From Pseudoxanthomonas helianthi (GTDB lineage Bacteria; Pseudomonadota; Gammaproteobacteria; Xanthomonadales; Xanthomonadaceae), in the NCBI RefSeq assembly GCF_017939625.1, contig NZ_JAGKTC010000001.1, forward strand, positions 1,086,519 to 1,150,518: 64,000 bases of DNA, in the 5' to 3' direction. How positions within the stretch are numbered: the stretch's first letter is position 1; each line of letters opens with the position of its first letter. The notes beneath the pieces were generated by a model. That model was not told the origin of the DNA and did no database searches. It saw only the letters and a list, made by a program, of their open reading frames with translations. Shown piece after piece: positions 1 to 64,000 of the stretch. The position numbers and the translations under genes were made by a program.

Positions 1-54
1 CCGAACTCAACAAAAGAGAGATCCCATCGACGATGGGGTAGGCATCCCCGCCTA

Positions 55-83
55 AAAGCCGCTATGTGCGCCTAGGCGGCTTT
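55..83 (-). terminator. Intrinsic terminator of the recombinase gene
   Basis: AAAGCCGC (55-62) pairs with GCGGCTTT (76-83). On the minus strand the hairpin starts inside the last codons of the recombinase and is followed by a short T-run, so it can end that transcript. Seen in sequence; function inferred. Confidence 0.55.
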
Positions 84-761
84 AAGCATGGAGCGAATAG
101 CGGAGGCGTGATAAGCGTTGCCCTTGCCGTTGTAGTGGCCCTGTAGGGCCAACTGCGCGGAAATATCTCGGTAGCTCAGCCGCTTCCCTTCGCTTCCCCT
201 TTTGCGGCGCAGCTTGCGAGCCAGTTCCACTACTTCGGGCCTGACCTCGTGATGGGACTTCCGGCCTTCGCATTTCCCTTCGGCGGCTCGCTTGCGTTCA
301 CGGGCCCCTCGCAACTTGGCAACGATGTTGGCTTTCTCGAACTGCGCGATGGCCCCCATCACCTGCCTAACAAGCTGAGCGGTCGGAGTGTCGTCTAGGA
401 ATCCGCCGGGAGTGTCCACCGCGATGAGCTCGATCCCGCGTTCCTTGAGCAGGCGGTAACCCGTCTCCTGCACGATGAGGTCGCGGGCAAAGCGGTTGGC
501 GGTCTCGACAAGGATCACCCGAACATCGGGATTGTCGGAGAGGTAGGCAAGCAGTTCCCGGAAACCCGGCCTAGCGTCGATGGGGTCGGAGCCGGAAACG
601 GCGGCATCGTAGTAGGCGGGCTCACGGATGACGTACCCCGCTCGCTTGGCAAAGGCTTCGATAGCCGTCCACTGGCGCACGTGGGAATCCTTGCCCTCGC
701 CCACGTTGGTGGCGGAACTGGTGCGGAGATAGGCAACTGCCGGGATAGCCGTCTTTCGCAT
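72..761 (-). CDS. Serine recombinase (resolvase/invertase family)
   Basis: A 229-residue small serine recombinase that would cut and rejoin DNA through a 5'-phosphoserine intermediate. The N-terminus has the family YxRxS motif (YLRTSS, residues 11-16, nucleophile probably Ser15). A RFARD segment follows near residue 90, then the long helix signature around residues 134-160 (AIAQFEKANIVAKLRGARER). The C-terminal 40 residues (SYRDISAQL...) look like the helix-turn-helix that binds the crossover site. It sits at the far end of the island from the rho remnant at 7811, so it is the likely mobility enzyme. It is too small to be a large phage-type serine integrase. The start at 761 is the only good one; the product diverges from the gene at 905. 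Confidence 0.88.
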   Translation of the reverse strand: MRKTAIPAVAYLRTSSATNVGEGKDSHVRQWTAIEAFAKRAGYVIREPAYYDAAVSGSDPIDARPGFRELLAYLSDNPDVRVILVETANRFARDLIVQETGYRLLKERGIELIAVDTPGGFLDDTPTAQLVRQVMGAIAQFEKANIVAKLRGARERKRAAEGKCEGRKSHHEVRPEVVELARKLRRKRGSEGKRLSYRDISAQLALQGHYNGKGNAYHASAIRSMLKAA

Positions 762-821
762 GGTCTGCCCCCTCCAGTGATGGGCATTGCCCCGTCGCGG
801 AGGGGCCTTTCGGAACCGAAT

Positions 822-849
822 TGTACTTAATTCCGAAGATTAAAGTACA
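822..849. promoter_or_regulatory. AT-rich inverted repeat between recombinase and Abi_C gene
   Basis: TGTACTT (822-828) and AAGTACA (843-849) form an inverted repeat around an AT-rich centre, in the 143-nt divergent space between the recombinase and the gene at 905. It could be an operator or part of overlapping promoters. No regulator is identified. Confidence 0.35.
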
Positions 850-904
850 TCGGACCGTCTAAGGACGACCTGAAGTAGAGTCACGCGGGAACGAAGGAGG
901 CGCC

Positions 905-1714
905 ATGGGCCAGCTTGTCATCTCGGAGACAGTGATTACCGCCCTCTCTAGACTCGTTGACGATGGGCAGGCTGAAGTGAAGCGTGAGCCGACGCACTCT
1001 GCCATTGAGTTTCAAATCGACAAGGCCAGGTTGTCAGCTGGTGACCCCTCAAAGACAGGCCAGGTTGTTGGCAAAGCTAAGCGTGTAAGGGGCGTCTTGA
1101 GCTGGGGAATGGAAAATGCCCCGCTGAACGCCAGCCAGTTCGCTGAAGCCCTATTGGCCGTAGTTAGGGGCTCCGGCGGCTTCAGAGAGACCTCACCGAA
1201 CTACGCCGGTCGGGAGGCGATCATTGACGCAATAGCGGCGTTTCGAAGCGAGGGTTACGAACTCAGTACTGATGGCGAACTGCGCCCCCTTCTATTGGAC
1301 TCGCTGTCGGGGAAGCCCCTCACCGAAGCCCTCAACGCATATGTCAGACGAGCGCGCGCAGGCGCGTTAGATGCTGCTCTTGTCACCGGGACCGGAAAGG
1401 ATCTTCTTGAGGCAACCGCAAAACATGTTCTTATGACTAAGTTCGGTACAGAACCCACCATAACGAACTTTCCAACACTCCTTGCACAAGCCTTCATAGC
1501 ATTAGGCCTATGCATCGAAAAATCTGCGGCACGGAGTCCACAAGAGCGAGTGGATGCCGCGCTTTATGAACTCGCGTGCGGCGTCAACGCGCTCCGCAAC
1601 GCCCAAGGCATCGGACATGGCCGCCCATTCCCTTCGACCGTCAGCCCAGACGAGGCACGAATCGCAGTAGAGAGCATGGGCGCGGTAGCTGATCGTCTAT
1701 TAACGCAACTCTAG
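905..1714 (+). CDS. Abortive infection family protein (Abi_C domain)
   Basis: A 269-residue cytoplasmic protein. The last 90 residues match the abortive-infection C-terminal (Abi_C) pattern: a helical segment with GLCIEKSA, then ALRNAQGIGHGR (around residues 231-242), a motif typical of these HEPN-like proteins. The N-terminal 180 residues are not recognised. A strong ribosome site (GGAGG, 896-900) precedes the ATG by 4 nt. Proteins of this family are linked to phage exclusion by suicide or dormancy. Its position beside a recombinase in an AT-richer island fits a defence cargo gene. The exact activity, such as RNase, is not shown by the sequence. Confidence 0.75.
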   Translation: MGQLVISETVITALSRLVDDGQAEVKREPTHSAIEFQIDKARLSAGDPSKTGQVVGKAKRVRGVLSWGMENAPLNASQFAEALLAVVRGSGGFRETSPNYAGREAIIDAIAAFRSEGYELSTDGELRPLLLDSLSGKPLTEALNAYVRRARAGALDAALVTGTGKDLLEATAKHVLMTKFGTEPTITNFPTLLAQAFIALGLCIEKSAARSPQERVDAALYELACGVNALRNAQGIGHGRPFPSTVSPDEARIAVESMGAVADRLLTQL

Positions 1715-1758
1715 ACGAAATTTATAGAGGCGCGCGGAACTGGCGAAGGCATAAGGCT

Positions 1759-2016
1759 CTATAACCCTTTATGTCGCGGCTGCAGCGCCGCTACCGTTCT
1801 CTTGAGCAGTTCAGTTGAATCTACGCCCATCGCCTTCGCCAAGACGATGAGCGTTGTAATGGTTGGTTGGCGCTGACCGCGTTCCAGCAGCGAGATGTAA
1901 GTGCGATCCAACTCGGCCTCTAGCGCCAAATCTTGTTGCGAGAGCCCAAGACCGACTCGGGCTTGGCGCAATGTCTCGCCAAATGCCCTTTGCACCGATT
2001 TGCTATCCGTCGCCAT
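1759..2016 (-). CDS. XRE-family regulator resembling R-M controller (C) proteins
   Basis: An 85-residue single-domain helix-turn-helix protein. The HTH spans about residues 14-68 (FGETLRQARVGLGLSQQDLA, then RTYISLLERGQRQPT). Size and the TYISLLERGQRQP recognition-helix region are like controller proteins of restriction-modification systems. Two GACTATAGT boxes lie 25-50 nt upstream of its start, matching the GACT...AGTC style of C-protein operators. No methylase or endonuclease gene is visible nearby, so its targets are probably its own gene and the divergent lipoprotein at 2146. Family assignment is firm; the C-protein analogy is inference. Confidence 0.85.
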   Translation of the reverse strand: MATDSKSVQRAFGETLRQARVGLGLSQQDLALEAELDRTYISLLERGQRQPTITTLIVLAKAMGVDSTELLKRTVAALQPRHKGL

Positions 2017-2041
2017 TGGCGATGGACATTAGGTGTGGTGT

Positions 2042-2066
2042 GACTATAGTGCGACGGACTATAGTC
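2042..2066. promoter_or_regulatory. Tandem GACTATAGT(C) operator of the XRE regulator
   Basis: GACTATAGT at 2042-2050 and the perfect palindrome GACTATAGTC at 2057-2066, with centres 15 bp apart, lie in the divergent gap between the XRE gene and the lipoprotein. Tandem dimer sites of this type are used by controller proteins for activation then repression. Sequence pattern seen; binding inferred. Confidence 0.55.
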
Positions 2067-2145
2067 TGCAATATCTCTGGCCGCCAATCGTGGGGAGAGC
2101 GGCCCGCCAAGAGATTGCCCGCACCAACTATGAAGGAGAAATTGC

Positions 2146-2772
2146 ATGACCGACATCAAGCATCGCGCTTTGCTCTCCATGATTGCTCTATGCACCGCCC
2201 TGAGCGCCTGCAAGCCAGATCCCGCCGTCATAGCCAAAAGGGAGACTGCGGCGCAGCAGAAAACCCGACAGCGAGCCGATGTAATTGCACAAATGCGGTT
2301 CCCTCGATGCCTGTTCCTCGCGACTAACGGTGCCGAGGTAAATATCCCTATCACACTAACGGAATCGATGGATTACAACGCATGCGTAGTTGAGCAGGCA
2401 AAGAAACCTATGACGAATGAAGCATTCCACGCTGCCATTGCCAAGCTGTACCCAATGGATAAAGTGGAGAAATCAGAGAATTTTCATTGCTCAGACGCAG
2501 GAGGAGAAGAATCCTGCTCTACCAGCGGGCTATCTTGGGACCAAGACAGCTCCATCGCCGTTCGCTTCTCTCCCAAAGGAGAAGTTACCTCGATCTCGAT
2601 TACATGGAGCGGTCACTCAATCGGAAAGAAGCTACGGGACCTTTGGGGCGAGCCTGCAGCGACCTTCGATAAGACAACGCGCATGCAATATCAGTATTCG
2701 ACAGACTCCAGCCCAACCGTCTTCTTCATCGGCATTGGGGACGGCGAGACAAGGGTCAGCACCTACTTTTAG
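2146..2772 (+). CDS. Putative lipoprotein, island-encoded
   Basis: A 208-residue protein with an N-terminal signal and a lipobox (LSAC, Cys at residue 21), so probably anchored in the cell envelope. The mature part has four further cysteines (CLF, CVV, CSDAGG, SCSTS) that could form disulfides, and a beta-rich C-terminal half. No family is recognised. A good ribosome site (AAGGAG) precedes the ATG. It diverges from the XRE regulator and shares the GACTATAGT boxes, so it is probably under that regulator. A role in the island such as surface exclusion is possible but unsupported. Confidence 0.7.
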   Translation: MTDIKHRALLSMIALCTALSACKPDPAVIAKRETAAQQKTRQRADVIAQMRFPRCLFLATNGAEVNIPITLTESMDYNACVVEQAKKPMTNEAFHAAIAKLYPMDKVEKSENFHCSDAGGEESCSTSGLSWDQDSSIAVRFSPKGEVTSISITWSGHSIGKKLRDLWGEPAATFDKTTRMQYQYSTDSSPTVFFIGIGDGETRVSTYF

Positions 2773-2824
2773 CTTCCATATCGCTTAGCGCATGCGCAAA
2801 TACCGCTACAGGCTTACTACGCGT

Positions 2825-2840
2825 TGCAATTAATTGCAAA
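2825..2840. repeat. 16-bp palindromic repeat, left copy
   Basis: TGCAATTAATTGCAAA occurs here and again at 7532-7547. The two copies flank the four-gene phosphatase/kinase operon (2958-7295). The core TTGCAATTAATTGCAA is a perfect palindrome at this copy (2824-2839). Possible cassette boundary or regulator site. Confidence 0.6.
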
Positions 2841-2957
2841 GACCCCTTCTGGCCCTTCATCTTCTTCCAAAAAACCGGGACCGAGCCGATCTCCAGCGAG
2901 CGCGCCGTCTTCATTGTCAACTTCGTAGAAGCCAGACTGCATCGAGATATGTAACTG

Positions 2958-4022
2958 TTAGTCCCTAAGAATCTTGAGTTTTGAGAAAGAGAATATCCAA
3001 TAAAGGGGAATTGGGGTTAGTAAATTGCAGGACGGGCAACGCGTCTGCTCTGCGAGATATATCTCAACGGCATTCTTCTTTGTAATCTTCAGCCGAGCAC
3101 GACAATGGCAACACTCGAGGAAACCTTTGAGGCTCTTGTTGAGAGTCCTTCCAATCGGCGACTTACCCTTAAGAAACATTGCCTCGTAGCAACCCAAAGT
3201 ACTCAAGACAAGGTGACCGTAAGTATTTTCATTGACTTTTTGTATGCGATTGAAGCATTCAACAACCACTTGCACTGCAAAAATTAATGCGTACGGCAGA
3301 GAGAAGTACAGCCTGTCATATAACCTGTCGTCAGATGCGTCATTGAATATGAAATTTATTGTGTAATCTTCAGTCTTGAGGAGATCCCCCTTTGATGTAA
3401 TTAAATGAGTCGCCCTCTGCCAAGTAGGCTCAAGCCCATTCTCGTAATTTTTTGAATAAATGATTTTCCAGATTGCCTCGGGATCAAACGCATCCCCAGT
3501 TGAGAGTTTTCCTATAGCGCTAGAAATTATGGAAATCTGCCTCTCTTTAGTCACCCCATTAAGAGACTTGTAGTTGTCCCTCTCAAATCTCGGGATGAAA
3601 TCATCAAAGCTACCGAGAATCCAGCAAAGGAATAATAGATTCTCCTTCAGCGGCTTCCTCAACAGGCTATATCCGACTGCAAATTTGCGTTTTTCAAATG
3701 CAGTGAGTGCCTCATACAGGAAATGACAAAGATCGCTTGTTAGTCCAAGTACGAGATGGCCTAACAAATGTTGTTCATATAAAGAACGCAGATCTTTTTC
3801 CTTGAGAAAGTCGATTAAATCGAAGCTTTGTAGATCAAGGCTTGCATTCGCGGCCGCCCGATTGAATGCCCGCTCAACACGAGTATGAGCGCCAGCGGAT
3901 TCATACTCGACCAGCACACGAGCCATCTGATCGTGGATAAAAAAGCAGAATTCATGGGCTCTATGATGCCGAGCAGGCATCAAAGAAAGAAACTTCCCTT
4001 CTCTTACTCCGATTTGGCTCAT
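2958..4022 (-). CDS. Helical protein with C-terminal zinc ribbon, kinase-cassette member
   Basis: A 354-residue protein of unrecognised family and the last gene of the phosphatase/kinase operon, 30 nt after the kinase at 4053. It is mostly helical (e.g. YSLLRKPLKENLLFLCWIL around residues 117-135), reminiscent of AbiV/HEPN-like or DUF5677-type proteins, but no catalytic motif is certain. Near the C-terminus (about 305-332) two pairs CCHCR and CPSC make a treble-clef or zinc-ribbon metal site. An AGGCGG ribosome site precedes the ATG. The codon use is AT-rich compared with the rest of the window, a sign of transfer. As the non-signalling member it is the likely effector or substrate of the cassette; this is inference. 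Confidence 0.72.
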   Translation of the reverse strand: MSQIGVREGKFLSLMPARHHRAHEFCFFIHDQMARVLVEYESAGAHTRVERAFNRAAANASLDLQSFDLIDFLKEKDLRSLYEQHLLGHLVLGLTSDLCHFLYEALTAFEKRKFAVGYSLLRKPLKENLLFLCWILGSFDDFIPRFERDNYKSLNGVTKERQISIISSAIGKLSTGDAFDPEAIWKIIYSKNYENGLEPTWQRATHLITSKGDLLKTEDYTINFIFNDASDDRLYDRLYFSLPYALIFAVQVVVECFNRIQKVNENTYGHLVLSTLGCYEAMFLKGKSPIGRTLNKSLKGFLECCHCRARLKITKKNAVEIYLAEQTRCPSCNLLTPIPLYWIFSFSKLKILRD

Positions 4023-4052
4023 GTCCGCCTAATCATCCAGAGGCCGTTCACA

Positions 4053-5135
4053 TCATTTAGTCAACTTAAGAACTGGGTACGCTCGTGGCGCAGCATTGCC
4101 ACCCACTTCGTGTTTGGAAAATAGCACTTTGTCCCCCGCACTTAGACCAGCAGCCCCAAACACACAATTTGCATGAAAGAAGACATCCCCATTGTCACTT
4201 CTAATGAAGCCCCACTGCTTATGATCTTGCACTCGCTTAACAGTACCAACTTCTCGTAACGACGAGCTATAACAAAGCTCACCACAGCTACGAACAAGCT
4301 CATCAGCTGATGGTCGCTCGTCTGGATTCCTTTTCATACAGCTCTTGGCCAGATCGATGACCTGTGCAGCAAGTGGATGAAACTGAGGATTTCTCGTGAC
4401 AAATTGCGGCAACTCCGCGGGGACAGCAGCAAGAATCTTATTGACTGCAAGTAGCCCAGTTCCAAAAGGCTCTACGCCTGTCGATAAGTGGAAAATCATC
4501 GCTCCAACCGACCAAATATCGGCCTTTGTCGTAATCGTCCTAGGTGCCTCGATGGCCTCAGGCGCCATATACGGAAGTGCCCCTACGGCGGTGGCTGAGA
4601 GCAGAAGAGTTTGCTCGCCACCGGCATTCGCCTCATCGATCACATCACCTGCGAGCTTGGCTACGCCGAAGTCGGTTACCTTAAGTTCCGTCAGGTTATA
4701 GCCGCCACCGATCATGATATTGGTAGGTTTTAAATCACGATGCACAACTCCCACATGGTGTGCTGCAGCAACTCCCTTTGCTACATGATGAAACACCCTT
4801 GCACACAGATACGGGTCTAGGAAGTTGACTTGTCCCAGTAAGGACTTTGCAAGATCTGCGCCCTCAATGAACTCCTCTATAAGAAATCGCCTCTCATCCT
4901 CGACCAAATAGTCGAGCGTCTTTGCAACATTAGGGTGATTAACTCTCGCCGCAACTATCGCGCTACGCTTGAACCGCTTGGATGCGGAGTTATTCTTTGG
5001 CGTCTTAAGCGCAACTTTTCTTCGTGTCAGTTCATCAATAGCTGCATATACATACTGCATACCGCCTTCTGCGTGATAATTGAGTACGCGGTAGCGGCCT
5101 CCTAACAAATCTCCAGCATCTAGAGGGCCAGTCAT
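4053..5135 (-). CDS. Ser/Thr protein kinase fused to a cold-shock domain
   Basis: A 360-residue eukaryotic-like kinase (about residues 15-288) with the catalytic HRDLKPTN (132-139), DFG (155-157) and APE (191-193). The ATP-binding Lys is in VALKT (about 44). The glycine loop is degenerate (HAEGGMQYVYA). Residues 296-358 form a cold-shock domain with the two RNA/DNA-binding motifs WGFI (308-311) and VFFH (318-321). This suggests a kinase that senses single-stranded nucleic acid or acts on ribonucleoprotein. No transmembrane helix is present. Its ATG overlaps the stop of the upstream kinase (ATGA) and has a strong GGAGGTG site, so the two are translationally coupled. Confidence 0.9.
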   Translation of the reverse strand: MTGPLDAGDLLGGRYRVLNYHAEGGMQYVYAAIDELTRRKVALKTPKNNSASKRFKRSAIVAARVNHPNVAKTLDYLVEDERRFLIEEFIEGADLAKSLLGQVNFLDPYLCARVFHHVAKGVAAAHHVGVVHRDLKPTNIMIGGGYNLTELKVTDFGVAKLAGDVIDEANAGGEQTLLLSATAVGALPYMAPEAIEAPRTITTKADIWSVGAMIFHLSTGVEPFGTGLLAVNKILAAVPAELPQFVTRNPQFHPLAAQVIDLAKSCMKRNPDERPSADELVRSCGELCYSSSLREVGTVKRVQDHKQWGFIRSDNGDVFFHANCVFGAAGLSAGDKVLFSKHEVGGNAAPRAYPVLKLTK

Positions 5136-6184
5136 AGAACCACCTCCGGACGCGACAGATCAAAGGTAATGTACATGCGCATATTTCCTCGCGTAGAAGC
5201 ACCGAGCGCCAAAACGCATGACTCCGGTAGAAGCTGATTGGCCGTTGCTGGCATGTAGTTGATGAAGACTTCGCCTTCCACCTCTTCGACGAAGAATTTC
5301 ATTCCATCGTAGGTTATGCGCACCGACCCAACGCCATCCCATCTGGCTGATACAGTCCTATTGTCCTTATTGAGGTAGTAGGGATGACCCTTATGGACAG
5401 CCAATGCCTGATGCTTATCGAACAGCAGATGCTTCGCCAACTCATCTCGAACAGAAGCCATTAATGGACGCCGACTAGGGTCCATATGCATACATGCCTC
5501 GAGTAGACGAACAACATCTCCAGATAGCCCAGAGTTCAACCGCTCAAAAAAACCAACAGGCAGCGCCTGAGGAGGCATTGGCCGCCGCATGTCCTCTGGG
5601 AGCTGACCTGCAATAAGGTGAATCGCGGTTGCGCCAAACGCATATGTATCGACGGCCGGAGTAAACGCTACGCGCCCATCAAATAGCTCGGGCGCCGCAA
5701 AGCCATATGTTCCGATGAACCCCAGCGTTGAGGCATTTACGCCATTATTTCGTGCGAGGCCGAAGTCAAATATCTTAATGACTCCTTCCGGATCAATTTT
5801 CATGTTGTTCGGCTTGATGTCACGATGTATGACACCAGCGTCATGAATATCAGCTATGCCCGAGGCAATTTGCCAAAGGCATCTATACTTTTGTGCAACC
5901 GATACCGGGTGCCCATCCCTCCGCCAGAGGTCATTGCCCTCGATAAACTCCTGGACGACAGCCCTTCCTGCTTCGACCGGCACAAGATCGTAGACTTGCA
6001 CTACATGCTTGGAACGTAGTTTCAGAAGCGCATCGATCTCGTCGGCCATTCGGCGCTCATCAGCTACATTCTGTAGCACCTTGATTGCGACAAACCTTGC
6101 GAGAGTGACGTCCTTGCATTTATAGACCGAACCCATACCGCCATTTAGCGGGCCTTCGATGACTTCATAGCGAGTCGGAAACAT
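5132..6184 (-). CDS. Ser/Thr protein kinase with FHA-like beta-rich C-terminus
   Basis: A 350-residue soluble kinase. The glycine loop GGMGSVYK (15-22), AIKVL Lys (about 35), HRDIKPNN (120-127), DFG (140-142) and APE (164-166) are all present, so it should be active. The last 85 residues are a separate beta-rich module (SVRITYDGMKFFVEE, then VFINY and CVLALG) that resembles a divergent FHA or similar phosphopeptide-binding fold. I chose the ATG at 6184 (MFPTRYEV), just inside the kinase domain and after a GAGGG site; an upstream in-frame start would overlap the phosphatase gene. It lies 10 nt after the PP2C stop, typical of a kinase/phosphatase pair. Confidence 0.9.
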   Translation of the reverse strand: MFPTRYEVIEGPLNGGMGSVYKCKDVTLARFVAIKVLQNVADERRMADEIDALLKLRSKHVVQVYDLVPVEAGRAVVQEFIEGNDLWRRDGHPVSVAQKYRCLWQIASGIADIHDAGVIHRDIKPNNMKIDPEGVIKIFDFGLARNNGVNASTLGFIGTYGFAAPELFDGRVAFTPAVDTYAFGATAIHLIAGQLPEDMRRPMPPQALPVGFFERLNSGLSGDVVRLLEACMHMDPSRRPLMASVRDELAKHLLFDKHQALAVHKGHPYYLNKDNRTVSARWDGVGSVRITYDGMKFFVEEVEGEVFINYMPATANQLLPESCVLALGASTRGNMRMYITFDLSRPEVVL

Positions 6185-6194
6185 ACCCCATCCC

Positions 6195-7295
6195 TCAGTC
6201 CTTTGACCCCTTGGAAAAGCTGAGCTGCACTTGCGGCGCCTGTTCCTCAATTAGATCTTCTTGAATACGTCCCTTTCTCGGCTTCTTGGACGTCTTTGTA
6301 CTCCCACTTTTTTGAGCTTGCTTGCGCGCACGCTTTGGTTTTGACTTTTGCGCTACTGCAGCTTCTTCAGGCGTGCTTTGCTCTTGCCGATTCCGCTCAG
6401 TCACCGTATGGAATGTAAGTAGAGCGTCCCCGAAGCTATCCCAGATCTCCATACAGTTCTCGAGCTTTTCTTTCGACGCCGGAAATGGCAATGGCGCTGA
6501 AATTAAGGCTGCCGAGGCGTTATCTGGCCCACCCGCCCACTTCGCAATCTCCACTAACCGCCTTGCTATTACACCTTCGTCTACTCCACGCCCCGCATTT
6601 AGTACCTGCGTAAGAAGACGCTTATCGGGACTTACAAAATAGACTCCATCTGTACTTAGAAGAATCTGTTGCTCATCTTTCTTATCAAACTCAGCAATCG
6701 AGAGCACAAGCTCTTGCCCCATGCCGACAAATTGCAAAAGAAAGGATCTCTCTAGTATTTCGTCATCATAGCGACCGAGCTGACCAGCGATAGTGTCGTC
6801 CTTCGATAGCTGTTCAAGGACACTATCCTTATATGCATAGATGCGGCTATCACCGACGCTTGCCCAGCACGGGCGGCCAACTTCGCTAAAAAGCACCGCA
6901 GCTACGGTGGTACCGCCTCGTCCTCCATAGGAGCCATACACCCTCTCATTGGCTGCCATTAAGGCACGTTCCAGCCAAGCCGCCGGCTTACTCTGACCTA
7001 TCTGCGCCTCTACGTAGACGGCCTCAAAAATTGTGGCGACTGATATTGCAGCGCATTGCATACCGTCACGTAGTCCTCCTATGCCATCGGCTACCACTGC
7101 AAGAACATAGGAGTTTCCGTATCTATCAGCTGCCCGACATACGGCCAACCGATCCTCATTCCGGTCACGCACACTACCAATGTCACTAGCCATGCCAATA
7201 GGCATTGGCCCAGCCCGCCGAGCTCCGCCTCGGGGGACCGCACGGAGAAGCCAGTTCGTGAGCCGGCGATGAAAGAACCCGTCGATTGATGTCAT
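6195..7295 (-). CDS. PP2C-family Ser/Thr protein phosphatase
   Basis: A 366-residue metal-dependent phosphatase, the first gene of the four-gene operon. The PP2C motifs occur in order: RNEDR (45-49), VADGIGG (68-74), GGTTVAAV (about 126), VGDSR (about 144), STDG (about 213) and GGPDNAS (about 273). The metal-binding aspartates are intact. A low-complexity Lys/Arg-rich tail follows (about 318-350, KSKPKRARKQAQK...), which could bind nucleic acid or the kinases. It presumably reverses phosphorylation by the two downstream kinases. A weak GGAAA ribosome site precedes the ATG. No transmembrane segment is evident. Confidence 0.92.
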   Translation of the reverse strand: MTSIDGFFHRRLTNWLLRAVPRGGARRAGPMPIGMASDIGSVRDRNEDRLAVCRAADRYGNSYVLAVVADGIGGLRDGMQCAAISVATIFEAVYVEAQIGQSKPAAWLERALMAANERVYGSYGGRGGTTVAAVLFSEVGRPCWASVGDSRIYAYKDSVLEQLSKDDTIAGQLGRYDDEILERSFLLQFVGMGQELVLSIAEFDKKDEQQILLSTDGVYFVSPDKRLLTQVLNAGRGVDEGVIARRLVEIAKWAGGPDNASAALISAPLPFPASKEKLENCMEIWDSFGDALLTFHTVTERNRQEQSTPEEAAVAQKSKPKRARKQAQKSGSTKTSKKPRKGRIQEDLIEEQAPQVQLSFSKGSKD

Positions 7296-7531
7296 AAGTT
7301 TTCCAATTTGCCTACAGACCGACTTCTAGATGATAGCTATGGAGACAATCCTCTGCCTAAGCACCCGAAAGATGGCCAAATTGGCACTCTAGATCCTTTG
7401 AGCACACTGGCCCGACCGCTTCTGCGGGACTGCATCCTGGCGCCAAAGCCCCTCCCGAAACAAAGATGCGCGCCCTTGGCCCAGCGAAGCCATTCCCCCC
7501 CATCGGCACGCTTCGAGGGCTCCAAAGTCTG

Positions 7532-7547
7532 TGCAATTAATTGCAAA
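7532..7547. repeat. 16-bp palindromic repeat, right copy
   Basis: Second copy of TGCAATTAATTGCAAA in the same orientation as the copy at 2825-2840. The pair brackets the kinase/phosphatase cassette. Confidence 0.6.
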
Positions 7548-7632
7548 CGCCGCTGTGGCGCTCAAAAAAAGTGCTCGCGGGGCTTTTCGTGGGACCAATT
7601 CCCTTCCGCGGGCCCCCCCTTCCATAGTCGGG

Positions 7633-7660
7633 AACCCGACATAACCCGACGAAACCCGAC
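7633..7660. repeat. Three iteron-like AACCCGAC repeats
   Basis: AACCCGAC occurs at 7633, 7643 and 7653, an exact 10-bp period that would put all copies on one face of the helix. Such phasing suggests cooperative binding of a protein, possibly a recombination or replication factor of the island. Confidence 0.55.
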
Positions 7661-7741
7661 GCGGGGCCCGGAACCCCATTCTCCCCGAAGGATACGTAGA
7701 GAGGGATCCCCATGATTGACTGGAGACCTCCAGAGAGCGAA

Positions 7742-7778
7742 CCTTGACCCCCGACCTTGACCCCCATTCCGGTCAAGG
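7742..7778. repeat. CCTTGACC direct and inverted repeats near the island junction
   Basis: CCTTGACC at 7742-7749 and 7755-7762 with an inverted copy GGTCAAGG at 7771-7778, 33 nt before the rho homology. Possible arm-type or accessory sites for the recombinase. Confidence 0.5.
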
Positions 7779-7810
7779 CAGGGTAAGTAACCCTTTAATT
7801 AGTAGGGTTT

Positions 7811-7912
7811 TTGCTGCACCCGATGGACGAGATCGCGGCGATGGAATTCCTGCTGGACAAGATGAAGAACACCAAGTCCAACGACGAGTTCTTCGCTTCG
7901 ATGAAGCGGTAA
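7811..7912 (+). pseudogene. rho: 3' end of transcription terminator rho (island junction)
   Basis: In frame to the TAA at 7910, the sequence encodes LLHP, then [16 protein letters not shown] (from 7823) and ends [10 protein letters not shown], the conserved C-terminus of Rho (E. coli Rho ends HPMGEIDAMEFL... and DDFFEMMKRS). Nothing upstream of about 7811 continues the Rho frame. This is therefore the distal end of rho separated from its body by insertion of the island. The rest of rho, or a complete copy with a regenerated end, should lie left of position 1. The fragment has no start signal and is not a gene in itself. The rho terminator follows at 7935. Confidence 0.85.
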
Positions 7913-7934
7913 GCGATTGGCCTTCCGCCGCAAG

Positions 7935-7962
7935 AAAAGGCCCCGCGATGCGGGGCTTTTTG
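7935..7962. terminator. Intrinsic terminator downstream of rho
   Basis: GCCCCGC (7940-7946) pairs with GCGGGGC (7950-7956), with A-run before and T-run after. It terminates rho on the plus strand and, read in reverse, the convergent TonB-like gene ending at 7981. Confidence 0.85.
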
Positions 7963-7980
7963 TCAGACCACACACCTCTT

Positions 7981-8742
7981 CTAGCCGGCAGGCGCCGGTG
8001 TCACCTGCACGACGGGATTCACCGCGACCGGCTTCAACCCGGCGTCCCTTTCGGCCAATCGGCACTCGCGCGATACCTTTGCCTTGGCTTGCAATTCATC
8101 CTGCATCGCTTGCCGATCAAAGCCCTGCGTTGAAAAATTAACCGGCACTTTGACCTTGCCGGGCACCGGCTTGCCAGCCACGAGTTCCGGATCGAAGCGC
8201 AAGGTTCTAACCCAATTGCGCAGAACAGGCTCGAATTCGTGCGCCCCAGCGCGGGACGAAATTTCCTTCCGCTCGATGCTATCGATCATCGCGCGACCAT
8301 TCGCATCGACGCCAAGGATCAGGACGAATTCGGCATCGGTTCCACTTCGCGCCGCGGTCCTTGGGTACGCCGGCGGAAGCAGTGGTTTGTCGTCGGCGCT
8401 TCGCAGCCCGTTGCTGTTGAAGTCAACGCCCAGCCGATACCCGCCGGCCACGGGCACTGCGCAAGCTTTCACCCCGACATATGTGGTGGCCGACTGTGGC
8501 ACGCCACCGATCTTGGCAGGCTCGTATTGCCAGGCGGTAACACGTTTTTCGACAAAGTCTCGGATCGTTTCCGGTAAATCGGCAGGTGCCTCTACCTTGA
8601 CCGGGTTACCGGCAGCATCTACGTCGACGCGGACGGAAACGTTGAACGCAACGAGCTTCTCTCCTTCCTTGTCCTCTTTCGCCGAAACACCGGCAGCTGT
8701 CGTCAGCACCAAAGCAAGAGTTCCCAGAGCCCACGTCCTCAT
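7981..8742 (-). CDS. TonB C-terminal-domain-like periplasmic protein
   Basis: A 253-residue secreted protein. The ATG at 8742 has a GGAG site and opens a signal peptide (MRTWALGTLALVLTTAAGVSA). The C-terminal part (about 115-210) follows the TonB_C pattern: PPAYPRTAARSG, VDANGRAMID, then WVRTLRFDPE and VPVNF. An earlier stretch (VRVDVDAAGNPVKVE ... WQYEPAK) looks like a second, weaker copy. It lacks the membrane anchor and proline-rich span of true TonB, so it is probably a periplasmic protein using the fold rather than an energy transducer. It is a paralogue of the next gene, in the same orientation. Confidence 0.75.
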   Translation of the reverse strand: MRTWALGTLALVLTTAAGVSAKEDKEGEKLVAFNVSVRVDVDAAGNPVKVEAPADLPETIRDFVEKRVTAWQYEPAKIGGVPQSATTYVGVKACAVPVAGGYRLGVDFNSNGLRSADDKPLLPPAYPRTAARSGTDAEFVLILGVDANGRAMIDSIERKEISSRAGAHEFEPVLRNWVRTLRFDPELVAGKPVPGKVKVPVNFSTQGFDRQAMQDELQAKAKVSRECRLAERDAGLKPVAVNPVVQVTPAPAG

Positions 8743-8910
8743 TTTCGTCTCCAATTGTGATCTACCCACAGCGAACGTCCGAGAAAATCGAATTTCGGCT
8801 TTTCAGCCTGAACTAACCCGCTGATGGTCCGCAACACATCCTTCTTCGATTCTTACCTCGTCCGTTCTCCATTTAGATGAATCGTCACCAATGGCTCGCC
8901 ACCGTCACCG

Positions 8911-9768
8911 TCAAATACCTTCGTCTCCCAACGAAGTCAGCAGCTTCGGACCCTTGCTTCCGGCGAGATAGATGCCGCCTTCCGGCAATGCATCTGGCGT
9001 AAAGGCGGCGTCATCCTGTTGGGCCCAAGCGATGCGTTCGCGCGGCCCAGGCACATAGGCTTCCCACTCCCCGTATTCGCGCTTGTCGCCGAAGGTGAAA
9101 TCGACCGGTATCCGCACCGCCCACTGCGTTTGCCGGGCATCTTCGCCTTCGGTCGGCGGCTTGAATGTCCAACGGCGTGCGGCGACGATCGCGGTCCGTG
9201 CGAACTGGTTGCGGAACAGATTCATTTGCGGTTCGCTGGCGATGATCCGCAAGTTCACCTGTTCGGTCGCGACGTCACTGACGCTGCCGTCGGACGCGAT
9301 TCGTATCAGCAGATAGACTGTGCCCTGCGCGCCGACTTGCGCGGCGCTTTCGGGATAGCCTGGCGGAGTCATCTTGCGACCGGTAATGCGCTCGGCTTCC
9401 GGCCGGGCTTGGTAGTCGCCGAATTCCGCGCCCCGAATCGACACCGTCATCTGGCCTTTGCCCGCCGATTTCCCCACCAGTCGCACACTCATCTTCGTGC
9501 GTACCGCGACTGGCTTGCCATCAGCGAGGACCGGCTCGAAGTGCCAGTCGGCGGCGCTGCCGCCCACGAATGCCGCAATACCCTTCGGGAGCTTCTCCGG
9601 AGAATCCAGATCTACCGCCGACACGCTGCCATCCGCCTCGATAGCGATGGTACCGGTGACCAGCAAGCTCGCCTCGGCCTGCTTGCGCACCGCGCCTGGA
9701 CCATTGCCCGCAGCAGAAGCGAAATTTGCCGCTGCCAGCAGCAGGAACATCCCCAACGCCTTGCGCAT
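8911..9768 (-). CDS. TonB C-terminal-domain-like periplasmic protein (paralogue)
   Basis: A 285-residue paralogue of the downstream gene. The start at 9768 (MRKALGMFLLLAAANFASA) follows a GAGGGG site and gives a clean signal peptide; an upstream frame of 44 residues is discarded. Two TonB_C-like segments are visible: TIAIEADGSVSAVD ... DWHFEPVLADGKPV and PPGYPESAAQVGAQG ... RIASDGSVSDV ... RRWTFKPP ... VPVDF. No transmembrane anchor follows the signal. Function is unknown; many xanthomonads keep such proteins in clusters. Confidence 0.75.
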   Translation of the reverse strand: MRKALGMFLLLAAANFASAAGNGPGAVRKQAEASLLVTGTIAIEADGSVSAVDLDSPEKLPKGIAAFVGGSAADWHFEPVLADGKPVAVRTKMSVRLVGKSAGKGQMTVSIRGAEFGDYQARPEAERITGRKMTPPGYPESAAQVGAQGTVYLLIRIASDGSVSDVATEQVNLRIIASEPQMNLFRNQFARTAIVAARRWTFKPPTEGEDARQTQWAVRIPVDFTFGDKREYGEWEAYVPGPRERIAWAQQDDAAFTPDALPEGGIYLAGSKGPKLLTSLGDEGI

Positions 9769-9872
9769 ATCCCCTCTCCCTGAGTCGCGTCGCGACAGCC
9801 TATTCCCACCCCTGCCGCCGTTCAACAGCACGACCCGGCCACCCCGCATAATGCCCACCCAAGGAGGTGCCC

Positions 9873-11660
9873 ATGCACGGCGGCGGTCTGGAACTGACAT
9901 TGGTGTTTTTGCTGGCCGCGGTGGCCGCGGTGCCGCTGTTCAAGCGCTTCGGCCTGGGCGCGGTGCTGGCCTACCTGGCGACCGGCGTGGTGCTGGGGCC
10001 GTATGGCTATGGGGTAGTGCGCGACGCCGACCGCATCCTCAACGCGTCGGAAATCGGCGTGGTGATGCTGCTGTTCGTGATCGGCCTGGAACTGTCGCCG
10101 GCGCGGCTGCGGGTGATGCGCAAGCCGGTGTTCGGCGCCGGTAGCCTGCAGGTCGCGCTCAGCGCGCTGGCGCTGGGTGCGATGACGCTGGCCACGGGGT
10201 TGTCGTGGAAGGCCGCGCTGGTGGTCGGCTTGGGCCTGGCCCTGTCTTCGACCGCCGTCAGCCTGCAGCTGATGGGCGAACGCAAGGAACTGGCGACCGA
10301 ATACGGGCGCCTCGGTTTCGCCATCCTGCTGTTCCAGGACCTCGCCGCGATCCCGTTGCTGGCCGCGATTCCCATCCTCGGCGGCGCGCAACAGGAAGGC
10401 TTCAATCCGGTGGCGATACTGAAGGCGGTCGGCGCGATCGCCATCGTGGTGCTGGGCGGGCGCGTGCTGTTGCGCAGTCTGTTCCGCGTGGTTGCACGCA
10501 CGCGCATGCCCGAGGTGTTCACCGCCAGCGCCTTGCTGGTGGTGCTGGGCACGGCGTGGTTCATGCAGCTGGCCGGATTGAGCGCCGGGCTGGGCGCGTT
10601 CCTCGCCGGCGTGATGCTGGCCGATTCCGAGTTCCGCCACGAACTGGAATCGCAGATCCGGCCGTTCGAAGGCCTGCTGCTGGGCCTGTTCTTCATCGCC
10701 GTGGGCATGGGCATCAATGTCGACCGGGTGGTCGCCGAACCGCAGATCATCGCCGCCGGCGTGCTGGCGCTGCTGCTGGTGAAGTTCGCCATCCTGTTCT
10801 TCATCGGCCTGCATCCGGGCGACCTGCGCAAGCGCGAGGCGGTGTTGCTGGGCAGCGTGCTGTGGCTGGGCGGCGAATTCGCGTTCGTCGTGTTCAACGA
10901 TGCAGAACGCTTCGGCCTGCTCGACGGCACCAGCCACGACCGGCTGGTGGCGATCGTCGGCGTGTCGATGGCGCTGACGCCGTTGCTGCTGATCGGCTTG
11001 ACCAAGCTGTTGGCCAAGCTACCCGACGGCAAGCCGAAGCAGGCGCGCGAGTTCGACGCGATCCCCGACGACGAATCGCAGGTGCTGATCGCCGGCATGG
11101 GCCGCTTCGGCCAGATCATCGCGCGTCTGCTGACCGCGCAACACATTCGCTTCGTCGCGCTGGAGCACAGCGCAGAGCAGGTCGACACCCTGCGCCGCTT
11201 CGGCAACCGGCTGTTCTACGGCGATCCGACCCGGCCCGAGTTGTTGCGGGCGGCCGGCGCGCAGAACGTCAAGGTGTTCGTGGTGGCGGTGGACGACGTG
11301 GACACCAACGTGCGGGTGACGCGGCTGATCCGGCGCATGTATCCGAAGGCCAAGGTATTCGCCCGCGCACGCGATCGCCAGCATGCGTGGCGGCTGATGG
11401 ATCTGGGCGCGGAAGTGTTCCGTGAGACCTTCGGTTCCAGCTTGGAAATGGGCGAGGAGGTCCTGCAGGCGCTGGGCGTGCCGGCCGAAGTGGCCCGCGA
11501 CCATGCGCATCGCTTCCGCCTGCACGACGAGAAGCTGCTGCGCGAACAGCATCTGGTCTACGACGACGAGAACGCGCTGATCCAGGCCTCGATGGGCGCG
11601 CGCGCCGATCTGGAGAAGTTGTTCGAAGCGGACGCGCAGGAAGCCGCGCCGAAGACGTAG
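9873..11660 (+). CDS. CPA2-family cation:proton antiporter with TrkA-N domain (KefB/KefC-like)
   Basis: A 595-residue inner-membrane transporter. Residues 1 to about 375 make the 12-13 helix Na+/H+ exchanger fold. A cytosolic TrkA-N Rossmann domain follows (VLIAGMGRFGQIIARLL, near residue 400) that would bind NAD(H) and gate transport. The architecture and length fit glutathione-regulated K+ efflux systems (KefB/KefC) and YbaL; the sequence does not decide which. The ATG at 9873 is preceded by a near-perfect AAGGAGG at 9861-9867; a GTG at 9867 lies inside that site and is rejected. Possible -10 sequence CATAAT at 9847-9852. Confidence 0.88.
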   Translation: MHGGGLELTLVFLLAAVAAVPLFKRFGLGAVLAYLATGVVLGPYGYGVVRDADRILNASEIGVVMLLFVIGLELSPARLRVMRKPVFGAGSLQVALSALALGAMTLATGLSWKAALVVGLGLALSSTAVSLQLMGERKELATEYGRLGFAILLFQDLAAIPLLAAIPILGGAQQEGFNPVAILKAVGAIAIVVLGGRVLLRSLFRVVARTRMPEVFTASALLVVLGTAWFMQLAGLSAGLGAFLAGVMLADSEFRHELESQIRPFEGLLLGLFFIAVGMGINVDRVVAEPQIIAAGVLALLLVKFAILFFIGLHPGDLRKREAVLLGSVLWLGGEFAFVVFNDAERFGLLDGTSHDRLVAIVGVSMALTPLLLIGLTKLLAKLPDGKPKQAREFDAIPDDESQVLIAGMGRFGQIIARLLTAQHIRFVALEHSAEQVDTLRRFGNRLFYGDPTRPELLRAAGAQNVKVFVVAVDDVDTNVRVTRLIRRMYPKAKVFARARDRQHAWRLMDLGAEVFRETFGSSLEMGEEVLQALGVPAEVARDHAHRFRLHDEKLLREQHLVYDDENALIQASMGARADLEKLFEADAQEAAPKT

Positions 11661-11666
11661 TCTCTT

Positions 11667-11746
11667 TGTGGAGCCGAGCATGCTCGGCTGCTTTCGCCAG
11701 ATTGTGAGAAGAACCAGGAGCAGCCGAGCGTGCTCGGCTCTACAAG
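11667..11746. repeat. REP pair (BIME) left of the RAYT gene
   Basis: Two inverted copies of a roughly 27-bp REP with an 18-bp palindromic core: AGCCGAGCATGCTCGGCT at 11672-11689 and AGCCGAGCGTGCTCGGCT at 11722-11739. Outer flanks TTGT/ACAA and inner flanks TGCT/AGCA are also inverted. Confidence 0.9.
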
Positions 11747-11748
11747 GC

Positions 11749-12216
11749 TCAAAGCAGATCGGCCGAACCGGTTATCCATCGGCACCACCAGAACGGGTAG
11801 TCCTCAACCCGCTCCACTAAACCCTTGCGCAAGGGATTCTCGACGAGATAGCGGGCTTGCGCGTGCAGATCGCGCTCATCGCGAAGACGATGATCGTAGT
11901 AGCCAGCCTGCCACAACGGCCCTGTTTCGTTTTCGTATTGGTGGATAGCCCTCGCGGAGCGCGCTTTCAATGCCTGCACGCAACGACTGAGCGATCCATT
12001 ATTCAGACGGAACAGCCAATGCACGTGATCCGGCATCAGCACCCAGGCGATGTGGGTGACGGTGTTTTTCGATGCCAAACGCCGCAATTCGTCCACGACA
12101 ATGCCCGCATTGTGCCGGAGCGAAAGCATCGGCCTTCGGTCGCGAACCACGATGGTGACTGAGTAGCAGGCGCCGCATTGCGAAATGCGGCCGGATTGCA
12201 ATCGAGGGCTGGCCAT
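11749..12216 (-). CDS. REP-associated tyrosine transposase (RAYT, Y1/IS200-like)
   Basis: A 155-residue HUH single-strand transposase. The HUH motif is MPDHVHWLF (His64, His66). LWQAGYYDHRLR (102-112) and YLVENPLRKGLV (123-134) are RAYT hallmarks; a tyrosine in this C-terminal part is the expected nucleophile. RAYTs are domesticated, normally single-copy genes thought to spread REP palindromes. The gene is bracketed by REP pairs at 11667-11746 and 12299-12378 carrying the same palindrome, the classic REPtron layout. I start at 12216 (MASPRLQ); the upstream in-frame 39 residues run into the right REP and are unlikely coding. Confidence 0.88.
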   Translation of the reverse strand: MASPRLQSGRISQCGACYSVTIVVRDRRPMLSLRHNAGIVVDELRRLASKNTVTHIAWVLMPDHVHWLFRLNNGSLSRCVQALKARSARAIHQYENETGPLWQAGYYDHRLRDERDLHAQARYLVENPLRKGLVERVEDYPFWWCRWITGSADLL

Positions 12217-12298
12217 GCACCGAAGCGTGGCGAACCTGCCGGCGACGCAAAATCGGAACGTTCCATCACATGGTGTAGGGAATTTCCCAGCGGGGCCT

Positions 12299-12378
12299 TG
12301 TAGAGCCGAGCATGCTCGGCTGCTTTTCGCCAAGCCGCGGGAAAAATCAAGAGCAGCCGAGCATGCTCGGCTCTACAA
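12299..12378. repeat. REP pair (BIME) right of the RAYT gene
   Basis: Inverted copies of AGCCGAGCATGCTCGGCT at 12304-12321 and 12355-12372, with the same TTGTAG/CTACAA outer flanks as the left pair. Lies between the RAYT start and the end of the ankyrin gene. Confidence 0.9.
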
Positions 12379-12390
12379 AGCGGTGACGGA

Positions 12391-15300
12391 TTACGCGCGC
12401 GGCTCGCGCAGGAAGCGGGCCAGCGGCGCACCAGGGATGGCCGGGGCGAATTGCGCGGCGACATCGACGAAGCCGCGCATCACCGCGATTTCGCGCGGGC
12501 TGCGGTTCAACGCATCGCGCAAGTCGGGGTCGGCGCCGGCACGCAACAGGCGCTGCACCACTTGCAGCAAGCCATGCAATGCGGCCAGGTGCAGCGGGCC
12601 GAAACCGCGCGGATCCTGCACGTCCAGCGAGACTTCCTCGTCCAGCAGGCGCTCCAGCGCGGCCAGCACCACGTCCTCGTCGCAGGCGGTGCCCGGCTCC
12701 GCGCGTGCGCCCAGCAACAGCAACAACGGCGTCACCGCGCCGGCGGCGACGCTTTCCGCCTCGGCGCCGGCCAACAACAAGGTGTCGAACAACGCGACCA
12801 GGCGCGAACGGTCGCGGGCGACGAAGCCGTACAGCGCAGCGCAATGCAGCGGGGTCAAGCCTTGCGCATCGCTGGCGTGCACGTCGGCGCCTGCGCTGAG
12901 CAAGCGCGCGACGATGTCGGGCAGTCCCAACGCCGCGGCCAGCATCAGCACGGTGACGCCGCCGGGCAGGCGGTGTTCGAGTTGCGCGCCGGCCTGCAGC
13001 AGCACCGCGACGATCTCCGCCTGGCGCATGCTGACCGCCGCCGACAGGGGCGTGGCGCCGGTGTTCGCCGCGCGTTGCGGATCGGCGCCCCGCGCCAGCA
13101 GCACGTCGACCGTGGCGCGATGGCCACCGCCAGCCGCGCGCAGCAGCGCGGTGCAGCCCTGCTCGTCGACGGAATCGACGGCGAAGCCGAGATCAAGCAG
13201 TCGCCGTACCGCATCGGCGTCGCCGGCCATCGCCGCGGCCGGCAGGTCGGCGGCGCGCAACGCGCGGCGCGGCAGCGGCCAGCCGCGCCAATCCAGCCAG
13301 TCGGCGAGGTCGCGGCGGCCGGCGGCGAGAGTCACGCCCAGTGGCGTCTGCCCGTCCGCGGCGCGCGCGCCGGGGGCAGCACCGTGCGCGATCAAGCGCT
13401 TCAGCGCCGACTCGCGGCCCAGCGCCGCGGCCAGGTGCAGCGCGGTCATGCCGCGCGGGTCGCGCGCTTCCAGGTTCACGCCGATGTCCAGCAGGCGTTC
13501 GAGCAGGCGCGGCGCATCGAGGCGCACGGCCAGCGCCAGCGTCGGATCGCCATGCTTCGAGGGCGCGAACGGATCGGCACCGCGCTCCAACAGTTCCAAC
13601 GCGAGATTTTCGACGTCGGGCGAAGGCGAAGTCGCCGCGCCCAGCCAACGCGCCAAGCCTCCCGCGCCGGCCGGCGAAGCGCCGGCATCCAGCAGCACGC
13701 GCAGCGACGGCAGTGCGGTGCGGCCCAGGCCCAGCAGGGCGAACAGCGGCGTTTCGCCGACGCCATTCACCACTTCGAAGCGCGCGCCATGGGCGAGCAG
13801 CCAGCGCAGCGCACCGGCATCGAGATCGGGATCGTGCAGCAGTCCGCCCAGCTCGTCGGCGGTGCACAGCCTGACCAGCGCGTCGAGGCCATCGCTGCGG
13901 CCTTCCTGCAAGGCGTCGCGCAGCAGGCCGAGCGGCGCGCGGTCCGGCGCGGGTTCGTCGCCGGGGCGCACCGCCGCGGGCAATGCATAGTCCGGGTCGA
14001 GCGCCGATACCAGCGACCAGCGGCCGGCGGACGCGGCGACATCGATCGGGCGCTTGCCCGCAGCATCGACCTGCTCCGGATCGACACCCCATTCCAGCAG
14101 GCGCCGCACCAAGGCCGGCGACACGTCTTCGGCGGCGCTGGCGAGATGCAGCGCATTGCGGCCTTCGGCATCGTTCACCGCGGCGGGCGCGCCGGCGGCG
14201 GCAAGTTTTTCCAGCGCGGGAAGACGTGCGCCGCGCGCGGCTTCGAGCCACGGCGTGCGCCCCTGCGCGTCGGCCGCCTGAACATCGGCGCCGGCGGCCA
14301 GCAGGATATCGATGATTTCCACGTGCCCGGCGAGCGCGGCTTCGTGCAGCGCGCTGCGGCCGCTCGCGTTGCGGGTGTCGGCCTTGGCCTTGTACTTCAG
14401 CAGCAACTGCACGCCGGCGGGATCGTCTTCCTCGGTCGCGGCGGCAGCCAGCAGGACGGGCTGGCCGCGCGGCGGTTCGGGTTTCGCGCCGCGTTCGAGC
14501 AGGAACTTGGCCAGGCGCCAGTTGCCGGCGATGCAGGCGATGCCGAGCGGGGTGAAGCCATCGGCGTTCAGCGCGTCGATCTCGGCCGCGGCATCGCGCA
14601 GCAACGCGGCGACGCCCGGATCGGAACTGCGCGCGGCGTGGTGCAGCGGCGTGTTGCCGTCGGCATCGGTGGCGCGCGGATCGGCGCCGTTGGCCAGCAG
14701 GGTGGTCACCGCATCGGGCCGACCGTGCCAGCTGTCGCGAGTCGCGGCCAGCAGCGGGGTCACGCCGGCCTGGGCGAGGTTGAGGTTCACGCCGCGTGCG
14801 ATCAGTGCGCGCAACAGGCGCAGGTCGGGCAATACCGCGGCGAGCGCGGCGAGGCTGCGCTGGTCGCGACTGTCGGCGGGCGGCATCGCGTGCGCGTCGG
14901 CGCCGGCATCGAGCAATTGCAGCGCGCGCTCGACCCGGCCGGTACGCGCGGCTTCGTACAACTCGGCTTGCGCGGCGCGATCCGGCTCCAGGCCGCGCGC
15001 GGGGTTCGACGGCGGCTCGGAAACCGCGGGCGCCTTCATTTCGACCACCGGCAAATCGAACGAAGATTCGCGCGGCGAAAGTTCGACTTCGGCCAGGGCT
15101 TCGGCCTGCGGCGCGCGCTGCACGCCCCAATGCAGCACCGGCAGCAGCAGTGCGTAGACGATGGCGAACGGCCAGCGCAACGGCGCAGCGAGCAGCCCCG
15201 GCCAGGCCAAGACAATGCCGCCGGCCAACACCAACGCCAGCAATGCGGCGACGCCCAGGCCGCTCCAGGTCCATACGTGGCGGCCGGCGAGGGCAGGGCG

Positions 15301-15678
15301 TCGGCCGCCTTCGCGTTCCAGTCCCCACCACAGCGGCCAACTCCACCACAGCGCCAGCACGATGGCGGCGATGGCTGCGCTCAGCCCCAACGCGGCGCCC
15401 AGGCTGCCGCTGCCGCGCAATGCCTGCAGCGGCCACGCCGACAGCAGGGCGGCCCCGGCGAAGCCGCCGGCCCACGACGCAAGCAGCGTGCCGGCATCAC
15501 GCCCGGCGAAACCCGGCGCCCGACTGCCCCGCCACCAGGAAACGCCCAGCGCGGCCAAAGACTGCGCCAGCAGTGCCGCGACGACGGCCGGCCATTCGCC
15601 GAACCCGCCCAGCGCCGCGACGACTACCGCCAAACCGGTGGCGATGCGGGCGTGGGAGCGCGCGTTCGCCTCAGCCAT
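12391..15678 (-). CDS. Large membrane-anchored ankyrin repeat protein
   Basis: A 1095-residue protein. The first 190 residues contain about five hydrophobic helices, so it is anchored in the inner membrane. From about residue 235 to the C-terminus it is an array of roughly twenty ankyrin repeats (e.g. [24 protein letters not shown]-type units, each ending with LLxxGAD). Such arrays are protein-binding scaffolds. The family appears conserved in xanthomonads but I know no assigned function. The ATG at 15678 overlaps the end of the YcgL gene (stop at 15671-15673), so the two are translationally coupled; a GTG two codons upstream is the only alternative start. Confidence 0.85.
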
Positions 15679-15928
15679 CGGCACGCTCGCCGGGCACGAC
15701 TTGCGGTGGGAACTGGATGTGGAAACCGCGCGCGGCCAGGTTGTTGCGCACCACTTCCACGTCTTCGCGGGCCAGCTTGCGCTCGGGGGTCAGCGCCACT
15801 TCCAGCACGAAGCCGAGCGGGCCCAGTTGGGTGCGCAATGGTTCCGGCAGGCGGGCGAAGTCGTCGCGCGCGGCCAGGTACACGAAAGTGTCGGCCTTGC
15901 GCTGGCTTTTGTAGACGTAGGCTTGCAT
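15671..15928 (-). CDS. YcgL-domain protein
   Basis: An 85-residue cytoplasmic protein beginning [19 protein letters not shown], the signature of the YcgL family (DUF709), and including [19 protein letters not shown] and HIQFPP. The family is small, widespread in gammaproteobacteria and of unknown biochemical role. Length is slightly below the usual 90-100. It is the upstream partner of the ankyrin gene, with an 8-nt overlap. It diverges from the S9 peptidase at 16077. Confidence 0.85.
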
Positions 15929-16076
15929 CCAGGCGCCGGCCCTGCGGGGAACAAGCTGAATTGTGCGGGAAATGCGCAAGCGGCGGAACCCGCGCGCGCG
16001 TTCGCCGCAGCCTCCCGGTCGGCTTCGTGCACGGACTGTTAACCTTGCGGCTTCGCCACGACCCGGGTCCGATTCG

Positions 16077-18437
16077 ATGCGCTCCGCCCTGCTTGCCGTC
16101 CTGTTCCTGCCTGCCGTCGCCATCGCGCAGGACGTGCCCCTGACCATCGAACAGGTCATGGCCGACCCGGACTGGATCGGTCCGCCGGTCGAACAAGCCT
16201 GGTGGGCCTGGGACGGCAAGTCCGTGCAGTACACGCTGAAGCGCGAAGGCAGCCTGGTCCGCGACACCTTCGTCCAGCCGGTCGCGGGCGGCGCGGCACA
16301 ACGCATCGGCGATGGCGAGCGCGGCTCGCTCGATGCGCCTGCGGCAGCCTACGACGCGCAGCGCACGCGCATGGCCTTCGTCCGCAACGGCGACATCTTC
16401 GTCCGCGACCTGCGCAGCGGCGCATTGACCCAGTTGACCCGCAGCGAAGCGGTCGAAAGCCAGCCGCGCTTTTCCCCGGACGGCGGCGTGGTCTGGCGCG
16501 CAGGCACCGACTGGTTCCGCTGGACGCCACAGGGCGGCGTGGCCCAGGCGGCGATCGTCAAGGCGGAAAAGGATCCCGACGCCGCACCCAAGCCCGACGC
16601 GCTGCGCGAACAGCAATTGCGCACCCTGCAGACGCTGGCGAAGGACCGCGCCCTGCGCGAGGAAGCGCGCAAGCAGGCCGAGGCCTGGCGCCGCGCCGAT
16701 CCGACCCGTGCGCCGTTGCCGGCCTACCTGGGCGACGACGTCACCATCATCGACAGCGCGCTGTCCCCGGACGCGCGCTGGCTGCTGGTGGTGACCCAGC
16801 CGAAGGGCGCCGACCCTGGCCAGGCCGGCAAGATGCCCAAGTACGTGACCGAATCCGGGTACGAGGAATTCGAGGAAACCCACACCCGCGTCGGCCGCAA
16901 TACGCCACCGGGGCAGAAGTTGTGGCTGGTCGATGCGGCCGGCGCGTCGGTGCGCGAGCTGAAGTTCGACGCCCTGCCCGGCATCGCCGACGATCCGTTG
17001 GCCGCGCTGCGCAAGCGGGCAGGCAAGGAACCGCTGAAAGGCAACCGCGACGTGCAGGTCGCCACCAGCGGCGACAACGGCGACGCTTCCAACCTGCGCT
17101 GGAGCGACGACGGCCGCAGCGCCGCGGTGATGGTCCGCGCGATCGACAACAAGGACCGCTGGATCGCCACGATCGACCTCGCCAACGCGAAGCTGCAGCC
17201 GCGCCATCGCCTGCACGACGACGCATGGATCAACTGGGGCTTCAACGATTTCGGCTGGCTGCCGGACAGCCGCACGCTGTGGTGGCTGTCCGAGGAAAAG
17301 GGCTGGTCGCACCTGTATGCCAGCGATGGCGGCAAGCCGCGCGCGCTGACTTCGGGGCATTGGGAAGCCTCGCAGCCGCAGGTGTCGGCCGACGGCCGCG
17401 CGCTGTTCTTCCTGTGCAACCGCCAGCGGCCCGGCGTCTATGAAGTCTGTGCGGTCGGCACCGGCGGCGGCGAGGTCCGCGAAGTCACCTCGCTGCGCGG
17501 CGTCGAGGATTTCAGCCTGTCTCCGGACGGATCGAGCTTGCTGGTGCGGCATTCCTCCAGTTACCTGCCGCCGCAGCTCAGCGTGGTGTCCACGAACGGC
17601 GGACAGGCGCACCCGCTGACCGACACGCGCAGCGCCGCGTTCAAGTCACGCGAATGGATCCAGCCGGAAATGGTGCAGGTGCCGTCGAAACATGGCCCCG
17701 GCACGGTCTGGGGCAAGTTCTACGGTCCGAAGCAATACGAACCGGGCCGCAAATACCCGATCGTGATGTTCGTGCACGGCGCCGGTTACCTGCAGAACGT
17801 CAGCGATCGTTACCCGAACTACTTCCGCGAGCAGATGTTCCATAACCTGCTGGTGCAGAAGGGCTACGTGGTGCTCGACCTCGATTATCGCGGCAGCGAA
17901 GGCTACGGCCGCGACTGGCGTACCGCGATCTACCGCAACATGGGCCACCCGGAGCTCGACGACTATCTCGACGGCCTCGACTGGCTGGTCGCGAACAAGC
18001 AGGGCGACCGCGACCGGGCCGGCATCTACGGCGGCAGCTACGGCGGCTTCATGACCTTCATGGCGCTGTTCCGCAAGCCGGGCGTATTCAAGGCCGGCGC
18101 CGCGCTGCGCCCGGTGGTCGACTGGACCCAGTACAACCACGAGTACACCAGCAACATCCTCAACACGCCGGAACTCGACCCCGAGGCGTACAAGACCTCT
18201 TCGCCGATCGAGTACGCCGCCGGCCTGCAGGACCACCTGCTGATCGCCCACGGCATGATCGACGACAACGTGTTCTTCAAGGACTCGGTCGACCTGACCC
18301 AGAAGCTGATCGAACTGCACAAGGACAACTGGAGCATCGCGCCGTATCCCCTGGAGCGGCACGGCTTCACCCGCGCGGATTCGTGGCTGGACGAGTACAA
18401 GCGGGTGCTGAAGCTGTTCGAGGACAACCTGAAATGA
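16077..18437 (+). CDS. S9-family prolyl oligopeptidase-type peptidase, exported
   Basis: A 786-residue serine peptidase. It begins with a signal peptide ([17 protein letters not shown]), then a beta-propeller region and a C-terminal alpha/beta-hydrolase domain. The catalytic triad is visible: Ser in GGSYGG (about residue 653), Asp in MIDDN (about 727) and His in ERHGF (about 761). It should cleave peptides, often after proline or at the N-terminus, in the periplasm. The ATG at 16077 is chosen because it opens the signal peptide; upstream in-frame sequence is unconvincing. Its stop overlaps the start of the next gene (ATGA), forming an operon with two small membrane proteins. Confidence 0.9.
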
Positions 18438-18967
18438 ACCCGCCGGGCACTGGCAGTTCCTTCGTCACCGTGATGGCGTGGATTTCCATCGCGCTGGGCG
18501 TGCTGGGCGCCGTGTCGGGGCTGATGCAGGCCGCGTTGCTGCCGGCGTTGCCGGTCGAGGCGATGCTGCAGCCGTTGGAAGGCACCGAAGCGAGCCTGCC
18601 TCCCGCGCTTGCCTGGATGTTCGGTCACCTGCAACTGCTCAACCTGCTGTCGCTGCTGTCTTCGGCGCTGTTCGCCTGGGTCTCCTGGGGATTGCTGAAG
18701 CGGCGCGAATGGGGCCGGCTCGGCTTCATCGGCTTCCTCGTGCTCGGCGCGCTGGCGGGCATCGTGGGGGCAGCGTGGTTCGGCCACATCCTCGATGGTC
18801 TCGGCGGCGGTGAAGACATGGACCCGATGCTGCAATCGCTGCAATCCGCGATGCGGACGATGATGTGGTTGGGCGCCGTCCTGGTGGTGGTGCTGCACGG
18901 GGCCATCGTGTGGAAGTTGTGCTCGCCGACGGTCCGCGCGGAATTCGCTCTCGCTGCTTCCCCGTAG
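18434..18967 (+). CDS. Integral membrane protein, uncharacterised (paralogue 1)
   Basis: A 177-residue protein with four predicted membrane helices (around FVTVMAWISIALGVLGAVSG, LLNLLSLLSSALFAWVSWGLL, LGFIGFLVLGALAGIVGAAWF and MWLGAVLVVVLHGAIVW). Family not recognised. It overlaps the peptidase stop by 4 nt and is clearly related to the next gene: both have the FVTVMAWI/FVTVIGWI opening and an AWVSW-LLKRR-W motif. The TAG stop (18965-18967) lies inside a REP inverted repeat, so that element forms the 3' end of the gene. Confidence 0.75.
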   Translation: MNPPGTGSSFVTVMAWISIALGVLGAVSGLMQAALLPALPVEAMLQPLEGTEASLPPALAWMFGHLQLLNLLSLLSSALFAWVSWGLLKRREWGRLGFIGFLVLGALAGIVGAAWFGHILDGLGGGEDMDPMLQSLQSAMRTMMWLGAVLVVVLHGAIVWKLCSPTVRAEFALAASP

Positions 18968-19057
18968 GAGCGTCCTTCAGGGCGCGACCCGGTGCGCCAT
19001 CCAACGAATCGACCTCGCGAACCGGATCCATGGTCGCGCCCTGAAGGACGCTCCTAC
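18964..19057. repeat. REP inverted repeat with perfect 26-bp arms
   Basis: GTAGGAGCGTCCTTCAGGGC... (18964-18989) and its exact reverse complement (19032-19057) with a 42-nt loop. The left arm includes the stop codon of the preceding gene. It belongs to the GTGGGAGCG-type REP family. Confidence 0.9.
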
Positions 19058-19098
19058 AATCGACGACAGCCATTCGGAACACGCCAACGGAGAACACG

Positions 19099-19689
19099 AT
19101 GAGCGCGACGCCTCCCGAACTTCCACCACTCGCTGCCACGCAGCTGCGGCCCACGGGCAGTTTCGTCACCGTCATCGGCTGGATCGCCTTCGCGCTGGCG
19201 CTTCTGGGCGCGTTCTACGGGCTGACCCAGGTCCTCGGCGGTTTGTTCATGCCGAAGGATTTCTACCTGCGCATGATGAATCCCGCGGGGCAGCCGCTAT
19301 CGTTGCCACCGCTGATGCAGTGGCTCTACACCCACACGCTGCTGGTCGGCAGCATCGAACTGGTCCTGTCATCGCTGTTCGCCTGGGTGTCGTGGAACCT
19401 GTTGAAGCGCCGCGACTGGGCGCGCATCGCCTTCATCGCTTTCCTGCTGCTCGGCGTGGCCTGGCAATTCGGTTCGCTGTGGATGATGCGGCAGATCGTC
19501 GGAGGTACGCTGGCCGCGCAGAACGCCGCGATGCCGCCGGGCCAGGCGATGCCGGAGGAGTTCGCCGAAACGATGACGAACGTGGCGATGCTGATGGGCG
19601 GCGCGGTGGGCCTGCTGATCGCCGCCCTGCTCGGCTGGGTGGCGTGGAAATTCACCACGCGCAAGGTGCGCGACGAGTTCGTTCGCTGA
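19099..19689 (+). CDS. Integral membrane protein, uncharacterised (paralogue 2)
   Basis: A 196-residue protein with four hydrophobic helices, a tandem paralogue of the gene at 18434 (shared FVTVIGWIAFALALLGAFYGL, SSLFAWVSWNLLKRRDWARI). The charged C-terminus (TTRKVRDEFVR) is cytoplasmic. No family name recognised. The two probably arose by local duplication; the REP element between them came in afterwards or separates them transcriptionally. Confidence 0.75.
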   Translation: MSATPPELPPLAATQLRPTGSFVTVIGWIAFALALLGAFYGLTQVLGGLFMPKDFYLRMMNPAGQPLSLPPLMQWLYTHTLLVGSIELVLSSLFAWVSWNLLKRRDWARIAFIAFLLLGVAWQFGSLWMMRQIVGGTLAAQNAAMPPGQAMPEEFAETMTNVAMLMGGAVGLLIAALLGWVAWKFTTRKVRDEFVR

Positions 19690-21191
<1,502 letters not shown>

Positions 21192-21813
21192 CGTGTGCCC
21201 CCAAGTCCCGAATCTCTCCAGCCGCGATATTCCCACATGGAGGAAAGCCCCCCTTTAGTAAAGGGGGCGTGGCGAAGCCGCGGGGGTTTGGGTGCACTAG
21301 CCGAGGCCCGAAGTTTGCGCAGCAAACCTTGGGTTTTTATTGGCCGCCAAAAGGCGGCCAATAAAAAGCCCCGCAGACCAGGGGGAGGTCGGCGGGGCCA
21401 GGGAACGTGGCCTGGGGAGGGGCCGCCGTTCCAGTAGATCGCGCTCCAGGGGATGGGAGGGATCTGCGACAGACCTTGCATCTGTCGGGTGCTATGGGAA
21501 CACGAAACACATACACAGTATGTGAAGAAAATCGTAAAAATCCTGTGGAATTTAAGGGGGATTCAGTTCCTGAACTCACCGGTTCTGAATTGGTTGCAAT
21601 CGATCTCTTTCCTGCATTTCCCGCTGCATCTTCTTGGATTTCCGCGGGTTTCTTCTGGCTTGCGATTCGCCCGAAGCCCGATTCGGCCCCGATATCGAAA
21701 TTGGCTCCGCCGGCGGGTTTCGATTTGGCGGGTTTGGCCCTTCTTTGTTCAGGTAACCGGACCGGGATCCTTCGTGCGCCGAGCTTTGATCAGCGCGCCG
21801 AGGCTCACCTTGA
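21192..21813. other. Long non-coding spacer with hairpins
   Basis: About 620 nt between the DUF421 gene and polA, with no convincing gene in any frame. It holds two strong hairpins (21247-21268 and 21334-21367) and a stretch from about 21500 that is AT-richer than its surroundings, with GGCGGGTTTCG-like repeats near 21710. It may be a remnant of an inserted element or host a small RNA. Confidence 0.6.
21334..21367. terminator. Perfect 15-bp hairpin with T/A-rich base, possible bidirectional terminator
   Basis: TTTTTATTGGCCGCC (21334-21348), loop AAAA, then its exact complement (21353-21367). T-runs at one side on either strand would allow termination in both directions. A second hairpin CCCCCTTTA/TAAAGGGGG lies at 21249-21267. 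Confidence 0.5.
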
Positions 21814-21824
21814 TCAGTGAGCCT
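21801..21824. other. Inverted repeat across the polA stop codon
   Basis: AGGCTCAC (21801-21808) and GTGAGCCT (21817-21824) flank the polA stop at 21814. A hairpin could form at the mRNA 3' end, but no T-run follows, so a terminator role is uncertain. Confidence 0.35.
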
Positions 21825-24579
21825 CATCCCAGTTGTCGCCGACGCCGCTGTCGACCACCAGCGGAACGGCCAGCTCTGCCGCCGCGGCCATGCGCGCCGA
21901 GGCCTCGGCTTTTAGCGTGTCGACGAAATCGGCGTCGGCCTCGAACACCAGTTCGTCGTGCACCTGCAGGATCATCAGCGCGCGCCCCTGCTGCCCCGCC
22001 AGCCACGCGTCGACGGCGATCATCGCGCGCTTGATGATGTCGGCGGCGGTGCCCTGCATCGGCGCGTTGATCGCCGCGCGTTCGGCGCCGGCGCGCTGGC
22101 CCTGCGTGCCCTTGTTGATGTACTCCAGGTACAGGCGGCGGCCGAACACCGTCTCGACGTAGCCATGCTCGCGCGCCTGCTGGCGCGTGCGTTCCATGAA
22201 GTCGCGCACGCCGGGATAGCGGCTGAAGTACAGCGCGATGTAGTCCTGCGCCTCGCCGCGGCCGATGCCCAGCTGCCGGGCCAGGCCGAACGCGCTCATG
22301 CCGTACATCAGGCCGAAGTTGATCGCCTTGGCGGCGCGGCGTTCGTTCGGCGTGACTTCTTCGAGCTTGCGCCCGAACACTTCGGCCGCGGTCGCCTTGT
22401 GGATGTCGGCGCCCGAGGCGAACGCGCGCAACAGGCCTTCGTCCCGCGACAGGTGAGCCATGATCCGCAGCTCGATCTGCGAATAGTCGCAGGCCAGCAG
22501 CTTGCGCCCCGGCGGCGCGACGAAGGCCTTGCGGATGCGGCGGCCGTCGTCGGTGCGGATCGGGATGTTCTGCAGGTTCGGGTCGCTCGAGGCGAGCCGC
22601 CCGGTCGCCGCGCCGGCCTGGTGGTAGCTGGTATGCACGCGGCCGGTAGCCGGATTGACCATGTCCGGCAGCTTGTCGGTGTAGGTGCTGCGCAATTTCG
22701 CCAGGCCGCGGTATTCGAGGATGATCCGCGGAAGTTCGTGCTGGTCGGCGATCGCTTCCAGCGCTTCCTCGTTGGTCGAGGGCTGGCCGGTCGGCGTCTT
22801 CACCAGCGCCGGCAGCTTCAGTTCGTCGAACAACAGCGCGCCGAGCTGCTTCGGCGAATCCAGGTTGAAGCTGCGCCCGGCCAGTTCGGTCGCCTTCTGC
22901 TGCGCGGCGAGCATGCGCTTGGACAGGTCGGCGGACTGCCGGCGCAACTCGTCCGCATCGATCTTCACCCCGTTCGCCTCGATCCGCTCCAGCACCGGCA
23001 CCAGCGGCATCTCGATATCCCGGTACACGGCTTCCAGCGACGGGATCGCCGCGAGCTTCGGCGCCTGCACGCGATGCAGGCGCAGGGTGATGTCGGCGTC
23101 CTCGGCGGCGTAGCGGGTGGCGTCGTCGATGGCGACATGCGAGAACGGGATCTGCTTGCTGCCCTTGCCGGCGACGTCCTCGTACTTGATCGTGTCGTAG
23201 CCGAGCCAACGCCGGGCCAGGCTGTCCATGTCGTGGCGCGCATTGCCGGAATTCAGCACGAAGCTCTCCAGCATCGTGTCGTCGGCGTAGCCGGCGACTT
23301 CGAGGCCGTGGCGGCGCAGCACGTGCAGGTCGTACTTGCCATGCTGGCCGAGTTTCCTCCTGGCCGGATCGGCGAACAGCGGCGCCAGTTTTTCCAGGGT
23401 CGCCTTGCGGTCGAGCTGGGCCGGTGCGCCGGGATATTCGTGGCCCAGCGGCAGGTAGGCGGCCTTGCCCGGTTCGATGCAGAAGCTGAGGCCGACCAGG
23501 TTGGCCTGCATCGGGTCGAGGCTGTCGGTCTCGGTATCGAAGGCGAACTCGTCGGCCTGCCGCAACGCCGCGATCCAGCGGTCGAGCTGCGCGTCGGTCA
23601 GGATGGTTTCGTATTCGCCCGCCGCGGACAGCGCGGCGTCCGGCGGGGCTTCTTCCGTGGCCGCAGGCGCGGAAACCCGGCCGGTGCCGCGCGCCTTGCC
23701 GGGCTCCTTCTCGGGAATCGCCGCCGTTGCTGCGGCGCCGTCGAGTTCCTTCAGCGCCTGGTTGAAGCCGTAGCGCTTGTACAGCACGCGCAAGTCGTCG
23801 ACGTGGCGTTCGCGCAGCGCCAGCGAATCGGGACCGCCCTCCAGCGCGACGTCGGTCTTGATCGTGACCAGCTCGCGGTTCAGCGGCAGGCGCGGCAGCG
23901 CGGCGCGCAGGTTGTCGCCGATCTTGCCCTTGATGTCGGCCGCGTGCGCGATGACCGCGTCCAGCGTGCCGTATTCGCCCAGCCACTTGGCCGCGGTCTT
24001 CGGCCCGCATTTCTCCACGCCGGGCACGTTGTCCACCGCGTCGCCCATCAGCGCCAGGTAGTCGACGATCTGCGCCGGCTTCACCCCGAACTTCTCCAGC
24101 ACCGATTCGTCCGAATCGAGCCGGCTGCCGCTCATCGTGTTGACCAGCTCGATGCCGGGCCGCACCAGCTGGGCGAAATCCTTGTCGCTGGTGGAAATGG
24201 TCACCGCGATGCCCTGCGCCGCGCCCTGTACCGCCAGCGTGCCGATCACGTCATCGGCTTCGACGCCCTCGACGCGCAGGATCGGCATGCCCAGGGCCTG
24301 CACGATCTCGCACATCGGCTGCACCTGCAGGCGCAGGTCGTCCGGCATCGCGGCACGGTTGGCCTTGTATTGCGGATACAGCTCGTCGCGGAAGGTCTTG
24401 CCGGGGGCGTCGACCACGAAAGCCACGTAGTCCGGCTTTTCCTTCAGGGTCGCGCGCAGCATGTTGACCACGCCGAACAGCGCGCCGGTCGGCTCGCCGT
24501 CCGCATTGCTCAGCGGCGGCAGGGCGTGGAAGGCGCGATAGAGATAACTGGAACCGTCGATCAGCACGAGTCTGGGCAT
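21814..24579 (-). CDS. polA: DNA polymerase I
   Basis: A 921-residue repair and Okazaki-fragment polymerase. The N-terminal 5'-3' exonuclease (1 to about 290) starts LVLIDGSSYLYRAFHALP. The 3'-5' proofreading domain (about 330-520) keeps FDTETDSLD. The polymerase domain (about 540-921) has DYSQIELR, INFGLMYGMS and VHDELVFEAD. All catalytic acids are present, so all three activities are expected. Length matches E. coli Pol I (928). The ATG is six nt after TAGAAT, again suggesting a leaderless mRNA. The divergent neighbour is a DUF2782 lipoprotein, as in Pseudomonas. Confidence 0.97.
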   Translation of the reverse strand: MPRLVLIDGSSYLYRAFHALPPLSNADGEPTGALFGVVNMLRATLKEKPDYVAFVVDAPGKTFRDELYPQYKANRAAMPDDLRLQVQPMCEIVQALGMPILRVEGVEADDVIGTLAVQGAAQGIAVTISTSDKDFAQLVRPGIELVNTMSGSRLDSDESVLEKFGVKPAQIVDYLALMGDAVDNVPGVEKCGPKTAAKWLGEYGTLDAVIAHAADIKGKIGDNLRAALPRLPLNRELVTIKTDVALEGGPDSLALRERHVDDLRVLYKRYGFNQALKELDGAAATAAIPEKEPGKARGTGRVSAPAATEEAPPDAALSAAGEYETILTDAQLDRWIAALRQADEFAFDTETDSLDPMQANLVGLSFCIEPGKAAYLPLGHEYPGAPAQLDRKATLEKLAPLFADPARRKLGQHGKYDLHVLRRHGLEVAGYADDTMLESFVLNSGNARHDMDSLARRWLGYDTIKYEDVAGKGSKQIPFSHVAIDDATRYAAEDADITLRLHRVQAPKLAAIPSLEAVYRDIEMPLVPVLERIEANGVKIDADELRRQSADLSKRMLAAQQKATELAGRSFNLDSPKQLGALLFDELKLPALVKTPTGQPSTNEEALEAIADQHELPRIILEYRGLAKLRSTYTDKLPDMVNPATGRVHTSYHQAGAATGRLASSDPNLQNIPIRTDDGRRIRKAFVAPPGRKLLACDYSQIELRIMAHLSRDEGLLRAFASGADIHKATAAEVFGRKLEEVTPNERRAAKAINFGLMYGMSAFGLARQLGIGRGEAQDYIALYFSRYPGVRDFMERTRQQAREHGYVETVFGRRLYLEYINKGTQGQRAGAERAAINAPMQGTAADIIKRAMIAVDAWLAGQQGRALMILQVHDELVFEADADFVDTLKAEASARMAAAAELAVPLVVDSGVGDNWDEAH

Positions 24580-24591
24580 GGCCGGATTCTA
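24577..24591 (-). promoter_or_regulatory. -10 element placed for leaderless polA transcript
   Basis: On the minus strand TAGAAT (24591-24586), spacer CCGGCC, then the polA ATG (24579). Same geometry as hemF and uvrD. Confidence 0.5.
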
Positions 24592-24665
24592 CGCTGCGGC
24601 CGGCTCACCCGTTGCGAACGCAGCGGGCGCATAATCGCCGTCGTCGATTCCGCCGAGCGTCCGCC

Positions 24666-24956
24666 ATGAAGCTTCCCGCCCTCGCCTTGCTGCTCTGCCT
24701 TGCCGGTTGCGCCACGACCGCCGGCGCGGAGCTGACCGACGCCGACCTGGCCAACGCCGATGTCGCCGTGCGCACCGAGACCAACGGCGACCTGATCCAG
24801 GAATTCCGCATCGCCGGCCAGCTGCGGGCGATCCGGGTCACCCCGGTGCGCGGCCCCGCCTACACGGTGTACGACCGCGATGGCGACGGCCACATGGACA
24901 AGAGCAAGGACAACATGGACGTGTCGCCGGTTTACTGGAAGCTGTTCGGCTGGTGA
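24666..24956 (+). CDS. DUF2782 small lipoprotein
   Basis: A 96-residue protein with a signal and lipobox (LAGC, Cys about 16). The mature part (VAVRTETNGDLIQEFRIAGQLRAIRVTPVRGPAYTVYDRDGDGHMD, described by key blocks TNGDLIQEFR, VTPVRGPAY, DRDGDG) matches the DUF2782 pattern. The family is a companion of polA in many gammaproteobacteria and is uncharacterised. The DRDGDG loop resembles a calcium-binding EF-type loop, but a single loop is weak evidence. A -10-like CATAAT lies about 30 nt upstream. Confidence 0.82.
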   Translation: MKLPALALLLCLAGCATTAGAELTDADLANADVAVRTETNGDLIQEFRIAGQLRAIRVTPVRGPAYTVYDRDGDGHMDKSKDNMDVSPVYWKLFGW

Positions 24957-25040
24957 GGCCTCACGCGGTGATGACGCCGCGTTTCCAGCGACTTAACCGG
25001 TCGCTTCCGAAAATGGCTTCCCGCCCCTGCGGAGGACGCC

Positions 25041-25280
25041 ATGCCTTTTGCCCGCATCAGTGAACTTCCCGGCCCGGTCCGGGAACACCTGCCCAAACAC
25101 GCGCAGGAAATCTACAAGGAAGCCTTCAACAGCGCCTGGGAGCAATACGACCGGCCGGAGGAACGGCGCGGCCACGCCAGCCGCGAGGAAACAGCGCACA
25201 GGGTGGCGTGGGCCGCAGTGAAAGACCAGTACCAAAAGGGCGACGACGGCGACTGGCACTCGAAGCAGGCCCGCCACTAG
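25041..25280 (+). CDS. ChaB family protein
   Basis: A 79-residue cytosolic protein. The pattern LPGPVREHLPKHAQEIYKEA...AWEQY and the end AHRVAWAAVKDQYQK identify ChaB, a small helical protein associated with cation transport (ChaA) in E. coli, role still unclear. A GGAGG site precedes the ATG. No chaA-type antiporter is adjacent. Confidence 0.88.
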   Translation: MPFARISELPGPVREHLPKHAQEIYKEAFNSAWEQYDRPEERRGHASREETAHRVAWAAVKDQYQKGDDGDWHSKQARH

Positions 25281-25292
25281 CGGCGCGACGCT

Positions 25293-25739
25293 TCAGCGGA
25301 CCACCAGCACCGGCACGCTGCTGAAAGTCAGCACCTGGATGGTCTGGCTGCCCAGCAGCACCCGGCTAACGCCGCGGCGCCCGTGCGAGGTCATCACGAT
25401 CAGGTCGCTGCCGCAGTCGCTCGCCGCCTGCAGGATGCCGTCGGCCGCATAGCGTTCGGGAATGTGGTGCGTGGTGGCAGCGACGCCAGCCGCATCGGCG
25501 GCCTGCAGCGCCGGCGCGAGCACCGCCTGCGCCTGCGCCTCGCGCTCCTTGCGGTGTTCGGGACTCGCTTCGTAGCCCAGGGTCCAGCCCATCGCGTCGT
25601 ACACGCCCAGGGCCCACGGCTCGCTGACGGTGACGATGTCGACCGCCGCGCCCAGTTGGGCCGCCAGCTGCAGGCCCTGCCGCAATCCGCGTTCGGCCAG
25701 TTCGGAACCGTCGATGGCGATCAGGATGCGCTTGTACAT
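25293..25739 (-). CDS. Universal stress protein (UspA family)
   Basis: A 148-residue single Usp domain. It starts YKRILIAIDGSELAERGL and ends with the ATP-binding type motif VMTSHGRRGVSRVLLGSQTIQVLTFSSVPVLVVR (core GRRG-x6-G-S). Such proteins bind ATP and help survival under stress or stasis. The ATG at 25739 follows GGAGCAG and is preferred to an upstream frame of 12 residues. It converges with chaB. Confidence 0.9.
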   Translation of the reverse strand: MYKRILIAIDGSELAERGLRQGLQLAAQLGAAVDIVTVSEPWALGVYDAMGWTLGYEASPEHRKEREAQAQAVLAPALQAADAAGVAATTHHIPERYAADGILQAASDCGSDLIVMTSHGRRGVSRVLLGSQTIQVLTFSSVPVLVVR

Positions 25740-25846
25740 GCTCTGCTCCCGGCAGCGCCGCGGAAATCGCGGCATCGCTATTTCACGCCCGCGAGGACGC
25801 CGGCGCCTTGACCGGGATCAAACAACGGGCGAGCGCGTCGGATACG

Positions 25847-28042
25847 TCAGGCGGGAGACAGGTTGGCGTAGGCGAGGACCAGCCATTTGCTGCCTTCCGC
25901 ATCGAATTGCACCTGCACGCGCGCATGCGCGCCGCTGCCTTCGTAGTCGGTGACCACGCCGCTGCCGAACTTCGGATGCACCACGTTCGCACCGAGCTTG
26001 ATCGGCGGTGCTTCGACGGGCGCATGGCCGAAGGTGCGCGGCGGCGGCGGGGCATACGCCCGCGACACCTGCACGCGCGGACGCACTTCGTTGAGCAGGT
26101 GCGACGGGATTTCGCGGAGGAAGCGCGATGGCAAGCCGTACATGTCCTGCCCATGCAGGCGCCGGGTTTCGGCATAGCTGAGCATCAGGCGCTGGCGCGC
26201 GCGGGTGATGCCCACGTAGGCGAGGCGGCGTTCTTCTTCCAACCGCCCGCTTTCGTCCAGCGAACGGTTGCTGGGAAACAGGCCTTCCTCCATGCCGACC
26301 AGGAACACCAGCGGGAATTCCAATCCCTTGGCCGTGTGCAGGGTCATCAGCTGCACGCCGTCCTCGTCGGCCTGGGCCTGGCCTTCGCCCGCTTCCAGCG
26401 CGGCATACGAGAGGAACGCGACCAGTTCGCTCATGTCGCCGGCTTCCTCGGCGTCGGGATCGCCCTCCGTGCGGACGAAGCGCGAAGCCACCGACAGCAG
26501 TTCGTCGAGGTTCTCCGTCCGCGATTCCGAATCCAGACGGCCCTTGCTGTCGTTGGCATAGAACTCGCGCAGGCCGGAACGCGCCAGCACGTGGTCGATC
26601 TTGTCCTTCAGGTCGAGCTCGGCGACCTCGCCGGTCAATGCATCGATCAGGGCGAGGAAGCCGGCCAGCGCGTTGCGTGCGCGTGCGGCCAGTTCGTTTT
26701 CGCTCGCGAGCGAACGCGCCGCCTGCCACAACGACCACGACTGCGCACGGGCGCGCCTGCGCACTTCGTCCAGCGTGCGTTCGCCGATGCCGCGCGCGGG
26801 CGTGTTCACCGCGCGCTCGAAGGCCGCGTCGTCGGCCCGATTGGCGATCAGCCGCAGGTAGGCCAGGGTGTCCTTGATTTCCGCGCGCTCGAAGAAGCGC
26901 ATGCCACCGTAGACGCGGTAGGGCACCTGTTCGGCCAGCAGCGATTCTTCCAGCGCGCGCGATTGCGCGTTGCTGCGGTAGAGCACCGCCGCATCGCGAT
27001 AGCTGCCGCCATCGCGCACCCATTGGCGGATGCGCTCGACCACGTAGCGCGCTTCGTCGATCTCGTTGTAGGCCGCGTATACATCGATGGCCTCGCCGTC
27101 GCCGGTGTCGGTCCACAATTCCTTGCCGATGCGGCCGGGGTTGCGCGCGATCACCGCGTTGGCGGCGCCGAGGATGTTGGCGCTGGAGCGGTAGTTCTGC
27201 TCCAGGCGGATGGTCTGCGCATCGGGAAAATCGCGCAGGAACTGCTGCATGTTCTCGACCTTGGCCCCGCGCCAGCCGTAGATGCTCTGGTCGTCGTCGC
27301 CGACCACGAACACGTGGCCCGTATCGCCGGCCAGCACGCGCACGAAGGCGTACTGGATGCTGTTGGTGTCCTGGAACTCGTCGACCAGGATTTCGCGGAA
27401 GCGATGGCGGTAGTGCGCCAGCAGCGCCGGGTTGTCGCGCAGCAGTTCGTGCGCGCGCAGCAGCAGCTCGGCGAAATCGACCAGCCCGGCGCGATCGCAA
27501 CGCTCCTGGTACAGCGCGTAGCTGCGCTGCATCACCCCGCCCCACTCGTCGCGCGGATCGGGCTGCAGGTGCTGCGGGCGGCGGCCTTCGTCCTTCTGCG
27601 AATTGATCCACCAGGCGATCTGCCGGGGCGGAAAGCGGGCCTCGTCCAGTTCCAGTTGCTGGACGACGCGCTTGACCAGGCGCAGCTGGTCGTCGCTGTC
27701 CAGGACCTGGAAGCCCTCCGGCAACCTGGCGTCGTTCCAGTGCAGGCGCAGCAGGCGGTGGGCCAGGCCATGGAAAGTGCCGACCCACAGCCCGCGCGAG
27801 CCGTTGCGCAACTGCGCATCGACGCGCTGGCGCATTTCGCCGGCGGCCTTGTTGGTGAAGGTGACGGCGAAGATGCCGTGCACCGGTACGCCATGGACTT
27901 CGTTGAGCCAGGCGATGCGATGGGTCAACACGCGGGTCTTGCCGGAACCGGCGCCGGCGAGGACGAGGGTGTGGCCGGGAGGTGCGGAAACGGCTTCGCG
28001 CTGGGCCGGGTTCAGCCCGTCGAGCAGGTGGGAGACATCCAT
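25847..28042 (-). CDS. uvrD: DNA helicase II
   Basis: A 731-residue SF1A 3'-5' helicase for mismatch and nucleotide-excision repair. Motif Ia/Walker A is AGAGSGKTRVL (about 30-40), motif II DEFQDTNSIQY, motif III GDDDQSIYGWRGA, and the C-terminal TLHTAKGLEFP and VGITRARQRL are present. Start and length (E. coli 720) agree with UvrD rather than Rep. The C-terminal extension (FGSGVVTDYEGSGAHARVQVQF) is the Tudor-like UvrD domain that contacts RNA polymerase. TAAAAT lies six nt before the ATG. Confidence 0.96.
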   Translation of the reverse strand: MDVSHLLDGLNPAQREAVSAPPGHTLVLAGAGSGKTRVLTHRIAWLNEVHGVPVHGIFAVTFTNKAAGEMRQRVDAQLRNGSRGLWVGTFHGLAHRLLRLHWNDARLPEGFQVLDSDDQLRLVKRVVQQLELDEARFPPRQIAWWINSQKDEGRRPQHLQPDPRDEWGGVMQRSYALYQERCDRAGLVDFAELLLRAHELLRDNPALLAHYRHRFREILVDEFQDTNSIQYAFVRVLAGDTGHVFVVGDDDQSIYGWRGAKVENMQQFLRDFPDAQTIRLEQNYRSSANILGAANAVIARNPGRIGKELWTDTGDGEAIDVYAAYNEIDEARYVVERIRQWVRDGGSYRDAAVLYRSNAQSRALEESLLAEQVPYRVYGGMRFFERAEIKDTLAYLRLIANRADDAAFERAVNTPARGIGERTLDEVRRRARAQSWSLWQAARSLASENELAARARNALAGFLALIDALTGEVAELDLKDKIDHVLARSGLREFYANDSKGRLDSESRTENLDELLSVASRFVRTEGDPDAEEAGDMSELVAFLSYAALEAGEGQAQADEDGVQLMTLHTAKGLEFPLVFLVGMEEGLFPSNRSLDESGRLEEERRLAYVGITRARQRLMLSYAETRRLHGQDMYGLPSRFLREIPSHLLNEVRPRVQVSRAYAPPPPRTFGHAPVEAPPIKLGANVVHPKFGSGVVTDYEGSGAHARVQVQFDAEGSKWLVLAYANLSPA

Positions 28043-28054
28043 GCGCGCATTTTA
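28040..28054 (-). promoter_or_regulatory. -10 element placed for leaderless uvrD transcript
   Basis: TAAAAT (28054-28049 on the minus strand), spacer GCGCGC, ATG at 28042. The spacer is identical to that of hemF. Confidence 0.5.
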
Positions 28055-28067
28055 CGCGGCGCGGCGT

Positions 28068-28438
28068 TCAGCGCGGGCGATAGAACTGCAACACGTTGCC
28101 ACCGGGGTCTCGCAGGTGGAATTCGCGCGTGCCCCACGGCGTATCGCCCGGTTTCGCCCATGGGCCGCTCCAGGCACCAGGCTCGAGCGCTGCGGCGAAT
28201 TCCGCGTGCAGCGCATCCACGTCCTCGACCAGGCGGGCCGGTCGACGCCAACGGCCCATTGCCCGGCATTGGTCCATTGCAGGTGCAATTCGACGCGGTC
28301 TCGGCGCAGTGCAGCGTAGGCCGGCGCGGCGGAATCGTCGACGAACACGCATGCGAAGCCGAGCGCTCGATAGAAATCCATCGAGGCCACCACGTCGCGG
28401 CTGGCCAACACCGGATGCAACGCTTCGATCCTGCCCAT
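28068..28438 (-). pseudogene. Glyoxalase/VOC-fold protein, frameshifted
   Basis: The first part ([35 protein letters not shown], to WAVGVDRPA) and the second part ([36 protein letters not shown], ending LQFYRPR) are one VOC protein of about 123 residues read in two frames. The break lies near 28236 in the run GACCGGCCCGCC, where one base appears to be missing. Both halves are otherwise intact with normal codon use, so the change is recent or a sequencing error. VOC proteins bind a metal through His/Glu pairs and include glyoxalases and bleomycin-binding proteins; the substrate is unknown. Confidence 0.8.
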
Positions 28439-28458
28439 GGCGTCCTCCGCGATCGCGC

Positions 28459-29070
28459 TCAATGCGCCGGCTTCGCCTTTGCGCTGCCACCCTGCATGAT
28501 CCGGTCGGTCCAGGCGATGCCGATGGCCGACAGGATGAACACGCAGTGGATGATGGTCTGCCACAGCACGCCCTGCGGGGTCAGGCTGGAACACGTCGCC
28601 TTGGCGCCTTCTACCGTCGCGGCCAGCGCCTCGGGCGTGCAGAAAGGCAGGCCGCCCAGCGAACCGGCGGCGATGAAGGTTTTCAGCAGGTGGATCGAGG
28701 AGATGCCGATAATCGCCATCGCCAGCTTCACCTTCAGCACGCTGGCGTTGACGTGGCTCAGCCATTCGGGCTGGTCCGGGTGGTTCTCCAGGCGCAGGCG
28801 CGATACGAAGGTCTCGTAGCCGCCGACGATCACCATCATCAACAGGTTGCTGATCATCACCACGTCGATCAGGCCCAGCACGATCAGCATGATGTCCTGT
28901 TCGCCGAGACGCGGGGTCTCGTGGATCAGGTGCCACAGTTCCTTGCCGAACAGGAACACATACACGCCCTGGGCCACGATCAGGCCGAGGTACAGCGGCA
29001 ATTGCAGCCAGCGCGAGCTGAAGATCAGGGCGGGCAACGGGCCCAGGCGTTCCTGTCGCGGATCTGTCAT
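28459..29070 (-). CDS. YqhA family (UPF0114) membrane protein
   Basis: A 203-residue inner-membrane protein with four helices ([68 protein letters not shown] and [20 protein letters not shown]). The [14 protein letters not shown] and [16 protein letters not shown] blocks are those of UPF0114/YqhA, function unknown. I use the ATG at 29070; an upstream TTG adds six residues. Confidence 0.88.
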
Positions 29071-29144
29071 CTGGAAAGCACGTCTCAAGCGGGGGACTGC
29101 AGGTTAACGGCGGCGGCGCAGGCTGCCAAGCGCACGCGGCGCAT

Positions 29145-30152
29145 TCATGCGGGCGCGGGGCCGGTCGAACGACGCAATTGCAGGGTGTACGGCACGTCGA
29201 CGATGACGCCGCTGCCGGGGCTACGGATTTCCTTCAGCAATTCCAGTCCGGCGAGGCGGCCCATGTCGCGGGTCGGCTGGCGTACCGTGGTCAGCGATGG
29301 ATACACCTGGCGCGCGATCGGCACGTCGTCGAAACCGCATACCGAAACGTCCTGCGGCACCGACAGGCCGCGTTCGCAAATCGCGCAGATCGCGCCGGCG
29401 GCCATGTCGTCGTTGGCGGCGAAGATCGCGGTCGGCGGCGATTTCTGGTCTAGCAGGCGATTGGCGGCGGTGTAGCCGGATTCGTAGGAGAACTGGCCTT
29501 CGACCACCAGTGTCGGGTCGTAGCGCAGGCCGGCCCGCTTCAGGCCGTCGCGATAGCCGGCCAGGCGCCAGCCGCTCGCGCCGTGCGCGGCATGGCCCTT
29601 GATGTGGCCGATGCGCTTGTGCCCGAGCAAGGCGAGGTGGGCGATCATCGCGCAGACCGCGTGGTGCTCGTCGACGACCACGCCGATGCGGCGGTTGGCT
29701 TCCTTGGCGGAAATGCTGGCGTAGGGTACGTCCAGTTCGCGCAGCCGCTTCAGCAACGCGGTGTCGTCGGTGATCGGCGGGGTCAGCACCACGCCGTCGA
29801 GCTGCGATTGCGCGACCAGCGATTCGACCTTGGCGACGATGTCGCCCGCGTCGTAGACCAGTGGCGCCAGCATCAGGTTGTAATGCTGCGACTGGCAGGC
29901 GTCGAGCAGGCCGAGCTCCACTTCCATCAGGTAGTTGCTCGACGGGTTGTCGAACAGCATCGCGACCAGGTACGACCGCCGCCCGGCCAGCGCGCGCGCG
30001 GAATGGTGCGGCTTGTAGTGCAGGCGGTTGACCGCCGCCTCGACGCGCAGGCGCGTGGCTTCGGAGACGTTCGGCTCGTTGTTAAGCACGCGCGAAACGG
30101 TCTTCATCGACACGCCTGCCGCTTCCGCAACATCCTCGATCCGCGCCCGCAT
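29145..30152 (-). CDS. LacI family transcriptional regulator
   Basis: A 335-residue repressor. The N-terminal HTH ([31 protein letters not shown]) is followed by the hinge [15 protein letters not shown] and a periplasmic-binding-protein-like sensor domain ending in SLTTVRQP and LQLRRSTG. It would bind a palindromic operator and respond to a small sugar-like ligand, not identifiable here. No sugar operon is adjacent. It diverges from the GST gene with 144 nt between, so it could control that region and itself. The ATG at 30152 is chosen because it leaves the usual short lead to the HTH. Confidence 0.92.
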
Positions 30153-30296
30153 CGGTTTCGACCCGTCCTTGCCCTGCCCGATTCTGCCAGATGCCAGTCG
30201 CCGCGGCAGCACGGCCAAGACGCAGCGTTGCAATGCCGATGCGCGGCGTCCACCGGCGGCGGCCTAGACTGCACGTCCCCAAAATGGATGCGCGCC

Positions 30297-31010
30297 ATGA
30301 TCGACCTTTACTACTGGCCCACGCCCAACGGCCACAAGATCTCCCTGTTCCTCGAGGAAGCGGGGCTGGACTACGCGATCAAGCCGGTCGACATCGGCAA
30401 GGGCGACCAGTTCAAGCCGGAGTACCTCGCCTTCTCGCCGAACAACAAGATGCCGGCGATCATCGACCATGCGCCGAACGACGGCGGCGCGCCGATCAGC
30501 GTGTTCGAATCCGGCGCGATCCTGCTGTACCTCGCCAACAAGACCGGCCGCTTCCTCGGGTTCGCCGAAGGCGCGGACGCCGCCACCCAGTTGCGCCAGC
30601 GCATCGTGGTCAACGAATGGCTGTTCTGGCAGATGGGCGGGCTGGGCCCGATGACCGGGCAATACGGCCATTTCCACGTCTACGCGCCGGAACAGATTCC
30701 GTACGCGAAGGACCGCTACCGCAACGAAGCCCTGCGCCTGCTCGGCGTGCTGGACCGGCGGCTGGAAGGACGCCAATTCATCGCCGGCGACGAATACAGC
30801 ATCGCCGACATGGCCAGCTACCCGTGGATCAACCCGTACACGAAAGTCCCGCTGGACCTGGCGCCGTTCGCCAATGTCCGCCGCTGGCAGGCCACGATCG
30901 CCGCACGCCCGGCCACGCAGCGCGCGTACGCGGTGGCGAAGCAGGTCAATCCGGATGCGGGCAAGCCGATGAGCGAGGAAGAGAAGAAGATCCTGTTCGG
31001 GCAGCGCTGA
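30297..31010 (+). CDS. Glutathione S-transferase family protein (YfcG-like)
   Basis: A 237-residue two-domain GST. The N-terminal thioredoxin fold begins MIDLYYWPTPNGHKISLFLEEAGLDY; residue 11 is Asn in the PNGHKI motif, as in the Nu-class enzymes YfcG/YghU, which act as disulfide-bond reductases. NNKMPAI and FESGAILLYLA give the glutathione site. The helical C-terminal domain has QYGHFHVYAPE and the SIADMASYPWI N-capping box. Another in-frame ATG nine nt upstream is possible. TAGACT at 30265-30270 may be the -10 element. Confidence 0.9.
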   Translation: MIDLYYWPTPNGHKISLFLEEAGLDYAIKPVDIGKGDQFKPEYLAFSPNNKMPAIIDHAPNDGGAPISVFESGAILLYLANKTGRFLGFAEGADAATQLRQRIVVNEWLFWQMGGLGPMTGQYGHFHVYAPEQIPYAKDRYRNEALRLLGVLDRRLEGRQFIAGDEYSIADMASYPWINPYTKVPLDLAPFANVRRWQATIAARPATQRAYAVAKQVNPDAGKPMSEEEKKILFGQR

Positions 31011-31201
31011 GCAGCAAGCTTTTGCTTCTGCAGTTACGCCTTTGAGTCCCGTCCGCAGCGGCGGAGCCGGTGGGTAAACCCCGCAGGGGCGGCGCACAGG
31101 GATGTGCGCCGTTTCCGGAGCTGCAGGAGGCAGCTTCCGAAAATTCCCCCCGGCTCCGCGGACCTTTCGCGCGCAGCGCGAGGGCGCGAGGAAGGGTGTG
31201 T

Positions 31202-31348
31202 TTGACCAGACATTCGTCTGTTGAAAGGCACTTCTTTGGTTACTTGACCAGCCCTCCGGGCTGTTGAAAAGCGCCTCTTTGCACAAGCAAAGAAAGTGAC
31301 TCGCGCGTCAGCGCGAAACCGCTTTTCAACAGCCGAATGGCTGGTCAA
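31202..31348. repeat. TTGACCAG...CTGTTGAAA modules, three copies
   Basis: Units of about 27 nt, each a small hairpin framed by TTGACCAG and CTGTTGAAA: two direct (31202-31227 and 31244-31271) and one inverted (31322-31348). The outer copies make an imperfect long inverted repeat. Confidence 0.7.
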
Positions 31349-31436
31349 TGCTTTTACCGGCAACAGCAACGTCCATGGATTCCCGCCTACGCGGGGTTTT
31401 CAACCGACGCATGTCGGGTCATGACGAGCAAAAAGC

Positions 31437-31454
31437 AGCCGAGCATGCTCGGCT
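31437..31454. repeat. Solitary RAYT-type REP palindrome
   Basis: AGCCGAGCATGCTCGGCT followed by CTACAAA, identical to the copies flanking the RAYT gene 19 kb upstream, but unpaired. Confidence 0.9.
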
Positions 31455-31557
31455 CTACAAAACGGCACTCGATGCGACGTCGCAACGGAGATCAAGCCGG
31501 CTCCGGACTCACCTCCATCCCAACCCTTCCTCCTCGAGGGGGAAGGGCTTTGAGGGC

Positions 31558-33879
31558 TTATTCTGCCGGCTTCAACTCGAACTGCGCCGGCGGCTGCGCG
31601 CCCAGCAGGTTCTTCACGAAGTAGTCCCAGCGACGGCGCATCACGTAGTAACCGTCCTTGCCGTAGCCATGGCGCGCGTGCGGCAGCAGCAGCAGGTCGA
31701 AATCCTTGTTCGCCTTCATCAGCGCGTCGACCACCAGCAGCGTGCTCTGCGGCGGCACGTTGTCGTCCATCATGCCGTGGATCAGGAACAGCTTGCCCTT
31801 CAGGTTTTTCGCCGCCGCGGCGTTGTCCTGCCCGGTGTAGTTGCTGGTGCCGTCGTCCTTCTTCTGCAGCAGCCCGTGGTAGCGCTCGGCCCAGTCGTCC
31901 TCGTAGGTCAGGTTGTCGTGGTTGCCGGATTCGGAAATGCCGACCTTGAAGAAATCCGGGTAGTTGAACATCGCCGTGGCGGTGGCATTGCCGCCGCCGG
32001 AATGGCCCCAGATGCCCAGGCGCGAAATATCGAACCACGGGTAACGCGCCGCCAGCTGCTTCAGTCCAGCGACCTGGTCCGGCAGGGTGTTGTCGACCAT
32101 GTTGCCGTACCAGGCGTCCTGGAACGACTTGCTGCGCAACGGCGTGCCCATGCCGTCGATGGCGACGACGATGAAGCCCAGCTCGGCCAGCGCCTGGTGG
32201 TCGGCGCGCGACGGCGCGAAGCCGCGACGCCCCACCGAGCCGACCTGCGGACCGGGATAGATGTACAGCACCACCGGGTATTTCTTCGACGCGTCGAAGT
32301 TCGACGGCTTGAACATCAGCCCGTACAGATCGGTCTTGCCGTCGCGGGCCTTGACCTTGATGTCCTCCGGCGCGACCCAGCCGGCGGCCTTCAGCCGCGC
32401 GATGTCGGCGCGGGCGAGTTCGGCGAGCTGCTTGCCGTCCGCATCGCGCAGCACGGTGACCGGCGGCACGCTGGTGGACGAATACGAATCGACGAAATGC
32501 TTGCCGTCTTCGGCAACGGTGACGGTGTGGTTGCCGCTTTCCGGCGTCAGCGCCTGCACCTCGCCGCCGTCGAGGCCGACCTTGTAGAAATGGACGAAGT
32601 ACGGATCTTCGCCCTGTTCGCGACCGACGCCGCGGAACCACAAGGTACGCGTGGCGGCGTCGATGTACGCGATGTCGGTGACGTTCCAGTCGCCAGAGGT
32701 GATCTGGCGCTTCAGCTTGCCGCTGGCGAGGTCGTGCAGGTACAGGTGGCCCCAGTCGGATTTCTGGCTGAACCAGATGAACTCGTTGCTTTCCGGCAGG
32801 TAGCGCCAGTTGACCGAAGCCAGCGCGGGCGCGCTCTGGTACTGGGTGGCGACGGTTTCCTTGTACACGTCGCGCACCGCGCCGGTGGTGGCATCGGCGA
32901 CGCGCAGTTGCGCCGACTTGTGGCCGCGATCGGTGCTGACGAAGGCCAGGGTCTTGCCGTCCTTCGCCCACTGCACGTCTTCCCAGCCGTTGTCGCAGAC
33001 GATGTCGTCGCTGCAGGTGGAACGGTGCTGGTCCGGCGGCATCTGCAGGCGCACGAGCTGCGGCTTGTCGCCGGACAGGTCGATGACCACGCGCTCGATC
33101 ATGGTCACGTCGGGATCGCCGGCGAACGGATACTTCCACTGCTCGACCTTAGGCGCACCGACGTTGGTGCCGACCAGGGTCATGCTGCGGGTCTTGCGCT
33201 GGTCCTGCTGGAAGGTGGCGATCTTCTTCGAATCCGGCGACCACACGACGACGGCGTTGTCGGTGTGCTTCCAGCCGGCGTTGTCGGTGGCGTAGCCGTA
33301 ATCCGGCTTGCCGTCGGTGGTGAGCTGGGTCTCCTTGCCGCTGGCGACATCGCGCAGCCACAGGTTCCAGTCGCGGATGAAGGCCTCGGACTCGCCGTCG
33401 GGCGAAGCCGCGCCGGGTTCGCTGCCCGGCTTGCCCGCCTTCTTCTCCTGCGCGACGCACTTCTGGCCGTCGCAGCGGTAGTCGCTGCCGCGCGCGGTGA
33501 CCGTGAGGCTGCCGTCGTCGTTGCGCTTGAGCTTGGCCACCGGCAGCTTGGCGACATCGACCGGCTTGCCTTTCGGATCGGCCTTGTGGATCGCGGCGGC
33601 CAGCGACTCGGCGTCGAACGCCGGCACGGCCTTGCCGGCAGCGAGGTCGAAGCGCAGGTAGTGATCGCCCTTGGCGTCGTGCACCACATAGGCGACGGCG
33701 TCGTCGCCGAGCCACTCGATGCCGCGCACCGCGCCATCGACCAGCGGGGCGGTGCGATCGCCGAGCATCTTCGCCGCGCGTTCGTAGTCCGCCACGCCCA
33801 CCTGCGCCATGGCCGATCCCGCCACGCCAGCCATCAGCGCCGCCCCCAGCCAGATTCGCTTCGCATCGCCCTGCCTCAT
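31558..33879 (-). CDS. S9-family dipeptidyl peptidase IV-like enzyme, exported
   Basis: A 773-residue serine peptidase with a signal peptide (LGAALMAGVAGSAMA). The N-terminal DPP4-type propeller includes SDYRCDGQKC and other cysteines. The hydrolase domain has GHSGGG (catalytic Ser, about residue 626), MMDDN (Asp, about 704) and HARHGY (His, about 736). The C-terminal half follows the DPP IV branch (YPVVLYIYPGPQVGSVGRRGF, SFQDAWYGNMVDNTLPDQ). It likely removes X-Pro dipeptides in the periplasm. It belongs to the same broad family as the enzyme at 16077 but is only distantly related. Confidence 0.92.
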   Translation of the reverse strand: MRQGDAKRIWLGAALMAGVAGSAMAQVGVADYERAAKMLGDRTAPLVDGAVRGIEWLGDDAVAYVVHDAKGDHYLRFDLAAGKAVPAFDAESLAAAIHKADPKGKPVDVAKLPVAKLKRNDDGSLTVTARGSDYRCDGQKCVAQEKKAGKPGSEPGAASPDGESEAFIRDWNLWLRDVASGKETQLTTDGKPDYGYATDNAGWKHTDNAVVVWSPDSKKIATFQQDQRKTRSMTLVGTNVGAPKVEQWKYPFAGDPDVTMIERVVIDLSGDKPQLVRLQMPPDQHRSTCSDDIVCDNGWEDVQWAKDGKTLAFVSTDRGHKSAQLRVADATTGAVRDVYKETVATQYQSAPALASVNWRYLPESNEFIWFSQKSDWGHLYLHDLASGKLKRQITSGDWNVTDIAYIDAATRTLWFRGVGREQGEDPYFVHFYKVGLDGGEVQALTPESGNHTVTVAEDGKHFVDSYSSTSVPPVTVLRDADGKQLAELARADIARLKAAGWVAPEDIKVKARDGKTDLYGLMFKPSNFDASKKYPVVLYIYPGPQVGSVGRRGFAPSRADHQALAELGFIVVAIDGMGTPLRSKSFQDAWYGNMVDNTLPDQVAGLKQLAARYPWFDISRLGIWGHSGGGNATATAMFNYPDFFKVGISESGNHDNLTYEDDWAERYHGLLQKKDDGTSNYTGQDNAAAAKNLKGKLFLIHGMMDDNVPPQSTLLVVDALMKANKDFDLLLLPHARHGYGKDGYYVMRRRWDYFVKNLLGAQPPAQFELKPAE

Positions 33880-33972
33880 CGTCCCGTTCCCAGCACGCGC
33901 CGCGTGGGCGCAACCGGATGATGCTAGCGCGAGCCGGGGGGTGCGACCCCTGCCGGAAGTTGGCTGTGCTTC

Positions 33973-34106
33973 CCTTCTCCCACCGGGAGAAGGTGCCCGA
34001 AGGGCGGATGAGGGCGGAAGACTCGCTTGCCACGCAGCCAGCCTCGCGCCTGATGGCTCCCTCCCTCATCCGGCGCTACGCGCCACCTTCTCCCGGGGGG
34101 AGAAGG
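33973..34106. repeat. REP pair of the CCTTCTCCC family
   Basis: A hairpin CCTTCTCCC/GGGAGAAGG (33973-33993) followed by GTGCCCGAAGGGCGGATGAGGG, and an inverted copy ending in CCTTCTCCC/GGGAGAAGG (34086-34106). Same family at 46362-46538. Confidence 0.85.
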
Positions 34107-34114
34107 AGAAGCCC

Positions 34115-34744
34115 TCAATGCCCGGCGTGGCCCAGGCCTTTGACGAACGGGTCCAGCTCCATGTCGCCGAGGTCGGCCTGGTCGATTTCCAGCAGTTCGT
34201 CGGCCGGGCTGAACGCCGTCGCATCGACCTGCCGCAGCCCCTGCAGGCGGATCGCGTCGCCGTCGCAGCGCTTCGCCTTCGGCCGGCCGACGCAGTAGCG
34301 CGCCGGCAGCGCGGCGGCATCCAGCCAGTCCAGCTCGACCGGCCGGCCCTGCGCGTCGTGGCCGCGGTAGCGGGTCTGCGCCTGGTCGAAACCACGGCCG
34401 CCCCCAGCGGCCTGCAACTGCGCGCGCAGCGCCGGATCGATCAGATCGCCCAGCAGCGCCCAGTCGGGTTCCTTGTCCAGCGTACGCAGGTCGCCCGGCG
34501 AGAACACCACCTTGCGCCGCTGCTGCGGGTACAGCTCGCTCAGTTCGATGCCATCGGCGACCTTGCGCCAGACCCGTGCCGGTTCCCCGGCGATGCGGTA
34601 CTCGATGCGATCGTCGCCGCGCAGCAACACCAGTTCGCGTTCGCCGACGGCGTCGCGGATGCGATAGCGGCCTTCCCATGCCGCCTCGCCGGCCCATCCG
34701 TGGCCGGCGAGGAACAACAGCATCAACAACGACGCACGCACCAT
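34115..34744 (-). CDS. Secreted protein of unknown function, coupled to alkaline phosphatase
   Basis: A 209-residue protein with a signal peptide (MVRASLLMLLFLAGHGWAGEA). The mature part is beta-rich and hydrophilic (YRIRDAVGERELVLLRGDDRIEYRI), with a pair of cysteines at about 151 and 160 that may bond. I recognise no family. Its ATG shares one base with the stop of the alkaline phosphatase gene (TGATG), so it is translationally coupled and may act with that enzyme in the periplasm. The last residues are close to a REP element. Confidence 0.75.
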   Translation of the reverse strand: MVRASLLMLLFLAGHGWAGEAAWEGRYRIRDAVGERELVLLRGDDRIEYRIAGEPARVWRKVADGIELSELYPQQRRKVVFSPGDLRTLDKEPDWALLGDLIDPALRAQLQAAGGGRGFDQAQTRYRGHDAQGRPVELDWLDAAALPARYCVGRPKAKRCDGDAIRLQGLRQVDATAFSPADELLEIDQADLGDMELDPFVKGLGHAGH

Positions 34745-36390
34745 CACTTGCGCTTCGCGCCGAGGCCGGCGCGCAAATCGTCTTCCATCAACGGCGGCGC
34801 CACCTTGCCGCCATTGCCGAACAGCGAGTCGTAGAACACCGCCAGGCGGTTCTGCGCCTGCGCCATCGCGTGGAAGATCACGTTCTGCTCGACCACGCCC
34901 TGGAAGGCGTTCGCGCCGGGGCCGCGGGCGTAGATGCCGACGTCCTCGGCGGCGTGGGTTTCCGAATCCAGCGGTACCGCGGCTTCCTGCAGGTAGTTCA
35001 CGTCGCCGGTGTCGACCGCGGTCAGGTCCGGGCGCGCGAACGGGCCGCGGTAGCCGGGGCCGTTGATGTAGCCCAGGGTGGTGTACGGCTTGCCGTTGGC
35101 GTCCAGCGCCAGCTTGCCGTCGGTGACCACCTTGCCGAGGATGTCGTTGCCGCGGTCCGGATAGCCGGCGACGGTGAAGGTGTGGCTGTGGTCGGCGGTG
35201 ACGATGATCAGGGTGTCGTCGGCCGAGGTCTTCTGGTTGGCCACGCGCACCGCGTCGGACATGGCGATGGCGTCGAGCAGCGCGCGCTTGGCGTTGCCGG
35301 CGTGGTGGGCATGGTCGATGCGTCCGCCTTCGACCATCAGGAAGAAGCCGTTGTTGCCGCCCTGCTTCTTCAGGATGTCGATGGACTTCGCGGTCATTTC
35401 CGCCAGGCTCGGTTCCTGGCCGGCGTCCTTGGCGCGGTCGGCTTCGTATTCCATGTGCGAACGCTCGAACAGGCCCAGCAGGTGCTGCGTGCTGTTCGGG
35501 TCGATCGCGTCGAACTGCGCCTTGTTCCACACGTAGGCCGAATTCGCCAGGTGGCTGGTCCATTCGTTCGGCAGGTTGCGGCCGTCCTTGCGACGGCCCT
35601 TGGCGCCGGCGTCTTCCGGATCGTTGACCGTGTTGGGCAGGAAGTAGCTGCGGCCGCCGCCCAGCGCGACTTCCAGGCCATTGCCGTACGGGAACTCGAT
35701 CAGCTGGCGGGCGATGTCCTTGCAGCCCTTGGCGGCGTTGTCCGCGCCCAGCTCCGCATCGCTTTCCCAGTCGCGGTTCGGCGTGTGCGCATAGGTCGCG
35801 GCCGGCGTGGCATGGGTGATGCGCGCGGTGCTGACGATGCCGGTGGCCAGGCCCAGCGCTTCGGCGACTTCGAGGATGGTGGACACGCCCTGGCCGTTGG
35901 CCGAGGCGCAATCGTTGTACGTGGCCTTCTGGGTGACGCTGAGCACGCCCTGGTTGGTCTTGATGCCGGTGACCATCGCGGTCATGGTCGGCGCCGAATC
36001 CGGGGTCTGGCCGTTGGCCGAATAGGTCTTGGACAGGCTGACGTAAGGGAAGCGTTCCCAGCTGAGCAGGTTCTCTTCGCCGCTATGGCCCTTGAGCTGG
36101 CCTTCGAGGATGCGCGCGGCCGCGACGGTGGAAATGCCCATGCCGTCGCCGACGAACAGGATGACGTTCTTGGCCTTCTTCTGGTTCGGGCGCAGGTTGG
36201 CGCCGGCCTTCGCGGCGCGGGCACCGTCGATGAACCATTTCTCGGCGCTTTCGCCGCTGGCGGCGGCGACCGGCGCGATGCGCTTGGCCGCGGTCTTGCC
36301 CTGGATGTGGACGGACTGGCCGGCCAGCGCGGGCGCGGCGATCAGGACGGTGAGGATGGCGCTGCCGAGGGTGGTGTGCGCGCGGCGCAT
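34744..36390 (-). CDS. Alkaline phosphatase, periplasmic
   Basis: A 548-residue metal-dependent phosphomonoesterase. The signal peptide is RRAHTTLGSAILTVLIAAPALA. Metal and nucleophile motifs are intact: NVILFVGDGMG (Asp ligand), TPDSAPTMTAMVTG (nucleophile Ser), GGRIDHAHH and VTADHSHTF (His ligands). The order and GGRIDHAHH fit the PhoA/IAP-like family rather than PhoX or PhoD. It releases phosphate from organic esters. A GGAGA site precedes the ATG at 36390. It forms a two-gene unit with the secreted protein at 34115. No Pho box was securely identified. Confidence 0.92.
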   Translation of the reverse strand: MRRAHTTLGSAILTVLIAAPALAGQSVHIQGKTAAKRIAPVAAASGESAEKWFIDGARAAKAGANLRPNQKKAKNVILFVGDGMGISTVAAARILEGQLKGHSGEENLLSWERFPYVSLSKTYSANGQTPDSAPTMTAMVTGIKTNQGVLSVTQKATYNDCASANGQGVSTILEVAEALGLATGIVSTARITHATPAATYAHTPNRDWESDAELGADNAAKGCKDIARQLIEFPYGNGLEVALGGGRSYFLPNTVNDPEDAGAKGRRKDGRNLPNEWTSHLANSAYVWNKAQFDAIDPNSTQHLLGLFERSHMEYEADRAKDAGQEPSLAEMTAKSIDILKKQGGNNGFFLMVEGGRIDHAHHAGNAKRALLDAIAMSDAVRVANQKTSADDTLIIVTADHSHTFTVAGYPDRGNDILGKVVTDGKLALDANGKPYTTLGYINGPGYRGPFARPDLTAVDTGDVNYLQEAAVPLDSETHAAEDVGIYARGPGANAFQGVVEQNVIFHAMAQAQNRLAVFYDSLFGNGGKVAPPLMEDDLRAGLGAKRK

Positions 36391-36502
36391 GGACGTCTCC
36401 GGGGGTGGTCGGGGACGCGCAGGGTGCGCGGCGCGCATTGCATGCCGATGACGGACAGGTAACGGTTCGGCGGCGCGATGTATACGTCGCGTGAAACCGC
36501 GA

Positions 36503-36814
36503 TCAGGCCGGGACCAGGATCTCGTAATGCTGCGAACGCGCGTCGAAACGCGACAGCAGCTCGCGGGCACGCGGCGGCACCACGCTGGCCTCATGGTCGG
36601 CGCCGGCGAAGGCACGCACGGCTTCGAGGTTCTCGAAACGCATGAGGGTGACGAACTCGACCTCGCCGTCGACAGGCCGGCGCAATAACTGGATGTCGAT
36701 GAAGCCTTCGATGCGGCGCGCACGGATACCGGCGAAGATCTCCTCGCGCAGCAGGCGTTCGTAAGCGTCCGCGTTCTGCGGCGTGGTCCAGCCGTGCCAG
36801 ATGCGGGAGATCAT
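36503..36814 (-). CDS. Antibiotic biosynthesis monooxygenase (ABM) fold protein
   Basis: A 103-residue dimeric alpha-beta barrel protein. MISRIWHGWTTPQNADAYERLL and VEFVTLMRFENLEAVRAFAG are typical of the ABM superfamily. Members act as small monooxygenases or haem/quinol-modifying enzymes, or have no known activity. I use the ATG at 36814. It lies 10 nt downstream of the lipoprotein gene at 36825 in the same direction. Confidence 0.82.
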   Translation of the reverse strand: MISRIWHGWTTPQNADAYERLLREEIFAGIRARRIEGFIDIQLLRRPVDGEVEFVTLMRFENLEAVRAFAGADHEASVVPPRARELLSRFDARSQHYEILVPA

Positions 36815-36824
36815 GCAGGGACGG

Positions 36825-37244
36825 TCATGGCGCCGGCGGCACCCAAATCGCCACGCCCGCCGCCTTCTTCTGCTGGGTCGGAATACCAACGCTCAGCCCA
36901 CCGCCGGTATGGCGGCCGAAACTGCCCGCCCCAACCGACATGCCGACCGGCGACTGCCCGGACGCGCCGACGCCGACCAGGACCACGCCGTTCGCGCCCA
37001 GCTTCGCGGCTTCGGCCTTCAGCCGCGCCACCGCCGCGTCGGTCTGGCCCTGGGTGCCGAAACCGACCGCGCTGGTCGCTTCCAGCTGGGCGATTTCCAC
37101 CGAACCCGGCGGCGGCGTCGAATAGACCTGCACCTGCGACGGGTCGATGGCCGGCCGCGCCTGGCCCAGCATCACCTTCGACGCGCTCGCGCATCCGGCC
37201 AGGGCGGCCACGGCGAACAACGCAGCGACGAGACGGAATTTCAT
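36825..37244 (-). CDS. Small lipoprotein, uncharacterised
   Basis: A 139-residue outer- or inner-membrane lipoprotein. The lipobox is LAGC (Cys about 18). The core (VEIAQLEATSAVGFGTQGQTDAAVARLKAEAAKLGANGVVLVGV, key blocks EATSAVGFG and KLGANGVVLVG) resembles the RcsF/YbjQ-type alpha-beta fold. The rest is Gly-rich. Probably in an operon with the ABM gene. No function assigned. Confidence 0.75.
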   Translation of the reverse strand: MKFRLVAALFAVAALAGCASASKVMLGQARPAIDPSQVQVYSTPPPGSVEIAQLEATSAVGFGTQGQTDAAVARLKAEAAKLGANGVVLVGVGASGQSPVGMSVGAGSFGRHTGGGLSVGIPTQQKKAAGVAIWVPPAP

Positions 37245-37379
37245 GGCGATCTCCCAGGGTACGGCCCGATTTCATGGCGATGTTCCGCCGCGACGACTGA
37301 ATCCTCGCACACCCGCGCCGGCGAGGCGCCGAGGGACCGCGCGTTATCATGCGCGCTTGGATCACCGACCGTTCCCCCG

Positions 37380-38396
37380 ATGAGCGCTTCCCCCGACCTG
37401 CCGGCCGCATGGCCGCGCCTGGCGGTCGACCTGGCCGATCCGGCCACGCTGGCCGCGCAACTGGCGCGGCCGGACACGCTGGCCGTGTTCGGCTTCGGCG
37501 TATCTACGCACGAAGTCCCCGTCGACCCGCGCTGGTTGCGCGTGCCGCTGCAACCGCTGGACGCGCCGCGGCTGGAGGTCTGGCGTGCCGCCGGACCCGT
37601 CGCACACGGCTTCGACGACGGTATCGCCCATGCCGACGACGGCGGGCTGCAGTTCGGCGCGATGGAACTGGTCGAAGACGATGGCGGCATCCTCGCGGCC
37701 AGCGAGCGCGCCTACGCGCGGCTGGAGGCGTTTCGCCGGCGCAGCGGATTCCCGCACCTGTTGCGCGTGTGGAATTACCTGGACGCCATCACCGAAGGCG
37801 ACGGCGACGGCGAGCGCTACCGCCAGTTCTGCATCGGCCGCGTGCGCGGACTCGGTGCGGTGGACACCGCAACGCTGCCCGCGGCGACCGCCATCGGCAC
37901 GAAACCGGGCGCGAACGACGGACGCCGCGTGCTGCAAGTCTATTGGTTGGCCGCGCGCCAGGCCGGCACGCCGCTGGAAAACCCGCGCCAGACCAGCGCA
38001 TGGCGCTACCCGCGCGAATACGGCCCGCAATCGCCCAGCTTTGCCCGCGCGATGCTGCCGCCGGCGCCGGCGCCTTTGCCCCTGCTGCTGTCGGGCACCG
38101 CCAGCATCGTCGGCCACGCCTCGCGCCACGTCGAATCGCTGGCCGCGCAGCTCGACGAAACCCTGGCCAACCTGCACAGCCTGCTCGGCGCCGCGCGCGC
38201 GCAGCGCCCGGCGCTGGCCGCGCAGTTCGACGCAAGCTCGCGATTGAAGGTGTACGTGCGCGACGCCGAAGACGCCGACGCCGTCGCCCGCCTGCTCGAC
38301 CTGCGCCTCGGCGCCGAGGTGCCGCGCGTGCTGTTGCAGGCCGACGTGTGCCGGCGCGAGCTGCGCGTCGAAATCGAAGGCATGCACGGGCTGTAG
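37380..38396 (+). CDS. xanB2: Chorismatase / 3-hydroxybenzoate synthase of the XanB2 family
   Basis: A 338-residue enzyme. The segments FPHLLRVWNYLDAI, ERYRQFCIGR, LPAATAIG and NPRQTSAWRYPREYGPQSPSFARA match the XanB2/Hyg5/FkbO chorismatase family, long mis-annotated as pteridine-dependent deoxygenase. In Xanthomonas XanB2 splits chorismate to 3- and 4-hydroxybenzoate and pyruvate, feeding the yellow pigment xanthomonadin and ubiquinone. Here it stands outside a recognisable pigment cluster. The ATG at 37380 follows TATCAT (37345-37350). The stop (38394-38396) lies inside a REP repeat. aroE, also in the shikimate route, is 4 kb away. Confidence 0.85.
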   Translation: MSASPDLPAAWPRLAVDLADPATLAAQLARPDTLAVFGFGVSTHEVPVDPRWLRVPLQPLDAPRLEVWRAAGPVAHGFDDGIAHADDGGLQFGAMELVEDDGGILAASERAYARLEAFRRRSGFPHLLRVWNYLDAITEGDGDGERYRQFCIGRVRGLGAVDTATLPAATAIGTKPGANDGRRVLQVYWLAARQAGTPLENPRQTSAWRYPREYGPQSPSFARAMLPPAPAPLPLLLSGTASIVGHASRHVESLAAQLDETLANLHSLLGAARAQRPALAAQFDASSRLKVYVRDAEDADAVARLLDLRLGAEVPRVLLQADVCRRELRVEIEGMHGL

Positions 38397-38448
38397 GAGC
38401 GCCCCTGGGCGCGACCAGAGACCCTGTCGCGCCCAGGAGCGCTTCTAC
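38393..38448. repeat. REP inverted pair overlapping the xanB2 stop
   Basis: GTAGGAGCGCCCCTGGGCGC... (38393-38415) and its near-exact inverse (38426-38448). The left arm supplies the stop codon of xanB2. Could also act as a terminator hairpin. Confidence 0.8.
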
Positions 38449-38527
38449 GAAAGCTTCGACAGGGCGTGCGATTGCGTGCGACACGCTCGCTTTCCGTATA
38501 GTGGTTTCCCATCAACCGGAGAACGAC

Positions 38528-38776
38528 ATGGGTCTGATCAGTCTGTTGTGGGGCATCGTCGCGATGATCTGGATGGTGCTGGCCCTGATCCCGCTGCTGG
38601 GCTGGGGCAACTGGTTCCTGATTCCGTTCGCCGCGGTCGGCGCGATCATCGCCGCCATCGGCGTGCTCTTCACCCGCAGCGAAAAGCGCGGCCGCGCCAA
38701 GACCGGCCTGGTGTTGAACGGCATCGTCATCGTGGTCGCCATCGTGCGCCTGGGCATCGGCGGCGGAGTGATCTGA
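38528..38776 (+). CDS. Small two- or three-helix membrane protein
   Basis: An 82-residue inner-membrane protein with three hydrophobic stretches (LISLLWGIVAMIWMVLALIPLL, WFLIPFAAVGAIIAAIGVLF and LVLNGIVIVVAIVRLGI). RSEKRGRAKTGLVLN makes a positive loop. The family is not recognised beyond DUF4190-like character. A CGGAGAA ribosome site precedes the ATG, and TATAGT at 38497 is a candidate -10. Confidence 0.7.
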   Translation: MGLISLLWGIVAMIWMVLALIPLLGWGNWFLIPFAAVGAIIAAIGVLFTRSEKRGRAKTGLVLNGIVIVVAIVRLGIGGGVI

Positions 38777-39047
38777 GAATCCACGCAGAAAGAGCGGGAT
38801 CTCCGGACATCTCCAGGGCCCCGCTTCGCCAAACAACCGTTGGCTTGATTGCTTCCCGGTCCGCTTGCAGGCCGCGGCTTGTCCGTGGCCGCCATTCCGG
38901 TTGTGTTGCACCGCCGTACTGACCCAGACTGCGTCCAGCGTTGGCGGCGCGGAAGGGGGCGGGCCGCTTGCGCTTCATTGGATCGTCTGCGGCTGCAGCA
39001 CGGGCCGAGGGCGGTGTCTTTCATTCTTGAATCTGGAGGATCCTGCA
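38777..39047. other. Intergenic leader of the metallopeptidase operon
   Basis: About 270 nt with no supported gene. It must hold the promoter of the two-gene operon at 39048; no clear -35/-10 pair was identified. GGAGGA at 39035-39040 is the ribosome site. Confidence 0.4.
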
Positions 39048-39481
39048 ATGAGATTGGCAAGACCAGCTAGTTTGTTGTCGGGCATGGCGCTGTCGCTTTG
39101 CCTGAGCGCACAGGCCGCCGAAACACCCGCCCCCCAAGCCAAGCACCCCGTATCGCAAGGACAGGCCAGCGCCGGCAACGACGTCAACGTCGGCATCGAT
39201 CCGAAGACCAAGAAACTGCGTCCGCTGACCGCCGCGGAGAGCAAGGCCCTGGCCGCCAAGGCCAATGCGATGCAGAAGCGCGCGGATTCGCAATGGGACA
39301 AGGCGCCGAAGACCGCGGCCCAGGCGCGCGCGACCTTGCGTACTTACCCGGGCGGTGCCGCGTCGATGCGGGTGCCCACCGATGCCATGAGCTCGATGAC
39401 CGTCAGCCGCAACGCCGATGGGAAGCTGAGCTTCTCCGAAAGCGATGCCCATCCGGCCGCGACCGCGCAGGAGGTGGGCGA

Positions 39482-39485
<4 letters not shown>
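39048..39485 (+). CDS. Secreted protein partner of the metallopeptidase
   Basis: A 145-residue protein with a signal peptide (LLSGMALSLCLSAQAAE). The mature chain is low in hydrophobics, Ala/Lys-rich and probably partly disordered (ESKALAAKANAMQKRADSQ). It has no recognised domain. Its stop overlaps the start of the metallopeptidase (ATGA), so the pair is co-translated. A propeptide-like chaperone or inhibitor of the peptidase is plausible from the arrangement but not shown. A good GGAGGA site fixes the start. Confidence 0.75.
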
Positions 39486-42308
<2,823 letters not shown>

Positions 42309-42310
42309 TC

Positions 42311-42390
42311 TTTCCCGTGGGAGCGACGTAAGTCGCAAAGCTTTTGCCTTACCGAACCCCGTTCGCGACTTACGTCGCTCCCGCGGGAAA
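42311..42390. repeat. REP inverted pair, GTGGGAGCG family
   Basis: TTTCCCGTGGGAGCGACGTA... (42311-42336) faces its complement (42365-42390), between hemB and aroE. Confidence 0.85.
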
Positions 42391-42408
42391 GAAACCGAGG
42401 AGTTGCAC

Positions 42409-43251
42409 ATGATCCGCTACGCCGTCTTCGGCCACCCCATCGCCCACTCGCTGTCGCCGCGCATCCATACGGCTTTCGGCCACCAACTCGGAATCGACGT
42501 GCGCTATGCCGCCATCGACGCAGCGCCGGAAGCTTTCGTGGAAGCGTTGGAACGCTTCGCCGGCGACGGCGGCCGCGGCGCCAACGTGACGATGCCATTG
42601 AAGGAAGCCGCGTTCGCGCTCAGCGCGCAACTGACCGAGCGCGCCCGGCGCGCGGGCGCCGTGAACACGCTGACCCGCGTCGATGGCCGCTGGCATGGCG
42701 ACACCACCGACGGCGCCGGTCTGGTCCGCGACCTGACCGCGCGCCACGGCCTGGACCTGCGCGGCCGCCGCGCCTTGCTGCTCGGCGCCGGTGGTGCTGC
42801 ACGCGGCGTGGCCCCCGCCCTGCTCGATGCCGGCATCGCCGAACTGGTGGTCAGCAACCGCACGCCGGAACGCGCCGATGCGCTGGCCGACGCGTTGGGC
42901 GAGCCGAAGCGCGCGCATTCGCGCTACTGGGACGACCTGGGCAACCTCGGCGAATTCGAATTGATCGTCAACGCGACCTCGGCCGCGCGCGGCGGGCAGG
43001 GCGAGTTCAGCCTGCCGTTCTCGATCACCACCTCGCGCACGCTGGCGGTCGATCTGAACTACGGCGAGGCCGCGATTCCGTTCCTCGCCTGGGCGCGCGC
43101 GGCGAACTGCCGCGATGTGTTCGATGGCCTGGGCATGCTGGTCGAGCAGGCGGCGGAAAGCTTCGCGTTGTGGCATGGCACGCGTCCCGACACCGATCCG
43201 GTCTACGCTACGCTGCGCGGCCACAGCGCGGTGCTGGTGACGTCGGACTGA
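42409..43251 (+). CDS. aroE: Shikimate dehydrogenase
   Basis: A 280-residue NADP-dependent enzyme that reduces 3-dehydroshikimate in aromatic amino acid synthesis. The substrate site is seen in [14 protein letters not shown] and [13 protein letters not shown] (catalytic Lys). The Rossmann fold has [17 protein letters not shown] and the NRTPERA turn gives NADP preference. The ATG at 42409 follows GAGGAG by 6 nt; a TTG two codons upstream is rejected. It is followed closely by two small genes in the same direction. Confidence 0.96.
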
Positions 43252-43255
43252 GCGC

Positions 43256-43618
43256 ATGGATTCCGCCACGAGCCTGATCCAGGTGCTGACCATCTTCGGT
43301 TATGCCCTGCCGGAACTGCTGGGTTGCGGTATCGCCCTGGCCATGTTGTTGAGCGGCGCCCGGCGGGGACCCGGCCGGAAGCAAGGCGTGACCGGGCTGG
43401 CGCTGATGCTGGGCAGCGTGGTGATCAGCCTTCTGTTGAACCTGTGGCAGAACTGGTCCGTGCAGGCCCGCTTCGCCGCCGGCGACGGCACTGTCGAGAT
43501 CGCCCACTTCTACGCCGCAATGGGCGCGGTCCGCATCCTTTTCAATCTGGTCTACATGGCCGGCCTGCTGTTGCTGGCATGGGGATTCTGCCGCGCCAGC
43601 AGGCACGCGGAACGCTGA
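43256..43618 (+). CDS. Small membrane protein, uncharacterised
   Basis: A 120-residue protein with three hydrophobic helices (LTIFGYALPELLGCGIALAMLL, GLALMLGSVVISLLLNLW and VRILFNLVYMAGLLLLAWGF). Starts 4 nt after aroE stops, so it is in the same operon. No family recognised. Confidence 0.7.
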   Translation: MDSATSLIQVLTIFGYALPELLGCGIALAMLLSGARRGPGRKQGVTGLALMLGSVVISLLLNLWQNWSVQARFAAGDGTVEIAHFYAAMGAVRILFNLVYMAGLLLLAWGFCRASRHAER

Positions 43619-43627
43619 CAACCGACG

Positions 43628-43945
43628 ATGGATCTCGAACGGGCCCGCCGCTTCGCCCTGTCGCTGCCGGAAGCCGCGGAAGCCCCGCACTTCAACTACA
43701 CCTCGTTCCGCGTCGCCGGCAAGATCTTCGCCACCGCACCGCCCGAAGGCACGCACCTGCACGTGTTCGTCGACGAGGAACAGCGCGAAGCCGCGCTGGC
43801 CATCGAACCGGGTTTCCTCGAAAAGCTGCACTGGGGCAAGCAGGTGCTCGGGCTGCGCGTCACCTTGGCCAAAGCCAAGCCCAAGTTCGTCGAATCGCTG
43901 TTGCGCCAGGCGTGGGCGCGCAAGGCGCCGAAGCGACTGCTCTGA
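43628..43945 (+). CDS. MmcQ/YjbR family protein
   Basis: A 105-residue cytosolic protein with the CyaY-like fold. The pattern ALSLPEAAEAPHFNYTSFRVAGKIFA and the LAKAKPKFVESLLRQAW end identify the MmcQ/YjbR family, small proteins suggested to bind DNA but not firmly characterised. Ten nt after the membrane protein, likely the last gene of the aroE operon. Confidence 0.87.
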   Translation: MDLERARRFALSLPEAAEAPHFNYTSFRVAGKIFATAPPEGTHLHVFVDEEQREAALAIEPGFLEKLHWGKQVLGLRVTLAKAKPKFVESLLRQAWARKAPKRLL

Positions 43946-43984
43946 CTCCTGCGCCATCCGTCGCGCTCGTCGACGCGCTGGCGC

Positions 43985-45037
43985 CTAGAGCGCTCGGTTC
44001 GTGGGGCGGTCGGCGCACAGCCCTGCGCGTTCGCACAGGAATGCGATGCGCGCCGCCTCGCTGTCCTCGCCGTCGTAGCGCAGCACCGTCCAGCGTTCGG
44101 CCGCCTGCATCGCTTCGCCCGGTGCCAACGTGCGCATCGGCGCATGCACTTCCATTTCCAGCAGGCCCGCGGCGATGTCGTCGCCATGGTCGAGGTACAG
44201 CTCTACCTGGCCTTGCTCGGGATGGATGCTTTCGACCGGTTCGTGGCGGAAGCGGATGATGAAGGCCTGGCCCTGGGCGAAGCCCGCCATCCATCCTGCG
44301 GACGGCTGCAACAGCAACTTGCCGCGACGCGCGGACTTGCCGGCGGGCACTGGTGATCCGGCCAGTTCGAATATCCCGTCGCGCACCTGCCACTGCGGTG
44401 GCGCCACGTCGACGCCGGACTGCATGCGCACGTCCTTAGCCGAAGCGACCGGCACGTAGACGCGCGTGGCGGACGAAACGCGGGTGTTGAACCACAGGTC
44501 GCGCGACAATGGTCGATCGCGGATATTGCGCGCGCTGGCGGCGACTTCCACCGTGGCCGGATCGGCTGCGTCGAAGGCGAAGGACTTGCGCAGGCGCACG
44601 CCGGTCACCGGACTGTCGATGCCTTCCAGCACCAACCGGCTTTCGTCCTGCTCGACCACGCGCGTGGTAGCGAAGGCGAGGTAGGGATCCGGCGGCCAGC
44701 CCGCCTTGGCATCGCGACGCGCGGGATTCGCCGACTGGTCGCTCCACCAGCCGCTTTGCGGGCCCAGCCATACATCGTGGCCGAGATAGGCGATGTCGTC
44801 AGCAGCCGCCGAAACTTGCGGCTCGGGCTGCGTCCGGACGGCATCGCCCACCTTGATCAGGTTGGGCCGACCGATGGCGCCGAAATGCAGCACGCGTCCG
44901 CCCAGCGCCGGCGTGACTTCCAGCACCGCGCCGGGGGAAACCAGCCGGATGCGCTGCACTTCCGCCGCACGGACGTCGCCACGCGGCAACGCCACGGCCA
45001 GCACGAGCAACGATCGGAAAACCGGAATCAGGCGCAT
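43985..45037 (-). CDS. Exported DUF4380-like protein
   Basis: A 350-residue protein with a signal (LIPVFRSLLVLAVALPRGDVRAAE) and a galactose-mutarotase-like beta-sandwich pattern (VLEVTPALGGRVLHFG, WLGPQSGWW, then RIRFRHEPVESIHPEQGQVELY-type blocks). This is the profile of DUF4380. It may bind or modify a sugar but the active residues are not evident. It is the last gene of the RDD-to-DUF58 minus-strand run, 9 nt after the DUF58 gene. Confidence 0.75.
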   Translation of the reverse strand: MRLIPVFRSLLVLAVALPRGDVRAAEVQRIRLVSPGAVLEVTPALGGRVLHFGAIGRPNLIKVGDAVRTQPEPQVSAAADDIAYLGHDVWLGPQSGWWSDQSANPARRDAKAGWPPDPYLAFATTRVVEQDESRLVLEGIDSPVTGVRLRKSFAFDAADPATVEVAASARNIRDRPLSRDLWFNTRVSSATRVYVPVASAKDVRMQSGVDVAPPQWQVRDGIFELAGSPVPAGKSARRGKLLLQPSAGWMAGFAQGQAFIIRFRHEPVESIHPEQGQVELYLDHGDDIAAGLLEMEVHAPMRTLAPGEAMQAAERWTVLRYDGEDSEAARIAFLCERAGLCADRPTNRAL

Positions 45038-45046
45038 GCGCCCACG

Positions 45047-46345
45047 TTACAGCAATCCGTCGCGCTTGACCGCGAGGTAGCGTTCGACCAGCGCGGCGGG
45101 CAGTTGTTCGGCGGTTACGTCCAGCACCATCACGCGGTGGCTGCGCAACAGGTCGTGGGCGGCGCTGCGCTGTTCCAGGTAGCGGGCCAGGGCGCCGGCG
45201 CGGATCGCGCCGGGAACGTCGTGTACTTCTTCGCGCAGGGCATCATCGAGCGCGCGTTCGCGCAGACTGGCGACGCAAACCAGGTGGCGGCGCTGCAACA
45301 GGCGCACGGCAGCCAGCAGGTCCTCGATGTCCTCATCGCGCACGTTGGTCACCAGCATCACCAGCGCGCGGCGGCGCTGGCGCAGCGAAAGCTCGGTAGC
45401 GGCGGCCAGGTAATCGGTGGCGACGGGTTGCGGTTGCAGGTCGTAGCTGGCGCGCAGCAGGTTGTCGATGGCGCCAAGGCTGCGCAACGGCGCGACCCAG
45501 CGCGACTGTCCGCCGCTAGCCATCAATCCGGCCGCGTCGCCCTGGCGCAGGGCCAGGTACGACACCACCAGCGAGGCGTTGAGCACGTGGTCGAAATGGG
45601 CCAACTCGCCTTCGCGCGCCATCATCCGCCGGCCGGTGTCGATCAGCATCACCAGCTGCTGGTTCTTTTCGTCCTGGTATTCGCGCGAGATCAGCTTGCG
45701 CGAGCGCGCGGTCGCCTTCCAGTCGATCTGGCGCAGGCTGTCGCCGACGCGGTATTCGCGCATCTGGTGGAAGTCGGTGCCCTCGCCGCGACGGCGCTTC
45801 AGGTGCGCGCCCATCAGCCGCGAGGCCTGTTCGGCGCTGAACAGCGCGTAGCGGGCCAGCGGCGCGAAGTCGGGATACACGCGCACCGTCTGCGGCGCAC
45901 CGGCGACGCGCGATTGCCGCCACAACCGCAGCGGCGAGCGCAGGCGCAGCTGCACGCCGGGGAACACCGCGTCGCCTCGCGCGCTCGGCTGCAGACGGTA
46001 GCCGAAGCGCGACACCGTGGCCGGCGCCAACGCCAATCGGCGCGGCAGGCCTTGCGCCGGCCAGTCGCCGGGATGCAGGTCGTACACGTCCACGCGCTGG
46101 CGCACCAACGACTCCACGCGCAGGTGCACGTCGCGTTCGACGCCCAGCGGCAGGGCGTCTGGAATCTCGCGCGCCACTTCCGGCGTCGGGCTGGCGCGCA
46201 GGCGCCACGCATCGAACAGCACGACGAGGGCCAGCGCGCCGCCCGCGACCCACCACGCCCATGCCGGCACGCCGAAGAACAGCACGGGCAGGCCGGACAG
46301 GCCCCACAGGGCCAGCAGCGCGATCAGCAGCGGTGCGGGCCTCAT
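45047..46345 (-). CDS. DUF58 membrane-anchored protein
   Basis: A 432-residue protein with two N-terminal helices ([39 protein letters not shown]) and a cytosolic domain with [40 protein letters not shown], the DUF58 signature. It resembles a von Willebrand A fold ([11 protein letters not shown] in place of the MIDAS start). Together with MoxR ATPases such proteins form chaperone-like pairs that activate other proteins. The ATG at 46345 has a GGAG site at the right distance; a start 15 nt upstream is possible. A 210-nt REP-filled gap separates it from moxR. Confidence 0.88.
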
Positions 46346-46361
46346 GCGCACACGCTCCATT

Positions 46362-46538
46362 CCTTCTCCCCGTCGCTTTTACGGGGAGAAGGTGGCCGAA
46401 GGCCGGATGAGGGGCGCTTTTGATCTTGTTGTTGCCGGGCAAAACGCAAAGGCAACAGCAAAAGAAAAAGCAGCCGCTCGCTGTGCTCGCGGCCCCTCAC
46501 CCGCCTTCGGCACCCTCTCCCCGCACGCGGGGAGAGGG
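46362..46538. repeat. REP pair of the CCTTCTCCC family between MoxR and DUF58 genes
   Basis: CCTTCTCCCCGT...ACGGGGAGAAGG followed by GTGGCCGAAGGCCGGATGAGG (46362-46412) and an inverted copy ending CCTCTCCCCG...CGGGGAGAGG (46492-46538). Interrupts the operon. Confidence 0.85.
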
Positions 46539-46571
46539 AGACACCGACCTCGATCTGGAGTCCCCGCAGAC

Positions 46572-47578
<1,007 letters not shown>

Positions 47579-47582
<4 letters not shown>

Positions 47583-48784
47583 AACTGGTTTCTCAGTTTG
47601 ATCAGAAGGGAAATGCGGTCTCGGAAAGCGGGTTTGTCGTGCGACGGGGGCGTTTGCAACGCCTGCAATACGGCGCTCGGCGCGACTTGCAGACGCCTGG
47701 CGATGGCATCGGCCTGCGCCTCGCCGGTCAACGCGGCGGCGAGCGGATCGCGGCGGCGCAGGCGCGACAGGAAGGCCTCGCGCACCGCCACGTACAACAT
47801 CGCGCCCTTGCCGTAGCGGAACAGCAGGTCGCCGCTGGCGCGCACGTGTTCCAGCAACGAGCGCCGTTCCGCCGCCGGCGCCGGTCGCAGCGGGCCGAAG
47901 CGCTGCGTGCGCAGCCACAACCATGCGCACAGGGCCAGCGCCAACGGCAACCACACCATCCAGCCGCGGGTGAACACGACCCGCCACAGCGAGGGCATCT
48001 GCGCGGCGTAGACCAAGTGCATGGCGCCGTCGCCGTAGTTCGGCGCCAGCACTTGCCGCGCCAGCGCCACATGGGTGGCCTCGCGCAGGCCTTCGCCGCG
48101 TCCGCCGCCGCCGAACAGGCCGGCCAGCCCACCGGGCGCGTTGCCATTGGTCAGGAAATCGAAATCGGCGAGCACGTCGACATGGCCTTCGCCCCAACCC
48201 TGCCGCGCATACACGTAGCCGTTCTTCAGATCGCCCCAAGCCAGTTCCGGCACTTCATCCTCGACGAAGGTGAAGCGCTGGCTGCCGCAGAATTCGACGT
48301 GCGGCTTCTCGCCTTCGACCTGGAACGGCATGCACTCGCGGCTGCCCTCCTCGCCTTCGAGCACCACACCGAGTTCGTCGAACAGCGCGATGGCCACATC
48401 GTTGTTGCCGTCGCGCCAGCCCGGCGTGCGCACGACCAGGTGGCCGCCGGCTTCGACCCAGTCCAGCACGCGATCCACTTCCGGCGGCGACAGGCTGCGC
48501 GGGTCGCTGTAGAGCAGCAGGGTGTCGCGGGCGCCCAGGGCATGCGCGGCCAGGTTCAGGCGTTGGCGCGAATCGACGCGGATGCCGTCGGCCTGCAACG
48601 ATTTCTTCAGCGCGTACAGCGGGTTGTATGCGGCTTCGCCGCGCGGCGGCAGGTCGAATTCGCGCTCGACGCGATGGAAGTTGTGCAGGAACCAGGCGAT
48701 GGCCACGAACGCCACCGCCGCCACGGCGAACAGGACCAGGCCGACGCGCGCGCCGCGCGTGCTGCTCTTCGCCGCGGCGTTCAT
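47579..48784 (-). CDS. DUF4350 membrane protein
   Basis: A 401-residue protein: one N-terminal helix ([20 protein letters not shown]), an extracytoplasmic domain (about 45-280) with [18 protein letters not shown] and the DUF4350 feature LVVRTPGW, a second helix ([14 protein letters not shown], about 290) and a helical cytosolic tail. DUF4350 is a usual companion of MoxR and DUF58. It overlaps both neighbours by 4 nt. Confidence 0.85.
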
Positions 48785-50382
48785 GCGGCCCACCCATAGC
48801 GTTGCTGCAGCTGGCCGAGCAGGGTTTCGAATTCGTCTTCCTCCGGCAAGCGCTGCGCGTAGGCGGCGTATTGCCAGACCTTGACCACGCGGGCGAACAG
48901 GCTGCGGTCGTCGGCGTCGGGCATGCGCCGCGACGCGCGCAGGCATTCGGATTCGGTCGCGCCCGGCGGCAGCACGACGTCGGCGCGCGCTGCCATGCTG
49001 TCGACGCTGGCGCGATACAGCAGGGCCAACGCATGGCGCGGCCGGCCTTCGCGCCACAGCCGGCGCGCGGCGGCAACGACGTTCTCCGGCAACACGTCCG
49101 GAAGCGGCATCGCCTCGACTTCGACCTTGCCTTGCGCTTCGACCGCACTGCGCCGCAACGAGCCGCGCATCCACGGCCACCAGCGCGGCGCGGTGGCCAG
49201 CAATACCAGCACCAGGATGCCGAGGATGATCCACAGGCCCCATTCGCCGACCAGGGCGAAGAACTGGGCGATGCCCGCCATCCAGGAGAAATCCGGTGCC
49301 TTGCGCGGATCGGCAGGCCGATCGAAGGTACGCCGCCGCTCCCAGCTGGTCTGCTTGCGCTTGCCGTTGAGCAGCGGGTCGGCATAGGCGCGGTCCACCG
49401 CCTTGCGGAACCTGGCATCGTAGACGCGTTGTTCGCCGAACACGCTGGCCGGCGTCGCCGCGTCTTCCGGCTTCTTTCCATCCACGACCTGGACGGCGGC
49501 GTCCTGCTGCGTCCGCACGGGCGCGGCATTGGGCGGCAGCGGATCGCTGTCCTGCGCACGTGCGGGCAAGGCGAATGCGCCGGTCACGGCCAGCAGCACG
49601 GCGAAGGTCATCGATGCGGCGCGCAGGCGTTCGCGCAAGCGGCGGAACGCGATCTCGACGTCCCAGGCCTCGATCTGGGTGCGGCGATTCAGATACAGGC
49701 CGAAGCCGGCGCCGATGTAGAACGGTTCGACCACGCTACGTGCCAGCCAGGCGATCGCGTTCAGGCCCAGGCTGGCCCACCACGGCGTCTGCTCGCCGAT
49801 CAGCGCCCAGCCGGCGCGCACGGTTTCCGGCAGTTCGTCGATCGGTACGAACATCAGGATCGCGGCGATGATGCCGAGGTTCAGCGCGGCCTCGAAGCAC
49901 AGGCAGACCAGGCCCAGCAGCGCGGCATTGCCGTATACCGCGCCGCCGAGCACGCGGCGGCGTTCGCGCAGGCGCTCGCCATCGACGCCCTCCAGCAGGT
50001 CGATCGGCAGGTACAGCGCGCGGGCGAAGCTGAAACGCCGCCAGGTGAGGTAATGCAGCAGCGGCTTCCAGCCCCAGCGCGCCTGCGCCGCCAGCGTTTC
50101 GCGCAGGGTCGGGACGTTGCCGAAGGTCGCGCGCGAGATCACGTACAGCGGGATGCGGTCGAACAACGGCTTCAACCACCACATCGCCACGCCGGCCAGC
50201 CACATCGCATCCAGCGCCCATGCGGCGAGGTTGAGCAATGCGAACAGCGGCAGACTCAGCAGCAACCAGGGTTTCCAGATCGCGGCTGCGTGTCGGCGCA
50301 CCAGCGCGGTGCCCAGCTCCACCGCTTCCCACGGCGAACGCGCGCGCAGGTTGACGGTCAGCTGGTCAAGGCGCATCGGCAT
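48781..50382 (-). CDS. Membrane protein with C-terminal DUF4129
   Basis: A 533-residue protein. The first 250 residues carry about five helices and resemble membrane-embedded YckC/DUF975-like proteins. A helix near 350 (WGLWIILGILVLVLLA) precedes a cytosolic DUF4129 domain (AARRLWREGRPRHALALLYRASVDSMAA ... VWQYAAYAQRLP). DUF4129 is related to transglutaminase-linked regions in MoxR clusters. The start overlaps the end of the SpoIIM-like gene by 17 nt; an ATG two codons later is an alternative. Confidence 0.82.
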   Translation of the reverse strand: MPMRLDQLTVNLRARSPWEAVELGTALVRRHAAAIWKPWLLLSLPLFALLNLAAWALDAMWLAGVAMWWLKPLFDRIPLYVISRATFGNVPTLRETLAAQARWGWKPLLHYLTWRRFSFARALYLPIDLLEGVDGERLRERRRVLGGAVYGNAALLGLVCLCFEAALNLGIIAAILMFVPIDELPETVRAGWALIGEQTPWWASLGLNAIAWLARSVVEPFYIGAGFGLYLNRRTQIEAWDVEIAFRRLRERLRAASMTFAVLLAVTGAFALPARAQDSDPLPPNAAPVRTQQDAAVQVVDGKKPEDAATPASVFGEQRVYDARFRKAVDRAYADPLLNGKRKQTSWERRRTFDRPADPRKAPDFSWMAGIAQFFALVGEWGLWIILGILVLVLLATAPRWWPWMRGSLRRSAVEAQGKVEVEAMPLPDVLPENVVAAARRLWREGRPRHALALLYRASVDSMAARADVVLPPGATESECLRASRRMPDADDRSLFARVVKVWQYAAYAQRLPEEDEFETLLGQLQQRYGWAA

Positions 50383-51484
50383 GCCCCGTCAAACTTTCCT
50401 GCAGCCGTCCATGGCGGGACATCCCGGCTTGCGGATCGTCCTGCCCGGCCATCCCTGGCCGGGCGCTCGGCATGACGGCGCGGCCATGCCGCGCCAGCAC
50501 GTCATGGCCTCGCCCTCCGAAGAACAGCCACGCCAGCACCAATGTCCACAACACTGCGGACACCGAATACTTGACGACGGCCGGAATCGAACCGATCGAC
50601 GACCAGAACGCCTCGATGAAGGCCGCGACCAGCAGCATCATCGCCACGCCGAGGCATAGCTTCGCGCCCTTGACGCCGGCCACGCGCAGCGATTCGCCGC
50701 GGGTCAGCCGCCCCGGCGCGATCAGGCCCAACCCCAGGCGCATGCCGGCGCCGCCTGCGATCACGATCGCGGTCAGTTCGAACGGCGCATGCCCGCAGAC
50801 GAAGCGCCACAGCGGGTCGCCGTAGCCGATCTGCTGCAGGTGGCCGAACACCGCGCCGATGCTCACGCCATTGAATATCAGCACCAGGATCGCGCCGATG
50901 CCGAATACCAATCCGCTGGCGAAGGTGCGCAGGCCGATGCTGATGTTGTTCATGATGTACACGCCGAACATGTACCAGTCGCTCTGGCTGTCGCGGCCGA
51001 GCTTGTGCGACGGGCTTTCGGGGTCGTACATCTGTTCCATCTGCGCGACCTGCACCGGATCCATCAGGCCGTGGATCAGCTCGGGCTGGAACTGCAGCAA
51101 CACGAAGAAGCCGACCAGCGGCAACGCAAACAGCGCCAGCGCGGCCCACATGCAACCGGGTTCGCTGCGCACCAGGCGCGGGAACTCGGCCAGCACGAAT
51201 TCCAGCGCGCGCCGCCAGCGCGGCGGCGGGGTGCGGTACAGCAGGTTGTGGCCGCGCTGCATCAGTTCCTGCAGGCGCGCGGTGACCACCGGGCTGTAGC
51301 CGCGGCGGCGGGCGAGGGCGAGTTGCTGGCACAGGCGGCGGTAGCGCTGCGGGATCTGTTCGTCGCCGAGTTCGCCGCTGTTGCGCTCGCCACGGGCGAT
51401 GCGGGCGTCGCCGCGGGTCTGCAGCCATTGTTCGAAGGCCTGCCATTCGGCCTGGTGGCGGGCGACGAATTGTTCCTGTTTCAT
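50366..51484 (-). CDS. Stage II sporulation protein M (SpoIIM)-like membrane protein
   Basis: A 372-residue protein with a cytosolic N-terminus (MKQEQFVARHQAEWQAFEQWL) and about five helices from residue 110 (ALALFALPLVGFFVLLQF, FASGLVFGIGAILVLIFNGVSIGAVFG, FELTAIVIAGGAGMRLGLGL). The NNISIGLRTFASGL and GHAPFELTAI blocks are those of the SpoIIM/DUF95 family. The organism is not a sporulator; the gene is a standard member of MoxR clusters. It overlaps the RDD gene by 4 nt. Confidence 0.88.
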   Translation of the reverse strand: MKQEQFVARHQAEWQAFEQWLQTRGDARIARGERNSGELGDEQIPQRYRRLCQQLALARRRGYSPVVTARLQELMQRGHNLLYRTPPPRWRRALEFVLAEFPRLVRSEPGCMWAALALFALPLVGFFVLLQFQPELIHGLMDPVQVAQMEQMYDPESPSHKLGRDSQSDWYMFGVYIMNNISIGLRTFASGLVFGIGAILVLIFNGVSIGAVFGHLQQIGYGDPLWRFVCGHAPFELTAIVIAGGAGMRLGLGLIAPGRLTRGESLRVAGVKGAKLCLGVAMMLLVAAFIEAFWSSIGSIPAVVKYSVSAVLWTLVLAWLFFGGRGHDVLARHGRAVMPSARPGMAGQDDPQAGMSRHGRLQESLTGHADAP

Positions 51485-52161
51485 CGCCGCCCCAGCAACC
51501 AGTTCGCCATGCCGTAGAGGCGCAATACGCCGGCTTGGCCGCGTGCGCGGGTCAGCGGTTCGACGATGTCGGCCAGTTCGGCCTGGCGCGATGGGGTCAG
51601 CAGCGGCGCGCGTTCGCCGAAAGCGACGATGGCCGCCTGTTCGGCCGGGCGCAGTCCGGTCGGTGGCGCCAGCACTGCATTGGCCGGCGCCGGCAGCGCG
51701 TCGCGCTCGCGTTCGTTGTGCACCACCAGGGTGCCCGCGACCAGGTCGCCGAGGCGGCGGCCATGGCGATCCACGAGGCAGGACACCAGTCCGACCGCAT
51801 AGCCGAACGGCAGCATGTCCACGGTGCGCAGCAGGTTGCGGGTGATCGCCGCCAGCCAGCCGACCGGCGCACCGTCGGCGGCCACCACACGCAGCGACAT
51901 CGCCTTCTTGCCGACGGTCTGCCCGTTCCACAGCGCCTCCAGCACGATGGGATAGGCCCAGTACACGGCGAACATCACAATCAGGTTGGCGCCGGCGCCC
52001 ATGCCGCCAAGCAGGCCGAGGATCATGCCGGCGACCATCAGCACGCCCATGCGCACGCACAGGTCGATGGCCCAAGCCACCGCGCGGGGCACGGGACCGG
52101 CGGCGGGCAGGTGCAGGGCCACGCCTTCGGGCGTGACCACTTCGCGGTAGGTGTCCAGCAT
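51481..52161 (-). CDS. RDD family membrane protein
   Basis: A 226-residue protein, first gene of the MoxR cluster. The RDD pattern is seen in PRAVAWAIDLCVRMGVL (here A-I-D in place of RDD), GQTVGKKAMSLRVV and RNLLRTVDMLPFGYAVGLV. Three helices, then a cytosolic C-terminal 70 residues. RDD proteins may be ion transporters or membrane scaffolds. Promoter presumably in 52162-52311. Confidence 0.88.
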   Translation of the reverse strand: MLDTYREVVTPEGVALHLPAAGPVPRAVAWAIDLCVRMGVLMVAGMILGLLGGMGAGANLIVMFAVYWAYPIVLEALWNGQTVGKKAMSLRVVAADGAPVGWLAAITRNLLRTVDMLPFGYAVGLVSCLVDRHGRRLGDLVAGTLVVHNERERDALPAPANAVLAPPTGLRPAEQAAIVAFGERAPLLTPSRQAELADIVEPLTRARGQAGVLRLYGMANWLLGRR

Positions 52162-52298
52162 CAGCCGCTCACCTGCGCAGGCGGCGTAGCGATTGCGTTC
52201 CGGCCATCCTGCCGGAGTTCCTGCGGGCGCGGCATGCGCGGTTTCCGAAGATTCCCTGCGCCGACTTTAACCGCCGCGCCCGGGCTTGCCCAGCCCGC

Positions 52299-52312
52299 TA
52301 GACTGGCCCGCA
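52299..52312 (+). promoter_or_regulatory. -10 element placed 7 nt before the YkgJ-like start
   Basis: TAGACT (52299-52304), seven nt GGCCCGC, ATG at 52312. No ribosome site; suggests a leaderless mRNA. Confidence 0.45.
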
Positions 52313-52581
52313 TGAGCGCGACGTTTTCCTGCCGCGGCGGCTGCGGCGCGTGCTGCATCGCGCCGTCGATCCATTCGCCGATCCCCGGCATGCCGCAGGG
52401 CAAACCGGCCGGCGTGCGTTGCGTGCAACTGGACGAAGCCGACCGCTGCCGGTTGTTCGGCCGGCCGGAACGGCCCGCGTTCTGCGCGTCGCTGAAACCG
52501 GGTCCGGAGATGTGCGGCCACTCGCGCGAGGAGGCGCTGGCGATCCTCGCCGCGCTGGAAACCGCGACGCGGCCCGACTGA
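52312..52581 (+). CDS. YkgJ family cysteine-cluster protein
   Basis: An 89-residue protein with CRGGCGACC at residues 7-15, then CVQLDEADRCRLF and FCASL: a Cys-rich metal site typical of the YkgJ/Fe-S or zinc cluster family. Function unknown. The NGSIP-like PGMPQGKPAGVRC segment is also conserved in the family. Confidence 0.87.
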   Translation: MSATFSCRGGCGACCIAPSIHSPIPGMPQGKPAGVRCVQLDEADRCRLFGRPERPAFCASLKPGPEMCGHSREEALAILAALETATRPD

Positions 52582-52594
52582 CCGGCCGGCTTTT

Positions 52595-52700
52595 GTGGGA
52601 GCGAGCTTGCTCGCGAATGCTTCTGGTATCGCAAGGCAGCCCCCTATTTCGACTCCAGGGCCCGGAAGGCAAAAGCATTCGCGAGCAAGCTCGCTCCCAC
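52595..52700. repeat. REP pair with perfect 28-bp arms
   Basis: GTGGGAGCGAGCTTGCTCGC... (52595-52622) and its exact complement (52673-52700), converging between two genes. Confidence 0.92.
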
Positions 52701-52708
52701 CACGGTGG

Positions 52709-53248
52709 CTATCCCGCCTGCAGGTACTCGTCCTTCAGCTTCACGTAGTGCTTGGCCGAGTAGTACAGGGCGTCGATCTCCGCGTCGCTTAGCCTGCGCG
52801 CGAACTTGGCCGGGCTGCCCAGCCACATCTCGCCGCTGCCGACCACCTTGCCCGGGGCGATCAGCGCGCCGGCGCCGACGAAGGCGTGCTTCTGCACCAC
52901 CGCGCCGTCCAGCACGATCGCGCCCATGCCGATCAGCACCGCGTCCTCGATGCGGCAGGCGTGGACGATGGCCTGGTGGCCGATGGTCACGTCCTCGCCG
53001 ATCACCGTGGCGAAGCCGCCCAGCTTGGCGTGCGGACCGTCGTGGCTGACGTGGACGATGGTGCCGTCCTGCACGTTGGTGCGCGCGCCGATGCGGATGA
53101 AGTTGACGTCGCCGCGGATCACCGTGCCCGGCCATACCGAAACGTCGTCTCCCAGCACCACGTCGCCGATCACGGTGGACGCCGGATCGACGTAGGCGCG
53201 CTGGCCAAGGGTGGGAAAACGGCCGAGATGGGGGCGCAGAGAGGTCAT
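52709..53248 (-). CDS. Gamma-class carbonic anhydrase-like hexapeptide protein
   Basis: A 179-residue trimeric left-handed beta-helix protein. Hexapeptide repeats (VIGDVVLGDDVSVWPGTVIRGDVNFIRIG) include the conserved ARTNVQDGTIVHV and the zinc histidines in HVSHDG and TIGHQAIVHAC. Close to YrdA/CaiE-type gamma-carbonic anhydrases, which hydrate CO2 or are inactive homologues. I start at 53248 (MTSLRPHLG); upstream frame is not convincing. Ends just before a REP arm. Confidence 0.92.
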   Translation of the reverse strand: MTSLRPHLGRFPTLGQRAYVDPASTVIGDVVLGDDVSVWPGTVIRGDVNFIRIGARTNVQDGTIVHVSHDGPHAKLGGFATVIGEDVTIGHQAIVHACRIEDAVLIGMGAIVLDGAVVQKHAFVGAGALIAPGKVVGSGEMWLGSPAKFARRLSDAEIDALYYSAKHYVKLKDEYLQAG

Positions 53249-53296
53249 GGTCGCGTTGGCGCGGCAGGTTCGCGGAAAAACCGCATCGTACAGGAC

Positions 53297-53310
53297 TAGA
53301 CTCCGGCGTA
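53297..53310 (+). promoter_or_regulatory. -10 element placed 7 nt before the aldehyde dehydrogenase start
   Basis: TAGACT (53297-53302), seven nt CCGGCGT, ATG at 53310. Same arrangement as at 52299. Confidence 0.45.
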
Positions 53311-54719
53311 TGGACATGAACGCCGCGACCCCCGTCTCCGAATTGCGCCCCACTTTCGACCGCCTGCGCACCGCATGGCAGGCCCAACGCCCCGACCGCG
53401 CCCAGCGCAGCGCCGACCTGTTGCGCCTGCGCGAGGTGCTGAAGCGGCGGTTGGACGATATGGCGCAGACCATCGCCGCCGATTTCGGCCACCGCTCGCT
53501 GCACGAATCGCGCATCGCCGACGGCATGACCGTGCTCAACGAGATCGACCACCTGCGCAAGCACCTGCGCGGCTGGATGAAGCCGAAGCGCGTCGGGGTC
53601 GGCTGGCGCTTCCTGCCGGCACGCGCGGAAATCCGTCCCGAACCGGTCGGTGTGGTCGGCGTCATCGCGCCATGGAACTACCCGGTCAACCTAGCGCTGA
53701 TTCCGCTGGCCACCGCGATCGCCGCCGGCAACCACGTCTACCTGAAACCGTCGGAGCACACGCCACGCACTAGCGCCTTCCTGCGCGAACTGCTGGCCGA
53801 AGTGTTTCCCGAAGACCGCGTCGCCGTCGCCGAAGGCGGCGCGGACGTGGCGGCTGCGTTCGCCGCGTTGCCGTTCGACCACCTCGTGTTCACCGGCTCC
53901 ACCGCGGTCGGGCGCAAGGTGATGGCCGCCGCCGCGCCGAACCTGACCCCGGTGACGCTGGAACTGGGCGGCAAGTCGCCGGCCATCGTCTGCGACGACT
54001 ACCCGGTGGAACAGGCCGCGGCGCGCTTGGCCACCGGCAAGTGGTTCAACGGCGGCCAGACCTGCATCGCGCCGGATTACGTATTGGTCGGCGCCGCGCG
54101 CCGCGACGCGTTGGTGCAGGCGCTGCGCGAACAGGTGAAGTCGCGCTACGGCGAGGGTTTCGCCAATGCCGGCGACTACAGCCGCATCGTCAACGATGGC
54201 CAATACGCGCGCCTGCAGGGCTACGTGGACGATGCGCGCGCGCGCGGACTGGAAGTGATCGCGCTGGGCCCGGCCGATCCGGCGCAACGCCTGTTCCCGC
54301 CGACTCTGGTGCTGGAACCGGGCGACGACGCCAAGGTGATGCAGGAGGAAATCTTCGGCCCGGTATTCCCGATCCGCAGCGTGAAGTCGCTCGACGAGGC
54401 CATCGCCTACGTCAACGCGCACGACCGCCCACTGGCGCTGTATCCCTTCAGCCACGACCGGGCTAGCGTCGAGAAGATCCTGCGCAGCACCCTGGCCGGC
54501 GGCATTTCGGTCAACGACACGCTGTTCCACTTCGCCATCAGCGGCCTGCCCTTCGGGGGGATCGGGCCCAGCGGCATGGGCGCCTACCACGGCCGCGCCG
54601 GCTTCGATGCGATGAGCAAGGCGTTGCCGATCCTGTGGCAGGCGCGGCGCACCGGGGGCGACCTGCTCAAGCCGCCGTACAAGAAGGCGCAGTGGTTGAT
54701 CGACTTGATCGTGCGGTAA
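53310..54719 (+). CDS. Aldehyde dehydrogenase (coniferyl-aldehyde dehydrogenase type)
   Basis: A 469-residue NAD(P)-dependent enzyme. VTLELGGKSPAIV holds the catalytic Glu and NGGQTCIAPDY the catalytic Cys. The NAD site has IAPWNYPVNL and FTGSTAVGRKV. Length and the C-terminal GGISVNDTLFHFAISGLPFGGIGPSGMGAYHGR fit the class-3/coniferyl aldehyde dehydrogenase branch with a hydrophobic tail (KKAQWLIDLIV). The precise substrate is not clear. The ATG at 53310 is preferred to in-frame upstream sites. Confidence 0.9.
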   Translation: MDMNAATPVSELRPTFDRLRTAWQAQRPDRAQRSADLLRLREVLKRRLDDMAQTIAADFGHRSLHESRIADGMTVLNEIDHLRKHLRGWMKPKRVGVGWRFLPARAEIRPEPVGVVGVIAPWNYPVNLALIPLATAIAAGNHVYLKPSEHTPRTSAFLRELLAEVFPEDRVAVAEGGADVAAAFAALPFDHLVFTGSTAVGRKVMAAAAPNLTPVTLELGGKSPAIVCDDYPVEQAAARLATGKWFNGGQTCIAPDYVLVGAARRDALVQALREQVKSRYGEGFANAGDYSRIVNDGQYARLQGYVDDARARGLEVIALGPADPAQRLFPPTLVLEPGDDAKVMQEEIFGPVFPIRSVKSLDEAIAYVNAHDRPLALYPFSHDRASVEKILRSTLAGGISVNDTLFHFAISGLPFGGIGPSGMGAYHGRAGFDAMSKALPILWQARRTGGDLLKPPYKKAQWLIDLIVR

Positions 54720-54736
54720 TCACGACGATGCTTGCC

Positions 54737-54826
54737 GTGGGAGCGGTTGCGGCAGCAAACCGGTGAGTCGCGCAGGGCTCCGGTCGCAGCGCCACGAAAG
54801 GCGTTCGCGACTCACGTCGCTCCCAC
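54737..54826. repeat. Diverged REP pair before xthA
   Basis: GTGGGAGCGGTTGCGGCAGC (from 54737) and the opposed GCGACTCACGTCGCTCCCAC (to 54826) of the GTGGGAGCG family; arms are only partly complementary, so they may be two independent insertions. Confidence 0.65.
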
Positions 54827-54839
54827 GTCGGGTTTTGGA

Positions 54840-54853
54840 TAGCATTGGCGCCA
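54840..54853 (+). promoter_or_regulatory. -10 element placed 7 nt before xthA
   Basis: TAGCAT (54840-54845), seven nt TGGCGCC, ATG at 54853. Confidence 0.4.
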
Positions 54854-55623
54854 TGAAAATCGCCAGCTGGAACGTCAATTCGCTCAACGTGCGCCTGCCG
54901 CACCTGGAACAGTGGCTGCGCGATTTCGCGCCGGACGTGGTCGGCCTGCAGGAAACCAAGCTGGAGGACCACAAGTTCCCCGACACGGTGCTGGCCGGCC
55001 TGGGTTACCGCAGCGTGTTCGCCGGGCAGAAGACCTACAACGGCGTGGCCATCCTCGCCCGCGAAGCGCCGCTCGACGTGCAGGTCGGCATTCCCGGTTT
55101 CGAGGACGAACAGAAGCGCGTCATCGCCGCCACCGTCAACGGCGTGCGCATCGTCAACCTGTACGTGGTCAACGGCCAGGACGTGGGCACCGAGAAGTAC
55201 AGCTACAAGCTGCGCTGGCTGGACGCGGTGCATGGCTGGCTGGCCGGCGAGCTGCAGCGCCATCCGCAACTGGTGGTGATGGGCGACTTCAACATCGCGC
55301 CGGACGATCGCGACGTGTTCGACGCCAAGGTCTGGAACGACAACCACATCCTGACCTCCGCCGCCGAGCGCGACGCGCTGAAGCGCCTGTACGCGCTGGG
55401 CCTGCACGACGCGTTCCGCCTGCACAGCGACGAGGCCGGCATCTTCAGCTGGTGGGATTACCGGATGGGCGGGCTGCGCCGCAACCTGGGGCTGCGCATC
55501 GACCTGACCCTGGTGTCCGACGCACTGCGTGACCGCGCGGCGGAATCGGGCATCGACCGCGAACCACGCACCTGGGAGCGCCCCAGCGACCACGCGCCGG
55601 CCTGGGTGAGGCTGCACGCGTAG
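54853..55623 (+). CDS. xthA: Exodeoxyribonuclease III (AP endonuclease)
   Basis: A 256-residue base-excision repair enzyme that cuts 5' of abasic sites. It starts KIASWNVNSLNVRLPHLEQWL. Catalytic residues occur in LQETKLED (Glu), GDFNIAPDDRD (Asp, Asn) and the terminal RPSDHAPAWVRL (Asp-His). FSWWDYRMGG.. supports the ExoIII branch. Length equals the family's. Confidence 0.95.
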   Translation: MKIASWNVNSLNVRLPHLEQWLRDFAPDVVGLQETKLEDHKFPDTVLAGLGYRSVFAGQKTYNGVAILAREAPLDVQVGIPGFEDEQKRVIAATVNGVRIVNLYVVNGQDVGTEKYSYKLRWLDAVHGWLAGELQRHPQLVVMGDFNIAPDDRDVFDAKVWNDNHILTSAAERDALKRLYALGLHDAFRLHSDEAGIFSWWDYRMGGLRRNLGLRIDLTLVSDALRDRAAESGIDREPRTWERPSDHAPAWVRLHA

Positions 55624-55770
55624 CAAACATCGGCAGGCGCATGCTCTGCCGCGCCTGCGAACGCTCTGCAACCGAGGTGCGTGCGCAGGGTGAGCCCTGC
55701 CGGCGCGATTCGTTCGGCAAGCGATGGCGGGCCAGGGCCCGCCCTACGCTTCCATGAAGAGGGACGACCC

Positions 55771-56145
55771 ATGACCGCAACCAACAAGGACAGGGCGCTG
55801 GAATTCCTTCGCCTGGTCACCGCTGGCGAGATCGATCGCGCTTACGACAGCTACGTCGCCGCCGGCATGCGCCACCACAACGCCTATTTCCCTGCGGGCG
55901 CCGAGGCCTTGCGCGAAGCGATGAAGGCCGCGCACGTGCAACAGCCCGACAAGATCTTCGAAGTGAAGCAGGCCATCGCCGAGGGCGACCGCGTCGCGGT
56001 GCATTCGCACCTGCGCTTCAAGCCGGAAGACCCGGGCCTCGCGGTGGTGCACATCCTCCGCTTCGAAGCGGGCCGGATCGTCGAGATGTGGGATCTGGGC
56101 ATGCCGGTGCCCGCGCAATCGCCGAATGTGGACGGCCTGTTCTGA
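55771..56145 (+). CDS. SnoaL-like (NTF2-fold) protein
   Basis: A 124-residue alpha+beta barrel protein. NKDRALEFLRLVTAGEIDRAYDSYVAAGMRHHNAYFPAG and VVHILRFEAGRIVEMWDLG are characteristic of SnoaL-like polyketide-cyclase-related proteins, mostly of unknown activity. A GAGGG site precedes the ATG at 55771. A hairpin terminator follows. Confidence 0.85.
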   Translation: MTATNKDRALEFLRLVTAGEIDRAYDSYVAAGMRHHNAYFPAGAEALREAMKAAHVQQPDKIFEVKQAIAEGDRVAVHSHLRFKPEDPGLAVVHILRFEAGRIVEMWDLGMPVPAQSPNVDGLF

Positions 56146-56150
56146 CCAAA

Positions 56151-56178
56151 GCAAAGGCCCGGCGGACCGGGCCTTTGC
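56151..56178. terminator. Hairpin between convergent SnoaL-like and GlsB-type genes
   Basis: GCAAAGGCCCGG (56151-56162), loop CGGA, then its exact complement (56167-56178). Twelve pairs; the AAAG/CTTT base gives weak T-runs both ways. Confidence 0.7.
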
Positions 56179-56236
56179 ACGCCACGGGCCTTGGGTGCGT
56201 CTTCGCCTCAGCGCACGCGGCCGCAGCGGAAAACGT

Positions 56237-56494
56237 TCAGCGCGCCCTGCCGCGCGTGAACAGATTGACGATCAGCAGCAGGACGACGGCACCGACCAGC
56301 GCGGTGATCAGGTAACCGACCCAGCCTCCGCCCAGGCCGATGCCCAGCATCGGCAGCAGCCAACCGCCCAGGAATCCGCCGACGATGCCGACGACGATGT
56401 TCAGCAGGATGCCCTGCGAACCGTCGCGCTTCATCAGGATGCTGGCCAGCCAGCCCGCGATGCCACCCACGATCAATTGAATCAGCAAGTTCAT
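56237..56494 (-). CDS. GlsB/YeaQ/YmgE family stress-response membrane protein
   Basis: An 85-residue inner-membrane protein with three helices and the Gly-rich motif LIVGGIAGWLASILMKRDGSQGILLNIVVGIVGGFLGGWL of the transglycosylase-associated family. Role in acid or envelope stress is inferred from homologues. A GGAGACAT-type site precedes the ATG. Confidence 0.93.
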   Translation of the reverse strand: MNLLIQLIVGGIAGWLASILMKRDGSQGILLNIVVGIVGGFLGGWLLPMLGIGLGGGWVGYLITALVGAVVLLLIVNLFTRGRAR

Positions 56495-56618
56495 TCATGT
56501 CTCCTTTGCATGGATGTACGGCCCGCGAGGGCCTCATGAACAACGTTGGCGCGAAACCCTTGTTAAGCTGCGTGGGGCGCTTCCCTGCCGCGCCTTTGAT
56601 AGCCCCGAATCGCGACGA

Positions 56619-57263
56619 ATGCACACCGCACCGCAACAGCCCACGGCCGCCGTTCAAGATCGCGAATCCGCCTTCACCAAGATGGCTGCGGGCGAGCCCC
56701 ATCGCCAGTACGGCCCGGTCCGCCTCTGGCTGCGCCCGCACGCGCGCGGCGAACGCGGCGAGGCGCTAGCGGTCGGCCTGCTGTCCGCCGCGCTGGGCAC
56801 CGCATCGCTGGCCTGGCAGCGCGACGCGCACGGCCGGCCGCAACTGCAGGGCGCACACGCACATTTCGACGCCAACTGGAGCCACAGCGGCGACCTGCTG
56901 CTGGTCGCACTGGGCGAAGCGATCGAACTCGGCGTCGACCTGGAGCATCTGCGTCCGCGGCCGCGCGCGATGGAGCTGGCGCAACGCTTCTACCATCCCG
57001 ACGAAACCGCGCGCCTGCTGGCCCTGCCCGAGGAAGCGCGCGTGCCGTTCTTCGTGCGCCTGTGGTGCGCCAAGGAAGCGGTACTGAAAGCGCATGGCCA
57101 GGGCATTTCCTTCGGCCTGGAAAAGCTGGTGTTCGACGAACGCGACGGTGAATTGCGCCTGGTCGCCTGCGACTGCGCCTTGGGCCTGCCGGAAGACTGG
57201 CAGCTGCGCGAATGGGAACCGCAACCCGGCTATCGCGCCGCGCTGGCGTGGCGATCCGCGTGA
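56619..57263 (+). CDS. 4'-phosphopantetheinyl transferase (Sfp/Gsp-type)
   Basis: A 214-residue enzyme that attaches phosphopantetheine from CoA to acyl- or peptidyl-carrier proteins. The metal-binding motifs are GVDLEHLR (about 105-112) and [14 protein letters not shown] (about 150-163). The overall size is that of the two-domain Sfp type, so it probably serves secondary-metabolite synthases as well as fatty acids. No synthase gene is in the window. The start is uncertain: 56619 or the ATG at 56682. Confidence 0.87.
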
Positions 57264-57283
57264 TTTCCGCGGGATTGGCTCTC

Positions 57284-57320
57284 ATGGGAGTGGCCATGGC
57301 ATGTCGTGGCCGCTCCCACA
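57284..57320. repeat. Short REP element before rsmG
   Basis: ATGGGAGTGGCCATGGCATG and TCGTGGCCGCTCCCACA form a compact imperfect inverted repeat of the GTGGGAGCG family. Confidence 0.6.
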
Positions 57321-57333
57321 GCTGCGGACCGGC

Positions 57334-57346
57334 GATAATGCGCCGG
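57334..57346 (+). promoter_or_regulatory. -10 element placed 6 nt before the rsmG GTG
   Basis: GATAAT (57334-57339), six nt GCGCCG, GTG at 57346. Supports the GTG as the start. Confidence 0.45.
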
Positions 57347-58026
57347 TGAACGACACCGCTCTTCCCCCCGAAATCCGCGACGACCCCGGATCAAGTCCGG
57401 GGCAGGCTCTGCATCGCGGCCTAGCCACGCTCGGCCTCGATGCCGACGCACTGGCGCAGCCGCTGCTGGCCTACCTGGCCCTGCTCGCGCGCTGGAACCG
57501 CACCTACAACCTGACCGCGATCCGCGAGCCGAAGCAGATGGTGCCGCTGCACCTGCTCGATTCGCTGGCGATGCATGCGCACGTCGCGACGCTGGCGCGA
57601 ACCGGCGCGGCGCTGGCCGACCTCGGCACCGGCCCCGGCCTGCCGGGGATTCCACTGGCCATCGCCAATCCCGCACTGCGCGTGACCCTGGTCGAAAGCA
57701 ACGGCAAGAAAGCGCGTTTCCTGCGCGAGGCCGTGCGCCAGCTCGGGCTGGGCAACGCGCGCGTCGCCGAAAGCCGCGCCGAAGCGCTCGACGAGCCCGG
57801 CGCCTACGATGCGCTGACCGCGCGCGCGCTGGCCACGCTGCCCGACATCATCGAAGTCGGCGGCCATCTGCTGAAACCCGGCGGCGAGCTGCTGGCGATG
57901 AAAGGTGCGGTGCCGCACGAGGAAATCGCCGCGTTGCCCGCGGGCTGGCGGCTCAAAACGGTCCACGTGCTGTCGGTGCCCGGGCTCGACGCGGAACGCC
58001 ATCTGGTCGTGGTCGAGCGCGGCTGA
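57346..58026 (+). CDS. rsmG: 16S rRNA (guanine(527)-N7)-methyltransferase
   Basis: A 226-residue SAM-dependent methyltransferase of the small ribosomal [26 protein letters not shown] and [38 protein letters not shown] (SAM site GTGPG) and TARALATLP identify RsmG. The N-terminus carries an unusual palindrome-encoded stretch ([15 protein letters not shown], residues about 11-25) not found in the family. Start chosen as GTG because of the adjacent -10 box. It precedes parA/parB as in many genomes. Confidence 0.93.
57384..57402. repeat. Palindromic repeat inside the rsmG coding sequence
   Basis: CCCCGGA (57384-57390), loop TCAAG, TCCGGGG (57396-57402). It encodes part of an in-frame N-terminal extension of RsmG. 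The GACCCCGGATCAAGTCCGGG type of palindrome is a common dispersed repeat in several proteobacteria. Confidence 0.65.
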
Positions 58027-58045
58027 GGACCCTGGGCGCCTGCCC

Positions 58046-58163
58046 GTGGGAGCGACCTTGGTCGCGAATGCTTCTGGCTGAAGATCAAGAGCTTTCGCGA
58101 CCAAGCCGGCCACGACATGCCGTGGCCACTCCCACAAGAGACGCGCCCAAGGGCGCTCCTACA
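58046..58163. repeat. REP cluster between rsmG and parA
   Basis: GTGGGAGCGACCTTGGTCGC... (58046-58073), an opposed diverged copy ending CCACTCCCAC (58135), and a third half element GCGCCCAAGGGCGCTCCTAC (58143-58162). At least two insertion events. Confidence 0.8.
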
Positions 58164-58215
58164 AATATCGCCGTCATCCCGCATAATCCGCCTTCCACCA
58201 CCGGTCCCCAACTCC

Positions 58216-59019
58216 ATGGCCCGCATCATCGCCGTCGCCAACCAGAAGGGCGGGGTCGGCAAGACCACGACCGCCGTCAACCTGGCCGCCGCGCTGGCGC
58301 GCGCGCCCAAGCGCGTGCTGCTGGTCGACCTGGACGCGCAGGGCAACGCGACCATGGGCAGCGGCGTCGACAAGCGCGAGCTGGAAGCCAGCACCTGCGA
58401 CGTGCTGCTGGGGGAAGCGCAAGCGCGCGACGCGGTGGTGAAGACGGCCGAGGAGTTCGACCTGCTGCCGGGCAACATCGACCTGACCGCGGCCGAGATC
58501 CAGCTGATGGAAGCGGACGGCCGCGAAGGCCGGCTGAAGGCCGCGCTGGAACCGATCCGCGGCGACTACGATTTCATCATCATCGACTGCCCGCCGGCGC
58601 TGTCGCTGCTCACGCTCAACGCGTTGACCGCGGCCGACTCGGTGCTGGTGCCGATGCAGTGCGAGTACTACGCACTGGAGGGCCTCAGCGCATTGGTCGA
58701 AACCATCGAGGCGCTAAAGGCGCGGCTGAACCCGGCGCTGGAGATCGAAGGCGTGCTGCGCACCATGTTCGACGTGCGCAACAACCTGGCCAACGCCGTG
58801 TCGGGCGAACTGACCACGCACTTCGGCGACAAGGTGTTCCGCACCATCGTGCCGCGCAACGTGCGCCTGGCCGAAGCGCCCAGCCACGGCCAGAGCATCG
58901 TCGGCTACGACCGGACCAGCCGCGGCGGCGTCGCCTACCTGGGCCTGGCCGGCGAAATCCTGCGCCGCCAGGCCGATCGCGCGCGGCCCAAGCAACCGCA
59001 ATTCGAGGAGAACTACTGA
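58216..59019 (+). CDS. parA: Chromosome-partitioning ATPase ParA (Soj type)
   Basis: A 267-residue deviant-Walker ATPase. The P-loop is NQKGGVGKTTTAVNLA (signature Lys in KGGVGKT), Walker A' DLDAQGNATMG, Walker B IIIDCPPALSLL. It moves the origin region with ParB. No HTH precedes the P-loop, so it is chromosomal Soj type. A -10-like CATAAT lies about 28 nt upstream. Stop overlaps the parB start by one base. Confidence 0.96.
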   Translation: MARIIAVANQKGGVGKTTTAVNLAAALARAPKRVLLVDLDAQGNATMGSGVDKRELEASTCDVLLGEAQARDAVVKTAEEFDLLPGNIDLTAAEIQLMEADGREGRLKAALEPIRGDYDFIIIDCPPALSLLTLNALTAADSVLVPMQCEYYALEGLSALVETIEALKARLNPALEIEGVLRTMFDVRNNLANAVSGELTTHFGDKVFRTIVPRNVRLAEAPSHGQSIVGYDRTSRGGVAYLGLAGEILRRQADRARPKQPQFEENY

Positions 59020-59918
59020 TGTCCGCCCCGAAGAAGCGCGGCCTGGGCCGCGGCCTGGAAGCCCTGCTCGGCCCCAAGGCCGCCGCCGAAACCCCGCCGC
59101 CGCAGGCGCAGCCGGGCGAAGCGTTGCGCAAGCTGCCGGTCGGCCAGTTGCAGCCGGGCAAGTACCAGCCGCGCACGGCGATGGACCCGGCCAAGCTCGA
59201 CGAGCTGGCCGAGTCGATCAAGGCCCAGGGCGTGATCCAGCCGATCGTGGTGCGCGAGATCGCGGCCGGCACCTTCGAGATCGTCGCCGGCGAACGCCGC
59301 TGGCGCGCCTCGCAGCAGGCCGGACTGAGCGAAGTGCCGGTGGTGGTGCGCGAACTCGACGACCGCACCGTCATCGCGATGGCGCTGATCGAGAACATCC
59401 AGCGCGAAGACCTCAATCCGCTGGAGGAAGCGCAGTCGCTGCAACGCCTGATCAACGAATTCTCGCTGACCCACGCCGAAGCCGCCGAAGCGGTGGGCCG
59501 CTCGCGCGCCGCGGTGTCCAACCTGCTGCGCCTGCTCGACCTGCCGCCGGCGATCCGCGCCCTGCTGGAAGCGCGCCGCCTGGAAATGGGCCACGCCCGC
59601 GCCCTGCTGACCCTGTCGCCGGACCTGGCCAGCAAACTGGCGCACGATGCCGCCGAGGAAGGCTGGTCGGTGCGCGAAGTCGAACGCCGCGCGCACGAGT
59701 TCGCCGCCGGCAAGTTGCCGAGCGAAGGCAAGAAGGCCAAGACCGCGAAGGCCATGCCGCAGCCGGACATCGCCGCGCTGGAAAACGAATTGTCCGAATC
59801 GCTCGGCGCCAAGGTGGCCATCGCCCACGGCCGCGGCAACAAGGGCAAGCTGGTGATCCACTACAGCGACCTCGACACGCTCGACGGCCTGCTGGAGCGG
59901 CTGCGCGGCAAGCCCTGA
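59019..59918 (+). CDS. parB: Chromosome-partitioning protein ParB (Spo0J type)
   Basis: A 299-residue DNA-binding CTPase. Starts with the usual KKRGLGRGLEALLG. The N-terminal domain has GKYQPRTAMDPAKLDELAESIKAQGVIQPIVVRE and GERRWRAS (CTP site) plus ENIQREDLNPLEEA. HTH: THAEAAEAVGRSRAAVSNLLRLL. The C-terminal dimerisation domain ends in VIHYSDLDTLDGLLERL. No clear parS palindrome was noticed within the window. Confidence 0.96.
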   Translation: MSAPKKRGLGRGLEALLGPKAAAETPPPQAQPGEALRKLPVGQLQPGKYQPRTAMDPAKLDELAESIKAQGVIQPIVVREIAAGTFEIVAGERRWRASQQAGLSEVPVVVRELDDRTVIAMALIENIQREDLNPLEEAQSLQRLINEFSLTHAEAAEAVGRSRAAVSNLLRLLDLPPAIRALLEARRLEMGHARALLTLSPDLASKLAHDAAEEGWSVREVERRAHEFAAGKLPSEGKKAKTAKAMPQPDIAALENELSESLGAKVAIAHGRGNKGKLVIHYSDLDTLDGLLERLRGKP

Positions 59919-59921
59919 TCT

Positions 59922-60004
59922 TGTGGGAGCGGCCTTGGCCGCGAATGCTTTTTCGGGGATCCGGCAGCGATTGGAAAGCATTCGCGGCCAAGGCCGCTCC
60001 CACA
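59922..60004. repeat. REP pair with perfect 29-bp arms after parB
   Basis: TGTGGGAGCGGCCTTGGCCG... (59922-59950) and its exact inverse (59976-60004), followed by a further CGCTCCCACC fragment. It could act as a terminator for parAB. Confidence 0.9.
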
Positions 60005-60056
60005 GGCCGCTCCCACCGGGACATCGCCGTTGCCACTACCGTTCACATCGACCGGG

Positions 60057-60069
60057 GATAATGCGGGCA
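60057..60069 (+). promoter_or_regulatory. -10 element placed 6 nt before the epimerase start
   Basis: GATAAT (60057-60062), six nt GCGGGC, ATG at 60069. No Shine-Dalgarno sequence. Confidence 0.45.
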
Positions 60070-61034
60070 TGACGATCCTGGTTACCGGCGCGGCCGGCTT
60101 CATCGGCGCCTACGTCTGTCGCGAACTGCAACGCCGCGGCGAACGCTTCGTGGGCCTCGACAATTTCAACGACTACTACGACCCGCAGCTCAAGCGCGAC
60201 CGCATCGCCGCGTTGTGTCCAGGCGCCGACATCCGCGCACTGGACCTGACCGACGCCGACGGGATGGCCGCGCTGTTCGACGAAACGCGGCCGCAACGCG
60301 TGGTGCACCTGGCCGCACAGGCCGGCGTGCGCTATTCGCTGCAGAACCCGCAGGCCTACGTGCAGAGCAACTTGGTCGGTTTCGTCACCCTGCTGGAACT
60401 GTGCCGGCATCGCGACGTGCAACACCTCGCCTACGCCAGCTCGTCGTCGGTGTACGGCGATTCGGCGGTGCCGCCGTTCTCCGAGGAACAGCGCATCGAC
60501 AAGCCGCGTTCGCTGTACGCCGCGACCAAGGCCGCGAACGAACTGATGGCCTACACCTACGCGCAGTTGTACGGCCTGCACGCGACCGGCCTGCGCTTCT
60601 TCACCGTGTACGGGCCGTGGGGACGTCCGGACATGGCGCCGCTGCTGTTCAGCCGCGCAGTGCTGGCCGGCCGACCGATCGAGGTGTTCAACGAAGGCCG
60701 GATGCGGCGCGACTTCACCCACGTCGACGACATCGTCCGCGGCGTGCTCGGCGCGCTCGACCATCCGCCGGCGGACCCCGTGCCGCACCGGGTTTTCAAC
60801 CTGGGCAACCACACCCCGGTGGAACTGGAGTACTTCATCGCGGTGATCGAGCAGGCCGCCGGGCGCGGGGCCGAGAAGATCTACAAACCGATGCAACCCG
60901 GCGACATGGTCGCGACGATGGCGGATACTGCGCGGGCGAAGGCGGCGTTCGGCTTCGAGCCGGCGACGCCGATCGAGGCCGGCCTGCCGCCGGTGGTGGA
61001 ATGGTGCCGCGAATACTTCGGGGAACGTGCGTGA
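60069..61034 (+). CDS. NAD-dependent epimerase (UDP-glucuronate 4-epimerase type)
   Basis: A 321-residue extended short-chain dehydrogenase. TGAAGFIGAYVC binds NAD, DNFNDYYDPQLKRDR and AAQAGVRYSL match UDP-glucuronate epimerases, and the catalytic Ser-Tyr-Lys is ASSSSVYG ... YAATKAANE. It would make UDP-galacturonate or a related sugar for surface glycans. The stop overlaps the GTG of the next gene (GTGA), starting a three-gene operon. Confidence 0.9.
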   Translation: MTILVTGAAGFIGAYVCRELQRRGERFVGLDNFNDYYDPQLKRDRIAALCPGADIRALDLTDADGMAALFDETRPQRVVHLAAQAGVRYSLQNPQAYVQSNLVGFVTLLELCRHRDVQHLAYASSSSVYGDSAVPPFSEEQRIDKPRSLYAATKAANELMAYTYAQLYGLHATGLRFFTVYGPWGRPDMAPLLFSRAVLAGRPIEVFNEGRMRRDFTHVDDIVRGVLGALDHPPADPVPHRVFNLGNHTPVELEYFIAVIEQAAGRGAEKIYKPMQPGDMVATMADTARAKAAFGFEPATPIEAGLPPVVEWCREYFGERA

Positions 61035-61756
61035 GCGAAACGCCGCAGCTGTCGGTCGTCGTGCCGGTCTACAACGAGGAAGACAACGTCGCGCCGCTGG
61101 TCGGCGAGATCGTCGCCGCGCTGCGCGGCAAGGTGGATTTCGAAATCGTCTACGTCGACGACCTGTCGAAGGACGCCACGCTGCAGCGACTGCAGGCGCT
61201 GAAGGCGAATACCCCTGAACTGCGCGTCGTTCGCCATCTGTCCAACAGCGGGCAGAGCACCGCCGTGCGCAACGGCGTCAAGGCGGCACGCGCGCCGTGG
61301 ATCGCCACCCTCGACGGCGACGGCCAGAACGATCCGGCCGACATCCCGAAGCTGCTGGCCGAACGCGACAGGGCCGCGCCCGACACCAAGCTGTTCGCCG
61401 GCTGGCGGGTCAACCGGCAGGATTCCGGCAGCAAGCGCTGGGCTTCGAAGTGGGCCAACGCGATCCGCTCGCGCATGCTGCAGGACGCCACTCCGGATAC
61501 CGGCTGCGGGATCAAGCTGTTCGAGCGCATCGCGTTCCTCGACCTGCCCTACTTCGACCACATGCACCGCTACCTGCCCGCGCTGATGCAGCGCGCCGGC
61601 TGGAAGACCGTCAGCGTGCCGGTCAACCACCGCCACCGAGCCAGCGGCGTGTCGAAGTACAACAACCTCAACCGCGCCCTGGTCGGGATCCGCGACCTGC
61701 GCGGGGTGGCGTGGCTGATCGCGCGCAGCCGCCGCACCGCGGTGGAGGAAGCCTGA
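61031..61756 (+). CDS. Family 2 glycosyltransferase (polyprenyl-phosphate sugar type)
   Basis: A 241-residue GT-A enzyme. LSVVVPVYNEEDNVAPLVGEI and EIVYVDDLSKDAT are the donor-binding start; IATLDGDGQNDPADI is the DxD-containing motif. The MLQDATPDTGCGIKLF and NHRHRASGVSKYNN segments are of the DPM/ArnC group, which load a sugar on undecaprenyl phosphate. It has no C-terminal membrane helices; the next gene may supply the anchor. The GTG start at 61031 is inferred from the 4-nt overlap. Confidence 0.88.
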   Translation: MSETPQLSVVVPVYNEEDNVAPLVGEIVAALRGKVDFEIVYVDDLSKDATLQRLQALKANTPELRVVRHLSNSGQSTAVRNGVKAARAPWIATLDGDGQNDPADIPKLLAERDRAAPDTKLFAGWRVNRQDSGSKRWASKWANAIRSRMLQDATPDTGCGIKLFERIAFLDLPYFDHMHRYLPALMQRAGWKTVSVPVNHRHRASGVSKYNNLNRALVGIRDLRGVAWLIARSRRTAVEEA

Positions 61757-62124
61757 TGTCGTTGCTGGTCGCCGCGGTGCAGGTCGCGCAGCGCGGCTTC
61801 ATGGACACGCCGCTGGCGTGGCTGGAATGGACCGGCATCCACATGAGCCCGTGGAAGCTGATCGGCCTGACCGGGACGCTGATGTTCGGCGGCCGCTGGC
61901 TGGTGCAGTTCCTTGCCAGCAAGCGCCAGGGCAAGCCGGTGATCCCGCGCCTGTTCTGGTACATGAGCATCGTCGGCAGCCTGATGACGCTCAGCTACTT
62001 CATCTTCGGCAAGAACGACGCGGTCGGCATCCTCGGCAACCTGTTCCCGGCGTTCACCGCGACGTACAGCCTGTACCTGGATGTCCGCCACCGTGGCTGG
62101 AAGCGCGACAAGGCCGGCCACTGA
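61756..62124 (+). CDS. LAB_N domain membrane protein (lipid-A-disaccharide synthase N-terminal-like)
   Basis: A 122-residue protein with three helices. The core SPWKLIGLTGTLMFGGRWLVQFLASKRQGKPVIPRLFWYMSIVGSLMTLSYFI (key blocks FGGRWLVQ, PRLFWYMSIVGS) is the LAB_N domain, otherwise found fused to LpxB or beside glycosyltransferases. It is probably an inner-membrane partner, perhaps flippase-like, of the preceding GT2. ATG overlaps the GT2 stop by one base. Confidence 0.87.
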   Translation: MSLLVAAVQVAQRGFMDTPLAWLEWTGIHMSPWKLIGLTGTLMFGGRWLVQFLASKRQGKPVIPRLFWYMSIVGSLMTLSYFIFGKNDAVGILGNLFPAFTATYSLYLDVRHRGWKRDKAGH

Positions 62125-62185
62125 AGCCTTTCCGACAGGCGCTGCGATTGTGTAACGCCCCCTTGCGCGATTAACCTGTGTCGCG

Positions 62186-62563
62186 ATGCCACTGTTGCAA
62201 CGCTGCCGCCAGCTCTCCTTCGCACGCCTGTTCGCGCTGTGCGTGCTGATGCTGGGCGTAGTGGCGCAACCTGCTCTTGCCGCGGTAGGCGAGGTGCACG
62301 AGTTGAGCCATGGCGGCAACCTGCATGATGTGGATGCCCATGCGGAAGGCCTGGACGACGACGCCGGCGACGATCCCGACGCGGACGCCGGCCTCTCGCA
62401 TGCCCTGATGCATGCCGGGCATTGCTGCGGCCATCTCGTCGCGATCCCGATGACCCTGGATTGGGCGCCGATCGCATTGCCCGAACAGGCGCCCGTTTCC
62501 TTCTCCATCGCCGCCGCCAGCCGGCGCGTCGACAACCCGTTGCGCCCGCCGATCGTGGCCTGA
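62186..62563 (+). CDS. CzcI-like His/Asp-rich exported protein of the metal-efflux operon
   Basis: A 125-residue protein with a signal peptide (LFALCVLMLGVVAQPALA) and a mature chain full of metal ligands: VHELSHGGNLHDVDAHAEG, an acidic run DDDAGDDPDADAG, then HALMHAGHCCGH. It lies just ahead of a CzcC-type gene, like czcI or other small regulatory proteins of Cd/Zn/Co efflux operons. A metal-binding periplasmic role is likely from composition; no family is confirmed. Confidence 0.7.
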   Translation: MPLLQRCRQLSFARLFALCVLMLGVVAQPALAAVGEVHELSHGGNLHDVDAHAEGLDDDAGDDPDADAGLSHALMHAGHCCGHLVAIPMTLDWAPIALPEQAPVSFSIAAASRRVDNPLRPPIVA

Positions 62564-62617
62564 CGCGCTCGCGGCCTTGCGCCGCAAATCCGTCACCGTC
62601 ACCTTCGGAGAAATCCC

Positions 62618-63952
62618 ATGCATTCGCGTCCGGCGGCCCTGGCCGTCCTGACGGTTGCGTTGTGCCTGCCCGCGCAGGCGCAGCCGCGACCCGTCGTTCC
62701 CGTGGCCGCTGCCACGCATTCCATTCCCGGCGCGGATACGCGCAGCGCTTCGACCTTCACCCTCGACGACGCATTCGCACGTGTCCAGGACCGGCATCCG
62801 GACCTGCGCCTGTTCGGCAACCGGTACGACGTGCTGGAAGCCGAGCGCGACCTCGCCGCGCAGAAGCCGGCTTTCGTCGCCGGTGCGACGCTCGAGAACT
62901 TCCTCGGCAGCGGCGCGTTCAATGGCGCCCGTGGCGCCGAAGCGACACTCACCCTGGCTTCGGTATTCGAACGCGGCGGCAAGCTCGACGCACGCCGCGC
63001 CTTCGCCCAGAGCCGCATCGACGCGCTCGCGGTCGAACGCGAAAGCCGGCGCCTCGATTTGCTCGCCGAAACCGCACGCCGCTACCTGGCCGTGGTCGCC
63101 GAACAGCGCCGGATCGAGTTGGCCGACTTCGACATCGCCCAGCGCAAACGCACGGTGACCGCAGCGCGCGCACGATTGCAGGCCGGCGCTTCGCCCGAAT
63201 CCGTGTTGCTGACCGCACAGGCGGCGTTGGCACGCGCTGAACTGGCCCGCGCCCGTGGCGAACAGCAGGAACAAGCCGCGCGCCAGCACCTGGCGGCATT
63301 GTGGGGCGAGAGGAACCCGCAGTTCCACATCGCGGTGGGCGATCCGCTGGTGCTGCCAGCCATCGACGATGCCTCCGTCCTGGTCGCCTTGCTGGAACGC
63401 ACGCCGGAACTGGCCCAGTTCGCCGACGAGCGCCGCCTGCGCGAAGCCCGCCTGCAACTGGCGCGCTCGTCGGCCGCGGCGGACGTGGACTGGCAAGTGG
63501 GCGTGCGCCGCCTGCAGGACACCGCCGATACCGCGCTGGTCGCCGGCTTTTCGCTGCCGCTGGGCGCGCGACGTCGTGCCGAGCCGGCGATCCGCTCGGC
63601 CGAAGCCGAACTGGCGTCGCTGGAGATCGAACGCGAAGCGAAGGACCTGTCGCTGTATTCGACCCTGGTCGAGGCGCACGGCCGCTACCGCGTGGCGCAA
63701 CTCGAAGTCCGGCGCCTCCACGACGACGTGCTGCCCAAGCTGGCGCGCGCCGAAGCCGCCGCCGAGCGCGCCTATCGCGCCGGCGCGATCAGCTACCTCG
63801 AATGGGCGCAACTGCAATCCGAGCGCACCACCGCGCGCAGGCAGCAACTCGACACCGCGGTGGATGCGCAGCGCGCGCTGATCGAAATCCAGCGCCTCAC
63901 CGGCCAGGCGTTCGTCGCCGGCCCCGCCATCGAACAAGGATCGACTCCATGA
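62618..63952 (+). CDS. czcC: Outer-membrane factor of a heavy-metal RND pump (CzcC/TolC family)
   Basis: A 444-residue trimeric outer-membrane channel subunit. Signal peptide (AALAVLTVALCLPAQA), then the duplicated OEP domain with long helices: LDDAFARVQDRHPDLRLF ... ERDLAAQKPA ... GAISYLEWAQLQSERTTARRQQLDTAVDAQRALIEIQRLTG. Grouped with CzcC by the neighbouring His-rich protein and adaptor. A CGGAGA site precedes the ATG. Stop overlaps the adaptor start (ATGA). Confidence 0.88.
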   Translation: MHSRPAALAVLTVALCLPAQAQPRPVVPVAAATHSIPGADTRSASTFTLDDAFARVQDRHPDLRLFGNRYDVLEAERDLAAQKPAFVAGATLENFLGSGAFNGARGAEATLTLASVFERGGKLDARRAFAQSRIDALAVERESRRLDLLAETARRYLAVVAEQRRIELADFDIAQRKRTVTAARARLQAGASPESVLLTAQAALARAELARARGEQQEQAARQHLAALWGERNPQFHIAVGDPLVLPAIDDASVLVALLERTPELAQFADERRLREARLQLARSSAAADVDWQVGVRRLQDTADTALVAGFSLPLGARRRAEPAIRSAEAELASLEIEREAKDLSLYSTLVEAHGRYRVAQLEVRRLHDDVLPKLARAEAAAERAYRAGAISYLEWAQLQSERTTARRQQLDTAVDAQRALIEIQRLTGQAFVAGPAIEQGSTP

Positions 63953-64000
63953 ACATGCATCGCATTGCCGGCGCGCTGGCGCTGACCCTGTTGCTGGCCG
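63949..64000 (+). CDS. Start of RND periplasmic adaptor (CzcB-like), truncated by window end
   Basis: Only 17 codons are seen: MNMHRIAGALALTLLLA, a signal peptide. Placement right after CzcC with a 4-nt overlap suggests the membrane-fusion subunit of the efflux pump. The call rests on gene order, not on the protein itself. Confidence 0.6.
   Translation, partial: MNMHRIAGALALTLLLA

Follow-up and report, generated by a model that had tools for sequence, protein, structure and literature searches.

In the TerY-P triad, a PP2C phosphatase and a Ser/Thr kinase are accompanied by a VWA protein, TerY. Another arrangement of phosphatase and kinase genes, the kinase-kinase-phosphatase (KKP) module, has been described as a phosphorylation-based toxin-antitoxin system acting against lytic phages (Guo et al., 2024; PMC11341870). 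It comprises PfpC, a PP2C phosphatase, PfkB, a kinase whose tail was called FHA (PF00498), and PfkA, a kinase with a cold-shock domain carrying GFI or GFA, and more than 1200 such clusters were reported, in Gram-negative species only (PMC11341870). About 90% of the published KKPs are located in prophages and 114 outside them, 70 of these 114 being linked to mobile-element genes (PMC11341870). In the modules tested, PfkA and PfkB together, not singly, phosphorylated many host proteins and halted growth, which PfpC reversed, and each of the four non-Pseudomonas modules examined conferred protection from T4 on E. coli (PMC11341870). T4 Gp59 inhibits PfpC (PMC11341870), and RepG4 of Pf4 is reported to bring about the degradation of PfpC (PMC13048266).

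In this study, we analysed a cassette of four minus-strand genes within a stretch of 64,000 nucleotides, hereafter the window. A preliminary description had presented the cassette as a new four-gene system. Our analyses revealed that three of the four genes are the already described KKP module, and the cassette is therefore not a new system. Positions 4053-7295 of the window very probably represent a KKP module (PfpC-PfkB-PfkA) on a roughly 11.4-kb island at rho, with the fourth gene, X4, being independent of KKP and not needed for it. The features concerned are the following.

72..761, minus strand: serine recombinase of the resolvase family (Pfam Resolvase, 1.8e-25)
905..1714, plus strand: Abi_C-domain gene (Pfam Abi_C, 9e-11)
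1759..2016, minus strand: small HTH_3 regulator (Pfam HTH_3, 2.7e-15)
2146..2772, plus strand: 208-aa ORF with an N-terminus that by eye resembles a lipoprotein signal (no family match in Pfam, PADLOC or NCBIfam)
2958..4022, minus strand: X4, 354-aa helical protein with a C-terminal four-Cys ribbon (no Pfam match at E<=0.1)
4053..5135, minus strand: PfkA, Ser/Thr kinase with a C-terminal cold-shock domain containing GFI (Pkinase, 4.8e-43; CSD PF00313, 9.1e-8)
5132..6184, minus strand: PfkB, Ser/Thr kinase with a C-terminal all-beta tail (Pkinase, 1.5e-39)
6195..7295, minus strand: PfpC, PP2C-family phosphatase, first KKP gene and predicted antitoxin (Pfam PP2C_2, 4.8e-9)
7812..7913, plus strand: right island end, where 102 bp of the rho 3' end recur (98% identity)

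None of the four minus-strand cassette ORFs is interrupted between the coordinates listed. The adjacent trio reads PP2C, kinase, kinase, as in KKP, and the PfpC, PfkB and PfkA genes measure 1101, 1053 and 1083 bp, respectively, all of them inside the 900-1300 bp filter published for KKP (PMC11341870). The GGM, HRD and DFG motifs are intact in both kinases, and the cold-shock domain of PfkA contains GFI at residues 309-311; GGM, HRD, DFG and GFI are the motifs that were mutated in the KKP study (PMC11341870). Alignment of PfkA showed that the GGM, HRD, DFG and GF(I/A) positions are conserved. In PfpC, the DGxGG, GDxR, DG and DN positions, which we take to be the PP2C metal-site motifs, were invariant among seven aligned sequences. 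PfpC also matched NCBIfam Stp1_PP2C at 7.5e-32, under the curated cut-off, and the NCBIfam and PADLOC scans of the three proteins returned general kinase or phosphatase matches. The Pfam results (PP2C_2, two Pkinase domains and CSD) agree with the preliminary description in its reading of a PP2C phosphatase and two Ser/Thr kinases with different accessory domains, and its idea that kinases and a phosphatase make up a defence module carried by a mobile island was right. Its view that a two-kinase layout with a cold-shock domain was unlike known systems did not hold, this being the layout published for KKP (PMC11341870).

The start of PfkB required a choice between two codons. The longer frame, 5132-6250, opens with TTG and gave a Pfam Pkinase E value of 1.8e-39; this start was rejected in favour of the ATG at 6184, which lines up with the PfkB starts of relatives and is preceded by a purine-rich stretch. 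The ATG at 6184 is probably the true start and the TTG at 6250 wrong, so that PfkB would begin 10 bases past the PfpC stop and would not overlap PfpC. The overlap between PfkB and PfkA is 4 bases, and X4 starts 30 bases beyond PfkA on the same strand. The closely spaced arrangement noted previously was retained for the PfkB/PfkA overlap and for the gaps of 10 and 30 bases, and probably does not extend to the supposed PfpC/PfkB overlap.

Similarity to the window PfkA was used for retrieving homologous loci. The matches comprised ten plasmid records, one Klebsiella phage record and fifteen viral contigs, and the 20 loci examined consisted of four plasmids and the Klebsiella phage (5 of the 11 plasmid and phage matches) together with the fifteen viral contigs. 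Two of them, L053 and L054, are the contigs of L016 and L017, L061 and L062 have nearly equal scores, and no module tested in the KKP paper was recognised by name among the 20. The order PfpC-PfkB-PfkA was observed in 19 of these loci, including a P2-type E. coli element, the Klebsiella phage record and IMG/VR contigs; the exception, L067, holds a kinase fragment only. All 19 KKP-ordered loci displayed the 4-base PfkB/PfkA overlap that is present in the window (L007 by its annotated start). In addition, the phosphatase was split across two ORFs in L005 and L060, and an IS5-family transposase lay between the phosphatase and the kinases in L006. Identity to the window proteins reached 43-62% for PfkA and 39-57% for PfkB, and just 27-33% for PfpC (six aligned phosphatases). 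Among 5426 complete E. coli genomes, 14 carry the L005 kinases at no less than 99% identity, and a class sample of 369 genomes searched with PfkA at E<=1e-60 yielded only the window's own copy.

These results also bear on whether the genes might instead form a TerY-P-like triad or some other stress-signalling kinase/phosphatase system unrelated to KKP. A PP2C gene does stand side by side with kinases, and the PADLOC models mad6 and PD-T4-6 match both kinase domains, through general kinase homology. However, the eight scanned ORFs (the four of the cassette and four neighbours) gave no VWA or TerY family match, in line with the earlier remark that a TerY-type VWA protein is missing, and TerY-P was rejected for want of VWA among them; moreover, two kinases, one of them with a CSD, constitute the published KKP layout (PMC11341870), and 19 of the 20 homologous loci are KKP-ordered. 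We consider a system of this unrelated kind extremely improbable. With the dual-kinase cassette recognised as KKP, it can be annotated and tested using existing knowledge.

The tail of PfkB may be a divergent FHA or FHA-like docking domain. Among the structure predictions that had been suggested, AlphaFold2 gave an all-beta PfkB tail and a mostly helical 354-residue X4 protein, and the tail is conserved across 13 sequences. PF00498 (FHA) was unmatched by all eight PfkB proteins scanned at E<=0.5, and a tail profile searched against PDB sequences recovered no FHA chain. When the tail was compared with nine FHA domains by hhalign, its C-terminal half gave a colinear but weak match, with a probability of 1.8 and P 0.028, and six column-shuffled controls ranged from 0.23 to 0.63. 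The FHA set for this comparison came from 16 loci in related genomes, cut out with a rough script; seven were dropped by eye owing to a wrong frame or stretch, leaving the nine used. Foldseek with the PfkB model returned kinases among the best 50 rows, a search that does not probe the tail.

The module is a non-prophage KKP on an island integrated at the 3' end of rho. The island is flanked by a 102-bp repeat of this rho end, its two copies being 98% identical; one marks the right end, and the other, some 3.5 kb to the left of the window start, forms the terminus of rho. The gene there is presumably rho, judging by visual inspection of its C-terminal residues. Approximately 11.4 kb separates the repeats, and a tyrosine recombinase gene (Phage_integrase, 7.4e-14) starts about 145 bases after rho, just inside the island, whose further content consists of small genes, the serine recombinase, the Abi_C gene, the HTH regulator, the 208-aa ORF, X4 and KKP. 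The distance from rho to the kefC-like gene was 0.3-8.3 kb in six same-genus genomes, drawn from 37 with that gene, versus about 13 kb here, and the island genes had no match at 1e-15 in the rho-kefC stretch of those six. A literature search on rho-integrated islands gave nothing relevant among the matches listed. GC content was 50-53% for the KKP genes and 43.5% for X4 versus 68% for window positions 9001-64000. The cassette is thus AT-richer than its host and sits on a recombinase-bearing island beside an Abi_C gene (Resolvase and Abi_C in Pfam, together with the rho repeats), both as initially proposed.

Such a setting could fit a module that is KKP by descent and works here mainly as an island-stabilising toxin-antitoxin or as a regulator of another mobile element, not in defence. 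The KKP authors classed the module as a type VII-like TA and stated that non-prophage KKPs may control interactions between elements (PMC11341870), and the window KKP is integrated in rho alongside recombinases. Against this stand the intact catalytic and cold-shock motifs, and also the protection against T4 that E. coli gained from each of the four non-Pseudomonas modules examined (PMC11341870). On balance we regard this non-defence role as unlikely, though deserving of serious attention.

For a KKP module acting in defence, the scheme established with the tested KKPs is our best guess for the window copy. By analogy with them, PfkA and PfkB would jointly constitute a growth-arresting toxin, and the PfpC phosphatase would restrain both kinases. 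A phage product disabling PfpC would then release the kinases, and the freed kinases would phosphorylate many host proteins, whereupon growth and phage production would stop.

X4 is a member of a family for which the scanned libraries contain no curated model: the window protein matched none in Pfam, PADLOC, NCBIfam or PHROGs. Its AlphaFold2 model is mostly helical (mean pLDDT 86.6, pTM 0.87). Relatives were first seen on Vibrio and Pontibacter plasmids and in three genomes, with no KKP in the stretches examined. A genome contig scan with a three-row alignment query gave 33 loci, among which two of the three early genomes recur as L042 and L046, and seven are 46-57% identical to X4 over nearly the full length. 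Phage records and viral contigs contained no relatives at the sensitivities used, and the 369-genome class sample contained only the window's own X4. An alignment of 30 members, comprising the window protein and 29 of the 33 loci (excluding L021, cut by a contig end, and L047, L050 and L052, whose frames are short or broken), showed the family motifs HEFCFFLHD, RKP and NFNFIF and a C-terminus with two CxxC pairs, in which C304, C307 and C329 do not vary and C332 is almost invariant. The fourth protein had been called a helical zinc-ribbon protein of no known family, and the helical model, the two CxxC pairs and the lack of any Pfam match at E<=0.1 agree with that characterization.

Searches beyond the family itself returned little. 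Foldseek with the X4 model returned no match at E<=0.001 from either PDB or BFVD, and the X4 profile gave only weak matches to PDB sequences (best 0.047), located at the ribbon in seven of eight. Among the 30 members, weak matches were obtained to DUF5677 (PF18928) from two (best E 0.0028), to PADLOC PDC-M14A from three (best E 0.0015) and to phrog_10675 from three, in each case from members other than the window X4; the PHROGs and NCBIfam scans of the 30 gave scattered weak matches involving three members at most. The matches to DUF5677 and PDC-M14A were too weak for assignment, and all three, phrog_10675 included, serve as leads only. A literature search with DUF5677 gave no paper on it among the matches listed.

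X4 is probably an independent family that happens to adjoin KKP, not a KKP component. It looks independent because it is absent from KKP loci, because KKP is absent from X4 loci, and because it is AT-richer than KKP. Specifically, searches of all 33 X4 loci, with single sequences at E<=1e-5 and with profiles at E<=1, detected no KKP gene; upstream DNA extends for at least 1 kb in 30 of them and at least 3.3 kb in 28. Conversely, no X4 was detected in the 20 PfkA loci (profile at E<=10), of which L053 and L058 end less than 2 kb past PfkA, while more than 5 kb is available in the remaining complete ones. The single four-gene system was rejected on these grounds, and the gene-neighbourhood check proposed for it went against it: so far as examined, in 33 X4 and 20 PfkA loci, no second site with all four genes was found.

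The same counts weigh on the idea of a KKP variant with four components. X4 would then serve as an additional sensor or effector, for instance one phosphorylated by the kinases or restraining them via its ribbon. The position of X4 30 bases behind PfkA on the same strand speaks for such a variant, and in three of the seven closest X4 relatives (L020, L021 and L022) the upstream DNA is shorter than 1 kb, so that a KKP farther away may have been missed there; nevertheless, KKP at 0 of 33 X4 loci, X4 at 0 of 20 PfkA loci and a GC content of 43.5% versus 50-53% for the KKP genes argue against it, and we judge it quite improbable. X4 might also be co-transcribed with KKP, given the same 30-base distance and shared strand, a point against an independent X4.

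The neighbours of X4 gave few recurrent partners. When the neighbouring genes of 32 of the 33 loci (without L032) were clustered together with those of L002, L003 and L012, each family was confined to three loci at most, and the one that reached three contains a recombinase. In a family scan of 100 of the 129 listed genes, models of Dsr1, SIR2, SoFic, JukA and HamB were near X4, among the 25 of 85 PADLOC families listed, a record of presence and not of enrichment near defence genes. A role of X4 in defence is conjecture. Tentatively, X4 might represent an undescribed and mostly standalone abortive-infection protein family, with a helical body and a C-terminal zinc ribbon, acting alone, although we hold this to be doubtful. 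If it were true, X4 would stack with KKP and the Abi_C gene as a second defence layer on the island. X4 is singled out here for study, having no curated model, a confident structure prediction and 33 loci at hand.

Compared with known systems, the window has a PP2C phosphatase and a Ser/Thr kinase in common with the TerY-P triad, but it encodes two kinases and shows no VWA protein in the eight scanned ORFs. With Stk2 of Staphylococcus it would share kinase-based defence, whereas Stk2 is a single host-encoded kinase (PMC11341870). From the published KKPs, about 90% of which are in prophages, it differs in being carried on a rho-integrated island outside any recognised prophage, and in a PfkB tail that escapes the Pfam FHA model, the published tail being named FHA (PMC11341870); X4 follows the module in the window and in none of the 20 PfkA loci. 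The location outside a recognised prophage, the unmatched FHA model and the low PfpC identity of 27-33% speak against the KKP reading. In contrast, gene order, orientation, lengths, junctions and kinase motifs are shared with KKP, as are the CSD with GFI in the last kinase, the conserved PfkB tail and the mobile context. The window thus adds to the described KKPs a non-prophage, rho-integrated module from a Pseudoxanthomonas-like genome.

X4, the helical protein with a four-cysteine ribbon that is apparently independent of the phosphatase and two-kinase module KKP, was adjoined in other genomes by the following genes:

L019:5030-9112, protein of 1360 aa bearing an MqsA-type HTH domain at its N-terminus, upstream of X4 (G896)
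L035:5601-7931 and L038:5638-7929, mutually homologous proteins of ~770 aa, upstream of X4 (two Sphingomonas loci)
L018:10746-11501, HEPN_Cthe2314 protein (Pfam, 3.4e-9), after X4 (G997)
L012:8820-9755, 311-aa protein with a weak DUF5677 match (0.0022), after X4 (G560)

A gap of 19 bases was found between the MqsA-type-HTH protein gene and downstream X4 in G896, and 3-5 bases separated the ~770-aa protein genes from downstream X4 in both Sphingomonas loci.

At three loci matched by the kinase PfkA, the phosphatase PfpC, the predicted antitoxin of KKP, was either split or set apart from the kinases:

L005:613-1778, PfpC split into two ORFs
L060:3755-4917, PfpC split into two ORFs
L006:3843-4961, IS5-family transposase between phosphatase and kinases

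Intact kinases with the antitoxin lost would be puzzling, if real; a PP2C phosphatase is annotated in several further E. coli records bearing the same kinases as L005.

The island carrying X4 and KKP in the window had the 3' end of rho directly repeated on either side; the stretches concerned, with one in the genome G922, were:

window 7812-7913 and L068:10440-10541, 102-bp direct repeat
L082:13344-13446, G922

Part of the repeat recurs ~7 kb from rho in G922 (75% identical), and this partial second copy suggests another element at the same site. Outside the island, a 1097-aa ORF (window 12391-15684) reads, by eye, like a putative ankyrin-repeat protein.

Finally, one feature concerned the second kinase:

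window 5132-5419, C-terminal tail of PfkB, published as FHA

The FHA Pfam model matched none of the eight PfkB proteins scanned, and profile comparison yielded a weak match, in which the FHA likeness was confined to the C-terminal half of the tail.
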